64,000 bases of DNA from Paracyclopina nana. Its lineage: Eukaryota > Arthropoda > Copepoda > Cyclopoida > Cyclopettidae. The position numbers and the translations under genes are program-made. The notes below the pieces were generated by a model. It saw nothing but the letters and a program-made list of their open reading frames with translations, was not told where the DNA came from and did no database searches. Position 1 is the first letter of the stretch, and each line of letters starts with the position of its first letter. Below, in pieces: positions 1 to 64,000 of the stretch. The DNA lies in NCBI GenBank assembly GCA_019096065.1, contig JAGUCH010000001.1:15190001-15254000 (forward strand), written 5' to 3'.

Positions 1-3000
1 GATACGGAGAAAATGATGGATAATGAGGATCATTTGTCGGGGGACGATGAAACACTCGCTCCTTCCAGGCTTGCACACAAACGCGAGCGGATTCCTTGTA
101 AGCCTCGATGTCGTTCTCATACCTATACAGCATATACCATTATTAGCATGAGCCCGGCTGATCCGCATTAAGAGGAAACCTTGTCAGAAAAGCAATTTTG
201 TGATGAAAAAGTGAAATTCAAAATCAATTAGAGATAATCGATCAAGAGCCAGTGAAGCATTGAGCTATACACACACTCTCAGACAGAGTGAGGGAATAAG
301 AGAGATTTTCCAAGGATCGTAATTATTTTTAGTAGTATCTTACAAGTCGGCCGCGTCTTGATTCAGGGCGTCCTTCGTCTCGAATTTGTAGAAGCATCGT
401 CTGGTATAGAGCAGAATTTGCCAAATGTGATGGACGTTTCGCCGCCATTTGTGAAATCCTCGCTTCACATCCAGCTCGTGAGTATTAGGGCAAATAATCG
501 GGTGGAACACCGGGTGCTCGAAAATGAGCCGAGGGCAATCACCATCTGGGTAGTTTTCCGGAATGAGAATCTTGAAGCGAAACACGCCTTCTTGGTAAAT
601 GCCCTGGCGGATGAAAATGATGCCAAACCAGCCTAAAAAAGTATTGATTTCCTAGAGAAGGTTTCCATCAAAATTGCCAACCTGGAGCTCCAGGGACTTA
701 CACAAGGAAGTTTCGCTGGAAGGTATGACGTACACTCCGGGTAGTTTTTGCTTTTGAAGCAAGTTGAACTCGGCCAACAGAGAGTACTCCAGAAAGAAGG
801 GGCCGTAGCTGTGGTTCCCTTTCGGAGTCGAGGTCCGTTTGTCGATCATTTTGGCCGATAAGTTGATCTGCGTCTCCATATCCGGAACCGAGGGCAGCAC
901 TTTCCGCATCGAGCCCCTGGCTGAACCTCTCCGATGGAAACTGGATGGAGGCGTGGGACTGTCGAGACTGTTGTCGGAGTTTTGATTTCCAAGCTGAAAA
1001 TATTACGAGAGTGGGATTAGGAGGTGTCTCTCACTTATACGCCCTTCTTTTGGCAGGTATCATATTAAGAGCACCCACCAAATAAGGTCAACAATTCATC
1101 AAAATAGTTTTTTTCAAATCTGCTCGCTCACTTCTCACATTTGAGCACAATCTTCACGATCTACTTTATGCAAATCGAGTTGCAAGATACCACTATTTTG
1201 GCTTCGAATAAAGTAGAGGCTTATCAGCAACGATTCGAGCAAGTGCGGCTCAAAACACTAACAGAACACGTATTCTTCTTCAGAAGCTCCCAAAGACAGG
1301 TATTTAGTATGCAAATGGATCTCGTTCCTCAAGGAGGTAGAAAACGCCCACCGCAGAGCCATTTCAGAAGAAGGAGTCTAATTGCCCTCACTTTCAATAG
1401 TCACAACAACAATTCAACTAGGTTAAGCATCATTTTGACATGGGGCTGAACCGCTTGTACTATTTGCACTCCCACTTGAATGCACATTAAAAAAAGACTG
1501 CATGACAGCAGCAAAGTTGAAAGAAACCCAAAGTGACGTCTCGTGATCATGCTGCGATATGGCAGCGATACGATCGAGCTCCATTTTCCATCAATCACGA
1601 GGCAAAATTTGGGCACATCTAACAATCGATCCATGGTGGTGAAATGATGGAAGAAACTTCAAGTACATGTGAGGTCACAGAGGTCTTTGCCACAGGATGA
1701 CGATCAAACCGAGACAAAAACCCAGCTGTGAAAATTTCTCCTCTTGGCAAATTGGCAGGGAGCACAATAATATTTAATGCAAGCTATAAAGTACCATAAA
1801 GTTTGCGTTTTTAAGCCACCATCTGCATTGCTTAATGCTAGCTAGATGAAATTCGCAACCTTCAAAGAGGTAAAAGCTGCAACTCAAGTCGTATATTTCT
1901 CGGATTGAGCTGACGTAGTGGATTTCAGCTTGGGAAATCTTGGCAAAGCAACGCAAGTTTTCCTGATTAATGGCTAGATTTTGCTAGGAAGACCCTTTTC
2001 TATGGTACACGAGTTGTCTGGGAATTGCTCTGTTGATGAGAAATTCATTTGCATGCATCGTGAATTTTAAGCACGTTAACAACCAACAGCTGCTAGCAAG
2101 AAACGATGACGACAGCGAATATGCTTCTGCTCGCGTCCAATTTTAGCTTTCAAAAATTGTTGCCAGTTTTGCTGTGACAAATCGCAATTTAATGATTTTA
2201 ACCATTTCCTGCAATATGGCAGATATCGACGAGCTTCTTTCAAAAATCAAAATGTCAAGGGACCAAAAAAAACCTGCTTATTGTCTGCCAGGCCCCTTAA
2301 TGCATAATTATGCAAAAGGTACCACCGAACGGTTTTGATTGAATTCTATTGTTTCCTGATTTTGCTCAAGGCATGTATTCAATCAGACTTATCGCAATTT
2401 ACTCCTCTACGTTCGATGATTGCGCTAGATTTCTCTCGGAAAAGTGATTGCATATGTAGCTTATATCTACAATCCCCTCGAAAACAACAACATCCAGCTC
2501 GTTTATCAAAACGCGTTCATTTCCTCTTGGAAATTCAAAAGTATGGCAGAGGCTGATAATGATCATGCAACAAGTCTCGGTTTGCGTGTGCCAAAGCAAC
2601 ATCTGGCCACGTAGGAAATAATGACTTACCCCGTGCCAACTATGATAGGCAGCCTGTTCTGATTTGAGCAAATGCACAGCAGACTCCATGATGTTGCTGT
2701 TATGAGCAGCAGAGCTTTGAGTACAGGTGTTTTTAGCAGCCCAAGCACTTTAATTCGTCGAAGCAGGTAGTGCAAAAAGCTCTACCAACTTTATAATTGA
2801 CTACTCAGCTTTCAGCCTTTGAAGCAAATGAATGCACAAAGACTGAAGCAGTGATGAAGTGTTAGGAAGACGAGCCTACAAGCTACTGAAGTGGTCTTGG
2901 ATGCCTATGAAGTCAACTTGCCATAGACTGAGGTGGATACGCGCCAGCCCCTCACCAAGCACGTTACTTCAAATGGGATGCAATGCAATGTGCAGCAGGC

Positions 3001-6000
3001 CGGCAGGTGAGAAGCTTTGCTATATGCTACAACACTTCAAAGCTCCATGCGTGCAGCAGGGTTTTGCCATGCACCTGATATGCTCAAATGGCCACCTAAT
3101 AAATCATTTCTTAAGAATTTATCAAGCAATAGGATCAAGAGGGTTTTTCTATGAAAAAGGGCATCAATTAGATATTCAAGACAGACCCTGCGCAGAGGCT
3201 TGAGTTTGGACATAGCAGAACTGCAACCACAAAACCAGAAGAGACATATATGCTATTAAAGTAAGCCAAGACGTAAGTGAGTTTTCTAATCCGTACTTCG
3301 CATCTTGTGGAACATCATCAATGATGCACCTTTTGACCAGGCTGTCGGTGTACAGCATGGCTAGCCCAAAAGAGAAATTTCTCTCACATATTCAAAGAAG
3401 TTTGAGCATCCAAAGATTCTAAGTTTCAATTTCAGCAAGGCATGCTTCACATTTGCATAACACTCATGACTACTCAAACAACTTTATTCCGTCTTCCTAG
3501 GAGTGACTCTACGATGCGCTATGATGATGGCTTTTAGGGGCGTGACGGTCGGTTTTCTAAAGGCTCAATAGAAAATCAAAATAATAGTCACTCAAGCTGA
3601 CCGTGAATTGACGACGAAAAATATGCCTCTCTCTGAAAATTTATTTGCGTAGGACGAAATCGTGAGAATCAATGTGACAAAACCATGTCACAAAAAAGCA
3701 CGCAGTGGACGCGTATTGAATTTGAGTGCTGTAAATGCTTTGTTGTTTTATGTCTCGTTCTGCATGAAAAATTCAAGGTTCATTGCTCGATTCCAACCGT
3801 ATCTCGTAGACGTCGTCATGAAAATGTGTAAATAATGCTAGAAAGTGGACTTTGATGCAGTTGTCAACCTGCTCAAAAGATCTGGCAACTTGACAAAACT
3901 TTTTGCGTTGCTTTGTTTTGCTTCCTGCTTTGAAAAAGCTGGCTAGACTTTTGAAGCTTCTTCCACAGTACAATGCATTGTACACCATTTTACTATTTTT
4001 TTTTATAGCTAGTAAGATTGAAGAGATATGGAAAAACCTTGTCGTGATAGAGCCATTCAATTTTACGATGAGTAGTACTGCGAGCGGATTACCGCAATTT
4101 TCGTCATGAGAAAAAACAGTTGCGAGAACGAGGAAATGAGGCAAGCGTTTTCATTCTTCATGACTTTGAGCCAGCTTCTTTTGCTCTAAGAAAGTATCCG
4201 AGAATTTCTCAACTACTTCGTTCCAACTGCGCAATATAAAGTAATCATGCAGGTTGGCAACAAGTTGCTTTTCCCAACTTGTTTTGGGGCCTCAATTTGG
4301 CCTGCTTTCAACGGCCTCAACCTTGTCTGGGCAAATGGACACTTTTACAGTGGGACAAAAACATCATAACAATCAATGCACTTTCATTTTAATTAACGTA
4401 TAATGATGATTGGAATTTGAATGGCTCCCACGCGACAAAAAACCGTGCATTCAAAATATTTCAATGATTGCAATAAATGGCAGCTAATTGGTAGCTAAAC
4501 TGAAGGGTTCACATATTGCCGACGACTCCAAATGCTATAAGTACACCCGGAAAAAGAACAGAAATATGTAGCACAGTCCATGCAAATAGAATGTCCGCGG
4601 TCAAAAGAGTACAACTTTTACTGCGTATTTTCTCTAGTTACCATGCAAGCGAAAGCCAAAACTTCAAAATGCTCAGTTCATCTAAACATGAAATATTCCT
4701 GATAAAAGACTTCTTTTTTCAACAAAATAGAACGCATGAGCGTATCAAAATTGCCTTAGATGTGTCTTACTAGATGAGCATGACATAGACATCAGGCTTG
4801 GCAACAACAGTCATGCGTAGTATTTTGATGGGGAAAGCTGCACACAGCAGCGAAAAGTAGAGAAAGCTATTTACCATCTGATCGCCAAAGCTAGACCGAG
4901 GCGCAGCTCAGCTGAGTGCATGCGAGTATAAACGGCTGGCTTCAAGCTTCCCAGGCCTCAGAACAAACCGAAATCTCCAACTGAACGAATCTTGCTAAGA
5001 AATATCTCTACAGACTCCATAAGGTTAGTGAAATATTATCTTGCCTTCAGAGCATATGGTAGCTTCACAATAATGAAATAAGTAAAAGAGAGCCATTGAG
5101 TACTTTTTCTAAGCTCGCCGAGCCCTGGTAGGTAGAAAGCAGCAACTTTCTTCTTGCACTTTGCGTGCGCATTACCATTGAACCAAGGATACATACAACT
5201 AAAGTAAGCTGAAGGTCAATACCAGCAGTGAGAATTTGTATTCGATTTTAGAAAATGAGTCGTGGATTTGGGGCGTGGTGCGAAGGCGATGTACTCGCCG
5301 ATGTATTCGATACTTACACCTATGGATACAGCGACGACAAGGATGGAGACATTCCTCTGCTCAAGTCGTCCAACAGGACTAGAAAAGTCACCATTTCTGA
5401 AATAACTGATGACGAATTCAGCTTTGACGAGTCCTCTGGGTCTGACCAGGATGAGGAAGAGCTGGATGCTGATGAGCTGCACAAGGCTTTTGAGAGCGTT
5501 GTAGAAGATTGGAAAATTAAAATGGAAGTCATCATTGGAGATGGGCTCAAGAAGCTTAGGAAATCCAATAAAGAGAGGAAACTGATGATGAAGTACTTGC
5601 CTCAGCAAAAGGGCAACCCACTTGCAAAAAAGTCTGTAGCCAAGGAATGGAAAATTGACTTTCAAAAGGCCTTTGGAGTTACCCACAAGAAACTAGAGAA
5701 GTTGGCTGCTGACAAGACTAAACAAGTTGAACGGATTGTCAAAATCGATATGAAAGAAACTAACCAAGATTGGAACAGAAACAAGAAAACCGTCATCAAT
5801 ATTGATTGCAAGGAGAGCAGAGGCTCCCCTGACAATTATGCCTATCTCAAGGAGCTGATCAAGGAGCTAGACAAAATGTGCAATATTTTGCAACAGGGAG
5901 AAAACGGATATGCTTCTCCTACCATGCAATCTATCCCAATTTACTCTAAGGAGGCAAGAAGCCAGGTCCTGCCTGCTTACAACAATTCTTGGCTTGAACT

Positions 6001-7210
6001 GCAAAGAAATATGTTCTTGGACAATGACTTGAGTGTCTATTTGAGGAATAGGCAAAACTTCTTGAATTGCCTTGAGGACTTTAAGGTTAGTTGATGTACA
6101 CCAAACCTCTTAAAGTTCCACATTCATTTTTTCCTTTAGGTGAAGTATACTAAAGAGAGCAATCAAGATGGCATTAATTCTAAGGGGGAGGACATCAACG
6201 AGAAACTCGCAATGAACGAAAGCAATTTGGGAGAAAAGCATGTTTTGAAGCAGATCAAGACAAAGGAAGGAGAACGCTTTTTAATTGTGAAGAAAAAAGA
6301 CCCTATTAAGGCTGAAGTGGAAGACATTTTCCATGATTGGAACAGGAACTTGATTGACATATTTGAACAAAGAAAATTGGCTGCTCTTGCAGCTAAAAAT
6401 AACAGGAAAAGGAAGCTCTCTAACAGAGCAGCTAGAAAGGAGCTCATCAAGACTCTGAATCAAACTCAAGCAAAAGTAGACCCTGGAACCTTTTCCTATG
6501 CTGACATTGTCAAGAGAAATTTGAAGCCTTCCATGGAAGACATTTTCGAAGCATGGAAAGATTATTTGCAAGAATTAGATGACATTTTGAGTGAGAACTC
6601 AAGAACTTCCTTTAGCAAAGGTGACTCAGCTGAGGACATTCTCAAGACAGCTAAGTCCTTCCAGAGAGAGCTACAACAATGTGGCCAGCCTACTGTCAAA
6701 AGCGCCAAAAAGCAATCTCCCTTCATCTTGCCACTTAAGAAGGCGAAAAATGCGCAGAAATTTGCGCCTGAGATGATTTTTGCATCTTGGCGCCAAAACT
6801 TGGCACATGAGAATGCTTGCAATCCTGGGCAAAAGTCGAAATATGATGCTGAAAATTATTTTGCTTCATGGAAACACAACCTTGTGGAGATGAGCAAGCC
6901 AACCCACAATCAAGATGAGGAGTGTGATGTCATCTTTGCTGACTGGGTTGATAACTTGAATGATGACTATCAAGTCGCAGCCAAAGAGACTTCTTCCAGA
7001 AATGAATCAAAAATGCTTAAGAACAAGCAAAGGCAACAGAGGAGATCCAAAAAGAAAGCAAATTTCTAAATTGAAGCCATACAATCCATCACTCAAAATA
7101 TCTTGAGAAGTCTAACTTATAATTACAAATGCTTATTAGAGTAGTAATAAAATGGCTCCTACCTGATTAGACGGCGTTGTGAGAGTTGCCTTGAAATCCG
7201 AATCAGCCAT
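1..7210 (-). CDS. AKTIP: AKT-interacting protein (FTS), inactive E2 ubiquitin-conjugating variant, partial at 3' end
   Basis: Exons read on the minus strand are 7210-7163 (starts [10 protein letters not shown]), 993-702, 632-344 and 122-1; all join in phase, and the C-terminus runs off the window. The protein has the AKTIP/FTS hallmarks [49 protein letters not shown] and [20 protein letters not shown], followed by [15 protein letters not shown] is a UBC-fold protein without the catalytic cysteine; it works with Hook proteins and FHIP in vesicle transport on microtubules. The three 3' exons are very secure. The first exon is an inference: it has an ATG, 48 coding bases and a good donor (CAG/gtagga) that matches the phase of the acceptor at 994-995. 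If right, intron 1 is about 6.2 kb and contains an opposite-strand gene at 5255-7069. A 3' splice-site-like sequence lies about 45 bp before the ATG (7257-7258). Confidence 0.88.
994..5254. other. Part of AKTIP intron 1 with no further gene seen
   Basis: Short open frames occur (for example 2859-3203 +, 3773-4144 -), but none shows family resemblance or good splice context. Composition is AT-rich non-coding. Only the TATA promoter and 5' UTR exon of the W-repeat gene at the right end could be supported. Confidence 0.5.
4927..4932 (+). promoter_or_regulatory. TATA box of the W-repeat gene
   Basis: The sequence GAGTATAAACGGC contains TATAAA. An initiator-like TCAGAAC lies about 30 bp downstream (around 4958). 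A non-coding first exon would then run to 5023, where ATAAG/gttagtg makes a donor; the matching acceptor (ttcgattttag) is three bases before the ATG at 5255. The parts are spaced as expected for a TATA-driven gene with a 5' UTR intron. The transcription start is inferred. Confidence 0.55.
5255..7069 (+). CDS. Unrecognised acidic/basic protein with repeated tryptophan motifs, nested in AKTIP intron 1
   Basis: Two coding exons, 5255-6085 and 6140-7069, join in phase 0 across a 54-bp intron (TTTAAG/gttagt ... cctttag/GTGAAG) to give about 586 residues. I do not recognise the family. The N-terminus ([20 protein letters not shown]) leads into a Ser/Asp/Glu-rich stretch (about 45-75). The rest is lysine-rich and carries at least five copies of a motif close to [ED]-x-[IVY]-F-x-x-W-x-x-N-L: [12 protein letters not shown] (338), [11 protein letters not shown] (410), [11 protein letters not shown] (488), [11 protein letters not shown] (515) and [11 protein letters not shown] (540). 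Weaker copies (for example [18 protein letters not shown]) lie in exon 1. It ends in a basic tail ([14 protein letters not shown]). There is no signal peptide or membrane segment. A poly(A) signal AATAAA is at 7146. The gene sits on the opposite strand inside the inferred AKTIP intron 1, with its own TATA promoter. Confidence 0.85.
7146..7151 (+). terminator. Poly(A) signal of the W-repeat gene
   Basis: AATAAA lies 77 bp after the stop codon, between the W-repeat gene and the first AKTIP exon on the other strand (7163-7210), so the two transcripts nearly meet or overlap here. Confidence 0.6.
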
Positions 7211-7334
7211 TGGAAGAGGAGATGCACAGGAGCAGCACCAAATGCTATAGAACCTCCTGAAATGCAAGAAGATAAAATAATTAAATTTTTGCTCCTTGCA
7301 AACTATATGCAATGCTATACATCATAGTTTGCTT

Positions 7335-7340
7335 TTATTA
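7335..7340 (-). terminator. Poly(A) signal of ferroportin
   Basis: AATAAA on the minus strand lies about 32 bp after the stop codon, giving a very short 3' UTR. AKTIP, on the same strand, begins only about 160 bp past the ferroportin stop. Confidence 0.5.
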
Positions 7341-7371
7341 TGCATATGCTTAAAAAACACAAGTGCTTTTT

Positions 7372-9083
7372 TCAGACATTCACAGGTTGCTGATCGACGG
7401 TTGAGGTGGCCTGATAGGTGGTTATCACTGGGTCAGGGACGGAAATGTTGACATCTTTTTCATCATCACTTTTAACAGCATAGCTGGCGTAGGACATGGC
7501 ACCGAGCGCAACAAAGCAAAAGCTTGCGATGATGAGCCATCCGAATGTTTCATTTTGCGGCAACACAATGACCAGAACGAACTTAATTGTGTCCATGATT
7601 GAGTTGAGTCCATTTTGTACACCACCAATCACTCCACGATGCTCTTCTTCCACCTTTTCTTGCAATATTTGAGAGATGCTCAAGTCTGAAATCCAAAGGC
7701 CAAATCTGGCAGAAATGATGCCAGCCAAAAGAAGGCCAACAGACAAGAAGCTGGGAGTGTAGCAGCCATCCAAAGAAGAGTCTGGTACAATTGTGGTGTT
7801 TCCATGGTCAGCTTGGAAATAGTTGTACTCAAATGGAGACCCTTCAAGCCAAATGGAAATGACACACATTGACAAGGCTAAGAGCAAACAAGTCATGCCC
7901 ACCATTCCAGTCTTTTTCAGACCAAATTTCTTTCTCATGAAAGGAAATGATATTGATCCAGACACACCAAAAATAGCTGAAACGCCAATCAAGGCTCCCA
8001 GGACGGACTCAGTGACACATTGCTGAAGGCAAAAGCCATAAGTGATGTTGTCAAACCCAAGAACAGTCATGTACAAGCACGCCAAGCCAAGTCCAGCATT
8101 TCTGACATTGTATGTCATGTACACCTTCCAGCCATGGCCAATGTGTATTATTTTATCCCAAAACGTAGAAGTCTTTTTGGTTTCTTGAGCTTTCACCACA
8201 TACTCAGCCTCTAATATTTTCTTATGAGCCAAGTCAGGGAACTCATTGTAAATCATCCTAAAACAAAAAATATGATTATAAGCAATATACATAGGTTATT
8301 GAAAAAGCGTTAGGACAACACTCACTTAAGAAGGGCATATTCGAAGCAGACACTGACGAGGTTCCAGCCAGCGATGAAATAAGCAGCTGCACTGGTGCTG
8401 ATAAAGTCAAAGATTAGTCCAGCACTAAGAGGTGCCAATGTCAACGTGGCCAGATCAATGGTTCTGAACACCGAATTGATCTTGGCCAATTTGTCGTCAT
8501 CGCCCCTGAAACACCGAACCAGTTAATTCATGCTTGCTTTTGTTTACAGATTGTCGCGCAATTTTTAAAATAAATGTCATTCGCGCAACCTTTTCACTTA
8601 CCCGGAGATGACCACGATCCAGTCCTTTTCAACCACAATTTTTGAGCCTACCGAGGCCAACTGTGACACCGCAGCCAAAATTATCGTGACAGGAGGTGCA
8701 GCTGATGGGATCCAATCTGGCCATGAAGCCTTGCCAACCTCGCCAAAATAAAGGCCAAGCAGAACGCAGCTCAGAGCTGTCACCAGATTCTGGATTGCCA
8801 GAAATGTGCGTGCTGAAGAGAGTCTCTTGGAATTATCGATCCAATCGCCTACTGCAGCACCAAAGATGATGACCCCCAAGTTGAGTACAAGGCCGTAGAT
8901 CGCAACCAACCGCAAGTTTTCTGGTGCCAAGTCTACCATGAAAATGCCAGCTCCAAACGCCCATAACCTGTCTCCCCAGGCTGACAGGCCTCGAGAGAAG
9001 TAGATTTTCCATGGTATGTCAGCAAATATATTTTCAGATTTATTGTGGCCTTTCTTGATGCTCACAGTCTCGCTGTCCATGGC
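7372..9083 (-). CDS. SLC40A1: Ferroportin, iron exporter of the plasma membrane
   Basis: Coding exons are 9080-8602 (ATG at 9080, MDSETVSIKKGHNK), 8505-8326 and 8257-7372; they join in phase to 514 residues. Ferroportin is a 12-helix transporter of the major facilitator type that moves Fe2+ out of cells. Matches include FADIPWKIYFSRGLSAWGDR with the first helix, the segment WIVVISG-DDDKLAKINSVFRTID, and NAGLGLACLYMTVLGFD in helix 7. The cysteine that binds hepcidin in vertebrates (GFDCITTGY) is an asparagine here (GFDNITYGF), as expected for an animal without hepcidin. An ATG at 9176 is in frame but appears intronic: a donor at 9208 (CTTCAAG/gtaagc) pairs with an acceptor (ctttaag) just before GCCATGG. 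No 5' iron-responsive element was seen. A poly(A) signal lies at 7335-7340. Confidence 0.93.
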
Positions 9084-9208
9084 CTTAAAGTTTACATTAG
9101 ACAGATGAAAGCAAACGAGGTTGAGTGAAGTGGCTTTCTCCTTAATGCCTTTATGTGTGTTATTACGCAATGTCATTTGACAATATATAATTGCAAAAAG
9201 GGGCTTAC

Positions 9209-9260
9209 CTTGAAGATCTGATAGTTTTTCTGACGTTTTTTATTACTAGTTTTGTAGATT
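9209..9260 (-). other. Likely non-coding first exon of ferroportin
   Basis: On the minus strand, ATCAGATCTTCAAG is followed by gtaagc at 9208, a strong donor. The nearest acceptor is at 9084-9085, immediately before the start codon. The 5' border of this exon is not determined. The rest of 9261-9535 shows nothing else. Confidence 0.45.
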
Positions 9261-9535
9261 TAGATAATGACGAGATTGTGTTAGCAGCGTACTTTAATAT
9301 GGTGCATTAGCACATCTCGTGATAATTTCAATGACAATGCATATCCCAATGCTTATCTATCGCAAATTTAGATTTCGGTGCCTTCCATACAATGAGAGGA
9401 TTCATGCATTGGAAACACAGAGTAAAGTTGTAGAAGCAGTATATTCACACGTGAACGTGAGGTAATAGCTATACTTTCGAAGATAACGTGGGTGAAAGTA
9501 ATGGTAACAGTTCTTATTAACACAAAAGGGTGAAT

Positions 9536-10093
9536 TCAAGTGTCTTTGTTGGCAACACGATCCATGGCTTCTTGCAGCTGCTTTTCAAATAGCTTATTGG
9601 TATCGGTAAAGCCTTGCTTCGTTTTCCCAAACGAGTTGGGCCCGGACGACGTAATGGTTTCCCTGCCAACGTTTCTCATCCTCATTTTGGCTTCAACTGG
9701 CATTTCTTCTTCATCTGAGGAATCTTCAGCGAACACAGAGGCCACTTTTTTAGTTTTTGTCAAGGAGGCTGGCTCTTTTTCATTACTTTTTGTCCCCAAC
9801 TTTATTGCGATTCCAATCCCACCTTTCGGTCGAGAAAATGGAACTGTTTTAGATTCTAATTTTGGTGCTTGACTTTTCACTGGTGGAGGGGCAGAAGGTG
9901 GCATGACTTTAGGCGGAGGTGGAGGAATTTTCGGCGGGGGAGGAACTCTGTCTATTGGTGGTGATGGTTTCGAAGGTGGTGGAGGAATAGCTGTTGGTGG
10001 TTTGACGCTTGGCGGGGGTGGAAACCTCTTGGAAGGAGGCTCGTCGTCATCATTGTGATGACTTGTTGACAAGTGGCGTTTGCTATTGCTCAT
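9536..10093 (-). CDS. PCNP: PEST proteolytic signal-containing nuclear protein (PCNP-like)
   Basis: Single-exon frame of 185 residues starting at the ATG at 10093 (MSNSKRHLSTSHH); the open frame continues upstream only from a TTG, so I took this ATG. The C-terminal half matches PCNP: EEEMPVEAKMRMRNVGRET, then SSGPNSFGKTKQGFTDTNKL, with the preceding IAIKLG segment. PCNP is a small, mostly disordered nuclear protein, a substrate of the ubiquitin ligase NIRF/UHRF2 in mammals. The N-terminal part differs from vertebrate PCNP in being strongly proline-rich (several runs of four or five prolines, about residues 20-75), as in proteins that bind WW or SH3 domains. An acidic SSDEEE segment gives PEST character. 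It is divergent with respect to stumps at 11049. Confidence 0.85.
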   Translation of the reverse strand: MSNSKRHLSTSHHNDDDEPPSKRFPPPPSVKPPTAIPPPPSKPSPPIDRVPPPPKIPPPPPKVMPPSAPPPVKSQAPKLESKTVPFSRPKGGIGIAIKLGTKSNEKEPASLTKTKKVASVFAEDSSDEEEMPVEAKMRMRNVGRETITSSGPNSFGKTKQGFTDTNKLFEKQLQEAMDRVANKDT

Positions 10094-11048
10094 TTGACGA
10101 ACAAAATTCCCACTTACAAAATTAAATGAGAATTTGTACTCCGTATTGTTATTTATGTTTTGTTTCTTCAAGCTTGTTGACAAGGGCAGCCAGAGGTTAA
10201 AGCTTATAAAATGGCCGTTAGTTCGTGTAAAATGCCAAAACTTTGGAGTTCTTTGATGAAAACTGGATTACTGAGAGTCGACTGCTTGGATCTGTGCCAT
10301 TAATTTCAAGGCAGCCTTTAAAACTCGACCACATTTTTTTTCGATTTAAGCATTACTATTCAGAGGACAAAAAAACTTTCAAGCTTCTATAAGATCAACT
10401 ATATTAATATTAAAATATATTTGCATGAATAAGCATAAATGTCCATTTGTTGATAAAGTTGATTTTATAAGAAATTGACTTGATTCGATCCGTTAAACGA
10501 GGCGATTAAAAGATGAAACTCAGTAAAAAGTGCTAAAACCAGAAAAACCCAAATTACGCGCTTCCGGAACTTGGCCTAGACATTAATTTGACATTTCCCA
10601 AATCCTCTGAGGTCAGACATGGATAATTGAGGTAAGTGGGGAAATTCCTCTTTTTAAAGGGTTTATCATGACTAAACTACTATGTTCGCGCTCAGTTGGA
10701 GTCGGGGTCGAATTTCAGACTCCGCGATGTCGGCTCAATTTCCAAGAACAACTTGAATAATGCGTGTCATCATCAAATTACTTCTTATAGCGATGTCCCG
10801 ACTCAATCCCACGCAACTGGACAGATGTCATTAGCATTTCTTCACACATGGGACATTTAAAATTCTGAGAATTTTCAAAATTAAGAGCTCCTCCAATAAT
10901 TCGCGTGGGGTCGTATTTATGCTATGAATTTTGATAAAATAACTGTTATCTCAAGTTGTCACTGTTGAGTGGTATCATTGCACACTGCTTGTTTTCATGA
11001 GATAAGCAGCGACTTATTCTTCTGCTAGCCTTAATAACCCTCACACAA
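10094..11048. other. Shared upstream region of PCNP (-) and stumps (+)
   Basis: About 950 bp lie between two divergently transcribed genes. No TATA box in good position and no coding frame was found. A polypyrimidine/AG (cttctgctag) lies about 20 bp before the stumps ATG and could be the acceptor of a 5' UTR intron. Confidence 0.4.
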
Positions 11049-14000
11049 ATGGACAATCCCACCTACCTATACCCAAGGGGCGGCTTAGAGGCTGCTGACA
11101 TGAGCTTGCAAGCAGCCAAAGAGATGCTGGACAAACAGTTGTCCCTCCTGACCTCTCAACTCACCCCAGAGGCCTCTCCTTCCCAAAAAGTCAAAAGGAA
11201 AGTTTCCTTGCGGAGAATTTTCAGTGGGAGGCTCAAAAGAAGTCAAAGTTTGACGCAAGAAGACTCGAAGGAAGACATCGAGGTTCGATCTGCGGAGGAG
11301 TTCTTTGTCGAGCGCTCAAAAAGCTTCAGCTCAAGCTCTTGGACAAACCCAAAGCAGAGAATGAGTCACGACGAGAATTATTTTCGGAAGCGCGTCTCCT
11401 CGGGACCAGTGTGTCTTCAGCAACATCTGCGAACGCATCAAGGTAATATACAATATATAGTATCTCCTCATTATTATTCTTTCATGCACATTCAATTGCC
11501 ATGTGTTTTTAAGGTTGATAAGTTTTGGGTTAAGCCCGTCAAGCTTAGAAGTAGTTCAAGGTCAATGCACTTCTGTCTTTCTTGGAATTCCTATGAGTGT
11601 GTGGTGTACGTACACTGCATCGTGTATTGTGGACAGAATGACATCATGACTTATGAGTTGTGAGGTAGCCCAACAAAAACTTGATCACATTTTTCTGCGT
11701 CGCAAGCCCAAAACATTTAAAGGCCTCATTGCGGTGGCTTTACAAATTGGAGCCACCGCGTTTAAATTAGAAGTATTTCTCATTCTGTAAACAAGCCGAG
11801 TTCTTCGTAAGTCGGAATTTCCTGCCCAATTTTGCCGTCAGCAAAAAGTTACTAGCAGGGAATGTACCTGCGCTGTAAGCTTTAGAGCTTTGGGTGCCGA
11901 TCGAGAGAGATGACGTGCAAAAAGTGGTGGTGAGAAAACTGCAATAACTCTATTGTTCGCTCTACTATTTTGAAACATTTGGCTTTGTTCGCGCAGTCCC
12001 CATTTAAGTTGAACTAATTTTTTTGCAGCGTTTGATGCAGCTCTTGATCACGATCCAAATATTGACGTAACAATGGCAACCGCATCTACACTGCACATCA
12101 CTCGTCAAAGGCCTCCATTGCCTCCGAATCGGTCGTCCTGCAGTCAGCTCAAGTCAGAGGATTTTCTTATGGCGGCTCAAATCCGCCAACAGCAGTCGAG
12201 CAAAAAACCAAGAACAAGTCCCAAGCCACATGTGCTTCACCGCCAATGCAGTTTGGGATCCACTTCTACTGCTGCTGCTGCTGCTATGAGCTCCTCGAAT
12301 CAAAATCCCCCAGACGTGGCCATAGTTTTCAGCTCAAGGTGCCAAGTGTCAGGGGAATGGTCCCAGTACATGACCAACTTGGCCAAATCCAGGGGATTCA
12401 AGGACATCATTGTTCAAGATGTGGAGGCCTTTTCTTTGTTGGCTTCCAAAACGTATGGTGAGAACGATTTGACATTCTCTAACTTTGTTGTACCTACAAG
12501 ATGCGCAGTAATGCTACACCCACTTACCCCACTAGAATTTGAGCCTTATAAATTTAGGGTTTTATAAGAGTATTTACTCTTATAAATATAGTAAGAATCG
12601 CCCAAATATAAGAGTTTGATGTGACATTTTCGGCAAAATTTATAAGGGACAGACAAAAATCACTGGATTTTCAAAAGTGTATATTTCCATGAGTGATCAA
12701 GTTATTGATAATATGCCTTGATATTATTCATCACTGAGTACATGCATGTCATTTAAAGTGTTAACTACTGGGATTGGAGTAACTTCTCCACTGTCAAGTT
12801 AGGCTCATGAATCTGGAGATTCATACTATTTTTTTATGATTCAAGATTTTTTTAAATAATGCATTTATACTCATTTGCAAGCATTCACATATTAGCATTT
12901 GTTGCTTTTATCAATAAAAAATGCTAAACTGCTTCACTATTCATCACTACATGTTGTAATTTGAGGTTTAAGATTTTTTTAAAACTGTCGCTGTCCTGAC
13001 CTCCCTTATAAGCAGCTAATGAATGCCTAATGTCATAAGGCATTCATATTTATTTTGTGTCTGCAATTTTTTTAAAAACTTCCATGTATTTCTACTCTCC
13101 TATAAAACCTTTATAAATTTCTTAATTTATAAGCTAAGGTTAATTGTTTAATATGAGTCATTTTTTTTCATCATTTTAAAAAAATCGTCCATACAAATCG
13201 TCCCTTAAACTATGAGATTTTTATGTGGGTTTTAAAGGGTGCAGCCTTATCAAACCCTCCTATAAACTGTGAGAATTATAAGAGATCGCCCTTTCTCAGA
13301 ATTTAAGAAAGTTTATCCAGGATAAGTTCAAATCTGAACTTGTCCATGATACTTTTATTCTGGAAGAGTATCAAGCAAGACTCTTTAATTGATAATTTAA
13401 TATCTAAGATATCATGACAAAGTTTGAAAAAAAAATCAAATTTAAGATATTTCATCAAAATAAATGCATTTGATAATTAAGTGAAAAATCAAAAATGTAA
13501 AAGCATTACAAGCTGTTATTGTGTAATTATTGATCAAAAATAAGTTTAAATCAAATAATATTAATGATTCATGAAATTTTCTGCATGTATTTAAGCTCCT
13601 TCTTTCATTCAGTTAACCAAAATAAAAGAAATAGTCACAGCGCCATCTACAAACAGTTTATGAAACTATATTAAATTTTCTTAATAGCCTAGCGTAATGA
13701 AAGTCTCATGACACAAGCCTTTTATTAGTGATTTATATGAGATTAGGTTTTTTTAAAGTTAAGTCTAACCCTAGAGGAAGCAGGCAGAAGCAATCTATTA
13801 TTGCATAAAAGGAAGAATTTCTAATTAGCAATATAGCATTATTACCAATTATAAAAAATGCAATGAAAGGATTATGCAATCTCAAACTAATTTGCATAAT
13901 TTTATAAAACTGAATGATTGTTTACTATAAATCCCTTATACTGGTATAAGGGATTCATATGTAATGGAAATTGGCATAGTTCCTGAACAAAAGTTAAATT

Positions 14001-17000
14001 TCACATGATTCAATTATTCTTAAAATTTGACGTGACCGTGTGAGTCTCAATTAATTGGTGAACTCGTTTGTACTGTCTACTTCACTTCATGACTATTTAC
14101 AAAATTACAGACAGATAGAAGTGTAGTAAATGCATTATGAAACATCTAAATAATAGGGAAAAAATGAAAATTGAAAAGAGCAGAACTTATCCATCAATTT
14201 TTTACGAAAAAATTCATCGCTACATAGCTCCAAGTGTCATTAAAATAGTTTAAAATTATGCTATGAGCTTGGTAATCTCAAAGGATTGAATGAACAGTGA
14301 AATTGTCAATTGCTCCTTGACGGTTATAAAACTCTAATTTGGCATAGGGGAGTCATGACTAAGTTAAATTTGGAGTAATTGGAGGCAACAGCATTCTTTC
14401 ACTCTACTACTAGGCCAACCTAAGGCAATGGAGGTGAAAAAACGTTGGAATTGTTTGAAATGACAAGAAACTGCAAATTTGTTTCCTCTAATAACTCACT
14501 CATAACAAAAATAGGGATTCATAAGGGTCAATAGGCAGGGGGCCAATCGTTTAAATTGATTTTGCGTAAAATTTTCGTTAATCTTAAGATATTTTTTTTA
14601 CATACAGCATCAAACGGCACACAAAGGGTGCTTTTACAATTTAAATTTATGCAATAACAACAACTTCATTTCTCATGTTGGTTTCATACCGGATTCATTA
14701 TGGAGTTTTCTAGTGGGGTATAAACAAGAAATTCAGCGTCTAAAGAGAGGTTTCTTGCGCTTTGCACCTTAAAATTATAGTTCTGAAGTATTTTTCATTT
14801 TTGTGCGATAGGAGTACGTTCAACTCCTCGACCTCTGGAATGGGCAGAATAAACACATCTTGTTTCATCATTTTCTAGATCCAGTCAGTCTCGACTCGTT
14901 AAGGGTAAAAGAAGAACTCGTCTTTCATGCAAAGGCCCAAATTGTCATTCTCGGCCAGTCATTCTTAGACTGGATCTACGCTCATCCCGGATTGATCATC
15001 GGAAATCTGTTCAAGGATAGCACAAAGGTCATTGGGCTTCTGCTCGGCATCACCAAAGAAAATGTCCTCCCTGAGCACAGAGCTGAGCTGTTGACCTATG
15101 CCGTGTGGAAGTTCATGTTCACCATCAAGCCCGAAGATCATGATGCGCTCACAATGAACGTTCTGCGGGCATTGACAGCCGTGATGACGACCAACACGAC
15201 CCATCAGCCAAATTCAGCTTCCTATGTGTTGCCGAGGCCGATGAAGAAGTTCAAGGTCTGGCCTGAATCTGGAGCTCCCGCCGATGGAAAAATTCTCCTC
15301 ATCTTGTCAGAGAAAATATCGGGTCTTGAAAGGCTCGTAATTCAGCTCGAAAGCGTGAACGACGAGAAGGCCAAAGTCAATGTGAAAGACTTCAAAATCA
15401 TCTACGAGTCCATGATTGAGGTCACCATTCCAGATTATGTAACCGAGGCAATGAAGATCAGGTTGGAAATAGGGGGCATTCGGTGGCAGCCTGATCCAGA
15501 TTGCATAATCAAAGCCAAGCCAGACCCATTGGCTCAATTCGATCAATACTTGTCGTCCTACCTGAGGCAGATGATGGAATCCGGATCTATGATTGAGGTT
15601 TTGGAAGTGGACAAAAAGTGCCCAACCTTGCTGCACTTCACTGTCAAGAGGGGCATGAAGAAATGCGCCAAAACGATATTCGACCTTCCCGGAGGAATGC
15701 AAATGTCACTCATGACCAACGAGGACGGCCTCAATGCTCGGGAAATGGCTGTTCAAGCCGGCGACCTGGAGCTTGCGAAAATGTTCAAGATGGACCATGT
15801 GCCACGTGACTATGAGTTCCCCGTACTTATCAGGCCGAGAGAAAGGGCGAGGGAGGCCGCATCGCCAGAAGAAGTCTATTTCTACGATGTCCCGAGGATT
15901 ACTGAGGATTGCTACATGGTGCCTCCACCTCCGAGGCCCGTGTCCGACCTCGTCTCACCGAAAGCCATACCGAAAAATGATGATGCTCAAACCGCGGTAA
16001 GAAAAACTGATGCGTAGTAAGCCAACGCAATCTATTCTTTGGAACAACCTTTATTTGCCAGTAATTCTTCAACTAAATTATAATTTCTAATGTCAGCAGC
16101 CCAAATAAGTACGCTTTCTTCTTCACCTTTTAGGCCTCTGAGATACGTCAACTTCTGACTCCTGCCACTCCGCCCAAAGAAAATTCGTCTTCCTACGTAC
16201 CAATGCTCCATCGTACTTCAACTAATATGTCCCAAGAGAGGCCTCTGTCAAGGCATGAACTTATCAGCAGTTTGCGCCGAGGGAGGGCATCGTCCAACTC
16301 TCTGGATGATCTTCATGAGCCCTTCAACGCTAACCCAGTGTCAATCTTTGAGAGTCTCAAGTTCAAGCTGGAGGGCAACCTCATCTCGCTAGATGAATTC
16401 GAGCAGGAGTTTCGAGCTTTGCCAGAAAAGGGTGTGCAAGATCTCCTTCCCGAATTCGAGTCCATCATCAAGGCTAAAAGAAGCGTTCCAAAATCGCCAC
16501 TTAGTATTGTCAATCCGTTCCCTCTCGTTGAGCCCCAGTCCTCAACCAAAGTGACAAAATTGTTCACCGAAACTCAAGACGAGCTCATGGAGCTGCAAAT
16601 CAAGTTTCGCAAGGGCCTGCTCAATTTGCACGAAATTCAGTCGAAATTCCTGGCCTGGAAAAGTCGGCCTGAAGTTGTAACGAATCATGACAAGTTGGAG
16701 AACGAGCGGATGACCAAAAAATGGGAGAAACTTTTGTCTGATTTGAAGTCTGAGCATGATAAAGAAGAGGAGAAAGCTGATGGTTTCTTCAAGGCTAATT
16801 TCTTGAGGAAAATGAAGAAGAAAAAGAAAAGCTCTCCAGTTTTGGACTTGAAGTATTCCACGCTGCCATCGCTCCCGTTGAGGCTAAAAAAGGCCCGATC
16901 GTCCTCAACGACCTCGGTGACCTCGGAAGAGGCCAAGCCAGTCGTGCAATCTCACAGGGTCAAAAGCTGCTCTCTTTCCGAGTCGTCTTCAGTAGCAAAT

Positions 17001-17135
17001 TTCGAATCGGACTCATCGTGGAGCGCAGAGACAACAGCTTCGGCTGTTGAAAAGTTGGCCTCCAGAGTCAACAACAATAACTATGCTGAAGCTGCTGTTG
17101 TGATGGATAAATCCGTCTTTCAAGCTAAAGTCTAA
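11049..17135 (+). CDS. stumps: Stumps/Dof, adaptor of FGF receptor signalling (TIR-like, DBB, ankyrin-like)
   Basis: Coding exons 11049-11442, 12029-12457, 14812-15996 and 16134-17135 give about 1,000 residues. The order follows the Dof/BCAP/BANK1 family: a TIR-like domain from about residue 227 (PDVAIVFSSRCQVSGEWSQ) into exon 3 (AKAQIVILGQSFLDWIYAHP), the DBB immunoglobulin-like part (KVWPESGAPADGKILLILSE to DYVTEAMKIRLEIGGIRW), then ankyrin-like helices (CPTLLHFTVKRGMKKCAKTI, GLNAREMAVQAGDLELAKMF). Tyrosine sites of YxxP/YDVP type follow (VYFYDVPR), and the C-terminal helices resemble BCAP (LMELQIKFRKGLLNLHEIQS). In Drosophila, Stumps links the FGF receptors Heartless and Breathless to Ras/MAPK in mesoderm and trachea. 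Exons 1-2 and 3-4 join in phase. Exon 2 leaves one base while exon 3 starts in phase 0, so a small exon or a one-base sequence error lies between 12457 and 14812. Confidence 0.9.
12458..14811 (+). repeat. AT-rich stumps intron with dispersed CTTATAA/TTATAAG motifs and small palindromes
   Basis: This 2.35-kb intron is visibly richer in A+T than its surroundings. It contains many copies of CCTTATAA or TTATAAGG-type words (for example near 12545, 12575, 12640, 13010, 13090, 13255, 13935). Two clean palindromes occur: 13019-13047 (ATGAATGCCT / AGGCATTCAT) and 13931-13954 (ATCCCTTATA / TATAAGGGAT). They could be remains of short inverted-repeat DNA elements; no transposase was seen. A CTCF-like core (AGATGGCGCTG, minus strand) is at 13638-13648. 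Confidence 0.45.
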
Positions 17136-17227
17136 TTTAAATTTAATGTCTGAATTTTGATTGATGAACAACCCTTATAGCAATATATGTGATGACTATT
17201 TAAAAGCCAAGCAAAGTTCCCGCCATG

Positions 17228-17300
17228 ATTTGAAAAAGGGACATCGCGCGCGCAACAGCTGACCATGTAGGAATTTCGCACGCGCATCAGCTGACAATCA
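17228..17300 (+). promoter_or_regulatory. Duplicated E-box promoter element upstream of RNase H1
   Basis: CAGCTGAC occurs at 17256-17263 and again at 17288-17295, each after a CGCGC-rich stretch. This 32-bp near-repeat sits about 110-145 bp before the RNase H1 ATG and 120 bp after the stumps stop. CAGCTG is an E-box core for basic helix-loop-helix factors. Function is inferred from position and duplication only. Confidence 0.35.
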
Positions 17301-17401
17301 TGTTTCGCAACATGCCAAGATAACTGCTTTTCTTTTTTGTTGTGCTGAAATCAGCAAACTTTAAAGATGCTGAAAGTTCGTTTGTCTTTCCCTAGAAACT
17401 T

Positions 17402-19397
17402 TTGATGTTTGCTGTTCTCCGTGGTCGGCCTTTGGTAACGATGTCGAAGTCATTCTATGCTGTGGCCAAAGGCCGAAAAGTCGGCATTTTCACCACGTGG
17501 AATGAGTGCAAGGCGGCAGTTGAGGGCTTCCATGGGCCTAAATATCGAAAATTCAGCTCTCGAGATGAGGCTCAAACTTTCATAGATGAGTTTGGAGGAA
17601 GTGAAAGTCCTGCTAAGAGAGTGAAAAAGTCCACAGAGTGCTCAAAGAAAGTGGACATGAGGAGAGAATTGCAGGCTTTGAAGTCCCAAAATGAGGCCAT
17701 GAAAGTCAACTTAAAAGCCTATGTGCATGACCAAGAAGTTCAACTGGATGCCATGAATTCGCGCATTGATGTCCTCATCAATGCCCTGGATAGAACACCG
17801 GGTAAATAGCCCTTTCCTATGTAGAAAGCAATCAAATTTTACTCTTTTTGAATGATAAGAAAGTGGTAGAGCCGAGCATGGAATTGCGAGACGTATATTG
17901 TCATATTCCCTTTTGGAAATCCAATTTGCACCTCTCTGAGGAGCACTCTTCTATTCAAATACAAGATTTGGTTGGAAAATGCTTTCCCACTTGACAGGAC
18001 ACCCATTGTGGAAAAGGCCTTGCTAGCTTTGTTAATCAACTTTGATGTTTTGATCTTCTGTACCTTGCTGATTGACTTGACGCGTGACGCAAATAAGGCA
18101 TTTATGAAGGAGATCTTGTCTATTTTTATTCCCTTATTTTTGATTCATTCAAATACTTGAGTCAATTCTGTTTTAAGGTAGCTTGCAGAAAATGCTTAGT
18201 CATTTTATGTTGCATGCTTGGCCCATTAGCTCGGCTATGCATACACTTTTGCCATATTGTAAGGAGCATAAAAGGAGCTTTTTGTATCGATTAAAGCCTG
18301 ACCACCATACTAACTGCCTAATGCCCCCCTCAAAAATAATTAGATTTTGTTGCTCTTCCCCCATCCATGTCTGAGTTTGAAAAGTACACAATTGGCCATA
18401 ATTTTCCACTCTGGAAATTTTCTAGATGTTCTCCGATGGCATGTTCTGAAAGTTGTAAAATAGAGGTGCGAGTTTATTCTGAAGTTGGTGGTAGTACGCG
18501 TAAGTTAATCACCAACTTTTTCATGCTGCTGCGACTGCTACAACATTGTCAACTCCCAGTCAAAAGTACTGAGAGTGTTGCATGCCACAAACTGGGTGCT
18601 GGTGCATTGAGTCATTCCAGCTGCCATTTCTTCTTCCACTACTTTGGAAGTGGATGCAGAAGATGCGCATTTTGCGACCGCGGGAGAAATTCCTTTTGTG
18701 GAGATAATTTGTCTAAGGAGTCCTGCAACTACCTCCTTTTTTCTCCCAGAAAATGAAGAAGCTCCTCCGGGAAAACGGCCTCGTACGGATGACATCTGCG
18801 AGGCCGTTGCGGTAAAATCTGATGGCCTCCACGTTGATGAAAAAGGCTATGTTCATGTGTACACTGATGGCTCTTGCGAGAACAATGGCAAATCCGGAGC
18901 GAGAGGAGGCTACGGGGTATGGTGGGCTGATGGCCACAGCCTCAACCGAGGTGAGGCTGCATCCAGAGCCACGAACAATGCTGCGGAAATTGAGGCCGTC
19001 ACCGAAGCCGTGCGAATTGCCAGAAGTCAGAATATATCCAAGCTGAAGGTCCTCACAGACTCCAAGTTTGTCATTCAGTGTGTGACCGAATGGATGCAAA
19101 ACTGGAAGCGAAACGGGTGGATGACCTCGAAAAACGAGGCCGTCAAGAACAGGGCCGAATTGGAGGAGCTGGACCAAGCGCTGAATGCCAGTCCAGGTCG
19201 GTGTGATTGCTGTGCGAGCAGCTTTTCTTTTTTGGCAATAATTCCTCCTCTCTTCTTCGTTTGTAGATGTGGACGTTGTGTTCGAGCATGTAAGAGGCCA
19301 CGTTGGAATACGTGGAAATGAGGCCGCTGATGCGTTGGCAAGAATGGGAGCGGAAAAATTTGGCAGAAAGCACTTATTTTCTGATGACGGTGTGTAG
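17402..19397 (+). CDS. RNASEH1: Ribonuclease H1
   Basis: Exons 17402-17801, 18621-19196 and 19267-19397 join in phase to 368 residues. The enzyme cuts RNA in RNA-DNA hybrids in the nucleus and mitochondria. The N-terminal hybrid-binding domain is clear (FYAVAKGRKVGIFTTWNECK, about residues 18-60). The catalytic domain starts near residue 209, with the metal-binding residues D216 (VYTDGS), E256 (NNAAEIEA), D280 (LTDSKF), the flexible-loop histidine (HVRGHVGIRGNE) and the last Asp (EAADALA). Between them lies a spacer with a coiled-coil-like piece and a basic KRPR. Two ATGs, 17402 (MMFAVLRGRPLV) and 17441 (MSKSFYAV), could give mitochondrial and nuclear forms as in mammals. A strong acceptor-like sequence (ctttccctag) lies 9 bp before the first ATG. 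Poly(A) signal AATAAA at 19407. Confidence 0.95.
17802..18620 (+). other. RNase H1 intron 1, no gene seen
   Basis: An 819-bp intron bounded by ACACCGG/gtaaat and cattccag/CTGCC. Short frames inside it look random. Confidence 0.6.
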
Positions 19398-19406
19398 AAT
19401 AAGGGA

Positions 19407-19412
19407 AATAAA
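19407..19412 (+). terminator. Poly(A) signal of RNase H1
   Basis: AATAAA lies 10 bp after the TAG stop. The following 650 bp up to the convergent RGK gene (20071) hold no recognisable coding sequence. Confidence 0.6.
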
Positions 19413-20070
19413 ATTATAGCAGTCGGCGTGTGTGTCCATGACTCCTTTCCTCGAAAAATGCTTGTCATGTCGAAAATACCACTTGATTAGTGATGACATT
19501 GACAATTTCGCAGGCTGCGTCACACTTGTGGCTGCTGCCATATGCTTACATATTGAACATTGGCATCATATTATAATGCTATATTTCCAAGATATTTTAT
19601 TGGATTATGGGGGATTAGATTATCAGCAGAGTCGCAACAATGGGTCGTCAATCCGATTTTTATTCTGTGAATTTTGTAGGGTTTGGTAGACTAGCTTAAA
19701 TTACACATGTTTTAGTGGCAACAGCCGATACAGTATTTTTGAGGTGGGGTTGGCCAAGGGGTCGAATCTGCACTCATTTCAGGGCGTCCATTCTCGTCTT
19801 AGCAAATTTTCCATTGGAATGAACGCGGCTGAACAAGTTGCTATGTGTGGCAAATAGCACCAAGAAACACTATCAGGAGCAAAAATAGTAGTAGAATTCC
19901 ACTTGATATGGGAATATTTTTTGTGGGGGGGCCGGTGTGGTGGGAAAGGAGGTAGTAGAAAGACAAGGATGCAAATTTGGCCAATGATAATAGCAATCGA
20001 TCTTATACGTTACAAATGTACACTATGTGTTGTAATATATGGTATTCTGTTAAAAATATTTGAGCCAAAT

Positions 20071-23000
20071 TCAGAGGACATGAAGGTTGCCGCAAGACTT
20101 TGACTTTGAGTCCTGCATTTTCCACACTCGCTCGAGCAGATCCATCACCTTAAAACCTCTTTTGCCTCCAGAATTTTGGGAATTTGGGACATTCTGCTCC
20201 TTGATCTGCTGCCTCAATTGGATCTGAGTCAACATGCCTACCAGCAGCTCGTCCACATTATGGTTGATTCCAGGGGACGTTTCAATGTATTTACAGCCAT
20301 ATTTGATGGCCAGAGATTTTCCAGCTAGAAGAAGAAAGAAAAAGAAATTAACTTGACTGCTCGCGGAAGCGCAGAAAATTGAGTGAAATTGACCCCCCGC
20401 TCGTATTTTTTTCTCATCCACTCAGGAGCTCACTCAGGCAAAAAGCAGAAGTGAAAGCTGGATGCTTTTGAGACGATGATACATATTATGGGAAGAAGTA
20501 CTTTTTTGCCAACTTTCTAGATTATTCAGTCGTTTCGTTTCTTCATCAAATGGAACAGCAAATATTGACAGAAACTCTAGTCGTAATATCTAACTACAAG
20601 CTTTGATTTGTACACCCTCCTCGATTTGCCAACTTTCTAGATGTTGATGTTGCATTTGTATCAGTTGCTGAGGAAGCATGTCCTAAGGTGCAACCAAAAA
20701 CCCACAAGCCTTGATTTGTGGCTTCTCCTCTGGTATAGAATCAATGTTGGAAAAGGCTTATAAATCAAGAAAAACAAAGGATAATTGGGATGAGAAGAAA
20801 GCCCTCATTTAAATTCCCAGTCAACCGCAAAATGGCTCCTAAGATTATTTTTCTCAGCCTTTAGGCACACGCCTTTCGCACTTCTTACATCGGTCCAAAA
20901 ACGGGGCAAACACGTGACAATGCTTGAGAATTTAATAAACTAGCTTTGTGATCTCTCCCTACTACGACACGAAGAGATGGCTGTGACAAATTCCCATAGG
21001 ATCAAAATAAAGTCACAAACTTTAGGTAGCCAAAGCTTCTGGGGGGATTTGGCCTGATGCCTACCATAAGTCTTACACACTATGTTAAGCCAGATGAATT
21101 AAGATTGGCATTCAAATTTGCCAAAAAGAAGGAAATTGGCTCCAAAGAGAATGAATAGAATGGATGGTCGGGCTGCATTCTAGCCACATAAATGATAATT
21201 AAATTAGGCGAAATTACTACTATCTTGGGAGCAAAGTGCAGGGAAAGCCATCCCTATAGACAAGCTTTGCGGGAGAGGTCTTTTTCCCTAATTCTAACTG
21301 CTTATTTTGCAGGCGACTTACAGCTGGTTGAGATGACTCGCGACCTTACAAGGTCCGTTTTGTTGGCCACCAAAATCACTGCTTGCCGAAGCAAAAGCTC
21401 CTCTGATTTTAGGTAGCTTAATATTTCCTCAGCTTCGTCCAGGGAATCCGCGTCGTCCACAGCAAATACAACGATGTATCCGTCTGGCGTGTAAGTGGCC
21501 ACTTGATTTTCCACCTACAAGCAATAAGAAAACGAAGGTGCTCAGCGGGCAAAAATACTTTTGATTGCTTTATATTGATTTGCTTCAAACAAAAGACAAG
21601 CAGGGTGCTTCACTTTAATTATTGCTTTCGCGTAGCATGTAAGCCCTGCTTGCCTAATACTGCAATATTGTAATCTACAAAACTATTCGGGGATTTCCTT
21701 CCGTGATTTTGAGCAGTAAGCAGGCAGGTTAAAAAACACCCTCAAACCCTGGTGTTTCACAGTACGACAGCATGCACATTTATTATGTATTTACTTTCTA
21801 ATTATGTTAATGGTGGCATACTTTGCTACGTACGCCAAGCTAAGGGAAAAGCATATCCATGTTAACTACTGCGCAACATTTTGAGCCCCATGACAGCCAT
21901 AACAGTTGTGATTATGAAAGTCAGATCGATTTTGCCGCATTAGTAGCTGCTTCGATACACATTCCAGTTTATGTTAGAATCCACGCATCATGCAAAAAAT
22001 ATGAGAGAAATTCTTCTCAATGTAATTCTCTTTCTAGATAACAGAACCAGGCTTTTCTTTGTATGCTAGTTCAGGCTAAATTGCATTTCCAGTTTTTCGT
22101 CTACATACGCTCATGGGGAGAGCCACGTCCTGATTGGTATCAGGGGTCACAAGACTGCCATTCGCCAAAAGCAGGGGTATTCTGGGTTTCTAATAGGAGA
22201 ACAGTGCAGGTAATTAATTAAGAAATTAAGCTTAGATAATTTTAACCCTCAACTTGATGCATGGGGTGATTCATAGGGATTTTTATGTCCGTGTTAAATT
22301 GCATTTATTCACATTAAATTAACTTATTAATTATCCAATTATAACTGATGGGATTTTCAGCCAAGCTAGTAATTGTGTCGACACCAATATTTTACACATT
22401 AGCACACACAGGCAGTTACATGAATTTTCATTTGAGACATTTAGAGAAGAGTATCGTTGTCGTATGTTGTTGCCACAAAAATAGACTGACAAGCAAACGT
22501 TAGCAAGCACGAAAAGTTGCAAACACTTTCGACAATTGAGAAAGTGCATTAGCCCCAAATGTAAACTAAAACATCAATTCGATTTGTTTGTGAGTTCTAA
22601 CTTACGATGGTTAATAAAACAGTGTTTCCATTTTTAACCTGAAAGCAAGCCAATGTAGCAATAAAAAGAACCCTAGAGAAGGCACACAAAAAGGGCTGAT
22701 TGGCTACTTTGTGGTCTACTCAATTATTCAACCCAACTTGGGTCTTCTTCATCAGGCGAAGATAAAGTTTGAAGAAGAACTTGTTCCTCACTAGTATTTG
22801 TTGTACACCCTGTGTCCGTATAGCATATGCATAGGTACATGGTTATTCTAATCAACCTTGCAAATTGCTTGAGGTGAGTAACAGTTTATTTTGAGTATGT
22901 TTATGTAAATTCTGTCAGTTAAGAGCTCAAAGAGAATGCTAAAATAACTAGAGCTTCTATTCCAGCCCACGAACTGACTCATGTCTGACGTATTAGCAAT

Positions 23001-26000
23001 GTTTTTAGAGGATATTAAGTCGTTCATGAAATCATGCAAGTTATTTTTGACAGAAAAAGCCGAAAAGTGTAGCACGATTCGGTTTCAAAAAAGCACATTT
23101 AAAAGACTCTGGTCCTGGCTTCTTGAGATAAAGCAAACAAAGAGAAAAAAGCCAAAAAGAAGGAGGACACAGGGTATATGTACACAATGAATCCCACATA
23201 AAGCATGGCATAGGTTTACGTTTATGCATAGAGAGATGGGGCTCAGCTAGGAACCGCTGTGCGCTACTCTCTTCAAAAAAGGTTATAAATATTAAAATAA
23301 GAGGCCAAGTCTGTCTGAGTTGTTACACAAGCGTAGTGTGATGTCATATCAGAAAATAAATGTAATACTATTGAGATGTACGATATGAGGCAATTGGTCC
23401 TACCGACATATCCGAATGTGCATGATCAATGAAGACCAGTTGGGACTCCTTGCCATCCACGCTCACGCTGACAACTTTTTGGACGTCATCTTCTGCAATA
23501 AGAGGAAAATCGATTTTCAACATATGACACCTCAAAGCACTTGCTGCCAAAGCTGACAATGCCCGCTTCTATGGCTACAATGATGCCTTCAAAGATTAGT
23601 TGATACTTTACTTTCTAGCAATTCAATCAACTTTAGCATCTGTTGATAACAACAGAGTTACAAGCAACTAGCTGTAATGCAATGTACTCCAGCATTACTT
23701 CCTCGTTGTATTTTGATACAAGCAGTAAAAGTGTAATGGTACACAAACGGTAAAAGGGAAGTTGCTCCGCAAAAAAGTTCGGTTATGGCAAAAACTTTTT
23801 ACGAGAACTCCATTGGTCGTTATTCAAGTCGACAGCCTTAAAGGCTCTAAATCTTTGCTGTTGCAGCAACATCAAAGGTTTAACTGGCCAGGTTAATTGG
23901 GCGCGCTACGAAAGTCAGGAACAAAATTAAGGAAATGGCTCAACATTTCTTCTGTTATTTCGGTTGTACATCTGCAGTAATACTTCATGAAGGCCGATAA
24001 AAAATTACTGAGCCACAAGATTACATATCTGTAGAATGTAAAAAAAAGACCTCAAGCATATGATAATAACATTTTCTAGTACGACCGAAAATAATGCCAT
24101 AACCGTAATGAGTGTGTGTATCAAACGAATGATTCACTAGCGTGACGCATGGAAAATAGCTGTCGTACTCTTTACAATGAGCTAAGTTGATTACACTAGA
24201 AAGTACTTCTTATAGACCCTGCTCATGAACAACGAACCTTGGTTGCGGTACGGGGAAAATGCTGGTTACGTCCCAAGACTTGGTGACGTCACACTGCGAT
24301 TCGCAACCTTTATTGGAGCATATTTAACGAAACTCCGGTGTTTCAGCAGACAACTCGCTTAAATTGCTCCAGCTACTTTTGCTAAAGCTTTCGCTGCTTT
24401 TATCCTCCCAACTATTTTTACACAAATATCTTTGGGGAAAAGTGAATTTGCTCAATTTGCTACATGCAACCTCAAGTCTCAGCAGGAGCAGGTTCAGCTT
24501 GAGACCGAGCAGGCTTTTCATGGGCAAATTTGGCTTTTTGCAAATTGATTACAATATTGCTTAGATCACAGAGGTTTTTCTGGATTTGATGGTAAAGAGT
24601 TGAAAAATACCAATGCTATGATTCAGCTCAAAATATGCCCAGTCATGGACAATTTTGGAAACATCTTGCTCTATTGCTTTCGAGTAGACTTAAAGTCGAT
24701 GTGATTTTTAGCATCAGCTGAAAACTCGTCTTGCAGTGCTGCCCAAAAAATAGTTTAGCGGGCAATTATATCTGTGATATTGGGTTTTACAACATTTATA
24801 TTGGACTTCAACCACTCACCAACGCTGTCATAAGTGTTCATGTGATCTGAGCTCAAAAACTGAGAGGTCAAAGCAGACTTTCCAACTCCACAAGCTCCCA
24901 GCATTGCGACTCGATACTGCTTTGGCGGATCTTCTGCCAGAGTCTCTATTCCAGCTCCTCCACGACACGAGGCTCTTCTGGAACCTCTAGAAGCTCTTCT
25001 TGATGACGAGGCCGAGCAACCAGGCGAGTAATCTTCCGAGTTCGTCCTCGAGCCGCTTATGCCAGAGTTGTTGCATATTTCCGCACTTTGAAAAGAGAAT
25101 AATTTATGAGCCAAAAATGCTCCTTGGCAAAGTTAAGCCGATATATTGCCCGCCGAGCCTGGAACTACCAAGCTTACTTTTTTGCTTACGCAGTTCCTGG
25201 CTAGTGTACTACATCGTTGGCCACGATGGCTGAACTTCGGAAAATTGATCCCTCTGAGGCAAATTATCTTTGCTAACAATGTTTTAAATAGGAATTTTGA
25301 GAGGCTTAGTGAAGATTTTCATCAGGCCTTTAAAGGATTTGCAAACGGTTTAACCGGCTTCATTTCGCAGCAGGCTCCTACTTGAGGATCTCTTGAGGAA
25401 AGGGAAAGCTTGACAATACGACGATATTTTTTTGAAGAAGCTTTCCCAACCACAGAAGTGTTTCATTAGCCAAAGTGCCATTTTGGATGGAGCAGGATGT
25501 TCTTCCTTCTGCAAGTCATATGCTCACTGGGATATTATGCCATATACCCACAATGTAAATACGTAGTAGGTATATTCTACATGAGAGTTGTAATTTGGGT
25601 GCATAGAGGCCTCTCCTTTTTTTAAAACATCCTCCGTGCAAAGATTTTTCGCCTTGCACTAAGCCTTTTGGAATATGGCAGCAAGCACTCAGCCCCCTTT
25701 CAAAGCATGTTTAAGATGATGTAATCACGCAACAACTTTGACGAAAGATTATGGCAGACATAAAATCTTCTTTGCAAGATCAAATCGATGATGAACAGCT
25801 AAGCTACAACTAATTCGTATAAAGTTGGTCATCCAACTTACCGTGGCTTTATGATAGCAAGAAGGTGTCTTTGATTAAGGCTATCTTCTGTATAACTAGG
25901 CTAGGTTTATACCTGAGACGTAATCAACTGGTTACGGTGGAACACGCTACAACGAAAGATACTAATCGCTCTTAACATGACAAAAGCCAAGACGTAATGT

Positions 26001-28448
26001 ACTTATTTTTGAGCACGTTACGGCTGAAACTATCTACAATTCTAAAAGAGTCTACAGCAGATCTTGTGATCATCCTCTATCTAGACAAACATCATACTTG
26101 ACAAGAAAAGCGGCGTAAAAAAAGCATTTGCAGCATGAATGCGTTCATCATTGAGTGTCTCGTTGAGCTAACGAGGGGAGAGTACGAAACTTTAATTTTG
26201 ATAGCCTACACGCCATTTAAATACGTAGTATTTTAAGTATACACTTGGTGTGCACGACGGATAGAGATAAAAGGAGAAATTCTAGATATCACGCGTTAGG
26301 GGCCACTTTTCATCAATCAGTCTGCTCGCAGGACTTTTTGTCGATATTTACCTCGAATTGGTTGAGGCAATGCTATGGTTACTTCTGGCCTTCACGGAGT
26401 CGCCTCTATTGATGACTTTCTTGCCGGCCATCGAGAAGTTCCTGAGCCTGTAAATGTCATCCTGATTCACCACTTCGATGTTCCCTGGCAACGATGAGCC
26501 TCTTTGCCGGCCTTGAGGAACTACGAGCATTGCAGCATGGGCTTGGTGGCCTCCACCGCCGCCACCGCCACCGCCACGTGGCGAGGGACATCGCGCCTGC
26601 TGCACACTGGGCCTTCGCGCCGGAAGGCCCGTGTGGGACGACCTCCGATCCAAGGCCATTGGTCTGGCTCCAAGCAGATCCGCTGCAAGAATAAAGATAT
26701 GCTCCAACTTTGCTAACAACCTCCGGGAATAATCCAACTCATTTACCCAAGTTTATCTTATGCATTTGCTAAGCTAAGATTTACATTTTGACTATGAAGA
26801 AGAAATTTAAGTCGATTACTGATCAAAGCGGCTAAAAATACATTTGACGAGCGTTCATGTTATCAAATGAACGTAGAAGAATTCCTCGTGACGTCATTCC
26901 AAGTGACAGGTTTATGACGTCACCACTTTCGAATTGAGTGCAATATCATCCCAATTACTGCTGTATAGCGCGTGTATTAGGAGGTGAGGTTGTACGTAGG
27001 TTAGGGGAGGAAGTAAATTAAGGTAATAGCATATTGTTGTATTGTACAAGATATAGAAGAAGCGAAAGCAGCTAGGAATGCATTCAAAAGTGAGATATAT
27101 ACTATGCTACAGATGCTTCATCTTCTCCTCGAGAAGGACCATTAATAACCGCGATATATGAAAAAATATGACACTTTTTTGATAGACGAAGCACCATACC
27201 TGAATGGCTTTGCATGCTCGTCCTGGATCCCCTGCCATTGACATTGCCACTGCTCGGCCTTCGAACGTCCTTTTTGTTCCCCTGCATGTCATATGTGGAG
27301 CTGGCATTTGAAATGGTGTATTTACTCGGCCTCCGCGAGGAGTCCGAGTCGGAAGGTACTTCAATGTTGACCTCTGGTGGGGGGCCAGACAAGTGGAGCA
27401 TCCCATTGCTACTCCCTATATGCTTGGACTTGTACAGGAACTCGTCGAATTGGTCCATCACAACTGGATGCTGCTGCTGCCTTTGCTGCTCGTAGTTGTT
27501 GTAGTGGTTTGGTGAAGTCCAATTTTGCGGCCTCGACGCTGCTCCGGCCATTGGCGACCAAGGAGCCTCGTCTGCAGGCGAATACAGCTCTGTATCGGCA
27601 TCATGATCGTCCAGAGTGGGATCGTAGACTGGAATTCGGGGAAGGGATCTGCGCCGACCCCGAGCTCCACCCCCAGCGGGGGCATCAAGCCTGCAAAATC
27701 ACCCCCCTTTTGGATTATTCAAGAAGTGGGTAATTACTCCAGGCAAGGAGTTATTGCAACAGCAGCAAAACAGCTTTCCTACCTATAGCTGCCATGCTCA
27801 TTAAAAAGCTCTTTTATGTCGTTTTAGCAGCTGAGCTCCTCTAGCCAATTAACGAAGCTTTACTATTTCGTGAAAAGGAAAATATTTGAAAAAAATATCG
27901 ACAGCCTTGAAATCTCACAAAAAAGGTTGCCATTATAGCGGCCAGAAAAGAGTCGCGACCTGCTTTCACTAATTATGCCCGTGTTTCCCGTGATATGGCT
28001 GTAAAGCATAAATGCCCTGTTTAAACAAGGCCTGTGTAGCATGGATTGGCTTTTCGCCACGCTGATTAATTACGTGCTAAATTAACCAATTAGAGAGAAA
28101 TTGCAAAAATCCTCATATTTCTTTGTACCTGTGACCCAACGTGTTGTCTGCCGTATCTGAGTCTTCTTCGTCCTCAGGTGATGCCACCTGAATGCTCACT
28201 GGCGGCTCTGGCAAGTTGGGGTCGTCGTCAGCCTCGATATACGTCGGCCTCACTCGAACCGAGGTCGCTCGTCGATGGTGGCTACTCTCGAATCGCTTAC
28301 TGGAGTTGTCAAATCTACGGCTGCTCCTTGACTGACTGTGATAGCTTCGGTGGCGCTGGAGCCTCTGCTGACTGCCAGCAATCAGCGAGGCCACCGAATC
28401 GGCCTCCGAGGTCGTCGCCATCGCCGCTGTTTCATGCATTGAAGCCAT
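20071..28448 (-). CDS. Rgk: RGK-family small GTPase (Rad/Gem/Kir/Rem type)
   Basis: Seven exons on the minus strand, 28448-28129, 27690-27200, 26682-26352, 25085-24820, 23492-23404, 21514-21322 and 20324-20071, join perfectly in phase to 647 residues. RGK proteins bind voltage-gated calcium channel beta subunits and lower calcium current. Residues 1-430 are a long Ser/Arg-rich extension with a run of nine glycines. The GTPase part begins near 436 with the P-loop GACGVGKS (about 444-451). The switch-II region lacks the Ras DxxG and reads FIDHAHSDMSVEN, typical of RGKs. Base recognition is NKTDL and the G5 motif ETSPG. The C-terminus is SKSKSCGNLHVL, the family's conserved tail without a prenylation box. 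The first exon may be preceded by 5' UTR exons I could not place. Which insect Rgk1-3 it matches is not decided. Confidence 0.93.
20325..21321 (-). repeat. RGK intron 6 with a degenerate direct repeat
   Basis: Within this intron a unit of roughly 110-120 bp seems partly duplicated: TTGCCAACTTTCTAGAT occurs near 20506 and near 20625, and a CAAGC(T/C)TTGATTTGT word near 20597 and near 20704. Nothing else was found. Confidence 0.35.
21515..24819 (-). other. RGK introns 4 and 5, no gene seen apart from the exon at 23404-23492
   Basis: Two introns (21515-23403 and 23493-24819) of AT-rich sequence. Short frames on both strands have no recognisable product. Confidence 0.5.
25086..26351 (-). other. 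RGK intron 3, no gene seen
   Basis: A 1.27-kb intron bounded by TTCGAG/gtaaat and ttttcaaag/TGCGG. No recognisable coding or RNA gene. The smaller introns 26683-27199 and 27691-28128 are likewise empty. Confidence 0.5.
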
Positions 28449-31400
28449 GTTGCGAAGCTTGAATCATTAGAAAATGATGATGATGCGGCAATAGTATGCT
28501 ATGAGATATTTCGTCTTTAGGACCACCATTTTTTCTTGCTAGCTGGAAAAGAGAGATGTACAGCTTTTGTAGGAGAGATGGATTGACGACTTTTCTGCTG
28601 TTATCGTTATAGAGACGAAATGCGGAGAAACTGAGGTAATTGCTTTTAGCTAATGATTCTGTAGTATCTGTTGTTAAGGGCCTCATTATTGTATTATCTG
28701 CCCTTTGTGTAAAGTCGATTCTGAGCATAAATCGCAGGGGTAATTTGAGAGGCGCATGCGAAAATACAAAAATTGAGTTTTCTTCTGAATGTGTGTGTGC
28801 ATTCTTGCAAGGATTGGGATGAAAAGACGTTTTTCATTCCATGTATACAATGATTTGTTGTCAGCAAGCTGCGATTTGAAGCATATAAAGCGTTTTCATA
28901 GGATATTGGATGAATTCATATTAAAGGAGGTGGAGGGGAAACGGAAAGTTTTCACATTCGATGAGGAATCAAAAAACCCTCAATTTGTGTATACAGTTTG
29001 TATGTGCGCTTGACTAATTATTTATAGGGGCATGAATGATGTATCTCACACAGTTAAAAATACAAGCTTAATTACGTTTTGAAAGGCCGTCAAGAAATTG
29101 TGTCGTGTATTCGAAAACACTTTTTGCTTTCTCATACCTGAAAAAGCAGATGAAAAGCCTAGCTATTGCTGTGCTACACTATTACTTTTTTAGGGCCTTA
29201 CAATCTACGTTCATGATCAGGAGTGAAATAAATATGTAATGCCTCATTTGCCCACAAATTAGAGGCAAAAATGTATTGATCTGAAACCAGCCCAAAATCG
29301 ATCAAGGATACGAGCACATGAGGAAAATGCTGGCACACTTGTAATATACAATGCGTGTAATCCAATAACACTTGAGTCAACATTAAGAAGCATTTTCTAA
29401 TCAGAGCAGAAATAGTATCATCAGATAGCATACAACAACGATCGTTTGACCTACTTTTTCCCGTGTGAACAAATGTTTGCTAAATTCCGAAATCTAAGTA
29501 GTACCATCCTTTGACAAAAAAATTATTCTTTTAAAAAATTTAGACACATATTCTCGGTTCTCATTAAATTACTGACAACCCAAGGTAGCACTCAAACGAT
29601 CTGATTTTTAGCTTACAATGCACTGCCAAATGTGATACAGCGAGAGGTTGCGTTCCTCCACATTCTTATTTTTCCGTTCGATACAAAGCCCCTAAATTGA
29701 TTGCATCAATCAATACAACGCGGGGCCTATATGGACCACCATATTTCATTCAATCAATTTGTTGGCAAGAAAAAATAACCTCATTAACAGAAATGTTTTT
29801 CTAGGTTGTGTGCAGATCCATTCATTCACAAACTATAGCCAATGCGAGTTTTAGGGCGCAATCAAATTCTCCGTTTTCCGCGGTAATCAGAATTATGGCA
29901 TATTTTTCCAAGGTCTTCCAAGATGAGAGCTTTTGCAAAGTCCGAAAGTTTTCTCTCTTGTTAAAAATGAGTTCCGCTGATTGCTGACAGCAAAAAGGTT
30001 GTAGTAAGCTTTTTGCTGCCAAACCGAAGGTACTCATGTGCTGGCAGGAGCAACTTTTGGCTTTTTCCTCACGGCTCATTTGGCAAAATGCAGCGTTTTT
30101 GACTGACCATCGAGAGATGTAGAAAGCCTGCATCTGCTTATACGCAGTATACCTACGAAATTGTCCAATGCTTTCGAAAATGAACAGAAATATTTCGAAA
30201 AATTCGCAAGGCTACGCGAACAAAAAATGACACGCACAAAGAGGATGGACACGTACAGCCAGATTAAGTTTTTTTGCATACTGCTACATGTGCTGAAAAA
30301 GTAGGCTTCTTGAACAAAGAGCAAAAAAAGTTACAGAGGTAGCAAGCAAAGTTGAACAAAAACGACCTTGGAAGCTCAGCAAAGGTTACAAGACCAGGAT
30401 TACGGGTGTATGTTTGCAATGGACATCAGCTGATTCCTCACCTAAGAAATATTCGAACAATTACATTTCACCTTGATCCGTAAAATCAATGTTACATCTA
30501 TATTGCTTTTTCTAGTGTTGATAGATGTACTTTTGTAAGTACGAGAGAGGCGAGCGTAACCAAAGCATAGATTGGCACTTGTATTGTTATTCAGGATGCA
30601 AGCCGCAGAATGAGTATTGGTGCTACTGTGATATATAAAGCATGGTTCGTTACCAAAGAAAGGCTTTCGTTTCCTAATCTTGGCTTCTAATAGGTGAGAG
30701 ACTACTAGCTGCTAAAGAGGTGGACATAATTTGCCTCTCAGGATTCTCTTGTATATCCTCGAGACCAAGGCTATCTTTCCTCGCTGAGAGGATATATTTA
30801 GACAGATCACGACACCTCTATCGTGATCGTTAGATAATAGCAATTGAATTGCCTCAACTGAGAGTGCCTCCGTTGCTTTTGTGAAGAACTCGCGTAAAGC
30901 AAGTGTTTGCTTTTCTTCTATAATTAACCTCTCAGGGCGGTTGAAGTAACCGAAATTGCAATTCGTGAGGTGCTTTTACACGCTCGTTTTATCCTGGAAG
31001 AAAAAGGGCAAAAATTCTACTCTCGTACTTCTTAGGGGGGCTTTTTTCAATTGCCAAAAAAGTCCAATTGAGGGCCTCATTTTTTAGCTTTGCCCAAATG
31101 AAACAAGCTGCGTAGTGCGCAATTATGTATAGTAGAAAATTATGCGGAATTTATGTCCCATGCTAGTCATGTGTTTAGTTTTTCTCACCCATAAATAAGT
31201 CCAAGAGAAAGCTACTAAAAAGGATGGAAATTACCTTGAAGTTTTCTCAGCAAAATGAAAGGACAGAATATTGAACAGTGTGATGTAGTTTAGAGAGATA
31301 TCTTGTGAACTTTGTAGCAATAGGCATCGATTTTGGAATCAGTTGTTTGGAATGCGAAATTAATCCATTTGGAAAGCTTGAATAATCATCTCATTCTCAC

Positions 31401-31774
31401 GGGAAAACTCTATTCCATTTGATCTTTGCTGAATCATTGGAGTGAAAACTCTCAGAAAACCATTTTCATCCACATTATAGTATATGAGTGGTTTCTCAAA
31501 TGCCCTATCGTGCATTTTCTAGCTCCACAATTTTTGTGCCCTCCAGCTGTGCGATTATTATGTGGCATGCAAGATGATTCAGCTCCCTGGGGTAGAATAA
31601 GATAATGGCACAACCAAATACTATGTGTAGACCGAAGTATCCATTTCTAACCGACATTTTTATCTTTTTTTACAAATGTGTAAGATTTTGTCTTACTTCA
31701 AGCCTTAGCTTCAAAGAGACTGGACCAGCTCATGCCTTTTCCTTGTGACATAATTTGCTTAGGGACAAGATTTG

Positions 31775-31789
31775 CCGCAAGGTGGCGCC
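31775..31789 (+). promoter_or_regulatory. CTCF-like insulator site
   Basis: CCGCAAGGTGGCGCC matches the CTCF consensus CCRSYAGRKGGCRSY at 14 of 15 positions and contains the arthropod core AGGTGGCGC. It lies between the RGK gene and the zinc-finger gene. Binding is inferred. Confidence 0.4.
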
Positions 31790-32956
31790 CCTTTTTGTCC
31801 ATGTTAGTGCATGCATATAGCACAGCTTGAATTTAGCATCTTGTGTCATCATTTGTCCCCAGCATTTCTGATATGATGGAAACATGAGTATTGTATTCCA
31901 CATATAACAATAGAGCTACACTCGTATGAGCATGTAAAGAGGGTTGACATGCTGGCAGCTGAGACTCGCACAGCTGTACTGCCAAGTCAGATTTTTAACA
32001 ACAGAAAGATGCATAGGCTCTAAACAAAAGGCTTCCCAAAAGCCATCAGCTTTTTGATAAAGTTTCCCGCCATTTGTGAAGAAACTTTTGCCCCCAGCCT
32101 TGCCTTGTAGTAGTACTATGCTATCTAGCTACATACTGGCTAGATACTGGCTATATGTGCATTCTATCAAAACTCGGCTTTGAAGCGCCGCAGCTTTCAT
32201 TAAACTTTGCTTTCTATTGATCGGAAAGAAAAGCAAATGTTTGCGCCATAGCACGTTGCTCAAGGGGCGCCAATTAAAAGATTAAATTCCCTTGAAGGCT
32301 ACGGATGAATTGAAAAATGGCCTAAAGAAAGTTTAGAAAGTACTTTGCGTTAAATGGATCATCTCGTTGTTTGATTTAACGAGAGTGCGAGACATTTTTG
32401 GGACGACGTACACGACACGAAAGTATTCTCAAGAATTTCTTTGGGAAAATGGTCAATTTCAACGCGGCTACTGCCTTGCAACGTTGGGCATTCAAAATCG
32501 AATTCAAAGCTTTCTTTGAGTCATCTTCTGCTTGAGAGGACACATGAGGCCCACATCCATCAAATATACAAAGACCTCCCAATAGCCACTCACTTTTCGA
32601 GAAAAAATCTTATTTAGTAAAAGAGCCAGCTAGCGTGACCTATTCCTGCAGCCTCCATGCAGATGGAAATTACACCCGTAGCTGTAGGGATGTTTTCAAA
32701 AGGAAATAAAAGACTTGATGAGCACTAGGATATGTATGCAGATTTTCCCTTAGCCATAATTGGAGCTGCTACTATGCCTGGTCTTGATTCATAGATGGGC
32801 CCACTCCTTTTCAGGCCAATATTGGAAAGGTGTGCTGAGTCAGCCAACATAGTATAATATTAAGTAGAAGAGTATAGATATGCTTAATTCTGCTACACAA
32901 TATTATTTTTCTGTGCCTGAATCTATATTGTTGCTCAGCATTCGTTCGCAATACAT

Positions 32957-33103
32957 TGGCTTAGTCTCTTCTGGAGATTTCATAGTGACCAAGCCACGGT
33001 CATTATCGATTCTTATGTAGTTCCATCGCAACCTACTCAGTACATAAGAAACGATAATGACCGTGGCTTGGTCACTATGAAATCTCCAGAAGAGACTAAG
33101 CCA
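32957..33103. repeat. Near-perfect inverted repeat, two 63-bp arms and a 21-bp loop
   Basis: Arm 32957-33019 and the reverse complement of arm 33041-33103 agree at 62 of 63 positions (the single difference is at 33011). The loop is 33020-33040. A transcript of either strand would fold to an almost fully paired 63-bp stem. It is longer and better paired than a usual microRNA precursor. It may be a hairpin RNA (endo-siRNA) locus, a recent inverted duplication or a small foldback element. No protein frame crosses it. Confidence 0.9.
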
Positions 33104-36100
33104 TTATTGATTTTTGATGCATATGCAAAAGTATGACTAAAGCTTCTTCAAGTTTTTTATTATGTTGTCATCGCGTATGCAGTACAAGTTTGAGATATTC
33201 CATTACTGTAAGCATGTTTTCCCACGATAAATGGCTTTCTAATCCAATGCAGGCTAGCATTTTCTTTATTCCTTACAGCTGCTTACACGGGCAATTTTTC
33301 AAGCCCATATTCGTTGCATGGTCCTCTCTTAGGGATCATCCCAAATAAACTTTGCAGTTATAATTTATTATGGTGCCGTTGAATTTCTGGCAGCACAATA
33401 CATCTTCAGGAAATAATGCGTTACTAAAAAGGTAGTGGAGAATCATTGATAATGTCAAAAGTGAGTATCTTAACAGTTGAGTGATGCCTCGCTCTTTTTC
33501 AGTGATTTCAAATTGGAGAGGCAAAAACTTTGAGTCACCTGAGGCCATCTTTACATCAACGATGTCACCCTTCAGGCCTGACTGAATTTGAAGACTTCTC
33601 ATAAAGCGAAGTCACCAAAGCTTGTTGTGTCCTAAAGCCCATTTGTGCTTAAATGTTTGAATGGATTTTCGGTCTCGATACGTGCATTGTATGGCAATCT
33701 AACTACTCGAGGATTTAGCACTTTGCATCCCTTTAAACAGGAATTTCTAGGCAGCTTATAGCAAATGCAAGTTGTGTTGATTGCCAGCAACGAGAATTCT
33801 TGGCATTTCTTTGAAAACCAAAGCCAGGCTGCTTAGTAAAAGCAACCCTTTCTAACTCTTGTAAACTAGTAGCTACATATGACCTTGTAAGCTACCAGAC
33901 TAAGAAGAAAGTTATGCTTATCATAATTCATATTAGCAGCACTTGCGTGAAATTGAGTCGGTTGCTAGTCGAGCGCATAATTTTGAGAAGTGCAAGCTTT
34001 GAGGTCAGCTTGAAATGAAAAGTTTTCCCTTGGGACCATATTTAACTCTACTTCCTCTTCTTCTTTTGCACTTGAGCCGAGCAAACACACATGCAACTTC
34101 AATTCCGCTGCTGTTTGCTGCTACAAAACATTCTCCACAATTTTCTTTTTGCTCAGTTCCTTGGAATTGGCTGTCAGTTTCACAACAATAAAAAAATGGT
34201 CGACCCTTTCCAAAAAAATGAGATGTTTCACTGTATTGTCACAAACATTGTGAAAAATTTAGTGAATTACAGAGAAAATAAAAGTGAGTCAAAGCATGAA
34301 TAAAAAAGCCCTGTTTTGTTGTTGGTGCGTCCCCAGTTGCTCAAGCTACAATAGTGCATGCTTTCATGGATCAATAATAAGTAGTTGTTTCAGGGAAAAG
34401 CAAGCTGCTCATTTACTAGGGACTCTACATTAGTGTAGTACGAATAAGTTAAGCTGCAGTATGTAGCATATAAAATACACTTTGTTGCCCCTTTCAGCAA
34501 TGCAATATAGATGTAGCACTCCCAAATTGAACCCTGGAGAGCTATAATATAGAGAGCCAATCAGGCCAAAAATTAATTTTGCCTCAGTTTTTTGTATCGC
34601 ATATCGTTAACACTAACAAGCCCATTGAAAATTCCTCCTTCATTTTTTTTGCTTTTGGGCTTCTTAAACGAACTTTTCCAATTTTTATGGTTCAATAGCT
34701 TTAGTTGCAATTCCAACACATCAATACTCACAACTTTTCGATCCAGTTCAAACAAATTGTAAACTACAGATATGGGCTTTGTCGTGGCCTGGTCTTGATT
34801 TGACAATTTACGCTCAGCAATAATAGATTCTCTCAAAGACGTCCTCATTTTTCCTGCTTGATCCAAAACTAGCTCATTGGGATAATTAAAATACAGACAT
34901 CAATCACAACTAAGCTACAACATGTCATGCGGGTTATCCCCTAAAGCCCTACCACATACAAAGCTAATTATAATTTTCTCTAGTAATGTACTGGAAAAAA
35001 CGTACTTATTATTTATTTGCTTAGTGAGTATTTACAAAAGATAAGCAAATCACGCTGCGTCATTGCTTTTATCTATATTTCAAATAGCCAAAAGCCTCAA
35101 GGATAAAAACCAGCACATTTATCCAAGTTCGGAGCTTTTTAAAATCTTCTCTTTCTAAGCTGAAATCAATGGAAAGAAGATCAAAGGCTGCACCTTCCCT
35201 GTCTAAACTTTTGATGAAAAAGTGCAATTTTCAGCTTACATGCTATTATTATAGTATGCCTTCTGCGTACGTACAATTCGTGTTTGGAGGCCAGTACAAC
35301 TTTCATTTCGCAGAAATCAAATTCGATACATGTTGAGAGTGGGCAATCATCGTAAAGAAGCTTTGGAAAGCGATAGCCATGCTTCTTTATATCTAGCTCG
35401 TAAATTCTAGGGGGACAAGATATACTACTTACTGCAAGCTATATAGACGTTTGCCAGGATGGGTGTCAAGTTGATCCTAGCTAGATGAGGTCGGGGTCAT
35501 GCATAAGATCAAGTCAGGAATCGTCCAAGCACGATATGATGCCAAGTGATCTCCGGAAAATAAAGGCCAGAATCGATCATCGATGGGACATCAAAAGAGG
35601 CTCAGCTTTGATCAATGGTCAACCATATTTGAGGACACAGTTTCATCTCATCGTCTGCACTTTTTTACGACTCAACGAGCTTCAAGTCCAAAAAAGCAAT
35701 TTTCCAAAGTACTACGAGGAGGATAGTATATGCTTTGTAGCAAGCAAGAAAAAGGCCTTCTGGTGGGATGGAACGGTGCCAAACCACATATTGCTTTGTT
35801 ATGGCGAAAATTGACTTTAATTTACGATAAAAGAATCTGCAGTGTATTGGAAAGAGAGGCGCGATAAAAACTCGCGTCTTTCAACTTCAGCATAAACGAA
35901 ATATACGAAAGTGATGCTCTGCAACGAAATCTACGAGAGCTGAAAAAGGGAGAAAATTGTGCTTGACACTCGTATCAAATCACACCCAAAAGTGAGCAGA
36001 GCATCCTTTTTTCAGATTCTTCTTCAACGATATTTTAAGGTATGCGTTTTTTAGTAACGCAAATGCTATATGATTGATTTTTCAAAAATACAAGATGACA

Positions 36101-38058
36101 ACGCGGAGCTATTTTTGTGTACATTTCTAAATATTTGAATAACCTTGCTGCTGAGTTCATAGTAGGCGTTCGTGTCATTTATGATTAACGGCAAAATTAG
36201 GAAGAAAACTCTAGTAGCAAAGTAATAAAGTACTTTGCTTCTTGATTAAATAGCCTTGCTACCAGCAGGATGATTAAGGTGATTGCTTAAACTTTAAAAC
36301 CGGAATGTAAACAGGGACTCTGCTGTCATATCAACTAAATATACAATATGCGATTCACCGCTATAAGGGCCTCGTTTCGGGATCGTCACAAAAGACCAGC
36401 TCGTCAATAAGAAGCCGCCTACGTCACATTTTCATGGCGAAAATAGACATATTTGGAAATTGTTTAATAATTCTGCCCACTTTATGTAAATCTCGAGCCG
36501 ATCCATCAGAAAGGAACTTTTCAAAACTTTCCAAGCTACTTCTGGAAAAGTTCAAGGAAGTCTCTGTCCCAACTTTCACACTCATCCGTTTCAATTACTC
36601 GCATCAATTGTAGATAGATATAACGATTCAGTTAAGTTACCATTCTTTCGCAAAAATCAATCAGAGTCACGATATTTTTGCAATGCCGCTCCGGCTAATA
36701 AATGTCACGAAAATAAGGTGCACACACTTACCTTTTACTTTTATCTTTCACCTGGTGACAACTGAGATATGGGTTCTCGAAAGAGTATTTGATTATGCAC
36801 TGATATAGTAGAGTAAGGCTGGCGATTGTTACTGATATAGGTATTGAGGTGCTTTCACTCTTACTTTGGGGGCTAAACTGACTTGGCTTTCTTTGACGAC
36901 GACGACGACGCGTCGGCTCCAATGCAATGTGACGGAAAAGCTCTCAAGTACAGCACCAGAGCATAAAATTGGCCTAAACAAGCTTAATAAAGATTTCAGA
37001 TATACTATAGGGTGCACTTATTTTCCAAGAATTACTCCGACCTTTGGAAATGGGGAAGTTCAATATTAGTGATTTCGGCTTTTCTTTAAATAAATGAACT
37101 ACCAAAACAAATACCATTCTCTTCTTAGTGGCTTGCATATTATGATGGGCGTAAGAAGAAAAAAATGATTTCCAGGAACTGAAATGTTGCATTCTTAGCA
37201 CTTTCTTGAAGCTTTCGAGCTTGAGTCTAAGTCAATAACCCATCGAATTTTAAATCAGAACCTGGAAAGCAACATATGGCAGATAGCTCGCATGCACAAC
37301 CACATTCTTCCCTTCGGCCTATATGCTATAAACCTAGCAAGGTATGCCATATTATTCACTTCTCGAGGAGCTGCTAGAAAATAGAGAGCGTGCAAGATTT
37401 CATGAAAAAAATCATATAATCTCTCGGTCACTTCATCTTGAAAGTTGAAGTGGGCTCTCGGCTCTACACTTGAGAGCTTTCACTATTTCCACAAAATTGC
37501 AGAAAAACTTGGTTTCAATCAACGCGACGCTAGTAAAAAATTCTTTTGTAATGAAGCCATTAAATTGAGTGCTCGCAGTGAGGTATCAGATGGCTTTTTA
37601 ATTGCTTTTAAAAATGGCCTTTCATTCATCCTTGGACGTGCTGACTACATTTTAACATTTTTGAAAATCCACTTAGTGCGAGTTGCTCTCGTGGGGAGCT
37701 GAATAAACAATCAATGAGCTCTGATTTGGGGCAACTGTGAAAAAAGACAAAAACAATAATCATCTTTCACAAAAGCCAGCACTCACTGTCAATCTAAACT
37801 AGTCCTGCTCAACTTTTCTGAAAAATGAGGAGCATTATAAAAAGTGTTTGCATGTTTAGAGACTTGACGAAACCCCAAGTTATTGTAGGGAGTTGCCTGC
37901 TTACTGAACGTACAATCTAAAATGTCACGCTGCAAAATGACTGCAGTAATTCCCATACGTGTCATGCAAGCCAAAAATCTAGCAAAAGTTATGCTATCAT
38001 CTCCATTGCATTGTGAAGTGATGATTACTTTCTAGCATTCTATTGCTGCTCACAATCA

Positions 38059-38072
38059 CCGCCAGATGGCGA
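38059..38072 (+). promoter_or_regulatory. CTCF-like site upstream of the SP-repeat zinc-finger gene
   Basis: CCGCCAGATGGCGA fits the CTCF consensus at 13 of 14 positions. It lies about 220 bp before the start of the zinc-finger gene at 38295. Binding is inferred. Confidence 0.35.
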
Positions 38073-38294
38073 CAAAACTTTGAACTTACTAGCAGAGACT
38101 TATATGCTTACTAGCAGTTTATAGTAATGACTCGAGCAGTGCTTTTTCAGGCAAAGAAATGATTGAAATAAGCCCATTTCTCCCTTAGAAGTGCTTTATT
38201 ATTTGGTAAATGGTCTTATTAAAAAGGAAAATATTGGCCATAAAACTCGTTTGTTAATTAGGGCTACGATAGTTTGAGTTTCTTTTCTCGTCAA

Positions 38295-39461
38295 ATGACC
38301 GCGTGCCAACTGATCGACTTTGTTTACAAAGGAGGATCGAAAAATTTCCCTCAACTTGGAGGAACTTGGAAAGCAAGTTGTAAAGGCCACAAAATTGTAC
38401 CTTTTTTGGAGAACATGGAGGCCAGGCTGGAGGAGTTCGGACCTCCGGCCTCGAAGCGGGTGAAGAAAGTTGAGGCCCCGCCGCCGCCCAATATGTCCAC
38501 CACAGGTCTAGGTATTTGCAAAAGTTGCAATTTGGTATTTTTGACTTATTCCGCGTTGAAATGCCACTTCCAAAGTGCCAACCATAAGTTGGCAGTGACT
38601 GGCCACAGGCCGAACCATGCGAAGTTTTGCTGTTTCTTGTGCTGGGAGGGATTCGCACTTATGGATGAGCTGAGGCGCCATTATCTCAGGGAGACGCACG
38701 AAACTAATTGCATTGATCACAGCGTCAAAGCCATTTGGATGACAGGTAACTCGTCCACCATTGTTAATGAGAATTCAGCCGTTTCTGGTGACACTTCGCC
38801 CATAAGTTTGACCAGTTCCAGTGATGAGGAAGAGGCAAGTGCTCTTTCTTGTGTTCCTTGCAATCTCTATTTTGAGAGTGACAAGTTTGTGCAAAGACAT
38901 TTGGTGAGTGAAAATCACCAGGCTGTGATATCTGCTGCATTTAAGCAAGGCAAACTTAACTGCTTTCTGTGTAACTGTGGCTTTGAAAGTGCTCCAGAAT
39001 TGGCAAGTCATTTTGCGTCAGAAGAGCACAAAGTGAAAGTGATAAGTGATGGAATCAGTGGCTTCATCAAAGATCTGATTTGCAGTGTTGATCTTGAGCT
39101 TGATAAAGTGAGCTCCAGTGAGGAGATTGAAATGGCCCTGGAGGATGTGAATAGCCCTGATGTGAGTGACTTTCACGATGATCTTGAGCCCATTGACAGT
39201 CCGGATGATAAGCCGATTGAGTGTGATACAAAGAATGGCCCATTTGAAGCAGTGGACAGTCCTGAGCAACTTCCTCACGAGGAAGAACCAGTTGCTAGTG
39301 CTGTGAAAAATGGTCATCAAGATCTGGAGGATGTCAACAGTCCAGAAAAGCTGTCAGAAACTCTTGAGGCCGTGGATAGTCCAGAAGAAAGCTTTGACGA
39401 TCAACAGGAAATCCTTGAGCACAATGATAACGAATTCCTTGTCATTGATAGCGTTGAATAA
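38295..39461 (+). CDS. Zinc-finger protein with four C2H2 (H-x5-H) fingers and an acidic SP-repeat tail
   Basis: One open exon of 388 residues from ATG 38295 (MTACQLIDFVYKGG); a second ATG at 38415 (MEARLEEFGPPASKRVKKVE) is in good context and may be the true start. Four zinc fingers have the C-x2-C-x12-H-x5-H spacing of U1/matrin-type fingers, which often bind double-stranded RNA: CKSCNLVF...HFQSANH, CFLCWEGF...HYLRETH, CVPCNLYF...HLVSENH and CFLCNCGF...HFASEEH. The last 120 residues are acidic and repeat a short unit: EDVNSPD, EPIDSPDD, EAVDSPEQ, EDVNSPEK, EAVDSPEE. These Ser-Pro sites look like targets of proline-directed kinases. I do not recognise an orthologue. Poly(A) signal AATAAA at 39520. 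Fuseless follows on the same strand 160 bp later. Confidence 0.85.
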   Translation: MTACQLIDFVYKGGSKNFPQLGGTWKASCKGHKIVPFLENMEARLEEFGPPASKRVKKVEAPPPPNMSTTGLGICKSCNLVFLTYSALKCHFQSANHKLAVTGHRPNHAKFCCFLCWEGFALMDELRRHYLRETHETNCIDHSVKAIWMTGNSSTIVNENSAVSGDTSPISLTSSSDEEEASALSCVPCNLYFESDKFVQRHLVSENHQAVISAAFKQGKLNCFLCNCGFESAPELASHFASEEHKVKVISDGISGFIKDLICSVDLELDKVSSSEEIEMALEDVNSPDVSDFHDDLEPIDSPDDKPIECDTKNGPFEAVDSPEQLPHEEEPVASAVKNGHQDLEDVNSPEKLSETLEAVDSPEESFDDQQEILEHNDNEFLVIDSVE

Positions 39462-39519
39462 TTTGACGTTTTCCCTATGTGTAACAGGCGTCATCACACA
39501 CACACCTCCAAGTCAAGAG

Positions 39520-39525
39520 AATAAA
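39520..39525 (+). terminator. Poly(A) signal of the SP-repeat zinc-finger gene
   Basis: AATAAA lies 59 bp after the stop codon. Confidence 0.55.
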
Positions 39526-39621
39526 CTATTTGCATTTCGTTGCCTAACAAGTCTCTCTTTAAGATTGCTCATTTTTTATCAAGTTTACTAAGCATGCTGA
39601 GTCTCGGCGCACTCTAGCCAA

Positions 39622-41275
39622 ATGAGCTCAATGAAACTGGATTTTTCTCACGTGCTCTATTTATTTTTTCCTTCTCAGATCTCGCTTGAATTGTTATCAG
39701 TCGTGATCCGCTGCCTTCACCGATATGAACAGGAGAAATGTTCTGACAAAAGCCATTTTACTCGATTTGGAACGACAACTGTCTGTCAAGGTAGAGAATA
39801 CCCACCTCTATCCCTGCCTGGGTAAGACACAACAGAGCTCGTAAAAAAGTGCACAAGAAGTTCTAATAACTACTTTCGTGCCATTCAGTGTATGATTTCT
39901 TGTTTGCCCATTTCGTGATTGGACCTTTCTTTGTTACAACTTGGAGAGGAACTTGGGAAAACTTGGACTTTGTCTTCGACGTGTTTTTGTGTGGTGGTGA
40001 CTTGAAAAAAAGCACCTGGACAACCTTGGCGCTTGGGTCATTTGTCTCATTTGCTCTCATTTTCTTCCAACATGAAATTCGAGCCTACGCCCACTCAAAG
40101 CATAAGTATACACAATCTAGAGCAAATTGAGAAAGCCTTCCCCTGCATCTGTATCACTTTTAGGGTTATTTTTATGCTCATCTCGCGAGCGTTCACCGTT
40201 CTCAGGTTTCATTTCGATATTGTTATGTGGAAAGGAGTTTGGGGGCTATTTCACGACGTTATTGGAAACTCTTGGTATGCATTACAAATAAGACGCCAAT
40301 TAGGCTACGACTACACTTACACCTGCTCTTAATAGGCTGACCTCATTTTGCGCCTTCGTTGGGCCTTCGATCGTTTTACTGGTGACGCGTTGCTACAAAT
40401 CATCGATAGCATGTCCTATGGGTAAGCGAACAGTGAACCTATTAAGTACCTTTATAGGTAGAGGAAAGCATGTTTTTGCGTGTGGTGCATTTTCGTCTGC
40501 ATTTCAGGAATGGGGATTGACAGGCCGGAAACGTACATATCAGTGCCAACCATTTTACGATCTAAAGTATGATGCACTTGCTACGCATTGGCTAATAAAA
40601 AGTCCATCCTTTGAGGTTTCAGATTCACTTGAGTGGAGGCTTTTGGATGTGTCCCTGACCGTGCCAATGAGTTGTATTGCAGTGGCTGCGTTTTATGGAG
40701 TTTGGACGGGCCTGGATTGGATGTTTGCCAGTACTGATGATGACTTTCCTACCGGTTTGGCTCGCAATGGCGGATATTGCATTGTGAGCATCCATTGTGA
40801 ACCCTGGCCTAAATTGCAACTCTTTTCTCTTCAGCTAATCGGCCTGTGCATCGATTCCCTGGCGTTCATAGTTCAATTCCTCTTTGTGTGGCTCCATTAC
40901 AAGAACAAAGTTGTGGACAACTTAGCCAAGACGAGGAAGATTACCAAAATTGTCAGATTAATTGGATATGATGTCATGCTTATTCTAGTCTTAATTGGGA
41001 ATGTGGCTACCTTCAGAGGCATTTGGAATGTGCTCGATGCTTTATTCTTACCAGGTTTCTCTCTATTTGCTATTTCGTCCTTACTTTCGCTTTCATTGAT
41101 TCATTTTTCAGATCGCCACTTTTTGAGCACAACGATATGCCATGTGATTGGGTTAGTGTATCTAATATTGCTCTACTCTGGTTCTTCGGTGCATGCTGGC
41201 GCCTTCAGGGATGACAACGAGACCCTCTTTCCCAATTTCTTTTTCACGTACCTATTGTCGCAAAAACCCGAATGA
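39622..41275 (+). CDS. fusl: Fuseless-like multi-pass membrane protein
   Basis: Exons 39622-39790, 39889-40105, 40164-40274, 40336-40421, 40508-40566, 40616-41054 and 41112-41275 join in phase to 414 residues. The protein shows about eight hydrophobic segments and the recurring W(R/K)G(T/V/I)W pattern of the Fuseless family (TTWRGTWENLDFVFD, VMWKGVWGLFHD, ATFRGIWNVLDALFLP), after LHRYEQEKCSDKSHFTRFG. Drosophila Fuseless is a presynaptic protein that organises calcium channels at active zones. The start is the weakest point. ATG 39622 gives a continuous frame, but a strong acceptor-like tract (tttccttctcag) ends at 39679, so the first exon might begin at 39680 with upstream coding sequence elsewhere. 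The exon 5/6 border is also the best of two choices. A poly(A) signal is at 41367. Confidence 0.85.
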
Positions 41276-41281
41276 GACTAA

Positions 41282-41312
41282 GGGTCTGACCATACTCTCG
41301 TTGGTCAGGCCC
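41282..41312 (+). other. Hairpin in the Fuseless 3' UTR
   Basis: GGGTCTGACCA (41282-41292) and TGGTCAGGCCC (41302-41312) can pair with one mismatch over 11 positions, beginning 6 bp after the stop codon. It is followed by AATAAA at 41367-41372. Confidence 0.6.
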
Positions 41313-41982
41313 TTTCATAAAGCGTCATCGCATTTATCCCTATTTTTATGAAAAACTCGAATTGTGAATAAAGCTCTAAAATACTAAAGAAAGCATTTTT
41401 AATTTCTTGTTCAATTATGAAACCAAGCATTGCTGATAAGTTAGACTTCTTTTGCAAAACAGCTTAATGAGGCATTTATTAGGAGTTCTGGGCTAGCTCG
41501 GGTTTGGTCTTTTGGCGGCATTCGTTTGAAATTATATTACATGAAGGTATGTACTGTTTTTTAAGACTCATTGCAAAGGTTAGTTTCGACATAACTGTAA
41601 GAGTATTGAGTTAATTTTGATCTAAACAGCACCAATAGCGTCATCAAAATATTTATTTGTAAATGTAATTAGTATAAACGGCTTGTGATCTTATTTTTCT
41701 AGAACTTTCGGAGTTTTTGGGGCTTATTGACTTTATTTCCGATCTGCCAACAAAACAACAGCCTGAAAAGCGCAATTTTCTGTCAAATAGCTGGAGTGAA
41801 ATTATCGAATTGGCAATGCTATTTCAAGCATTTTAAGCCAGCGTTTCCTCCACTTTTGAAAGAATTGTGACTTTTTGTTTTCAAGTCGCCAAGTTTTATT
41901 TACGAAAAGTGGCCAAAATCGTGCATGACTGGAACTACTTTTAGGGGGTGGAGTAATTGCCATTTTGCTATTCTGATACAAA
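41313..41982 (+). other. Intergenic region between Fuseless and ZNF236
   Basis: About 670 bp with the Fuseless poly(A) signal at 41367-41372 and, just before the ZNF236 ATG, an acceptor-like aactacttttag. No TATA box or coding frame supported. Confidence 0.45.
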
Positions 41983-44900
41983 ATGACAACTATGAACCTT
42001 ATAAGTACTACCTCTGACGGCCAGCAGGTGTTTCTGACCTCGGGGCAGCCTCTAATTTCTACAGACGGTGGAATTATCTTCACTGATGGGTCAAGTGGCG
42101 GAAAAACAATTGTTCTCCAAGATGGCTCCGAGTTGAGCTCTGGATCAGCTGGAGTTGAATACACTCTGATTGAAGATACGAGCGGTGGAGGAGGAGGCTA
42201 CTTGCAAATCACCAATTCTGGCCAAGGTTCTAATTTACTCCTATTAATTAAAAAAACTTCGTTCCATATAAAGTTGTCATTTGGCAGGGTCAAGTGGGAA
42301 TCTGGTTTTGTCGCAAGAAGATTTGTATGAGGTTCTGAATGATGTGGGCTCCAATTTTCAGGGCCACCAAGTGGCCTTAGAGGGCAAAATTGAAGATTTG
42401 ACAACCGCCAGAAGATTGTCCAAGAGATCAGCGCCTCAGCCGGTGCCGCAGCCCAAAATTGAAAAACCCATAGGGAAGGGCCCATTTACTTGTGAAATTT
42501 GCCCATCAGATGCCATCAAGCCTTTTCTCACTTGGGGCAAATATCAGAAGCATTTGCGAGAGCATGAAAATGATAAAAAGTTCAAGTGCAATGAGTGCCT
42601 TGTGACCTATAATGTGGAGAAAAATTTGAGGCTTCACGTGGCCTCGCACAATGTCGAAGACTTGGTTTGCCCCGAATGTAACCGAGCATTTAGTCGTGTT
42701 GCCAGCTTCAAGTCTCACCTGACAATTCACGAAGAGGAAGACAACTTGGCTTGCCCTCACTGTGAACAGTTGTTCACCACTGAAACGAAATTGAACTTTC
42801 ACATCGAGCAGGAGCACTCCCCTGAGATTAACGAGAATGAGACTGTGTTCTATCCGTCGACGACGGATTTCTTCCAAATGCCTACGCTTGATTCAATCAA
42901 GGAAGAGCCCCACAATGAAGAAGATGAGAGGCCGCAATTCAAGGTGATTTGCAAACTGTGCAAAGCTGGCATGAAATCTGCGAAGCAACTTGCGGTTCAC
43001 ATGGAGCACCATGCCAAGCTAAAAACGCTGCTAAAATTGAAGCAGAAAAAGTCAAAGGTTCCTGAATACAAGGGTAAATACTTTAAGCATAAATGCAAAG
43101 ATTGCGACAAGAAATTCCAGAAGCCCTCACAACTCATTCGTCATGAAAGGATTCACACAGGACAAAAACCATTTGTGGTGAGTCATTTTGCGGTAGCTGG
43201 TGGCTGGATGAAATTAAATTCCTTCTTCTTGTTTCTTGCAGTGTGAACTTTGCGAGAAAGCTTTCAACCAGAAAAACACACTCGAATTACACCGCAGAAA
43301 GCACACGGGAGAAAAGCCTTATGTTTGTGAATTTTGTAAGATGGGATTCACCCAAGGTGGCAACTTGCGATCTCACATTAAGCGAGTTCACAGCCTCGAA
43401 GGAGATGAGCCTCTCATTCAATGTGATGAATGCCCGTGTACATTCAAAAAGATTGGCAGCTTGAATGCCCACATCAGCAAGGTTCACACCAAGCTGAATG
43501 CTCAGCCTGAAGTGTTGCCGAGAAAAGAAGACCTTCTGTTTAAAGCCTTGAATTTCAGTGGCGTTCCTGACACGATTCCCAAGCAGGATGAATCTGGCAA
43601 GAGCGTGCTTGGCACCGTGGTACTGTCCGACAAGTTGAAGGGGAAAAAGCATCTGGTCAAAGTGGCGTTCGATCCTCTTTCGGAAAACAAATCGAGCAAA
43701 GTTTTCTTGTGCAACTATTGCACCCGCGAGTTCAAAAAGCCATCCGATATTTGCAGACATCTGAGGGTTCACACTTTGGAGAAACCGTACAAATGCCGCC
43801 TTTGCTCCAGATCTTTTGCGGTTAAGGCCACCTTTCAAAGTCACATGAAAATCCACTCGACTGGCGGCAGAGAGCATCTGTGCAAAATATGCCTCAAGAG
43901 ATTTGACACTCTGCTGGCTTACAAACAACACGCAAAAGCCCACGAAATAAAAGACAAAGCGGAGAAAGTAGAACTCGGAGAGCCATATATGATGACAAAC
44001 ATGGGCGTTGTTCAAATCATTCCAAGGAACAGAGCAGTTTACAATCCCACGAGTAAAGAGTTGATGGAAAGATCGTATAGGTGCTCTTCTTGCACGGCAA
44101 GATTCAAAAAGTCTTCCCATCTGAAGCAGCATCAATTACGGCACTCCGGAGAGAAGCCGTTTCGCTGCGAAATTTGCGAAAAGTATGTATACAACGTTTT
44201 TATGCGAGCAATGCGCCGAAATTTCATAACCACCTCTTCCTTTCTTGCTTCAGGTTTTTTGTCACGCGTGGATCATTAAATGGTCACATCAGGACACACA
44301 CCAAAGATCAAGCTTTTCAGTGCTCTTTTTGCCCAATGACCTTCACCACCAAAGGCTCTGCTCGCAGGCATATTGGGAGCAGTCATAAAAAGGACAAGCC
44401 TTTTATTTGTCCCTATTGCCAAAAAACATTCAAGACCAACGTGCTCTGCAAAAAGCACATGAAAGTGCACCGAAAAGAGGTGGCAGCCAGCAGCAAGCAA
44501 ACGAGCAGCAATTTGTCAACCATCGAAGCCAAGGACATGGTCCAAAAGCAGATGATCAGCGAACCCGCCACACTATTCACGGCAGATTCCTCTGGCACTG
44601 TGACGCTTCCTACCTTCAGCACATCCGTCCTGAACCAGAATGAAATTCTGGCCAATATTGCTAGCGACGGGACCATAACTCTTCAGCAGGGAGATATGGA
44701 GATGACAGGGCTCCAGTTTAATAATGAGGGCACCTCGTCGTCAACATCTTTCTCTATGGCTAATTTCAAGTGCAGAGTTTGCCAAGAGGTGGCCACCGAA
44801 GGCCATGTGTGTGACAAAAAGCACTTGGCTGTTGTTCACGAGGACTCGTTTTATTGCTCCTACAAGAAGTGTGGCTTGGGCTTTCGAACTTTGCAGAGTT

Positions 44901-46255
44901 TAACCGAACATATGAAAACTTTCCATCCACCCCCACTGTCTGCCATTATTAAGGACACCACCGCAACTTCAAAGCTGGCCAAAGTGTCAACAAAGGATTC
45001 CAAACAACCTCTGGGTGGTGTGAAAGCTGCCTCAATTCCAAATGCCACTACGAACGCATCGGTCTCAGAAAAGATTCTCAACCAGTCCTTGTTGGAGAGA
45101 GACAAAATATCTAGCATGAAAACGCAATCTGACGCCGAGCGGAATTTCCCCAACAAATGTGAAGTTTGCCCGATGAGCTTCAAAAAGCCGTCGGATTTAG
45201 TTAGACACGTCAGAACGCACACTGGAGAAAAGCCATACAAATGTGATCAATGTGACAAGTCCTTTAGCGTGCACTCAACTTTGAACACGCACAAAAAAAT
45301 TCACAAGAGGACTTCCAAATTAGAGGCTCCAGACGCGCTCAGATGCCACATATGCAACGGCATATTCTTGAGCAAAACTGCTCTCAAAACGCACCTTAGG
45401 ATTCATACTGGAATCAAACCATACGAGTGCCCGTTCTGTGGAGAATGCTTCAGAACGTCGGGCAACAGGAAGTCGCACATAAATGTGGCACATAACCCTC
45501 ACAGTCTTGAGCAGCCAGCTCAAGATCTGCCATCAACTCAAATGATCTCAGGAGATGCGTCTATGCCTGTTCAGTTGGCCTCGGTGGAGCCGCAGCAGGT
45601 GGCCGCACCATCCAAACCTGCTCCCTTCCCTCTCACTATTCCTGCAGCACTTTTGAGCCAGGCCTTGGAGGCTGTCTCTTTGGCCCCCGGTGATAGCGCT
45701 GACCAAATAAAATCTGTCAAGCTGCAACTTCAAGGGCCGGGCCTGGATCCTACAACTGCTTCGCTACTAGTCGACGAACATCTCTTGGCTTCTCTGAGCA
45801 AAGGAGAGAATATCAACATTCTCATTAGTCCTGAAACCATTCTACCCGATCAGGGCAACGAAGCTATAGCGACATTGGCGCAAGACTCGGAAATGTTCGC
45901 AAGCTCGTCGGGGCCGTCGCCGCTGGATGTGGGCAAAAAAGTTTGCCAGTTTTGCAACAAGTCATTCACTAAGCCCTCCATGCTGCAGCGCCACATGCGA
46001 ATTCACACTGGCGAAAGGCCGTTCAAGTGTGATGTCTGCGCGAGAAGCTTCAACCAAAAGAATGCTCTCCAAATTCATATGAAGAAACATTCAGGAGAGA
46101 GGCCGTATGTTTGCCCGTTCTGCACTTTCTCCTTCACCCAGAAAGGCAATCTGAAGACACACATCCAAAGGAGCCATGCTGACCAAGCAAAGATGCTTCT
46201 GGCAAATCAAAAGGTGGTCGTAGCCATGCCTCCACCTCAGCTCCCGTTTTTGTGA
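41983..46255 (+). CDS. ZNF236: ZNF236-like zinc-finger protein with about 24 C2H2 fingers
   Basis: Exons 41983-42226, 42288-43177, 43242-44182 and 44254-46255 join in phase to 1,358 residues. About 24 C2H2 fingers occur in clusters joined by TGEKP-type linkers. The orthology is shown by blocks shared with vertebrate ZNF236: FKKSSHLKQHQLRHSGEKP, PYCQKTFKTNVLCKKHMKVH, the non-finger spacer SEKILNQSLLERDKIS directly before CPMSFKKPSDLVRHVRTH, the finger ending CFRTSGNRKSH, and the final triplet KPSMLQRHMRIHTGERPFKC, FNQKNALQIHMKKH and FTQKGNLKTHIQRSH. The N-terminus (MTTMNLISTTSDGQQVFLTS) is Ser/Gly/Thr-rich, as is the linker before the last three fingers. It is presumably a nuclear DNA-binding regulator; its targets are unknown. 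An acceptor-like cttttag lies about 40 bp before the ATG. It converges with AHSA1, leaving 268 bp between the stop codons. Confidence 0.93.
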
Positions 46256-46470
46256 AGTGCCTTGAATTTTTGTATGCTAGAATATAGTATTGTTGCAGTG
46301 AGGCTAAGCATGACAAAGCACAGGAGGAAAACCAGATATATTTTAGAAAGCTCAAAGGCTAAAGGCAGAGAATACTTCACTAAGCGACGTCGACGACTTC
46401 AGATAACGGCTGATTTATTTTAGTATCTTCACACACTATGATTAGAAAGGTGCACAGCGGAGTTTGGTAA

Positions 46471-46476
46471 TTTATT
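46471..46476 (-). terminator. Poly(A) signal of AHSA1
   Basis: AATAAA on the minus strand, about 48 bp after the AHSA1 stop codon and inside the short gap to the convergent ZNF236. Confidence 0.55.
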
Positions 46477-46523
46477 GATGATACAACTGATTTACAGTTC
46501 GTGATATCAAACGGAACTAGCAG

Positions 46524-47651
46524 CTAAAAGAGGGATGCTCCGAAGCCAAATGTTTGTTTGATGGCATGGAAGTAATACCTGTGCCATCCTTGCCTGGTAG
46601 CCTCTATTTCTTTCGTTGGCACTCCAGTCTGAGTAACAAACACTTTAGTGTCCTCCTTCGTTTGAGCGATTTTGATGGTAACATCGGAGAAGTGGCCCGA
46701 AGGCCAACTTTTTAGCCGCCATTTCTGGCTAATTTTCGTGTAGGGCGTGACCTCCGTATACTGGCCTTGAATACTGCCCCCAAGCAGAGTGAAGTCCAAT
46801 CCTTTTTTGGCATCACCCTCCATCTTGACTGGATTCTGAGTAAAAATCTGGATCATTTCGGGCTGGGTGAGAGCATTGAAGATCTCCATTCCGGTGCACT
46901 TGAAGGTCTCTTCCATTTCAATCGTGCCCACCTCCAGCTTTGAGCCAAGGTCCAACGATTGCATTTTATTCGTTGTCACACAGTTGTTCAGAGTCGTTTT
47001 GGCATTCGTCACTTTTGCCTAAAATGCATATAATTAGCGTAACCACAAGAAGAGCCGTTAGGAAGGTTATTAGGCTGTTAGTAAAGTTTATTTCACCTGC
47101 TGGTCAGTTTTAGGCTTGACATCATTTTTTCCAGGAAGAATTAGATTAGAGCTGTACTCTTTCTTTAGGGCGTCCACATAATTTTGCAGCCTCTCTCGAA
47201 TCGTTTTCGCCCCGACTCCTTTCCTCATCATCTCCTTCAAAAGCTGTCCCTCGGGGCTGTCTTTGCCGGTTGTCACAGTGATGTCAATGTCCACGTCTTT
47301 CATGTCATCGTGCTCCTCGCTCAAATTAGGGATCTCCACCTTGCCACAAATCTCCGTGTCCTGGCCGTTCACGTGGCCCTTCCATTTCAGCACGATTTCC
47401 CACTCGTAGAAAAATATCAGCTTCGCCTTTCTGTTGTTGGCACGCGCTTCACCCTCGCATTTCTCCATTTCTTCTATGACTACATTGCCCACTTTGGGGT
47501 CTTCGATGATCAGGTTGACCAGGAGGCTGTTCAGCTTTGTTTTGGACCAGGCGTCGGCATTCTTCTCTGTCCAATGCCAGTTGTTCACGTTTGTGGCATC
47601 TGGACGCTCTTCCACAATCCAACGAGGGTCACCTTCGCCCCATTTGGCCAT
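46524..47651 (-). CDS. AHSA1: Activator of Hsp90 ATPase (Aha1)
   Basis: Two exons, 47651-47097 and 47018-46524, join in phase 0 to 349 residues (human AHSA1 has 338). It starts MAKWGEGDPRWIVEERPDAT, with the conserved NVNNWHWTEKN just after, the signature of the N-terminal domain that binds the middle domain of Hsp90. The C-terminal AHSA1 (START-like) domain begins near residue 212 (GTIEMEETFKCTGMEIFNAL), includes FTLLGGSIQGQY and QKWRLKSWPSGHFSDV, and ends GWHRYYFHAIKQTFGFGASL, all very close to the family. The protein is a cytosolic co-chaperone that stimulates Hsp90 ATP turnover. The divergent neighbour PISD starts 624 bp away, so the two may share a promoter region. Confidence 0.97.
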
Positions 47652-48275
47652 TTTTATCACTGGTGTCTTGACAAGAGATACTGGTTAGTCGATGGCTGCT
47701 TTCGCACTTCCGAAGTTCGGACTCTATCTAAGACAAAATTCGAGCTGGAGCCTCGAGTCTCCTTTTTCTAGAAATTTTCAGGTCCTTCAGGAACATAAAC
47801 GCATATCGAACAACAAAGTCAAGCTTTCTTTCAGAATCATGCAGAGCCTAAATTTACTTCATCAACGCTAGTAAAGGGTGTGAAAACAGCCCTTCGATAA
47901 TTTAATCAATTTAAAAAAAAATTTCATTTTCATGTTGTATAGAACTAAGGCCGGTGTACAGATTGCATGAAAAAAATACGCCTTAGAAGTGAAAGCTCGC
48001 TCTCAAAAAGTTTCTAGAGATTTCCACCTAAACCTCGCCATACCTCGCCGTCGTCCTCGTGGTTATAACGTTAGAAGCTGACTTTTAGCTCAAGATTCGC
48101 AAAAATGTCGCCGTATCTCCATTTCATCGCAGATTTTTCCTCATTTTGACCGACTAATTTAATGGTGCCATGTGTCTGCTAAAAAGTCGGGGAACTCACG
48201 CAACCTTTCTCCACTCAATTGTTAATCTTTGTTGTTAAACCGAAATGTAAACAAATTTTTGCGACTTTTTTAATC
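47652..48275. promoter_or_regulatory. Shared upstream region of AHSA1 (-) and PISD (+)
   Basis: A 624-bp gap between divergent housekeeping genes. No TATA box in either orientation was found near the starts. A heat-shock element (repeated nGAAn) was looked for: TTTCTAGAAATTTTC at 47765-47779 has inverted TTC/GAA units (TTCTAGAA) and could serve one; this is suggestive only. Confidence 0.4.
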
Positions 48276-51221
48276 ATGTTCGCAGTACGCTCCAAAACGC
48301 GACTTTTGGTCGCGAACTGTGCCAAATCCGAGTGTCATCGTTTCAAAAGCAGTGGTTTTATGAAGAAAGTGAAAGACAATCAAGTTCCCATTTGGGCTGG
48401 CCTCTCCGTCATCGGCCTTTTCCATTATAATCGAATTCGGAGCAAGCAAATTGCCGACTTGGAAGAGGCTTTCAGCGCCGGAAGGCTGGAAAAAGTCGAC
48501 AATTCTGGCTCCTCACTTAGAGTCAATGCATATAACTCGTTGCCACTCGAGTCGTTGTCACGATTTGTGGGCGATTTGAGTCGCCGTGAATTGCCGGAAT
48601 GGCTTCGGACGTTCATTTTGAGAATGTACTGTCGCCAATTTGGAGTTAATTTGGAAGAGGCTGTGATCTCAGATTTAAGCCAGTACAAGACCCTGAACGA
48701 GTTTTTCAGGCGAAGGCTGAAGCCTGAATGTCGACCGATCGATGCCACTGCCCAAATTGTGGCGCCCTGTGATGGTCGAGTCCTACATTGCGGACCAATA
48801 TCCAAGGATGGCCAAGTTGAACAGGTAAAAAAGGATCTTCTTTTAAAATGTCAGCGTCAATGATTGATTAGGCTAGCAATCCATTTTTTCGGAAGCTGAC
48901 ATCTTGATCAGGAAGAAAAAAAGCACAATGGCAAATCAAGCATGGAAAGTCTGCTGGGAAAGTTTGCTGCTAGCTAAAAAATCCCTTTTGTGAAGCATCA
49001 TCGATCAATCTCCTTCTTGGCTAAGATTAAACACACACATCAAAGTTTCAAAGACCTTTGAAGCCAGCAGAGCTTTCGCTGCATTGGAAAATCTCTTCTA
49101 GACAGCTTGCGCTCTAAAAATCAAATTGTATGACATTAAACCGGTCGTGCTCTCACAAGACTTGAACATACAGCCCTCATGCTCACACTTCAAATGTGTG
49201 TACAGTATTCACACATACGGGGGAAGATTGCACCTCCTCAATTGTTTGAGTCATCATCAAGTAAACAATACTGAAATAATCTGTCTATCTCCGCGCTATT
49301 GCCGTCTAGGATTGATTAGGAATTTCGTAAATAATGCACTGGTTCGGAAAAGCATTCTAATTGGATCTGGTGGTCATGTCATGTAGTATAAGTATAGCCT
49401 TTCTTGCCTGGTTTGCAGGTGTATGGGGAGGTTTTTGACATTGTCATTCATGCTTTACTAGCCACTCAGCGACTTGTTTGTGATAATTGCATGTGTGCTG
49501 TATGACGTTCCCTTAATAATATCTTGAACAAATTTTGATTTTTTTAGGTGAAAGGCATGACCTATTCGCTGGAAGAGTTCCTTGGCCCGGTCGATGTAGA
49601 TTGTGAGAATTTGCATCAAATCACCATGTATTTGGCGCCAGGTGACTATCACTGCTTTCATAGCCCAGTCGACTGGTCTGTCCAATTTCGTCGACATTTT
49701 TCTGGAAAATTGCTCTCTGTCAGACCTTCTGTAGCAACGTGGATGCCAAAATTGTTTTCCCAAAACGAAAGAGTTGTCTACTTGGGAAAGCAACGAGGAA
49801 ATGCTCGTTTTTTCGCATTTGCCGCAGTGGGAGCTACTAACGTGGGCTCCATTATTATCGACATGGACCCTGATTTGGTAACAAACTGCGAAATGGCACA
49901 CCCGAATGATGTCAAAGCCAAAGCTTGGAGCCCCGAGCAAACAGTTGAAAAAGGACAGTACTTTGGTGAGTTACATAACTATCTATTTATGGGGTCAAAT
50001 GAAAAGTGCAAAATGCTAATGCATATTATGTGGCTATTTTGGCTGTTTCACTGGTTCAGGTTTGGGCGTTTTCACATCGGCCTTTGGAATAGATACGGCT
50101 GAAAATCAAAATTAATTTAAGTTAATGTTGTTTCAACAGGGATTTTTAGCCTTACTTGGATCCATTTTTGCGGGGAAGTTATCGTTTATTCTCAAGATTG
50201 GGCCTTGTTTGGGCTACGACTGATGAATGAATCTTGGAATTAATCTTTTATATCTTAGTTATCTCTGAGCTGTAAGCGCTCTACGTCAAATGATGTCGGA
50301 TGTTTTAAACGTACGTAAAATTTGTATTTTTCAACTTAATAATTTGACCATAATTTGAAATAAAAATTGCAATTCAAATGTGATGCAATTAAATTTACGT
50401 TAGTTAAGAGGACTGCAATCTCTCACGAGCAATATCTTTTAAAAAAAGGGTCTGGAAAAATTACTCATTCTTTTTACTTTTTAGATTTGAAGGTTGAAAA
50501 GCGATTTAGCTTCATCTACTATCAAAATCATTTTGCTAAGGCTCTTTTTAAAAATTAGTCTCATTTTTATGTAAGACAACTTTGCAAAATTGGACGCACA
50601 TTCACTTTTTTTTCTCGCATTTCCTTACTTTAAGCAATTTTAGTCATTTAAAGACTTCATTGTAGCATTGTGAAATATTGAAAATTGCCACTTGACCCGA
50701 AAAATTTACATGACTTCCTGTATAATCTTGACTCACGTTTTTGATCATCATTAAGTAATCATCTAAGGGGGGGGCAATGCATAATGTTTGCTTTTGACAA
50801 ATAGAACTGCTAGAAATCGCACTTCGATTTTTGCCAGTAAGTAGAATTTTTTCGTTTTCCAATCATTATAGATGTCAAATGAGGAATCAGAAAGGCTGTC
50901 AATCCCTCTCTGACTCCCATTGCTGGATTAGCTCTCTCCTTAAAAGCTGCATTGTAGCTTGTAAAACTAACAGCTGAAGAGAGCCTTGAGCCCAACATCT
51001 TTTGCAATATCTATCTCCCAGGATACAGACAATTTCCTGCTGACAAAATTGGCATGTCACATCCAAGGCTCAGGCAGCGAGCTAAAATATTCGCCAACTT
51101 TCTCTTTTTAGGTGAGTTCAACCTTGGATCAACAGTGGTCTTGATTTTCCAGGCTCCGAAGAAGGACTTCCAATTCAAAGTGAAGCCTGGCGAAAGAATT
51201 CAAGTGGGCCAAAGCCTTTGA
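48276..51221 (+). CDS. PISD: Mitochondrial phosphatidylserine decarboxylase
   Basis: Exons 48276-48824, 49548-49965 and 51112-51221 join in phase to 358 residues. The enzyme makes phosphatidylethanolamine from phosphatidylserine at the inner mitochondrial membrane. The N-terminus ([17 protein letters not shown]) looks like a mitochondrial presequence and is followed by a membrane segment ([15 protein letters not shown]). Catalytic-domain landmarks are [48 protein letters not shown] and GATNVGSI. The short last exon carries the self-cleavage site LGST (residues 327-330); cutting between Gly328 and Ser329 yields the pyruvoyl-bearing alpha chain, which ends [13 protein letters not shown]. Upstream TTG and other codons were not used; ATG 48276 gives the presequence. 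A second possible last exon in intron 2 (50060-50115) would omit LGST. Confidence 0.95.
48825..49547 (+). other. PISD intron 1, nothing else seen
   Basis: A 723-bp intron bounded by GAACAG/gtaaaa and tttttttag/GTGAAA. Confidence 0.6.
50060..50115 (+). other. Possible alternative last exon of PISD
   Basis: A pyrimidine-rich acceptor (ctgtttcactggttcag) ends at 50059. Joining to the donor at 49965 keeps frame and adds [18 protein letters not shown] before a TAA at 50113. AATAAA follows at 50359-50364. Such a product would lack the LGST site. It is a prediction from splice signals; no transcript evidence is available here. Confidence 0.4.
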
Positions 51222-54200
51222 AAAAAGATGAGCTACATTTCTGAGGGAGCCTTGAGAAAAAATCACGTGCATTATTTTGCCAGTCAATTCGCGGAGAAAT
51301 AGTGAATATTTTACATCTTTTTGTGTGTCGCAAACTTGGTGTCCTCGTTCCCCAGCAGCGCTCTGGGTAAAGCAGTAAAAGCTAAGCACACACCAATCCA
51401 CCCAGTCAGCTAGCACGGCCTCTTTTTCTAGTTTTGGCCTTCAAGGTTATGCGCTCTCATGGTCCAATGATCATTTGGAGCTTCGACTACTCACCAAATG
51501 ATGATACTACAAAAATATGGCCTTGTACCATAATGCCACAGTTTTTTGCGCTCTCGCGCCAGCTCATAAAGCTCGAAAGTGACCCGAAATTGATGATACA
51601 AGTGCTGAGACAGAAAAAAAGCCCAAGGCTGTGAAATTCGATAAAAATCCCGCGGTTCAGGAGGGAGGGCTTTGCTCATCCTAAAATCTTGCATTACATG
51701 ATCTGATCATCCATCATGGAAAACGCACACCGCGAGTTTCTAATTTGGCTTTTCTCTATTCAAAAAAAGCTGCATACTAACATTATAGTTGAATACTGAC
51801 TCGGAGAAGGTGATGCATGGATGAGCGTATGAAATTGGATTAGCTCGTACGTGTATTATTAGTAGTAGACATGAGGCTTAATGAAATTGCTGAGCATTTT
51901 TTGCCCTCGCCATGGAAACGGTCTACAAGTATATTATTTTGTCAGGCATCCTGATTTAATAAACGCGTGTCTCTCTTTGGCCTCACCGACACTGCTTCTG
52001 ATTGTATCTCTCAGCTGGCTTGAATGTATTCGACTTCCAGTCAATTTGTATTCCTAAGATTCCATCTTTGGTGCAGCAGTCACTGCTGCGCTAGTCGTGT
52101 GTTTGCCCCTAGCTATTTATTTGCAGTGAAGGATGTCGAGTGGGAATAGAATCCATCTATTTTCTATGCTAAGCATCTGAGATGAACTTTTATTGCTGAC
52201 TTTGGAGAAGCGCGCGAGAAGAGGATACTCCAGACCAATAAAATGAGATGTGTTCACGGAGCTGGAACATCTACTACCAAAATATCACTTCAAGCGCTGA
52301 TGATGGCATAAAATGGATGATGCACACAGTTTTGGTCATATTCTGCAGCAGATAATTGCTTATACATAATAATGATAATGTGCGCGCACCGCCGCTCGTC
52401 TTTCTAATGGACTGAGCATTTCCTGGATTTGCTTGCTCTCCCTTCGGCCCGGCTAATCCTGTGTACGGCCTTTATTATGCTTCATCCTTTTTCTCCCATC
52501 TAGTGCATTACGCATGTGGTACAATTAACTTTCACAACCTTTATTCTCAGTAATCAAGGTTAATTTTCTCATGGTAGTCCAATCCATTTTCTCACAACTT
52601 TAAAAGGGTCTTTTGGACTTTGGTCGTCAACAAATTCATCACTTTATATGTTGCAGCAGAATATGGTATTGTGTATATATAGGAAAAGCAACAGAAACAA
52701 TTTTCTCTCTCGGTCTCTAAATATAATAAATGTGGGGGTCTTTTCGCTCGCTTTCGGGGATGGGGGATTTTCATCTACACATCTTTCTTGGTCATATAGT
52801 AGTTAACAAACAATTTCACGTTCTCTACGCACATCATGCTCGAAATAGTAAACAGTTCTCTTTTTGTTCAGCTTCCATTGATGCAATTTCACATTTTGGT
52901 AATGTATATAGCGCACAACAAGTGTTAGTAGTATATCGTCATAATTGAAAGAATTGTGTAGTAATATAGCAGCAGCGTTCAAGCCATAAATATGGTTTGT
53001 AGTATAGGCAACAATAATTCAGCAAAAACCTTTGTTTTCTTCAATAATAGTACGCGTCATAATAATATTGCTCTAACTTTGAAAGCCACGGAATTCCTGT
53101 ACAACAAATATAGTAAGCTAACCAAAAATGTCAAAGTGTAGTAGTAGTTCTCTAGCTAGATGTTAGCTTCTCATCGAGGGAGGTGTCATTGAGCATGCAT
53201 GATCATGAGGCTTTGTCCATGTTGGGAGCGGCTGCTCACATCCCTGAATGTGTGATTGAAACTTTTCGATCACATTCAAAGCTCCTATCTTGTAGCTCGG
53301 TATATTACGTTCTCAATAGTTATTATGAGCTCGCATTGTCAGCATGACATGTCTTGAGCCTTTTTTCCTGCATTAAAACCGTATCTCATATTGCTGCAGT
53401 CGGCGCTCCTGTCGATCTCGACACGAACCTGACGTTGATGATGTTCCAACTTGCGATGATGAAGGCTGGAAAGCAAGCAAAAATGCCACGTATAAATAAG
53501 TATGTAGGCAAGACTTGAAGTTTGCACAAAGCTACCTTTGCGTGTGCTTTCATTTTTAGAGGCCCTAAAGAGGTGACAATGGCTGGAACTTTATGGCAAC
53601 GTCGTAAAGCACACGCGCGCGCGCAGCGCAAAAAAGCAGCGCACATTTTCCGTCAAATGTCATTTGGGAGTAGTGAGAAGGGGAAGAGTAGGCATTCTGT
53701 AAAATATGGTTTCAAGACGGCAAGCGGAGTGCTTCGCTGTCCGCCAACTTCATCTTGAACCACCCAGTAGTGGTACATACTATAAGCATTTGCCATAATG
53801 GTATAACTTGATACTAAGCCAGGCGCCCTTGAGGCTCATTCCATTAGCAATGGCCAAACCTAGGATACTTCAGCGCTCCACATAACTGCTAATACATTGC
53901 TGACCGGTCAATGTGTACATGCAATGTGGAATTACATTTCTAAGCAGCCAGGTTAAGTGCATGACAGCCATTCATTAAAAGTTGTGACGGCAATTAATTA
54001 AAGCCAGCTCCTGCCAAGCATGAGATGCAATTATGATAGCTTTGAATAATTACAGACAAGCTACTTGACAAAAGTTGCTGACTCCTCAACTCACCAAATT
54101 TATGGCAGGACTTCTGTAAGCAAAGGCATGTGCGCCAAACTTAGCTAATAATCAGTCCAGCAAAATAGTGAGGAAATATTTTGGTGGTACGCAATGTGTC

Positions 54201-54737
54201 TTCGCAATGTAAGGAATTTCAAAAGCAAATGGCAGTGGCTGCAAAAAGAATGCAATTTGCTTATATTGTTGGGCCTTCACTGTATTTGTACTAAGTGCAA
54301 AAGCAGTAAAACGTACCCTGCAAGGGGCTTTTTGTCAATTTTTGGCTTTTTACTGCCCCATATTGTAGCCGCATAAAAATGCAAAGCAGCTAGCTGCAGT
54401 GGTATAGAGAGAAAAATAGCCACTAAAAAATTCAAATTGAGTTTCTTCCGACGTTGTCGCGCACGTGCCATGCTATATGCTACTGAGGAACTGCAGGCAA
54501 ACTTCATTCGCATCATGTATAGACTACAGACAATTGAGGCCAACTGAAGGAGAAGCATATGGAACTGGCTACTACTTTGAAGCAGGTCCTGAATGTGCTT
54601 AACTTGCTAATAGAGCTTAGGCGCAAATCCTCCGCAGATCTGATGATGAGGCCTTTGGCACGCACAGCAGTGGAGGTAATTATTTACCGAAAGTAGTAAT
54701 GGCAGTGCAAGGGCAAATAAGTGACAAATTCACCTTA
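51222..54737. other. Intergenic region of 3.5 kb with no gene seen
   Basis: Frames up to about 95 codons without resemblance to known families. It contains AATAAA at about 51958, short TA and CG/GC runs (52670s, 53613-53626), and a small hairpin around 53244-53278 (GAATGTG...CACATTC). The larger part probably is flanking regulatory DNA. Confidence 0.45.
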
Positions 54738-57700
54738 TCATTGCTGCAATGTTGTCCTCGCGGCTCTTGCACTTGCTTGGGAACTTGAAGGTGCAGTCGT
54801 GGTAGAAGTTGCAGTTGTGGCTGCTGCGGAGGAAACGAAAGCACCTCCGACGACTACGTAGTGCTGAACTTTCTTCCAGAGCATTAAACTGTTGGGTGGT
54901 GGTTGGCTGGTCGTGCTCGTTCCCGCTGAGGTTACCACGGTGGATGTCGTGGAAGGAAGTCCGGACAATGAGAAGACGTTTTTCTTGGCTGACTGCGCGA
55001 TGGGCGGCGGCCGGTTGGCTTTGACAGCTGACGCCAACTGGCTATTTGTTGTTGTTATTGTTGTCGCTGACGTCATGACGATGGGCGCGCCATCTATGTC
55101 GAAACTGGTGCCGGTGGGCGGCACCTCGGACTCAAAGGAGGCGTCATAGTGGCCCTCGGTCACGATGGAGCTGTCGAAGCTGTGCTCCTGCCAGTTGCCC
55201 GAGTGCACGAGCAGATCCGGCGGCTGCTGTTTGTTGTTGACGTAATTCTGCTGACTCACGTTGGTGGAGGAGTCCACGTGGTTGTTGTTCACGTTGTTGA
55301 GGCTGCCCTCGCGCTGGCTCGATACCTCTGGGATGGTGGAGAGAGTGATGTTGGGGTTTCTGGGGGGGTTGTTTGCACCCTGGTGGCCTTTAATACTGCC
55401 GCCGCCAATACCAGAAGAGTTGCTGCCGTGAAGGAGGCTGGCCGACGATGGAGGCTGTTGGGGGCCTGCTGCGGTCACAGCTGCGGCTCTCTGGTCTTCG
55501 GGTGCAGGCGACGGCACCTGGCCGTTTGGGGCAGGCGAAGGGACGTTGGAGCTGAACGAGCTCGAGTAGTTCGTGGTGGCTGCCTGGAAGCGAGCCTGCC
55601 GGTCACGCTGCTGCTGCTGATGATGATGGTCGCGCCGAGACGAAGGCTGCTGCTGACCGGCCGAGTTGATGCGGATCAACTCGTTGAACATGGCCGCGTC
55701 TTCCTCCTCGCTCTCGCGGAACATTTTGTCCAGGGCCTCCTCCATTTGCAGGACGTCGTCGTAGCTGTCGGTGGAGGTGAAGGCCGCGGCCGTGGCGTCC
55801 GTGTAGGCCGCAGCCATGACCTTGGGCCGAAAGAGGACGCTCGACCTGACCGGGTAGTGTCTGGCGACCAGGCCGGCGATTTCGGTGGGGTGCGGGACGC
55901 GGGAGTGGCTCTGCCACCTGGGGTGGTGCAACTTGTGGAAGTGAGGCTGGTAGGCGGTCTTGAGGACGAAGGCGCCGTTACCCGTATCGCGCAGCGACAA
56001 CTCGTTGATGAAGAAGATGAACAGGTAGTTGAAGGCCCGGATCATTTGCTCCAGCGTGAGCGAGTCCCACTGCTCGAAGTTGTTGACGAGGCGGTGGAAC
56101 CGCTCCTGCGGGTTGGTGTGCGGGGACAGGAACTGGTTCTCGCAGATGTTCAGCTTGGCCATGGCCCACTTGCCGAGGCGGCCGGAGCGGGGCAGGAGGC
56201 GCTGGCGGTAGTAGAGGACGAAGTCTTTGGGCCACACATACTCAAACTCCTTGCGGTAGCGGTCGTGCATGGCCTGCTTCGACGGCGAGTTGAGCAGGTA
56301 GCAGACGCACGCCTTGAAGTAGTTGATGGCCTCTTCGCCGTAGCCCTTGACGCGGAGGTAGCCGTCGATGTCGCGGAACCGGTGCGACCAGCCCTCCAGC
56401 TGCACCAGGTTGGGCGCCTGGGCTCGCACAGCCAGGTGAACCGCGGGCTCAGCATCGTCGATGATGAGGGGGAAGCGGTGCTTGTGCAGCGCCGGGATAT
56501 CCCCCACCACCCGCGCCCAGAACAGCGAGTGGCTCGACTTGAACTGCCGCTCGTGGATGTTGACGGCGAGCGGCATGATGGGGTGGCCCTCGTAGGCGGC
56601 GTTCACAAACGTGAGCAGCGTCACGTGCAGCCGTCCCAGGGGAAAGGTGACGTCGTAGAAGAGCCGGATGCCGTCCTGCGGCTGGGTGATGGTGCTGGGC
56701 CCTACGTAGAGCATGGGGTCACTGTAGAGCACTTGGCAGGCGTGCTCGAATTCGCGCGTCATGTCCGGGTGCACGAGGGTGACTTGGAGCGAGGGGAACA
56801 GGGTGAGGTTCTTCACCAGCTTTCCCGAGGCCAGCTCCTCCGACAGGGAAATCAGCTCGCCCTGCACCGACGACGGGCCCATCACGATGGAGAGCTGGTT
56901 GCTCGGACTCCGCATCGCTTGCAGCCTTTTGAGGTGGAGCTCGTGCTCCAGGACATCCATCCTGTTGTTGGAGTTGGCTAGCTTGTTTTTGCGCTCCAGC
57001 GACCTCGGCCGGCCGCCGCCGGCGAGGCTAGCTGATGAGCTCCGAAAATTCCGGCCAGAAGAATGATGGTCGTTGAGGCCAGCCGAGGTGGCCCGAGGCC
57101 TTTTGTCATATCTGTGCGAGCGGGGCAGTGAGTTGAAAGTGGTGGCCTGCAGGGAGACTGGCGGCGGCGGTGGCTTTTCACACGGCCCGCCGCCATTCGC
57201 CTCGTGTTCCGCGCGTTCGTCCCCGATGTACGTGACGAGCGTGAGGTCGCCCATGGTGTAGGCCTCCCTGCGAAATTTCGAGCTGGTCCTCGTTCTGCGC
57301 CCGTCTCCGAGGCTGGAGGAGATGTAGTAGTGCCTGTAGTCGAGGTGGTTGTCCTTGGACGTGATGAGGTCCGACTGGTGCAGAATCTCGGTCCACATGT
57401 ATCCGTCTGTCGGAGCCTCGCGCTCGAAGGTCTGAGTGAATATGAGAAACATGGTGCCTCCCCTGGGCCTGTGTGGCATCGAGTGGCGAATCTTGCCGGC
57501 CACTGGCTTCCCCGATCTGGCCTGCAACATGAGCTCCTCAGCTTGCTCGATCATCAGAGGCGCTTTGAAGGGGATACCGCCGCCGTGGTCAGTGCCGCCC
57601 ATCTCGTCCCTGTCTGCTGCGATCACAGTGCTAATTTTGCTCTCGGCTATCCGAAAATGGTCATTGCTCGTGGGGTTGAAGTTGTAGTCCTCGATGCCGC

Positions 57701-58310
57701 CGTTGAACCGATGCGGACTCCTTGACCGACGTTGTAGTGGCTGTTCAATCACAGTTGAAGCGTTTGAGCTCGTACTCGTGTTGTACGTTTTGGAGTCCTT
57801 GAGGGCGAACCTGCATCGTTTGGATTGGGCCAAGAACTGCTGCTGGTGCTTCGCCTCAGCATTGCTGCCGCAGTTCCCCCCTGCCAAGGCCGATGATGAT
57901 GCTGCGGAGCCGTTGTTGGCCAAGCTGGATGCCAAGGTTGCTTGCAGGTGTTGTTGCGGCTGCTGGGAGGTGCTATTAGGTACATGTTGTTGCTGATAGT
58001 TGCTATTGCTGCTACTCCTAGTTGGCAGCACAGAAGGCAAATTGTTCGATGAAGTTAGAGGTAAGCTAAATCCGGTCCTGGCTCGCGGCTTGCCATTGTT
58101 GCCAATGGTCGCTGATGATGGAGCTGCCCCATTCTCTGGTGGATTGCTTGATGGCTGTTTAGCCGTGGAACTCGCTGCTGCTGCTGCTGTTGTGCCTGGT
58201 GGCAAATGCAGGCTGGCCATGCTGGTGATGGGGAGATGCAGGCCTTGGCCCCCTCCACCACCACCACCACCAGCTGCTGCTCGTGGCTGCTGCTGCTGCT
58301 GACTAGCCAT
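54738..58310 (-). CDS. Large single-exon protein with CG-1-like domain and MULE-type transposase domain
   Basis: One uninterrupted frame of 1,190 residues from ATG 58310 (aaacaATGGC). Residues 1-170 are low-complexity (Gln, Ala, Gly, Ser, Asn runs), as are about 800-1,190. Residues 279-366 resemble a CG-1-like DNA-binding domain: RPRGGTMFLIF, TDGYMW, YY, FRREAY, LTLVTYIGDE. Residues 505-770 resemble a Mutator-like (MULE) transposase core: FYDVTFPLGRLHVTLL (D553), MPLAVNIHERQFKSSHSLFW, FPLIIDDAEPAV (D618), GWSHRFRDIDGYLR, LGKWAMAKLNICEN and NPQERFHRLVNNFEQWDS (E736), so a D-D-E set is present. The usual Cys of the CxxH motif is Gly640. GC content is far above that of its neighbours. The long intact frame without a visible transposon border suggests a host gene derived from a transposon; an active element is not excluded. 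The domain calls are from memory of family patterns. Confidence 0.75.
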   Translation of the reverse strand: MASQQQQQPRAAAGGGGGGGGQGLHLPITSMASLHLPPGTTAAAAASSTAKQPSSNPPENGAAPSSATIGNNGKPRARTGFSLPLTSSNNLPSVLPTRSSSNSNYQQQHVPNSTSQQPQQHLQATLASSLANNGSAASSSALAGGNCGSNAEAKHQQQFLAQSKRCRFALKDSKTYNTSTSSNASTVIEQPLQRRSRSPHRFNGGIEDYNFNPTSNDHFRIAESKISTVIAADRDEMGGTDHGGGIPFKAPLMIEQAEELMLQARSGKPVAGKIRHSMPHRPRGGTMFLIFTQTFEREAPTDGYMWTEILHQSDLITSKDNHLDYRHYYISSSLGDGRRTRTSSKFRREAYTMGDLTLVTYIGDERAEHEANGGGPCEKPPPPPVSLQATTFNSLPRSHRYDKRPRATSAGLNDHHSSGRNFRSSSASLAGGGRPRSLERKNKLANSNNRMDVLEHELHLKRLQAMRSPSNQLSIVMGPSSVQGELISLSEELASGKLVKNLTLFPSLQVTLVHPDMTREFEHACQVLYSDPMLYVGPSTITQPQDGIRLFYDVTFPLGRLHVTLLTFVNAAYEGHPIMPLAVNIHERQFKSSHSLFWARVVGDIPALHKHRFPLIIDDAEPAVHLAVRAQAPNLVQLEGWSHRFRDIDGYLRVKGYGEEAINYFKACVCYLLNSPSKQAMHDRYRKEFEYVWPKDFVLYYRQRLLPRSGRLGKWAMAKLNICENQFLSPHTNPQERFHRLVNNFEQWDSLTLEQMIRAFNYLFIFFINELSLRDTGNGAFVLKTAYQPHFHKLHHPRWQSHSRVPHPTEIAGLVARHYPVRSSVLFRPKVMAAAYTDATAAAFTSTDSYDDVLQMEEALDKMFRESEEEDAAMFNELIRINSAGQQQPSSRRDHHHQQQQRDRQARFQAATTNYSSSFSSNVPSPAPNGQVPSPAPEDQRAAAVTAAGPQQPPSSASLLHGSNSSGIGGGSIKGHQGANNPPRNPNITLSTIPEVSSQREGSLNNVNNNHVDSSTNVSQQNYVNNKQQPPDLLVHSGNWQEHSFDSSIVTEGHYDASFESEVPPTGTSFDIDGAPIVMTSATTITTTNSQLASAVKANRPPPIAQSAKKNVFSLSGLPSTTSTVVTSAGTSTTSQPPPNSLMLWKKVQHYVVVGGAFVSSAAATTATSTTTAPSSSQASARAARTTLQQ

Positions 58311-61300
58311 TGTTTAGAGGATGGTGATGGTGATAGCAGCATATCACTTCAGTGCATAATGCTGAAAGGATATGATGAAAACAATGTGAAAGCCATCTGC
58401 GAAGCTGATATCATGCGTACATGAGGAATAACTTGCGTCTACGTAATTCTTGGGAGTAAGAAAGCCATTTCCCGCCTCATTTGCGGAATGCGCGTGTTTT
58501 CCACCCTTCACACGTCGTTTTGCTATCATCGTCGAAACTCCTTGAAACTTTCACCGCCAGCAACTTTGCACACGTACACGACGAGTTGGCGCATAATGAA
58601 ACTCACAGCTAACTAGCGTACATTTAAATTTAGCAATCATGCTGTCAAACACACGCTACTCATATTGATTTATGGAACAACCACTTGAATACACCTGTAT
58701 TGTGTAAAAGCGAAATTGATTACATACTCTGCATTGAGGTGGGAGCAAGCTAATTTAAAAGTCCCATTGGCTCAATGAGCATATTCATTATAGCACCGAA
58801 AATATAGCCATGTGTGTAGAGTGGTTATACCAAAAGTTACTACATCGCGTAAGTCCATCACGCGAGGCCGAAGTGCGAAAGTGCACTTGAGATGTTGTTT
58901 ACCTTTTTTGGCTGGTCTCCAACATTTCTGGTTGGGTGATCTCCATCACAGTGTTTAGCAGGAAGGCTGCCGCCGCCACAAGCTAGCCAAAAGTGGTGCT
59001 GCTACCTTCTTCATATGTATTTTGTGAAGGTCTATACCAAGGCATAGGCAACCCACAACTGAGACTGTGTCCCATGCCTGCCGAGAGCTGAAAGGCGCTC
59101 CTTCTCACACTCAGCAGTGAGAAGCAGCAGCAGCAGCAGCTCTCTGGCAGGGTCTTGCAACAGTCACGGGACCTCATTGATCCTGAGCAAGCCATTACAG
59201 AAATGCAATTTGCCAAGAGCACATAGATTGTCATTTAGTATGTGTGCATCTCATACACTCCGCACAGCTGCCTTGCATGAGGACGGCATAATTGACAGAG
59301 ATTAACTAGCTGCTCAGCCATTACGCCGCTGCAGCCCTGCGCGCTCAGATTCCTGCCAAAAAACTGTAAGCATATCTTTTGGCAGGCCAAAGGGGCCTCT
59401 GTATCTGGATACAATACATTTCCACCCACCTGGATGGCGAGGAGAGGCGAGTTGAGCCAAAGAACCCTGTATGGTCTATGCAGTGCGTGCATAGGAGCTC
59501 TTCTAGCGAAAAGTGTGGAGGATGGTTTGGCCGAAGAGAAGAAGAGCTACACTACTGCTTTACTCTCTATGTGTAGTATATGGCTACACTGAATCCGAGT
59601 ACTTCAGTACATAAATCGAAGCGCTCACAAAAGCTATGGACAAGCGGTCCTCGTCGTCGCAGTAGTCCAAAGAAAGCTTTAAATCACGGTATTGTTCCTC
59701 GGGATCATCACATGATTGCAGTGCTCATTTGTCAGCTTTCTTCATTTGGCCGTATATATGATGCGAGCATAATACCCCTTTTTTGCGCGCTCGCGCGCAT
59801 TTCGCAGCGTGAACAAATGCGTCCTTATTTCTAGGTGATCATGAGATGCACTTTTCAGCAGAATATCACAGTGTGGCACCATATACCATGCTACTACTAT
59901 ATTAAAATGACTGCTGACCATGTTGTGCGACGTTGGCCTTCGGCCTTAATCTCATAGATAATGTCTTCAAGTATTGACTCAGTAGCCAAGTTGAGATTAA
60001 AGGCCACTATCGTGGTGGTCTCCTCTGTAGCAATGGCTGAGAGCTAGAAGATGCGACCTTCACGGTGTCCTGGACCAGAAACTTTCTCTCTTACGACGAC
60101 TGAAGATTGAGCCTGAATCAACTCAAGTGTCGTTGACGAGAAATACTACAATACACTCCTATATCTAGCAGCAGTGAAACACTTCAAACTTTCCAGATTC
60201 CCTGCCTGATCTGAAAAGCCAACAAGAATCCTTTTTTAGCCTAAAACGGCTCGATGATGGGTCTCGTGGCTTCAGGCTACATTCTATTGTAAGCACATAT
60301 GCTAACCGTCTGCGTTAGTCCTATATGTAGAGTTAGACAACCTCGGCCAAAGTCAACACACTCATCGCGGCCTTTCTACTACTACCAGGCTAAAGTGTAG
60401 GCGGTAAATGGCGGCAAAAGATAATTCATGTTGGTTTTTTAAAGTGAAAAGAAGCCTCCCTTTTGAGCCTGGCAAAAAATGGCCTACATCCTTACACAGA
60501 GTAGGAGCAGACCCAAGAAGTAGCATGATTTACAACGCAAGGGCTGAAACAACAGAAAAGACACAGGAGTGCGTCGTAGGACACTTTTTGGTGTACAGGG
60601 AGACAACCATTTTTCATGTTCCGCCACTACCAGTACTACTCGCACTGGAAGAGCTCTGCGCAAGGGGAAGCCTCAGTAATTTATCATTTAATTTTGATCG
60701 GAGATCACCAAAATCTGTATAGCTTGCATGTTTGGGCTAGTAAAATAATTTTCATGGGTTCTTGGCTGTGCTGAGATGGGTTTTCAGATAAATCTCGGAT
60801 GCAATGGAACATAGAGGCTGCTGTGATGGTAGGAAGAGGGAGGAAGATATCTTTGGCCCATTCACAAAACTTTCCTTTTCTTATTTCTTGCCTCGATCAC
60901 TACAGCTCTATTTAAAGCGTAGTAGTTAGAAGCGGGAGCTAGGCAGCTATAAGGATGTAGTGAAGAAATGTGATGGATCGATGCTCGATGTCGTGGCTTT
61001 CATATTCAAATTCATCAGCAATTAAAATATCCTATTTGCGATGACTAAGCTGATAAGATGCATCACCTCATTTTCTTCACGAAAAAGTAAGCAAAATAAT
61101 ACGTAGATAAGGAGAAATTCCCTTGTGAAGAGCTTATGACACCATTTAACTTTAATTTAAAATCAATATTTATTGAGAGCCTCTGATTAACCTCTGATTT
61201 TTTGTGATAAGGCTAACGTATACAACATGTCGACATTTCTATTATCAATAGTAGCAACTACTGTGAAGACTTCATGTACAATTACATAAGCTATGGAGAC

Positions 61301-62490
61301 ATAAGGATGCATGGAGGCATGAAAACTCTAGTTTTTAAAAAGCTTTCGGGTTTTGTCTTTCCGTGAACGTACAACATAGTCTATAGGCTCTACTGCATGT
61401 CTTTTAAAACTCATAAATGCTCCGAAATTAAGATACACGAGAACGAGCACAGTGCCGCCATAGTGCATACAACAAAGCATTAAGGAGAATAAAAAGAATG
61501 CAGAGTTTCTCTTCGCGAGCCTGGTTATCGCTTCATCTCTAATCCTGCGCCTCGCCCCCACTTTTCTTACGCTCATCCAGGATCTTTTACCACTATTGTA
61601 CAATAAAAGCTTTTTCGAGCCACGTTGGGCAAGAAAAACTTATCTGGGCCCTGAGTAGTTTTAAAAAAGCGTGATCAGGCAGGCGAAATTGCTTCGTTTC
61701 TGGGCATTCCGCAGTGATGACTTGTCCTGCCTGCTGGACTGCATGCGGCTAAGGGTAAATAAAAAGCTGCAGCCATTTTTTGCCAGAAGAACAGTGCATG
61801 CAGCTAAAACATCGATCGCATCGCTGAAACCAATGAGTCGTGAAAGCAGTCGACCAGCCCGGCAGCAAATAAAAAGCTACAAAACGAATCACCTTCAAAG
61901 AAGACAATCACTGCAGTAATTTTGAGCTATCTTTCTTATAAGCATTTATTGATTGATTTCCGTTATAGAGGGGCAACAATTGGAAGAGAACTTTTGTACA
62001 ATGAAAAATTGTGGAGCAAAACTGCCTTTTCGGAAAAGCCAGTACAGTCGCAAAGCCTTCCACGCAAACTTAATGGAGATTTTAATGTATTACGGCGCGT
62101 CGGAGAAAAGCTTTTGATTATGGCATTAGCGCCAAGCTCATAACGCGTGAAAGCTGCTATATATGTGTGTGAAAGCCGAGCTGGCGGCTGCAGTTTTGTA
62201 AAAGGAAGATCTTTGGAAAAGTCGTGGGACTTTTATCACCTCTCCGCTTGTCTTCTTTGTGTGCCCAAATGTCAGCTACAATTGCAGCAGCCATAGAGCC
62301 ATAAAAAGCACATGACTGGTTCTTCTTCTATATTTGAATAGCGATTGCGAGTGCGCGCGAGATATCTCTCACTTATCTTCGGGCAATTTCATGCAGAGTC
62401 CACTAGCTTCAACCAAATACTGCTGCATACCGTGAGATAAATGATGCTCGCGAATCACACACTTGCCTGCCTCTCTTGGCATAAATCGAC

Positions 62491-62498
62491 TATAAAAG
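62491..62498 (+). promoter_or_regulatory. TATA-box-like sequence without an assigned gene
   Basis: GACTATAAAAGCTCGC is a strong TATA match on the plus strand. About 30 bp downstream lies GAGTGTTGTTCC. About 110 bp further on, CAGCAC/gtacgtag could be a donor. It may start a transcript whose coding part is outside the recognisable sequence. Weak evidence. Confidence 0.25.
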
Positions 62499-63695
62499 CT
62501 CGCTTAGCAAGCTGAGTGTTGTTCCAAGCAAAAGTTCTCATTACTACTTCTTTCCTAATCCTGTTGGGCATATTACTGCACATCATCAGCAGCAGGAAAC
62601 CTCAGCACGTACGTAGAATTCACTGAGGGTGATATACAAACGGCTTAGCTCATTGAGCAATGTTGGTCAAGGCTCTCCATTAGAATTTGTCCTTGATTGG
62701 ATTTGACTATGACCTTTGAAATCAATTCAAGCCAAGAAAAGGGAATACACACGTTGGAACGGGTATATTCTTTAGTTGCTGCAGAATTTTGATAAGAAGA
62801 GTCTTTACGCAACCAGCAATAATAAAATGGATATTACATCCGGTGAGGGGGCCGCGTACGTAAAAAGCAGACATATAAAAGGCCATCAAAAAATAGCACG
62901 GTGGGAATGGCAATAGGCAGGGGGAAATTAAGAATGATGAGCACATTTACGCTTAAAAAATGAGGAAGCGTTCTCTCCCGCGCGCGTGTTTATTCAGCAC
63001 TCAGCGCTCTGTTTTGCAAGGCTATTTAATCAAGAACGAGTGCAAACTAAACACCACTACTTTTAGTGTTACAAGTCTTCATCTGCCTTTATTTGACGTG
63101 GAAATGGGCTCTTGCTGCAAAATACACAATGATACTGATGATGATCCTTTGTGGAAGGGAAATCCCTTTCATTGTCTGCGATGATTTTGCTTGTGGACAA
63201 CAAAGAACAAAAAACACAACCAAAAACCCCTTTTAGTGGAATGAATGCACAAAACAGCAGAAGCAGATGAAAGAAAGAACGGTCAAGAACAATCCTGCCT
63301 CATCATGTGGAATACCCTGCAAATGGTAAAAGCCGTATGCCACGACAAGTAAATCTCCATCTGGCTCGTGACGTCATTTCGTTTTTGTTTTATCTGCAAA
63401 CTTTTGGCAGGCATCTCGATCCTTGAATCAGAGACCTGGTGGCAGCTCCAGCTTTTAGCTGGGTGTTGGATTTGAAGTTTGCTGCTTTTCTTAGACGAAC
63501 TCTTCAGTAGTAGTAGTAGTAGTAGTTGGTCCAAGTTTTGTCTTGATAGGCAAAATCCTTTCTTCACTCAAAAACTTTTGTTGGGAGATAAAACAGCTTC
63601 TTCTTCTCCAGCCCAACTTCTAATCTTGACTGACATACATTTTAATTAAGAAAACCTACAACCGACATATGTGCTCCAAGACATGCCACATCTAC

Positions 63696-63701
63696 TTTAT
63701 T
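63696..63701 (-). terminator. Poly(A) signal of adenosylhomocysteinase
   Basis: AATAAA on the minus strand, about 140 bp after the stop codon. Confidence 0.5.
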
Positions 63702-63840
63702 TCAGACACTCCTTCTCTTCGTAAAACGAAGCAGGGCAGGGAAAATACGTTTGAAGGCAACTTTGAAGCTCCACTATTCAAAGCTGGGTAAGTCAAGAGT
63801 GAGAGCCTCAAAGTTGAGTTCAACAGTTAGGCAGCAACAA

Positions 63841-64000
63841 TTAGTATCTGTAATGGTCAGGCTTGTAGGGGCCATCCCTGGGTAGACCCAAGTAATCAGC
63901 CTGATCTGAGGATAGCTTGGTCAATTTGACGCCCAAGGCCTCCAGATGGCTCGCAGCCACCTCCTCGTCCAACTTCTTGTCCAGCATGAACACTCCAACC
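63841..64000 (-). CDS. AHCY: Adenosylhomocysteinase, C-terminal part only
   Basis: The minus-strand frame ending at TAA 63841-63843 encodes about 53 residues: [20 protein letters not shown], then [20 protein letters not shown], then [12 protein letters not shown]. This is the conserved C-terminus of S-adenosylhomocysteine hydrolase, which contributes Lys and Tyr residues to NAD binding in the neighbouring subunit. The ending PDHYRY fits true AHCY, since the AHCY-like (IRBIT) proteins end PNYYRY. The enzyme splits S-adenosylhomocysteine to adenosine and homocysteine, keeping methylation running. The rest lies beyond the right edge. Confidence 0.96.

What the first reader, a model, noticed from the sequence alone, without database searches (positions are those of the whole stretch)
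54738..58310. CG-1-like plus MULE transposase domain in a huge, GC-rich single-exon gene
Residues 279-366 carry a pattern like the CG-1 domain of CAMTA transcription factors (RPRGGT, DGYMW, YY, FRREAY, LVTYIGDE), and residues 505-770 carry a MULE-like core with D553, D618 and E736. The frame is open for 1,190 codons, flanked by Q/A/G/S/N-rich tails, and far richer in GC than the AT-rich neighbourhood. This suggests a transposase turned into a host DNA-binding gene, or a recent element. The change of the MULE CxxH cysteine to Gly640 hints at altered catalysis.
Basis: partly seen in the sequence, partly recalled or inferred. Interest (0 to 1): 0.75.

Follow-up and report, generated by a model that had tools for sequence, protein, structure and literature searches.

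The report
CG-1-like domain on a lone transposase
A single, intact gene in an animal genome (probably an arthropod) appears to join a CAMTA-type DNA-binding domain to the catalytic core of a jumping-gene enzyme, and it looks more like a gene kept by the host than a transposon still on the move.

Summary
The ORF is real: 1,190 codons on the MINUS strand (54738-58310), against at most 384 in 200 shuffles. Residues 269-359 match Pfam CG-1 below its cut-off (E 0.00093, 19.4 of 23.5 bits) and align with this genome's own CAMTA (1 of 2,000 shuffles as good). Residues 470-780 match no Pfam model, but carry a MULE-like pattern: D553, D619 (not D618), H643, W715, E736. This core ranks first of 5,002 against a profile of P0002-type elements of the genome (E 1.3, not significant by itself), yet only 604th against a profile of five other MULEs.

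One copy was found, and both flanks matched only themselves. No terminal repeats exceed chance. Core GC3 is 0.93 against 0.36-0.47 in eight MULE ORFs. Best reading: a transposase-derived gene kept by the host, probably a DNA-binding regulator; Gly640 for Cys suggests impaired transposition. Domestication is inferred: no orthologue, dN/dS, expression or usable structure was obtained. Domesticated MULEs are known; the CG-1-like partner is unusual, and four searches of the held papers found none on it.

The parts
54738..58310 (-). intact ORF, 1,190 aa (P0001), GC3 0.76
   Evidence: An in-frame stop lies two codons upstream of the ATG
57534..58310 (-). low-complexity N-terminal tail, residues 1-259 (Q/A/S/G/N-rich)
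   Evidence: direct reading; GC3 0.57 for residues 1-240
57213..57506 (-). CG-1-like domain, residues 269-366 (RPRGGTMFL, DGYMW, YY, FRREAY, LTLVTYIGDE)
   Evidence: Pfam CG-1 over residues 269-359, E 0.00093, 19.4 bits, below the 23.5 cut-off; own-genome CAMTA, 1 of 2,000 shuffles as good
55971..56903 (-). MULE-like DDE core, residues 470-780
   Evidence: co-linear with P0002; first of 5,002 against the P0002-type profile but 604th against the other MULE profile; no Pfam match
56652..56654 (-). D553, first catalytic Asp (YDVTF)
   Evidence: aligned with GIDRTF of P0002
56454..56456 (-).
   Evidence: aligned with SDEE of P0002; 24 residues before H643, as D283-H307 in Muta1 (PMC5225508, passages)
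56391..56393 (-). G640 in place of the Cys of CxxH
56382..56384 (-). H643, the conserved His of CxxH
   Evidence: mutation of the equivalent H307 abolishes Muta1 activity (PMC5225508, passages)
56166..56168 (-). W715, candidate conserved Trp between D2 and E
   Evidence: aligned with a Trp of P0002; 21 residues before E736, against 18 for W401-E419 in Muta1
56103..56105 (-). E736, catalytic Glu (TNPQERF)
   Evidence: aligned with NNAAESF of P0002
54738..55970 (-). C-terminal part, residues 781-1190, largely low complexity
   Evidence: direct reading; GC3 0.69 for residues 860-1190

Best explanation
The gene encodes a protein descended from a Mutator-like (MULE) transposase whose DNA-binding part is a CG-1-like domain, and it is now a single-copy gene of the host. 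Shown: the intact frame, one copy found, flanks that match only themselves, no terminal repeats above chance, high GC3, the sub-threshold CG-1 match, and the order and spacing of the catalytic-type residues. Inferred: that the core is a MULE-type RNase H fold, that the CG-1-like domain binds DNA in a sequence-specific way, that the long Q/S/N/A-rich tails act as activation or interaction regions, that the core no longer moves DNA efficiently because the Cys of CxxH is Gly640, and that the protein works as a transcription regulator, as the MULE-derived FHY3/FAR1 proteins do in plants.
For: CG-1: only Pfam hit, E 0.00093; alignment to own CAMTA, 1 of 2,000 shuffles as good in local and 2 of 2,000 in semi-global mode, 0 of 1,000 in both modes of a repeat. 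MULE: steps of 66 (D553 to D619), 24 (D619 to H643) and 117 (D619 to E736) (positions). Arthropod MULE families generally have 60-76 between the two Asp, and eight of twelve have 120-135 between D2 and E (PMC13359780, section 12); Muta1 has 69, 24 and 136 (PMC5225508, passages). The core is first of 5,002 (itself, its reverse and 5,000 shuffles) against a profile of P0002-type elements, and residues 250-860 first in an earlier test with 1,000 shuffles. One copy at E up to 10 with residues 241-787 as query; flanks of 1,490 and 1,538 bases match only themselves. The best flank inverted repeat scores 11; 93 of 100 shuffles reach it. GC3 of the core 0.93; eight MULE ORFs 0.36-0.47, two of them (L015, L020) near-copies; an EPS8-like host gene (named by eye) 0.87.
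Confidence: 0.55

Rival explanations
1. It is the last or a newly arrived copy of a mobile MULE that still encodes a working transposase, with terminal repeats too short, too diverged or absent.
For: D, D, H and E are all present and the frame is intact. Some MULE families lack TIRs (PMC6446971, passages). The genome holds other MULEs, two of them near-identical copies of one core (L034, L035). Another MULE-type ORF of the genome, P0002, is also present once.
Against: One copy found, flanks matching only themselves, no TIR above chance. GC3 0.93 against 0.36-0.47 in eight MULE ORFs. Gly at the Cys of CxxH.
Confidence: 0.2
2. It is a host gene with a CG-1-like domain whose second half is not a transposase core; the D, D, H, W, E pattern is coincidence.
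For: No family profile recognises residues 470-780; the core ranks 604th against one MULE profile; pairwise scores are near chance.
Against: Five motif positions are co-linear with P0002 of the same genome at similar spacing, and the core is first of 5,002 in the P0002-type profile test.
Confidence: 0.17
3. The GC-rich gene was acquired by horizontal transfer or is a contaminant.
For: GC far above its surroundings.
Against: It lies inside a 17.8-Mb contig among ordinary animal genes. An EPS8-like gene elsewhere in the genome is GC-rich too (GC3 0.87). No relative in the two collections scanned with pieces of it.
Confidence: 0.05

Closest known systems
CAMTA transcription factors (CG-1 domain, PF03859)
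   Same: RP-GxM, DGYxW, F-RR-Y and LVxY motifs in the same order; better than shuffles against this genome's own CAMTA
   Different: Below the Pfam cut-off; no other CAMTA domain is matched; a transposase-like core follows instead
P0002-type elements of the same genome (L022/P0002; L033 with L032)
   Same: A domain ending YIG ... HGNSK ahead of a MULE core; co-linear catalytic residues. CG-1 is the sole, weak Pfam hit of the L033 domain piece (E 0.087)
   Different: L033 carries an OTU-like part (E 0.018) to which P0002 aligns. Their GC3 is 0.36-0.38. P0002 keeps Cys in CxxH. Direct alignments of their CG-1-like parts with this gene are not significant, and the full L033 ORF does not hit CG-1
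Muta1 and other FLYWCH MULEs of mosquitoes
   Same: DDE core spacing and the H and W positions (PMC5225508, passages)
   Different: FLYWCH zinc finger in place of CG-1; TIRs and multiple copies
FHY3/FAR1 and animal FHY3 genes (domesticated MULEs)
   Same: Proposed end state: transposase turned into regulator (PMC10027918, passages)
   Different: FAR1-type zinc-binding DNA-binding domain (recalled), not CG-1

Membership tests
CG-1 domain (PF03859) | score over the curated cut-off | tested here: not met
   19.4 of 23.5 bits at best
CG-1 domain (PF03859) | sequence similarity to a true CAMTA CG-1 beyond shuffles | tested here: met
   1 (local) and 2 (semi-global) of 2,000 shuffles as good; 0 of 1,000 in both modes
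CAMTA | TIG, ankyrin and IQ parts after CG-1 (recalled) | tested here: not met
   no such Pfam match at E up to 10
MULE transposase (PF10551) | score over the curated cut-off | tested here: not met
   no match at E up to 10
MULE transposase | D, D, E with CxxH and W at MULE spacing | tested here: inconclusive
   D553, D619, H643, W715, E736 present; Cys replaced by Gly640; D2-E slightly short
MULE transposase | RNase H-like fold | tested here: inconclusive
   single-sequence model, mean pLDDT 34.2; not usable
MULE transposon (element) | terminal inverted repeats | tested here: not met
   best score in 3-kb flanks reached by 93 of 100 shuffles; the repeat finder gives 5 short pairs of 19-21 nt, 79-89%. 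Non-TIR MULEs exist
MULE transposon (element) | more than one copy | tested here: not met
   the search scores only its best candidates
MULE transposon (element) | 8-11 bp target duplications | not tested
   no element ends to anchor them
domesticated transposase gene | conservation under purifying selection across species | not testable with these tools
   no relative found in viral contigs or genome contigs; the only animal genome that I could search was the window's own
domesticated transposase gene | intact frame without other copies or visible element ends | tested here: met
   1,190-codon frame, one copy found, flanks matching only themselves; this does not by itself prove loss of mobility

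The most novel reading that the evidence does not exclude
The CG-1 domain of CAMTA is one more DNA-binding domain carried by MULE transposases, like FLYWCH. This gene, and the P0002-type elements of the same genome with a weak CG-1-like part, would be links between a mobile family and CAMTA.
Probability: 0.22. Interest if true: 0.7.

Novelty: new variant of a known kind. Interest (0 to 1): 0.42.

Why it matters
Transposases have repeatedly become regulators. FLYWCH and FHY3/FAR1-type MULE parts are documented. A CG-1-like domain on a MULE core would add another DNA-binding domain to that list and give a testable route for the origin of the CAMTA DNA-binding domain.

Tried and rejected
Structure prediction from single sequences gave mean pLDDT 34.2 for residues 468-860 and 45.0 for residues 250-378, so no fold search was run. 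Scans of viral contigs with the 547-aa piece window:55950-57590:-, P0002, the core window:55731-56909:- and alignment A1, and of genome contigs with the 547-aa piece, gave no relative; each scan looks for a few short peptide patterns (2 to 6), so distant relatives can be missed. PDB sequence searches gave nothing useful (one hit at E 1). A single-sequence profile comparison with P0002 was weak (E 0.18).

Considered and rejected: a terminal inverted repeat pair at 54062-54080 and 58558-58576 (79% over 19 nt), because the flank search found nothing above shuffles. Contamination was rejected on genomic context. The species was not established: one paper search on mites (listing only) gave no identification.

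Results against the reading, kept: rank 604 of the core in the second MULE profile; pairwise tests near chance; this gene absent from the whole-genome CG-1 and MULE family searches; CG-1-like parts of L022 and L033 not significantly like this gene's or CAMTA's; the full L033 ORF hits no CG-1.

Full report
What is there. The window is bases 15,190,001-15,254,000 of contig C1 of a 91.95-Mb, 10-contig genome. Pfam names neighbours that are animal genes: ferroportin, PCNP, an RNase H, AHA1, phosphatidylserine decarboxylase, C2H2 zinc-finger genes and a Fuseless match; an arthropod host is inference. The ORF at 54738-58310 is on the minus strand, 1,190 aa, with an in-frame stop two codons upstream of the ATG. 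Two hundred base shuffles of it give no frame above 384 aa.

Altered catalysis. H643, whose equivalent is needed in Muta1 (PMC5225508, passages), is kept. The Cys of CxxH is Gly640. In the ORF translations, read by eye, Cys is present at this place in 8 of 8 loci where the motif is complete (L014, L015, L016, L017, L020, L021, L022, L034; L015 and L020 are near-copies, as is L035 of L034). In L018 and L032 the frame breaks at the motif and no Cys is seen, and L019 is unclear; these were left out of the count. Whether Gly abolishes activity is not known: the passages report tests of the His, not of the Cys.

Element or host gene. Residues 241-787 find one place in the genome at E up to 10, the whole protein one at E 0.001. 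The 1,490 bases on one side and 1,538 on the other match only themselves; that search skips very common words, so rarity is not fully shown. No inverted repeat in 3-kb flanks exceeds shuffles. GC3 is 0.93 in the core and 0.76 over the ORF, 0.36-0.47 in eight MULE ORFs, 0.44-0.74 in five retroelement ORFs and 0.87 in an EPS8-like host gene (the EPS8 and retroelement names are recalled from the look of the sequences). Eight window ORFs around the gene have GC3 0.45-0.60. This favours long residence as a host gene over a recent arrival from a resident MULE family. It does not prove selection.

Literature. Searches of the held PMC library for CG-1 domain with MULE and transposase, CG-1 domain with transposon and domestication (one cucumber paper, listing only, unrelated by its title), CAMTA with MULE transposase, and CG-1 domain with Mutator found no paper on this pairing. 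The term CG-1 occurs 0 times in the main texts of PMC6446971, PMC13359780 and PMC10027918. PMC10027918 (passages) reports MULE-derived FHY3 genes and FLYWCH genes in several animal phyla, so domesticated MULEs in animals are known.

Verdict. A probable transposase-derived, single-copy gene with a CG-1-like domain: a new variant of a known kind.

Noticed in passing
G000:C3:9082552-9085497 minus (L022:4553-7498): A lone 982-aa open frame (P0002) with a YIG...HGNSK motif ahead of a MULE-type core; its other 7 matches in the genome are distant (22-31% identity).
   Followed up: partly
G000:C1:1155007-1156186 and G000:C2:226853-228032 (L034, L035): Two nearly identical copies of another P0002-like core on different contigs, with a stop inside part of each (2 differences in a 196-aa frame by eye), suggesting a recent duplication.
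   Followed up: no
G000:C6:2031723-2033333 (L014:4224-5834) and L016:4408-5637: L014 is a MULE core followed by a RING finger in one frame; L016 has a similar-looking Cys-rich end by eye. PMC6446971 describes a separate RING ORF in a Ghost element.
   Followed up: no
window 55149-56981 plus: A 610-aa open frame opposite the gene, probably a shadow of the GC-rich third positions.
   Followed up: partly
window 53001-54737: No AATAAA or ATTAAA in the 1,737 bases after the stop codon, so the 3' end of the gene may lie elsewhere or use another signal.
   Followed up: partly
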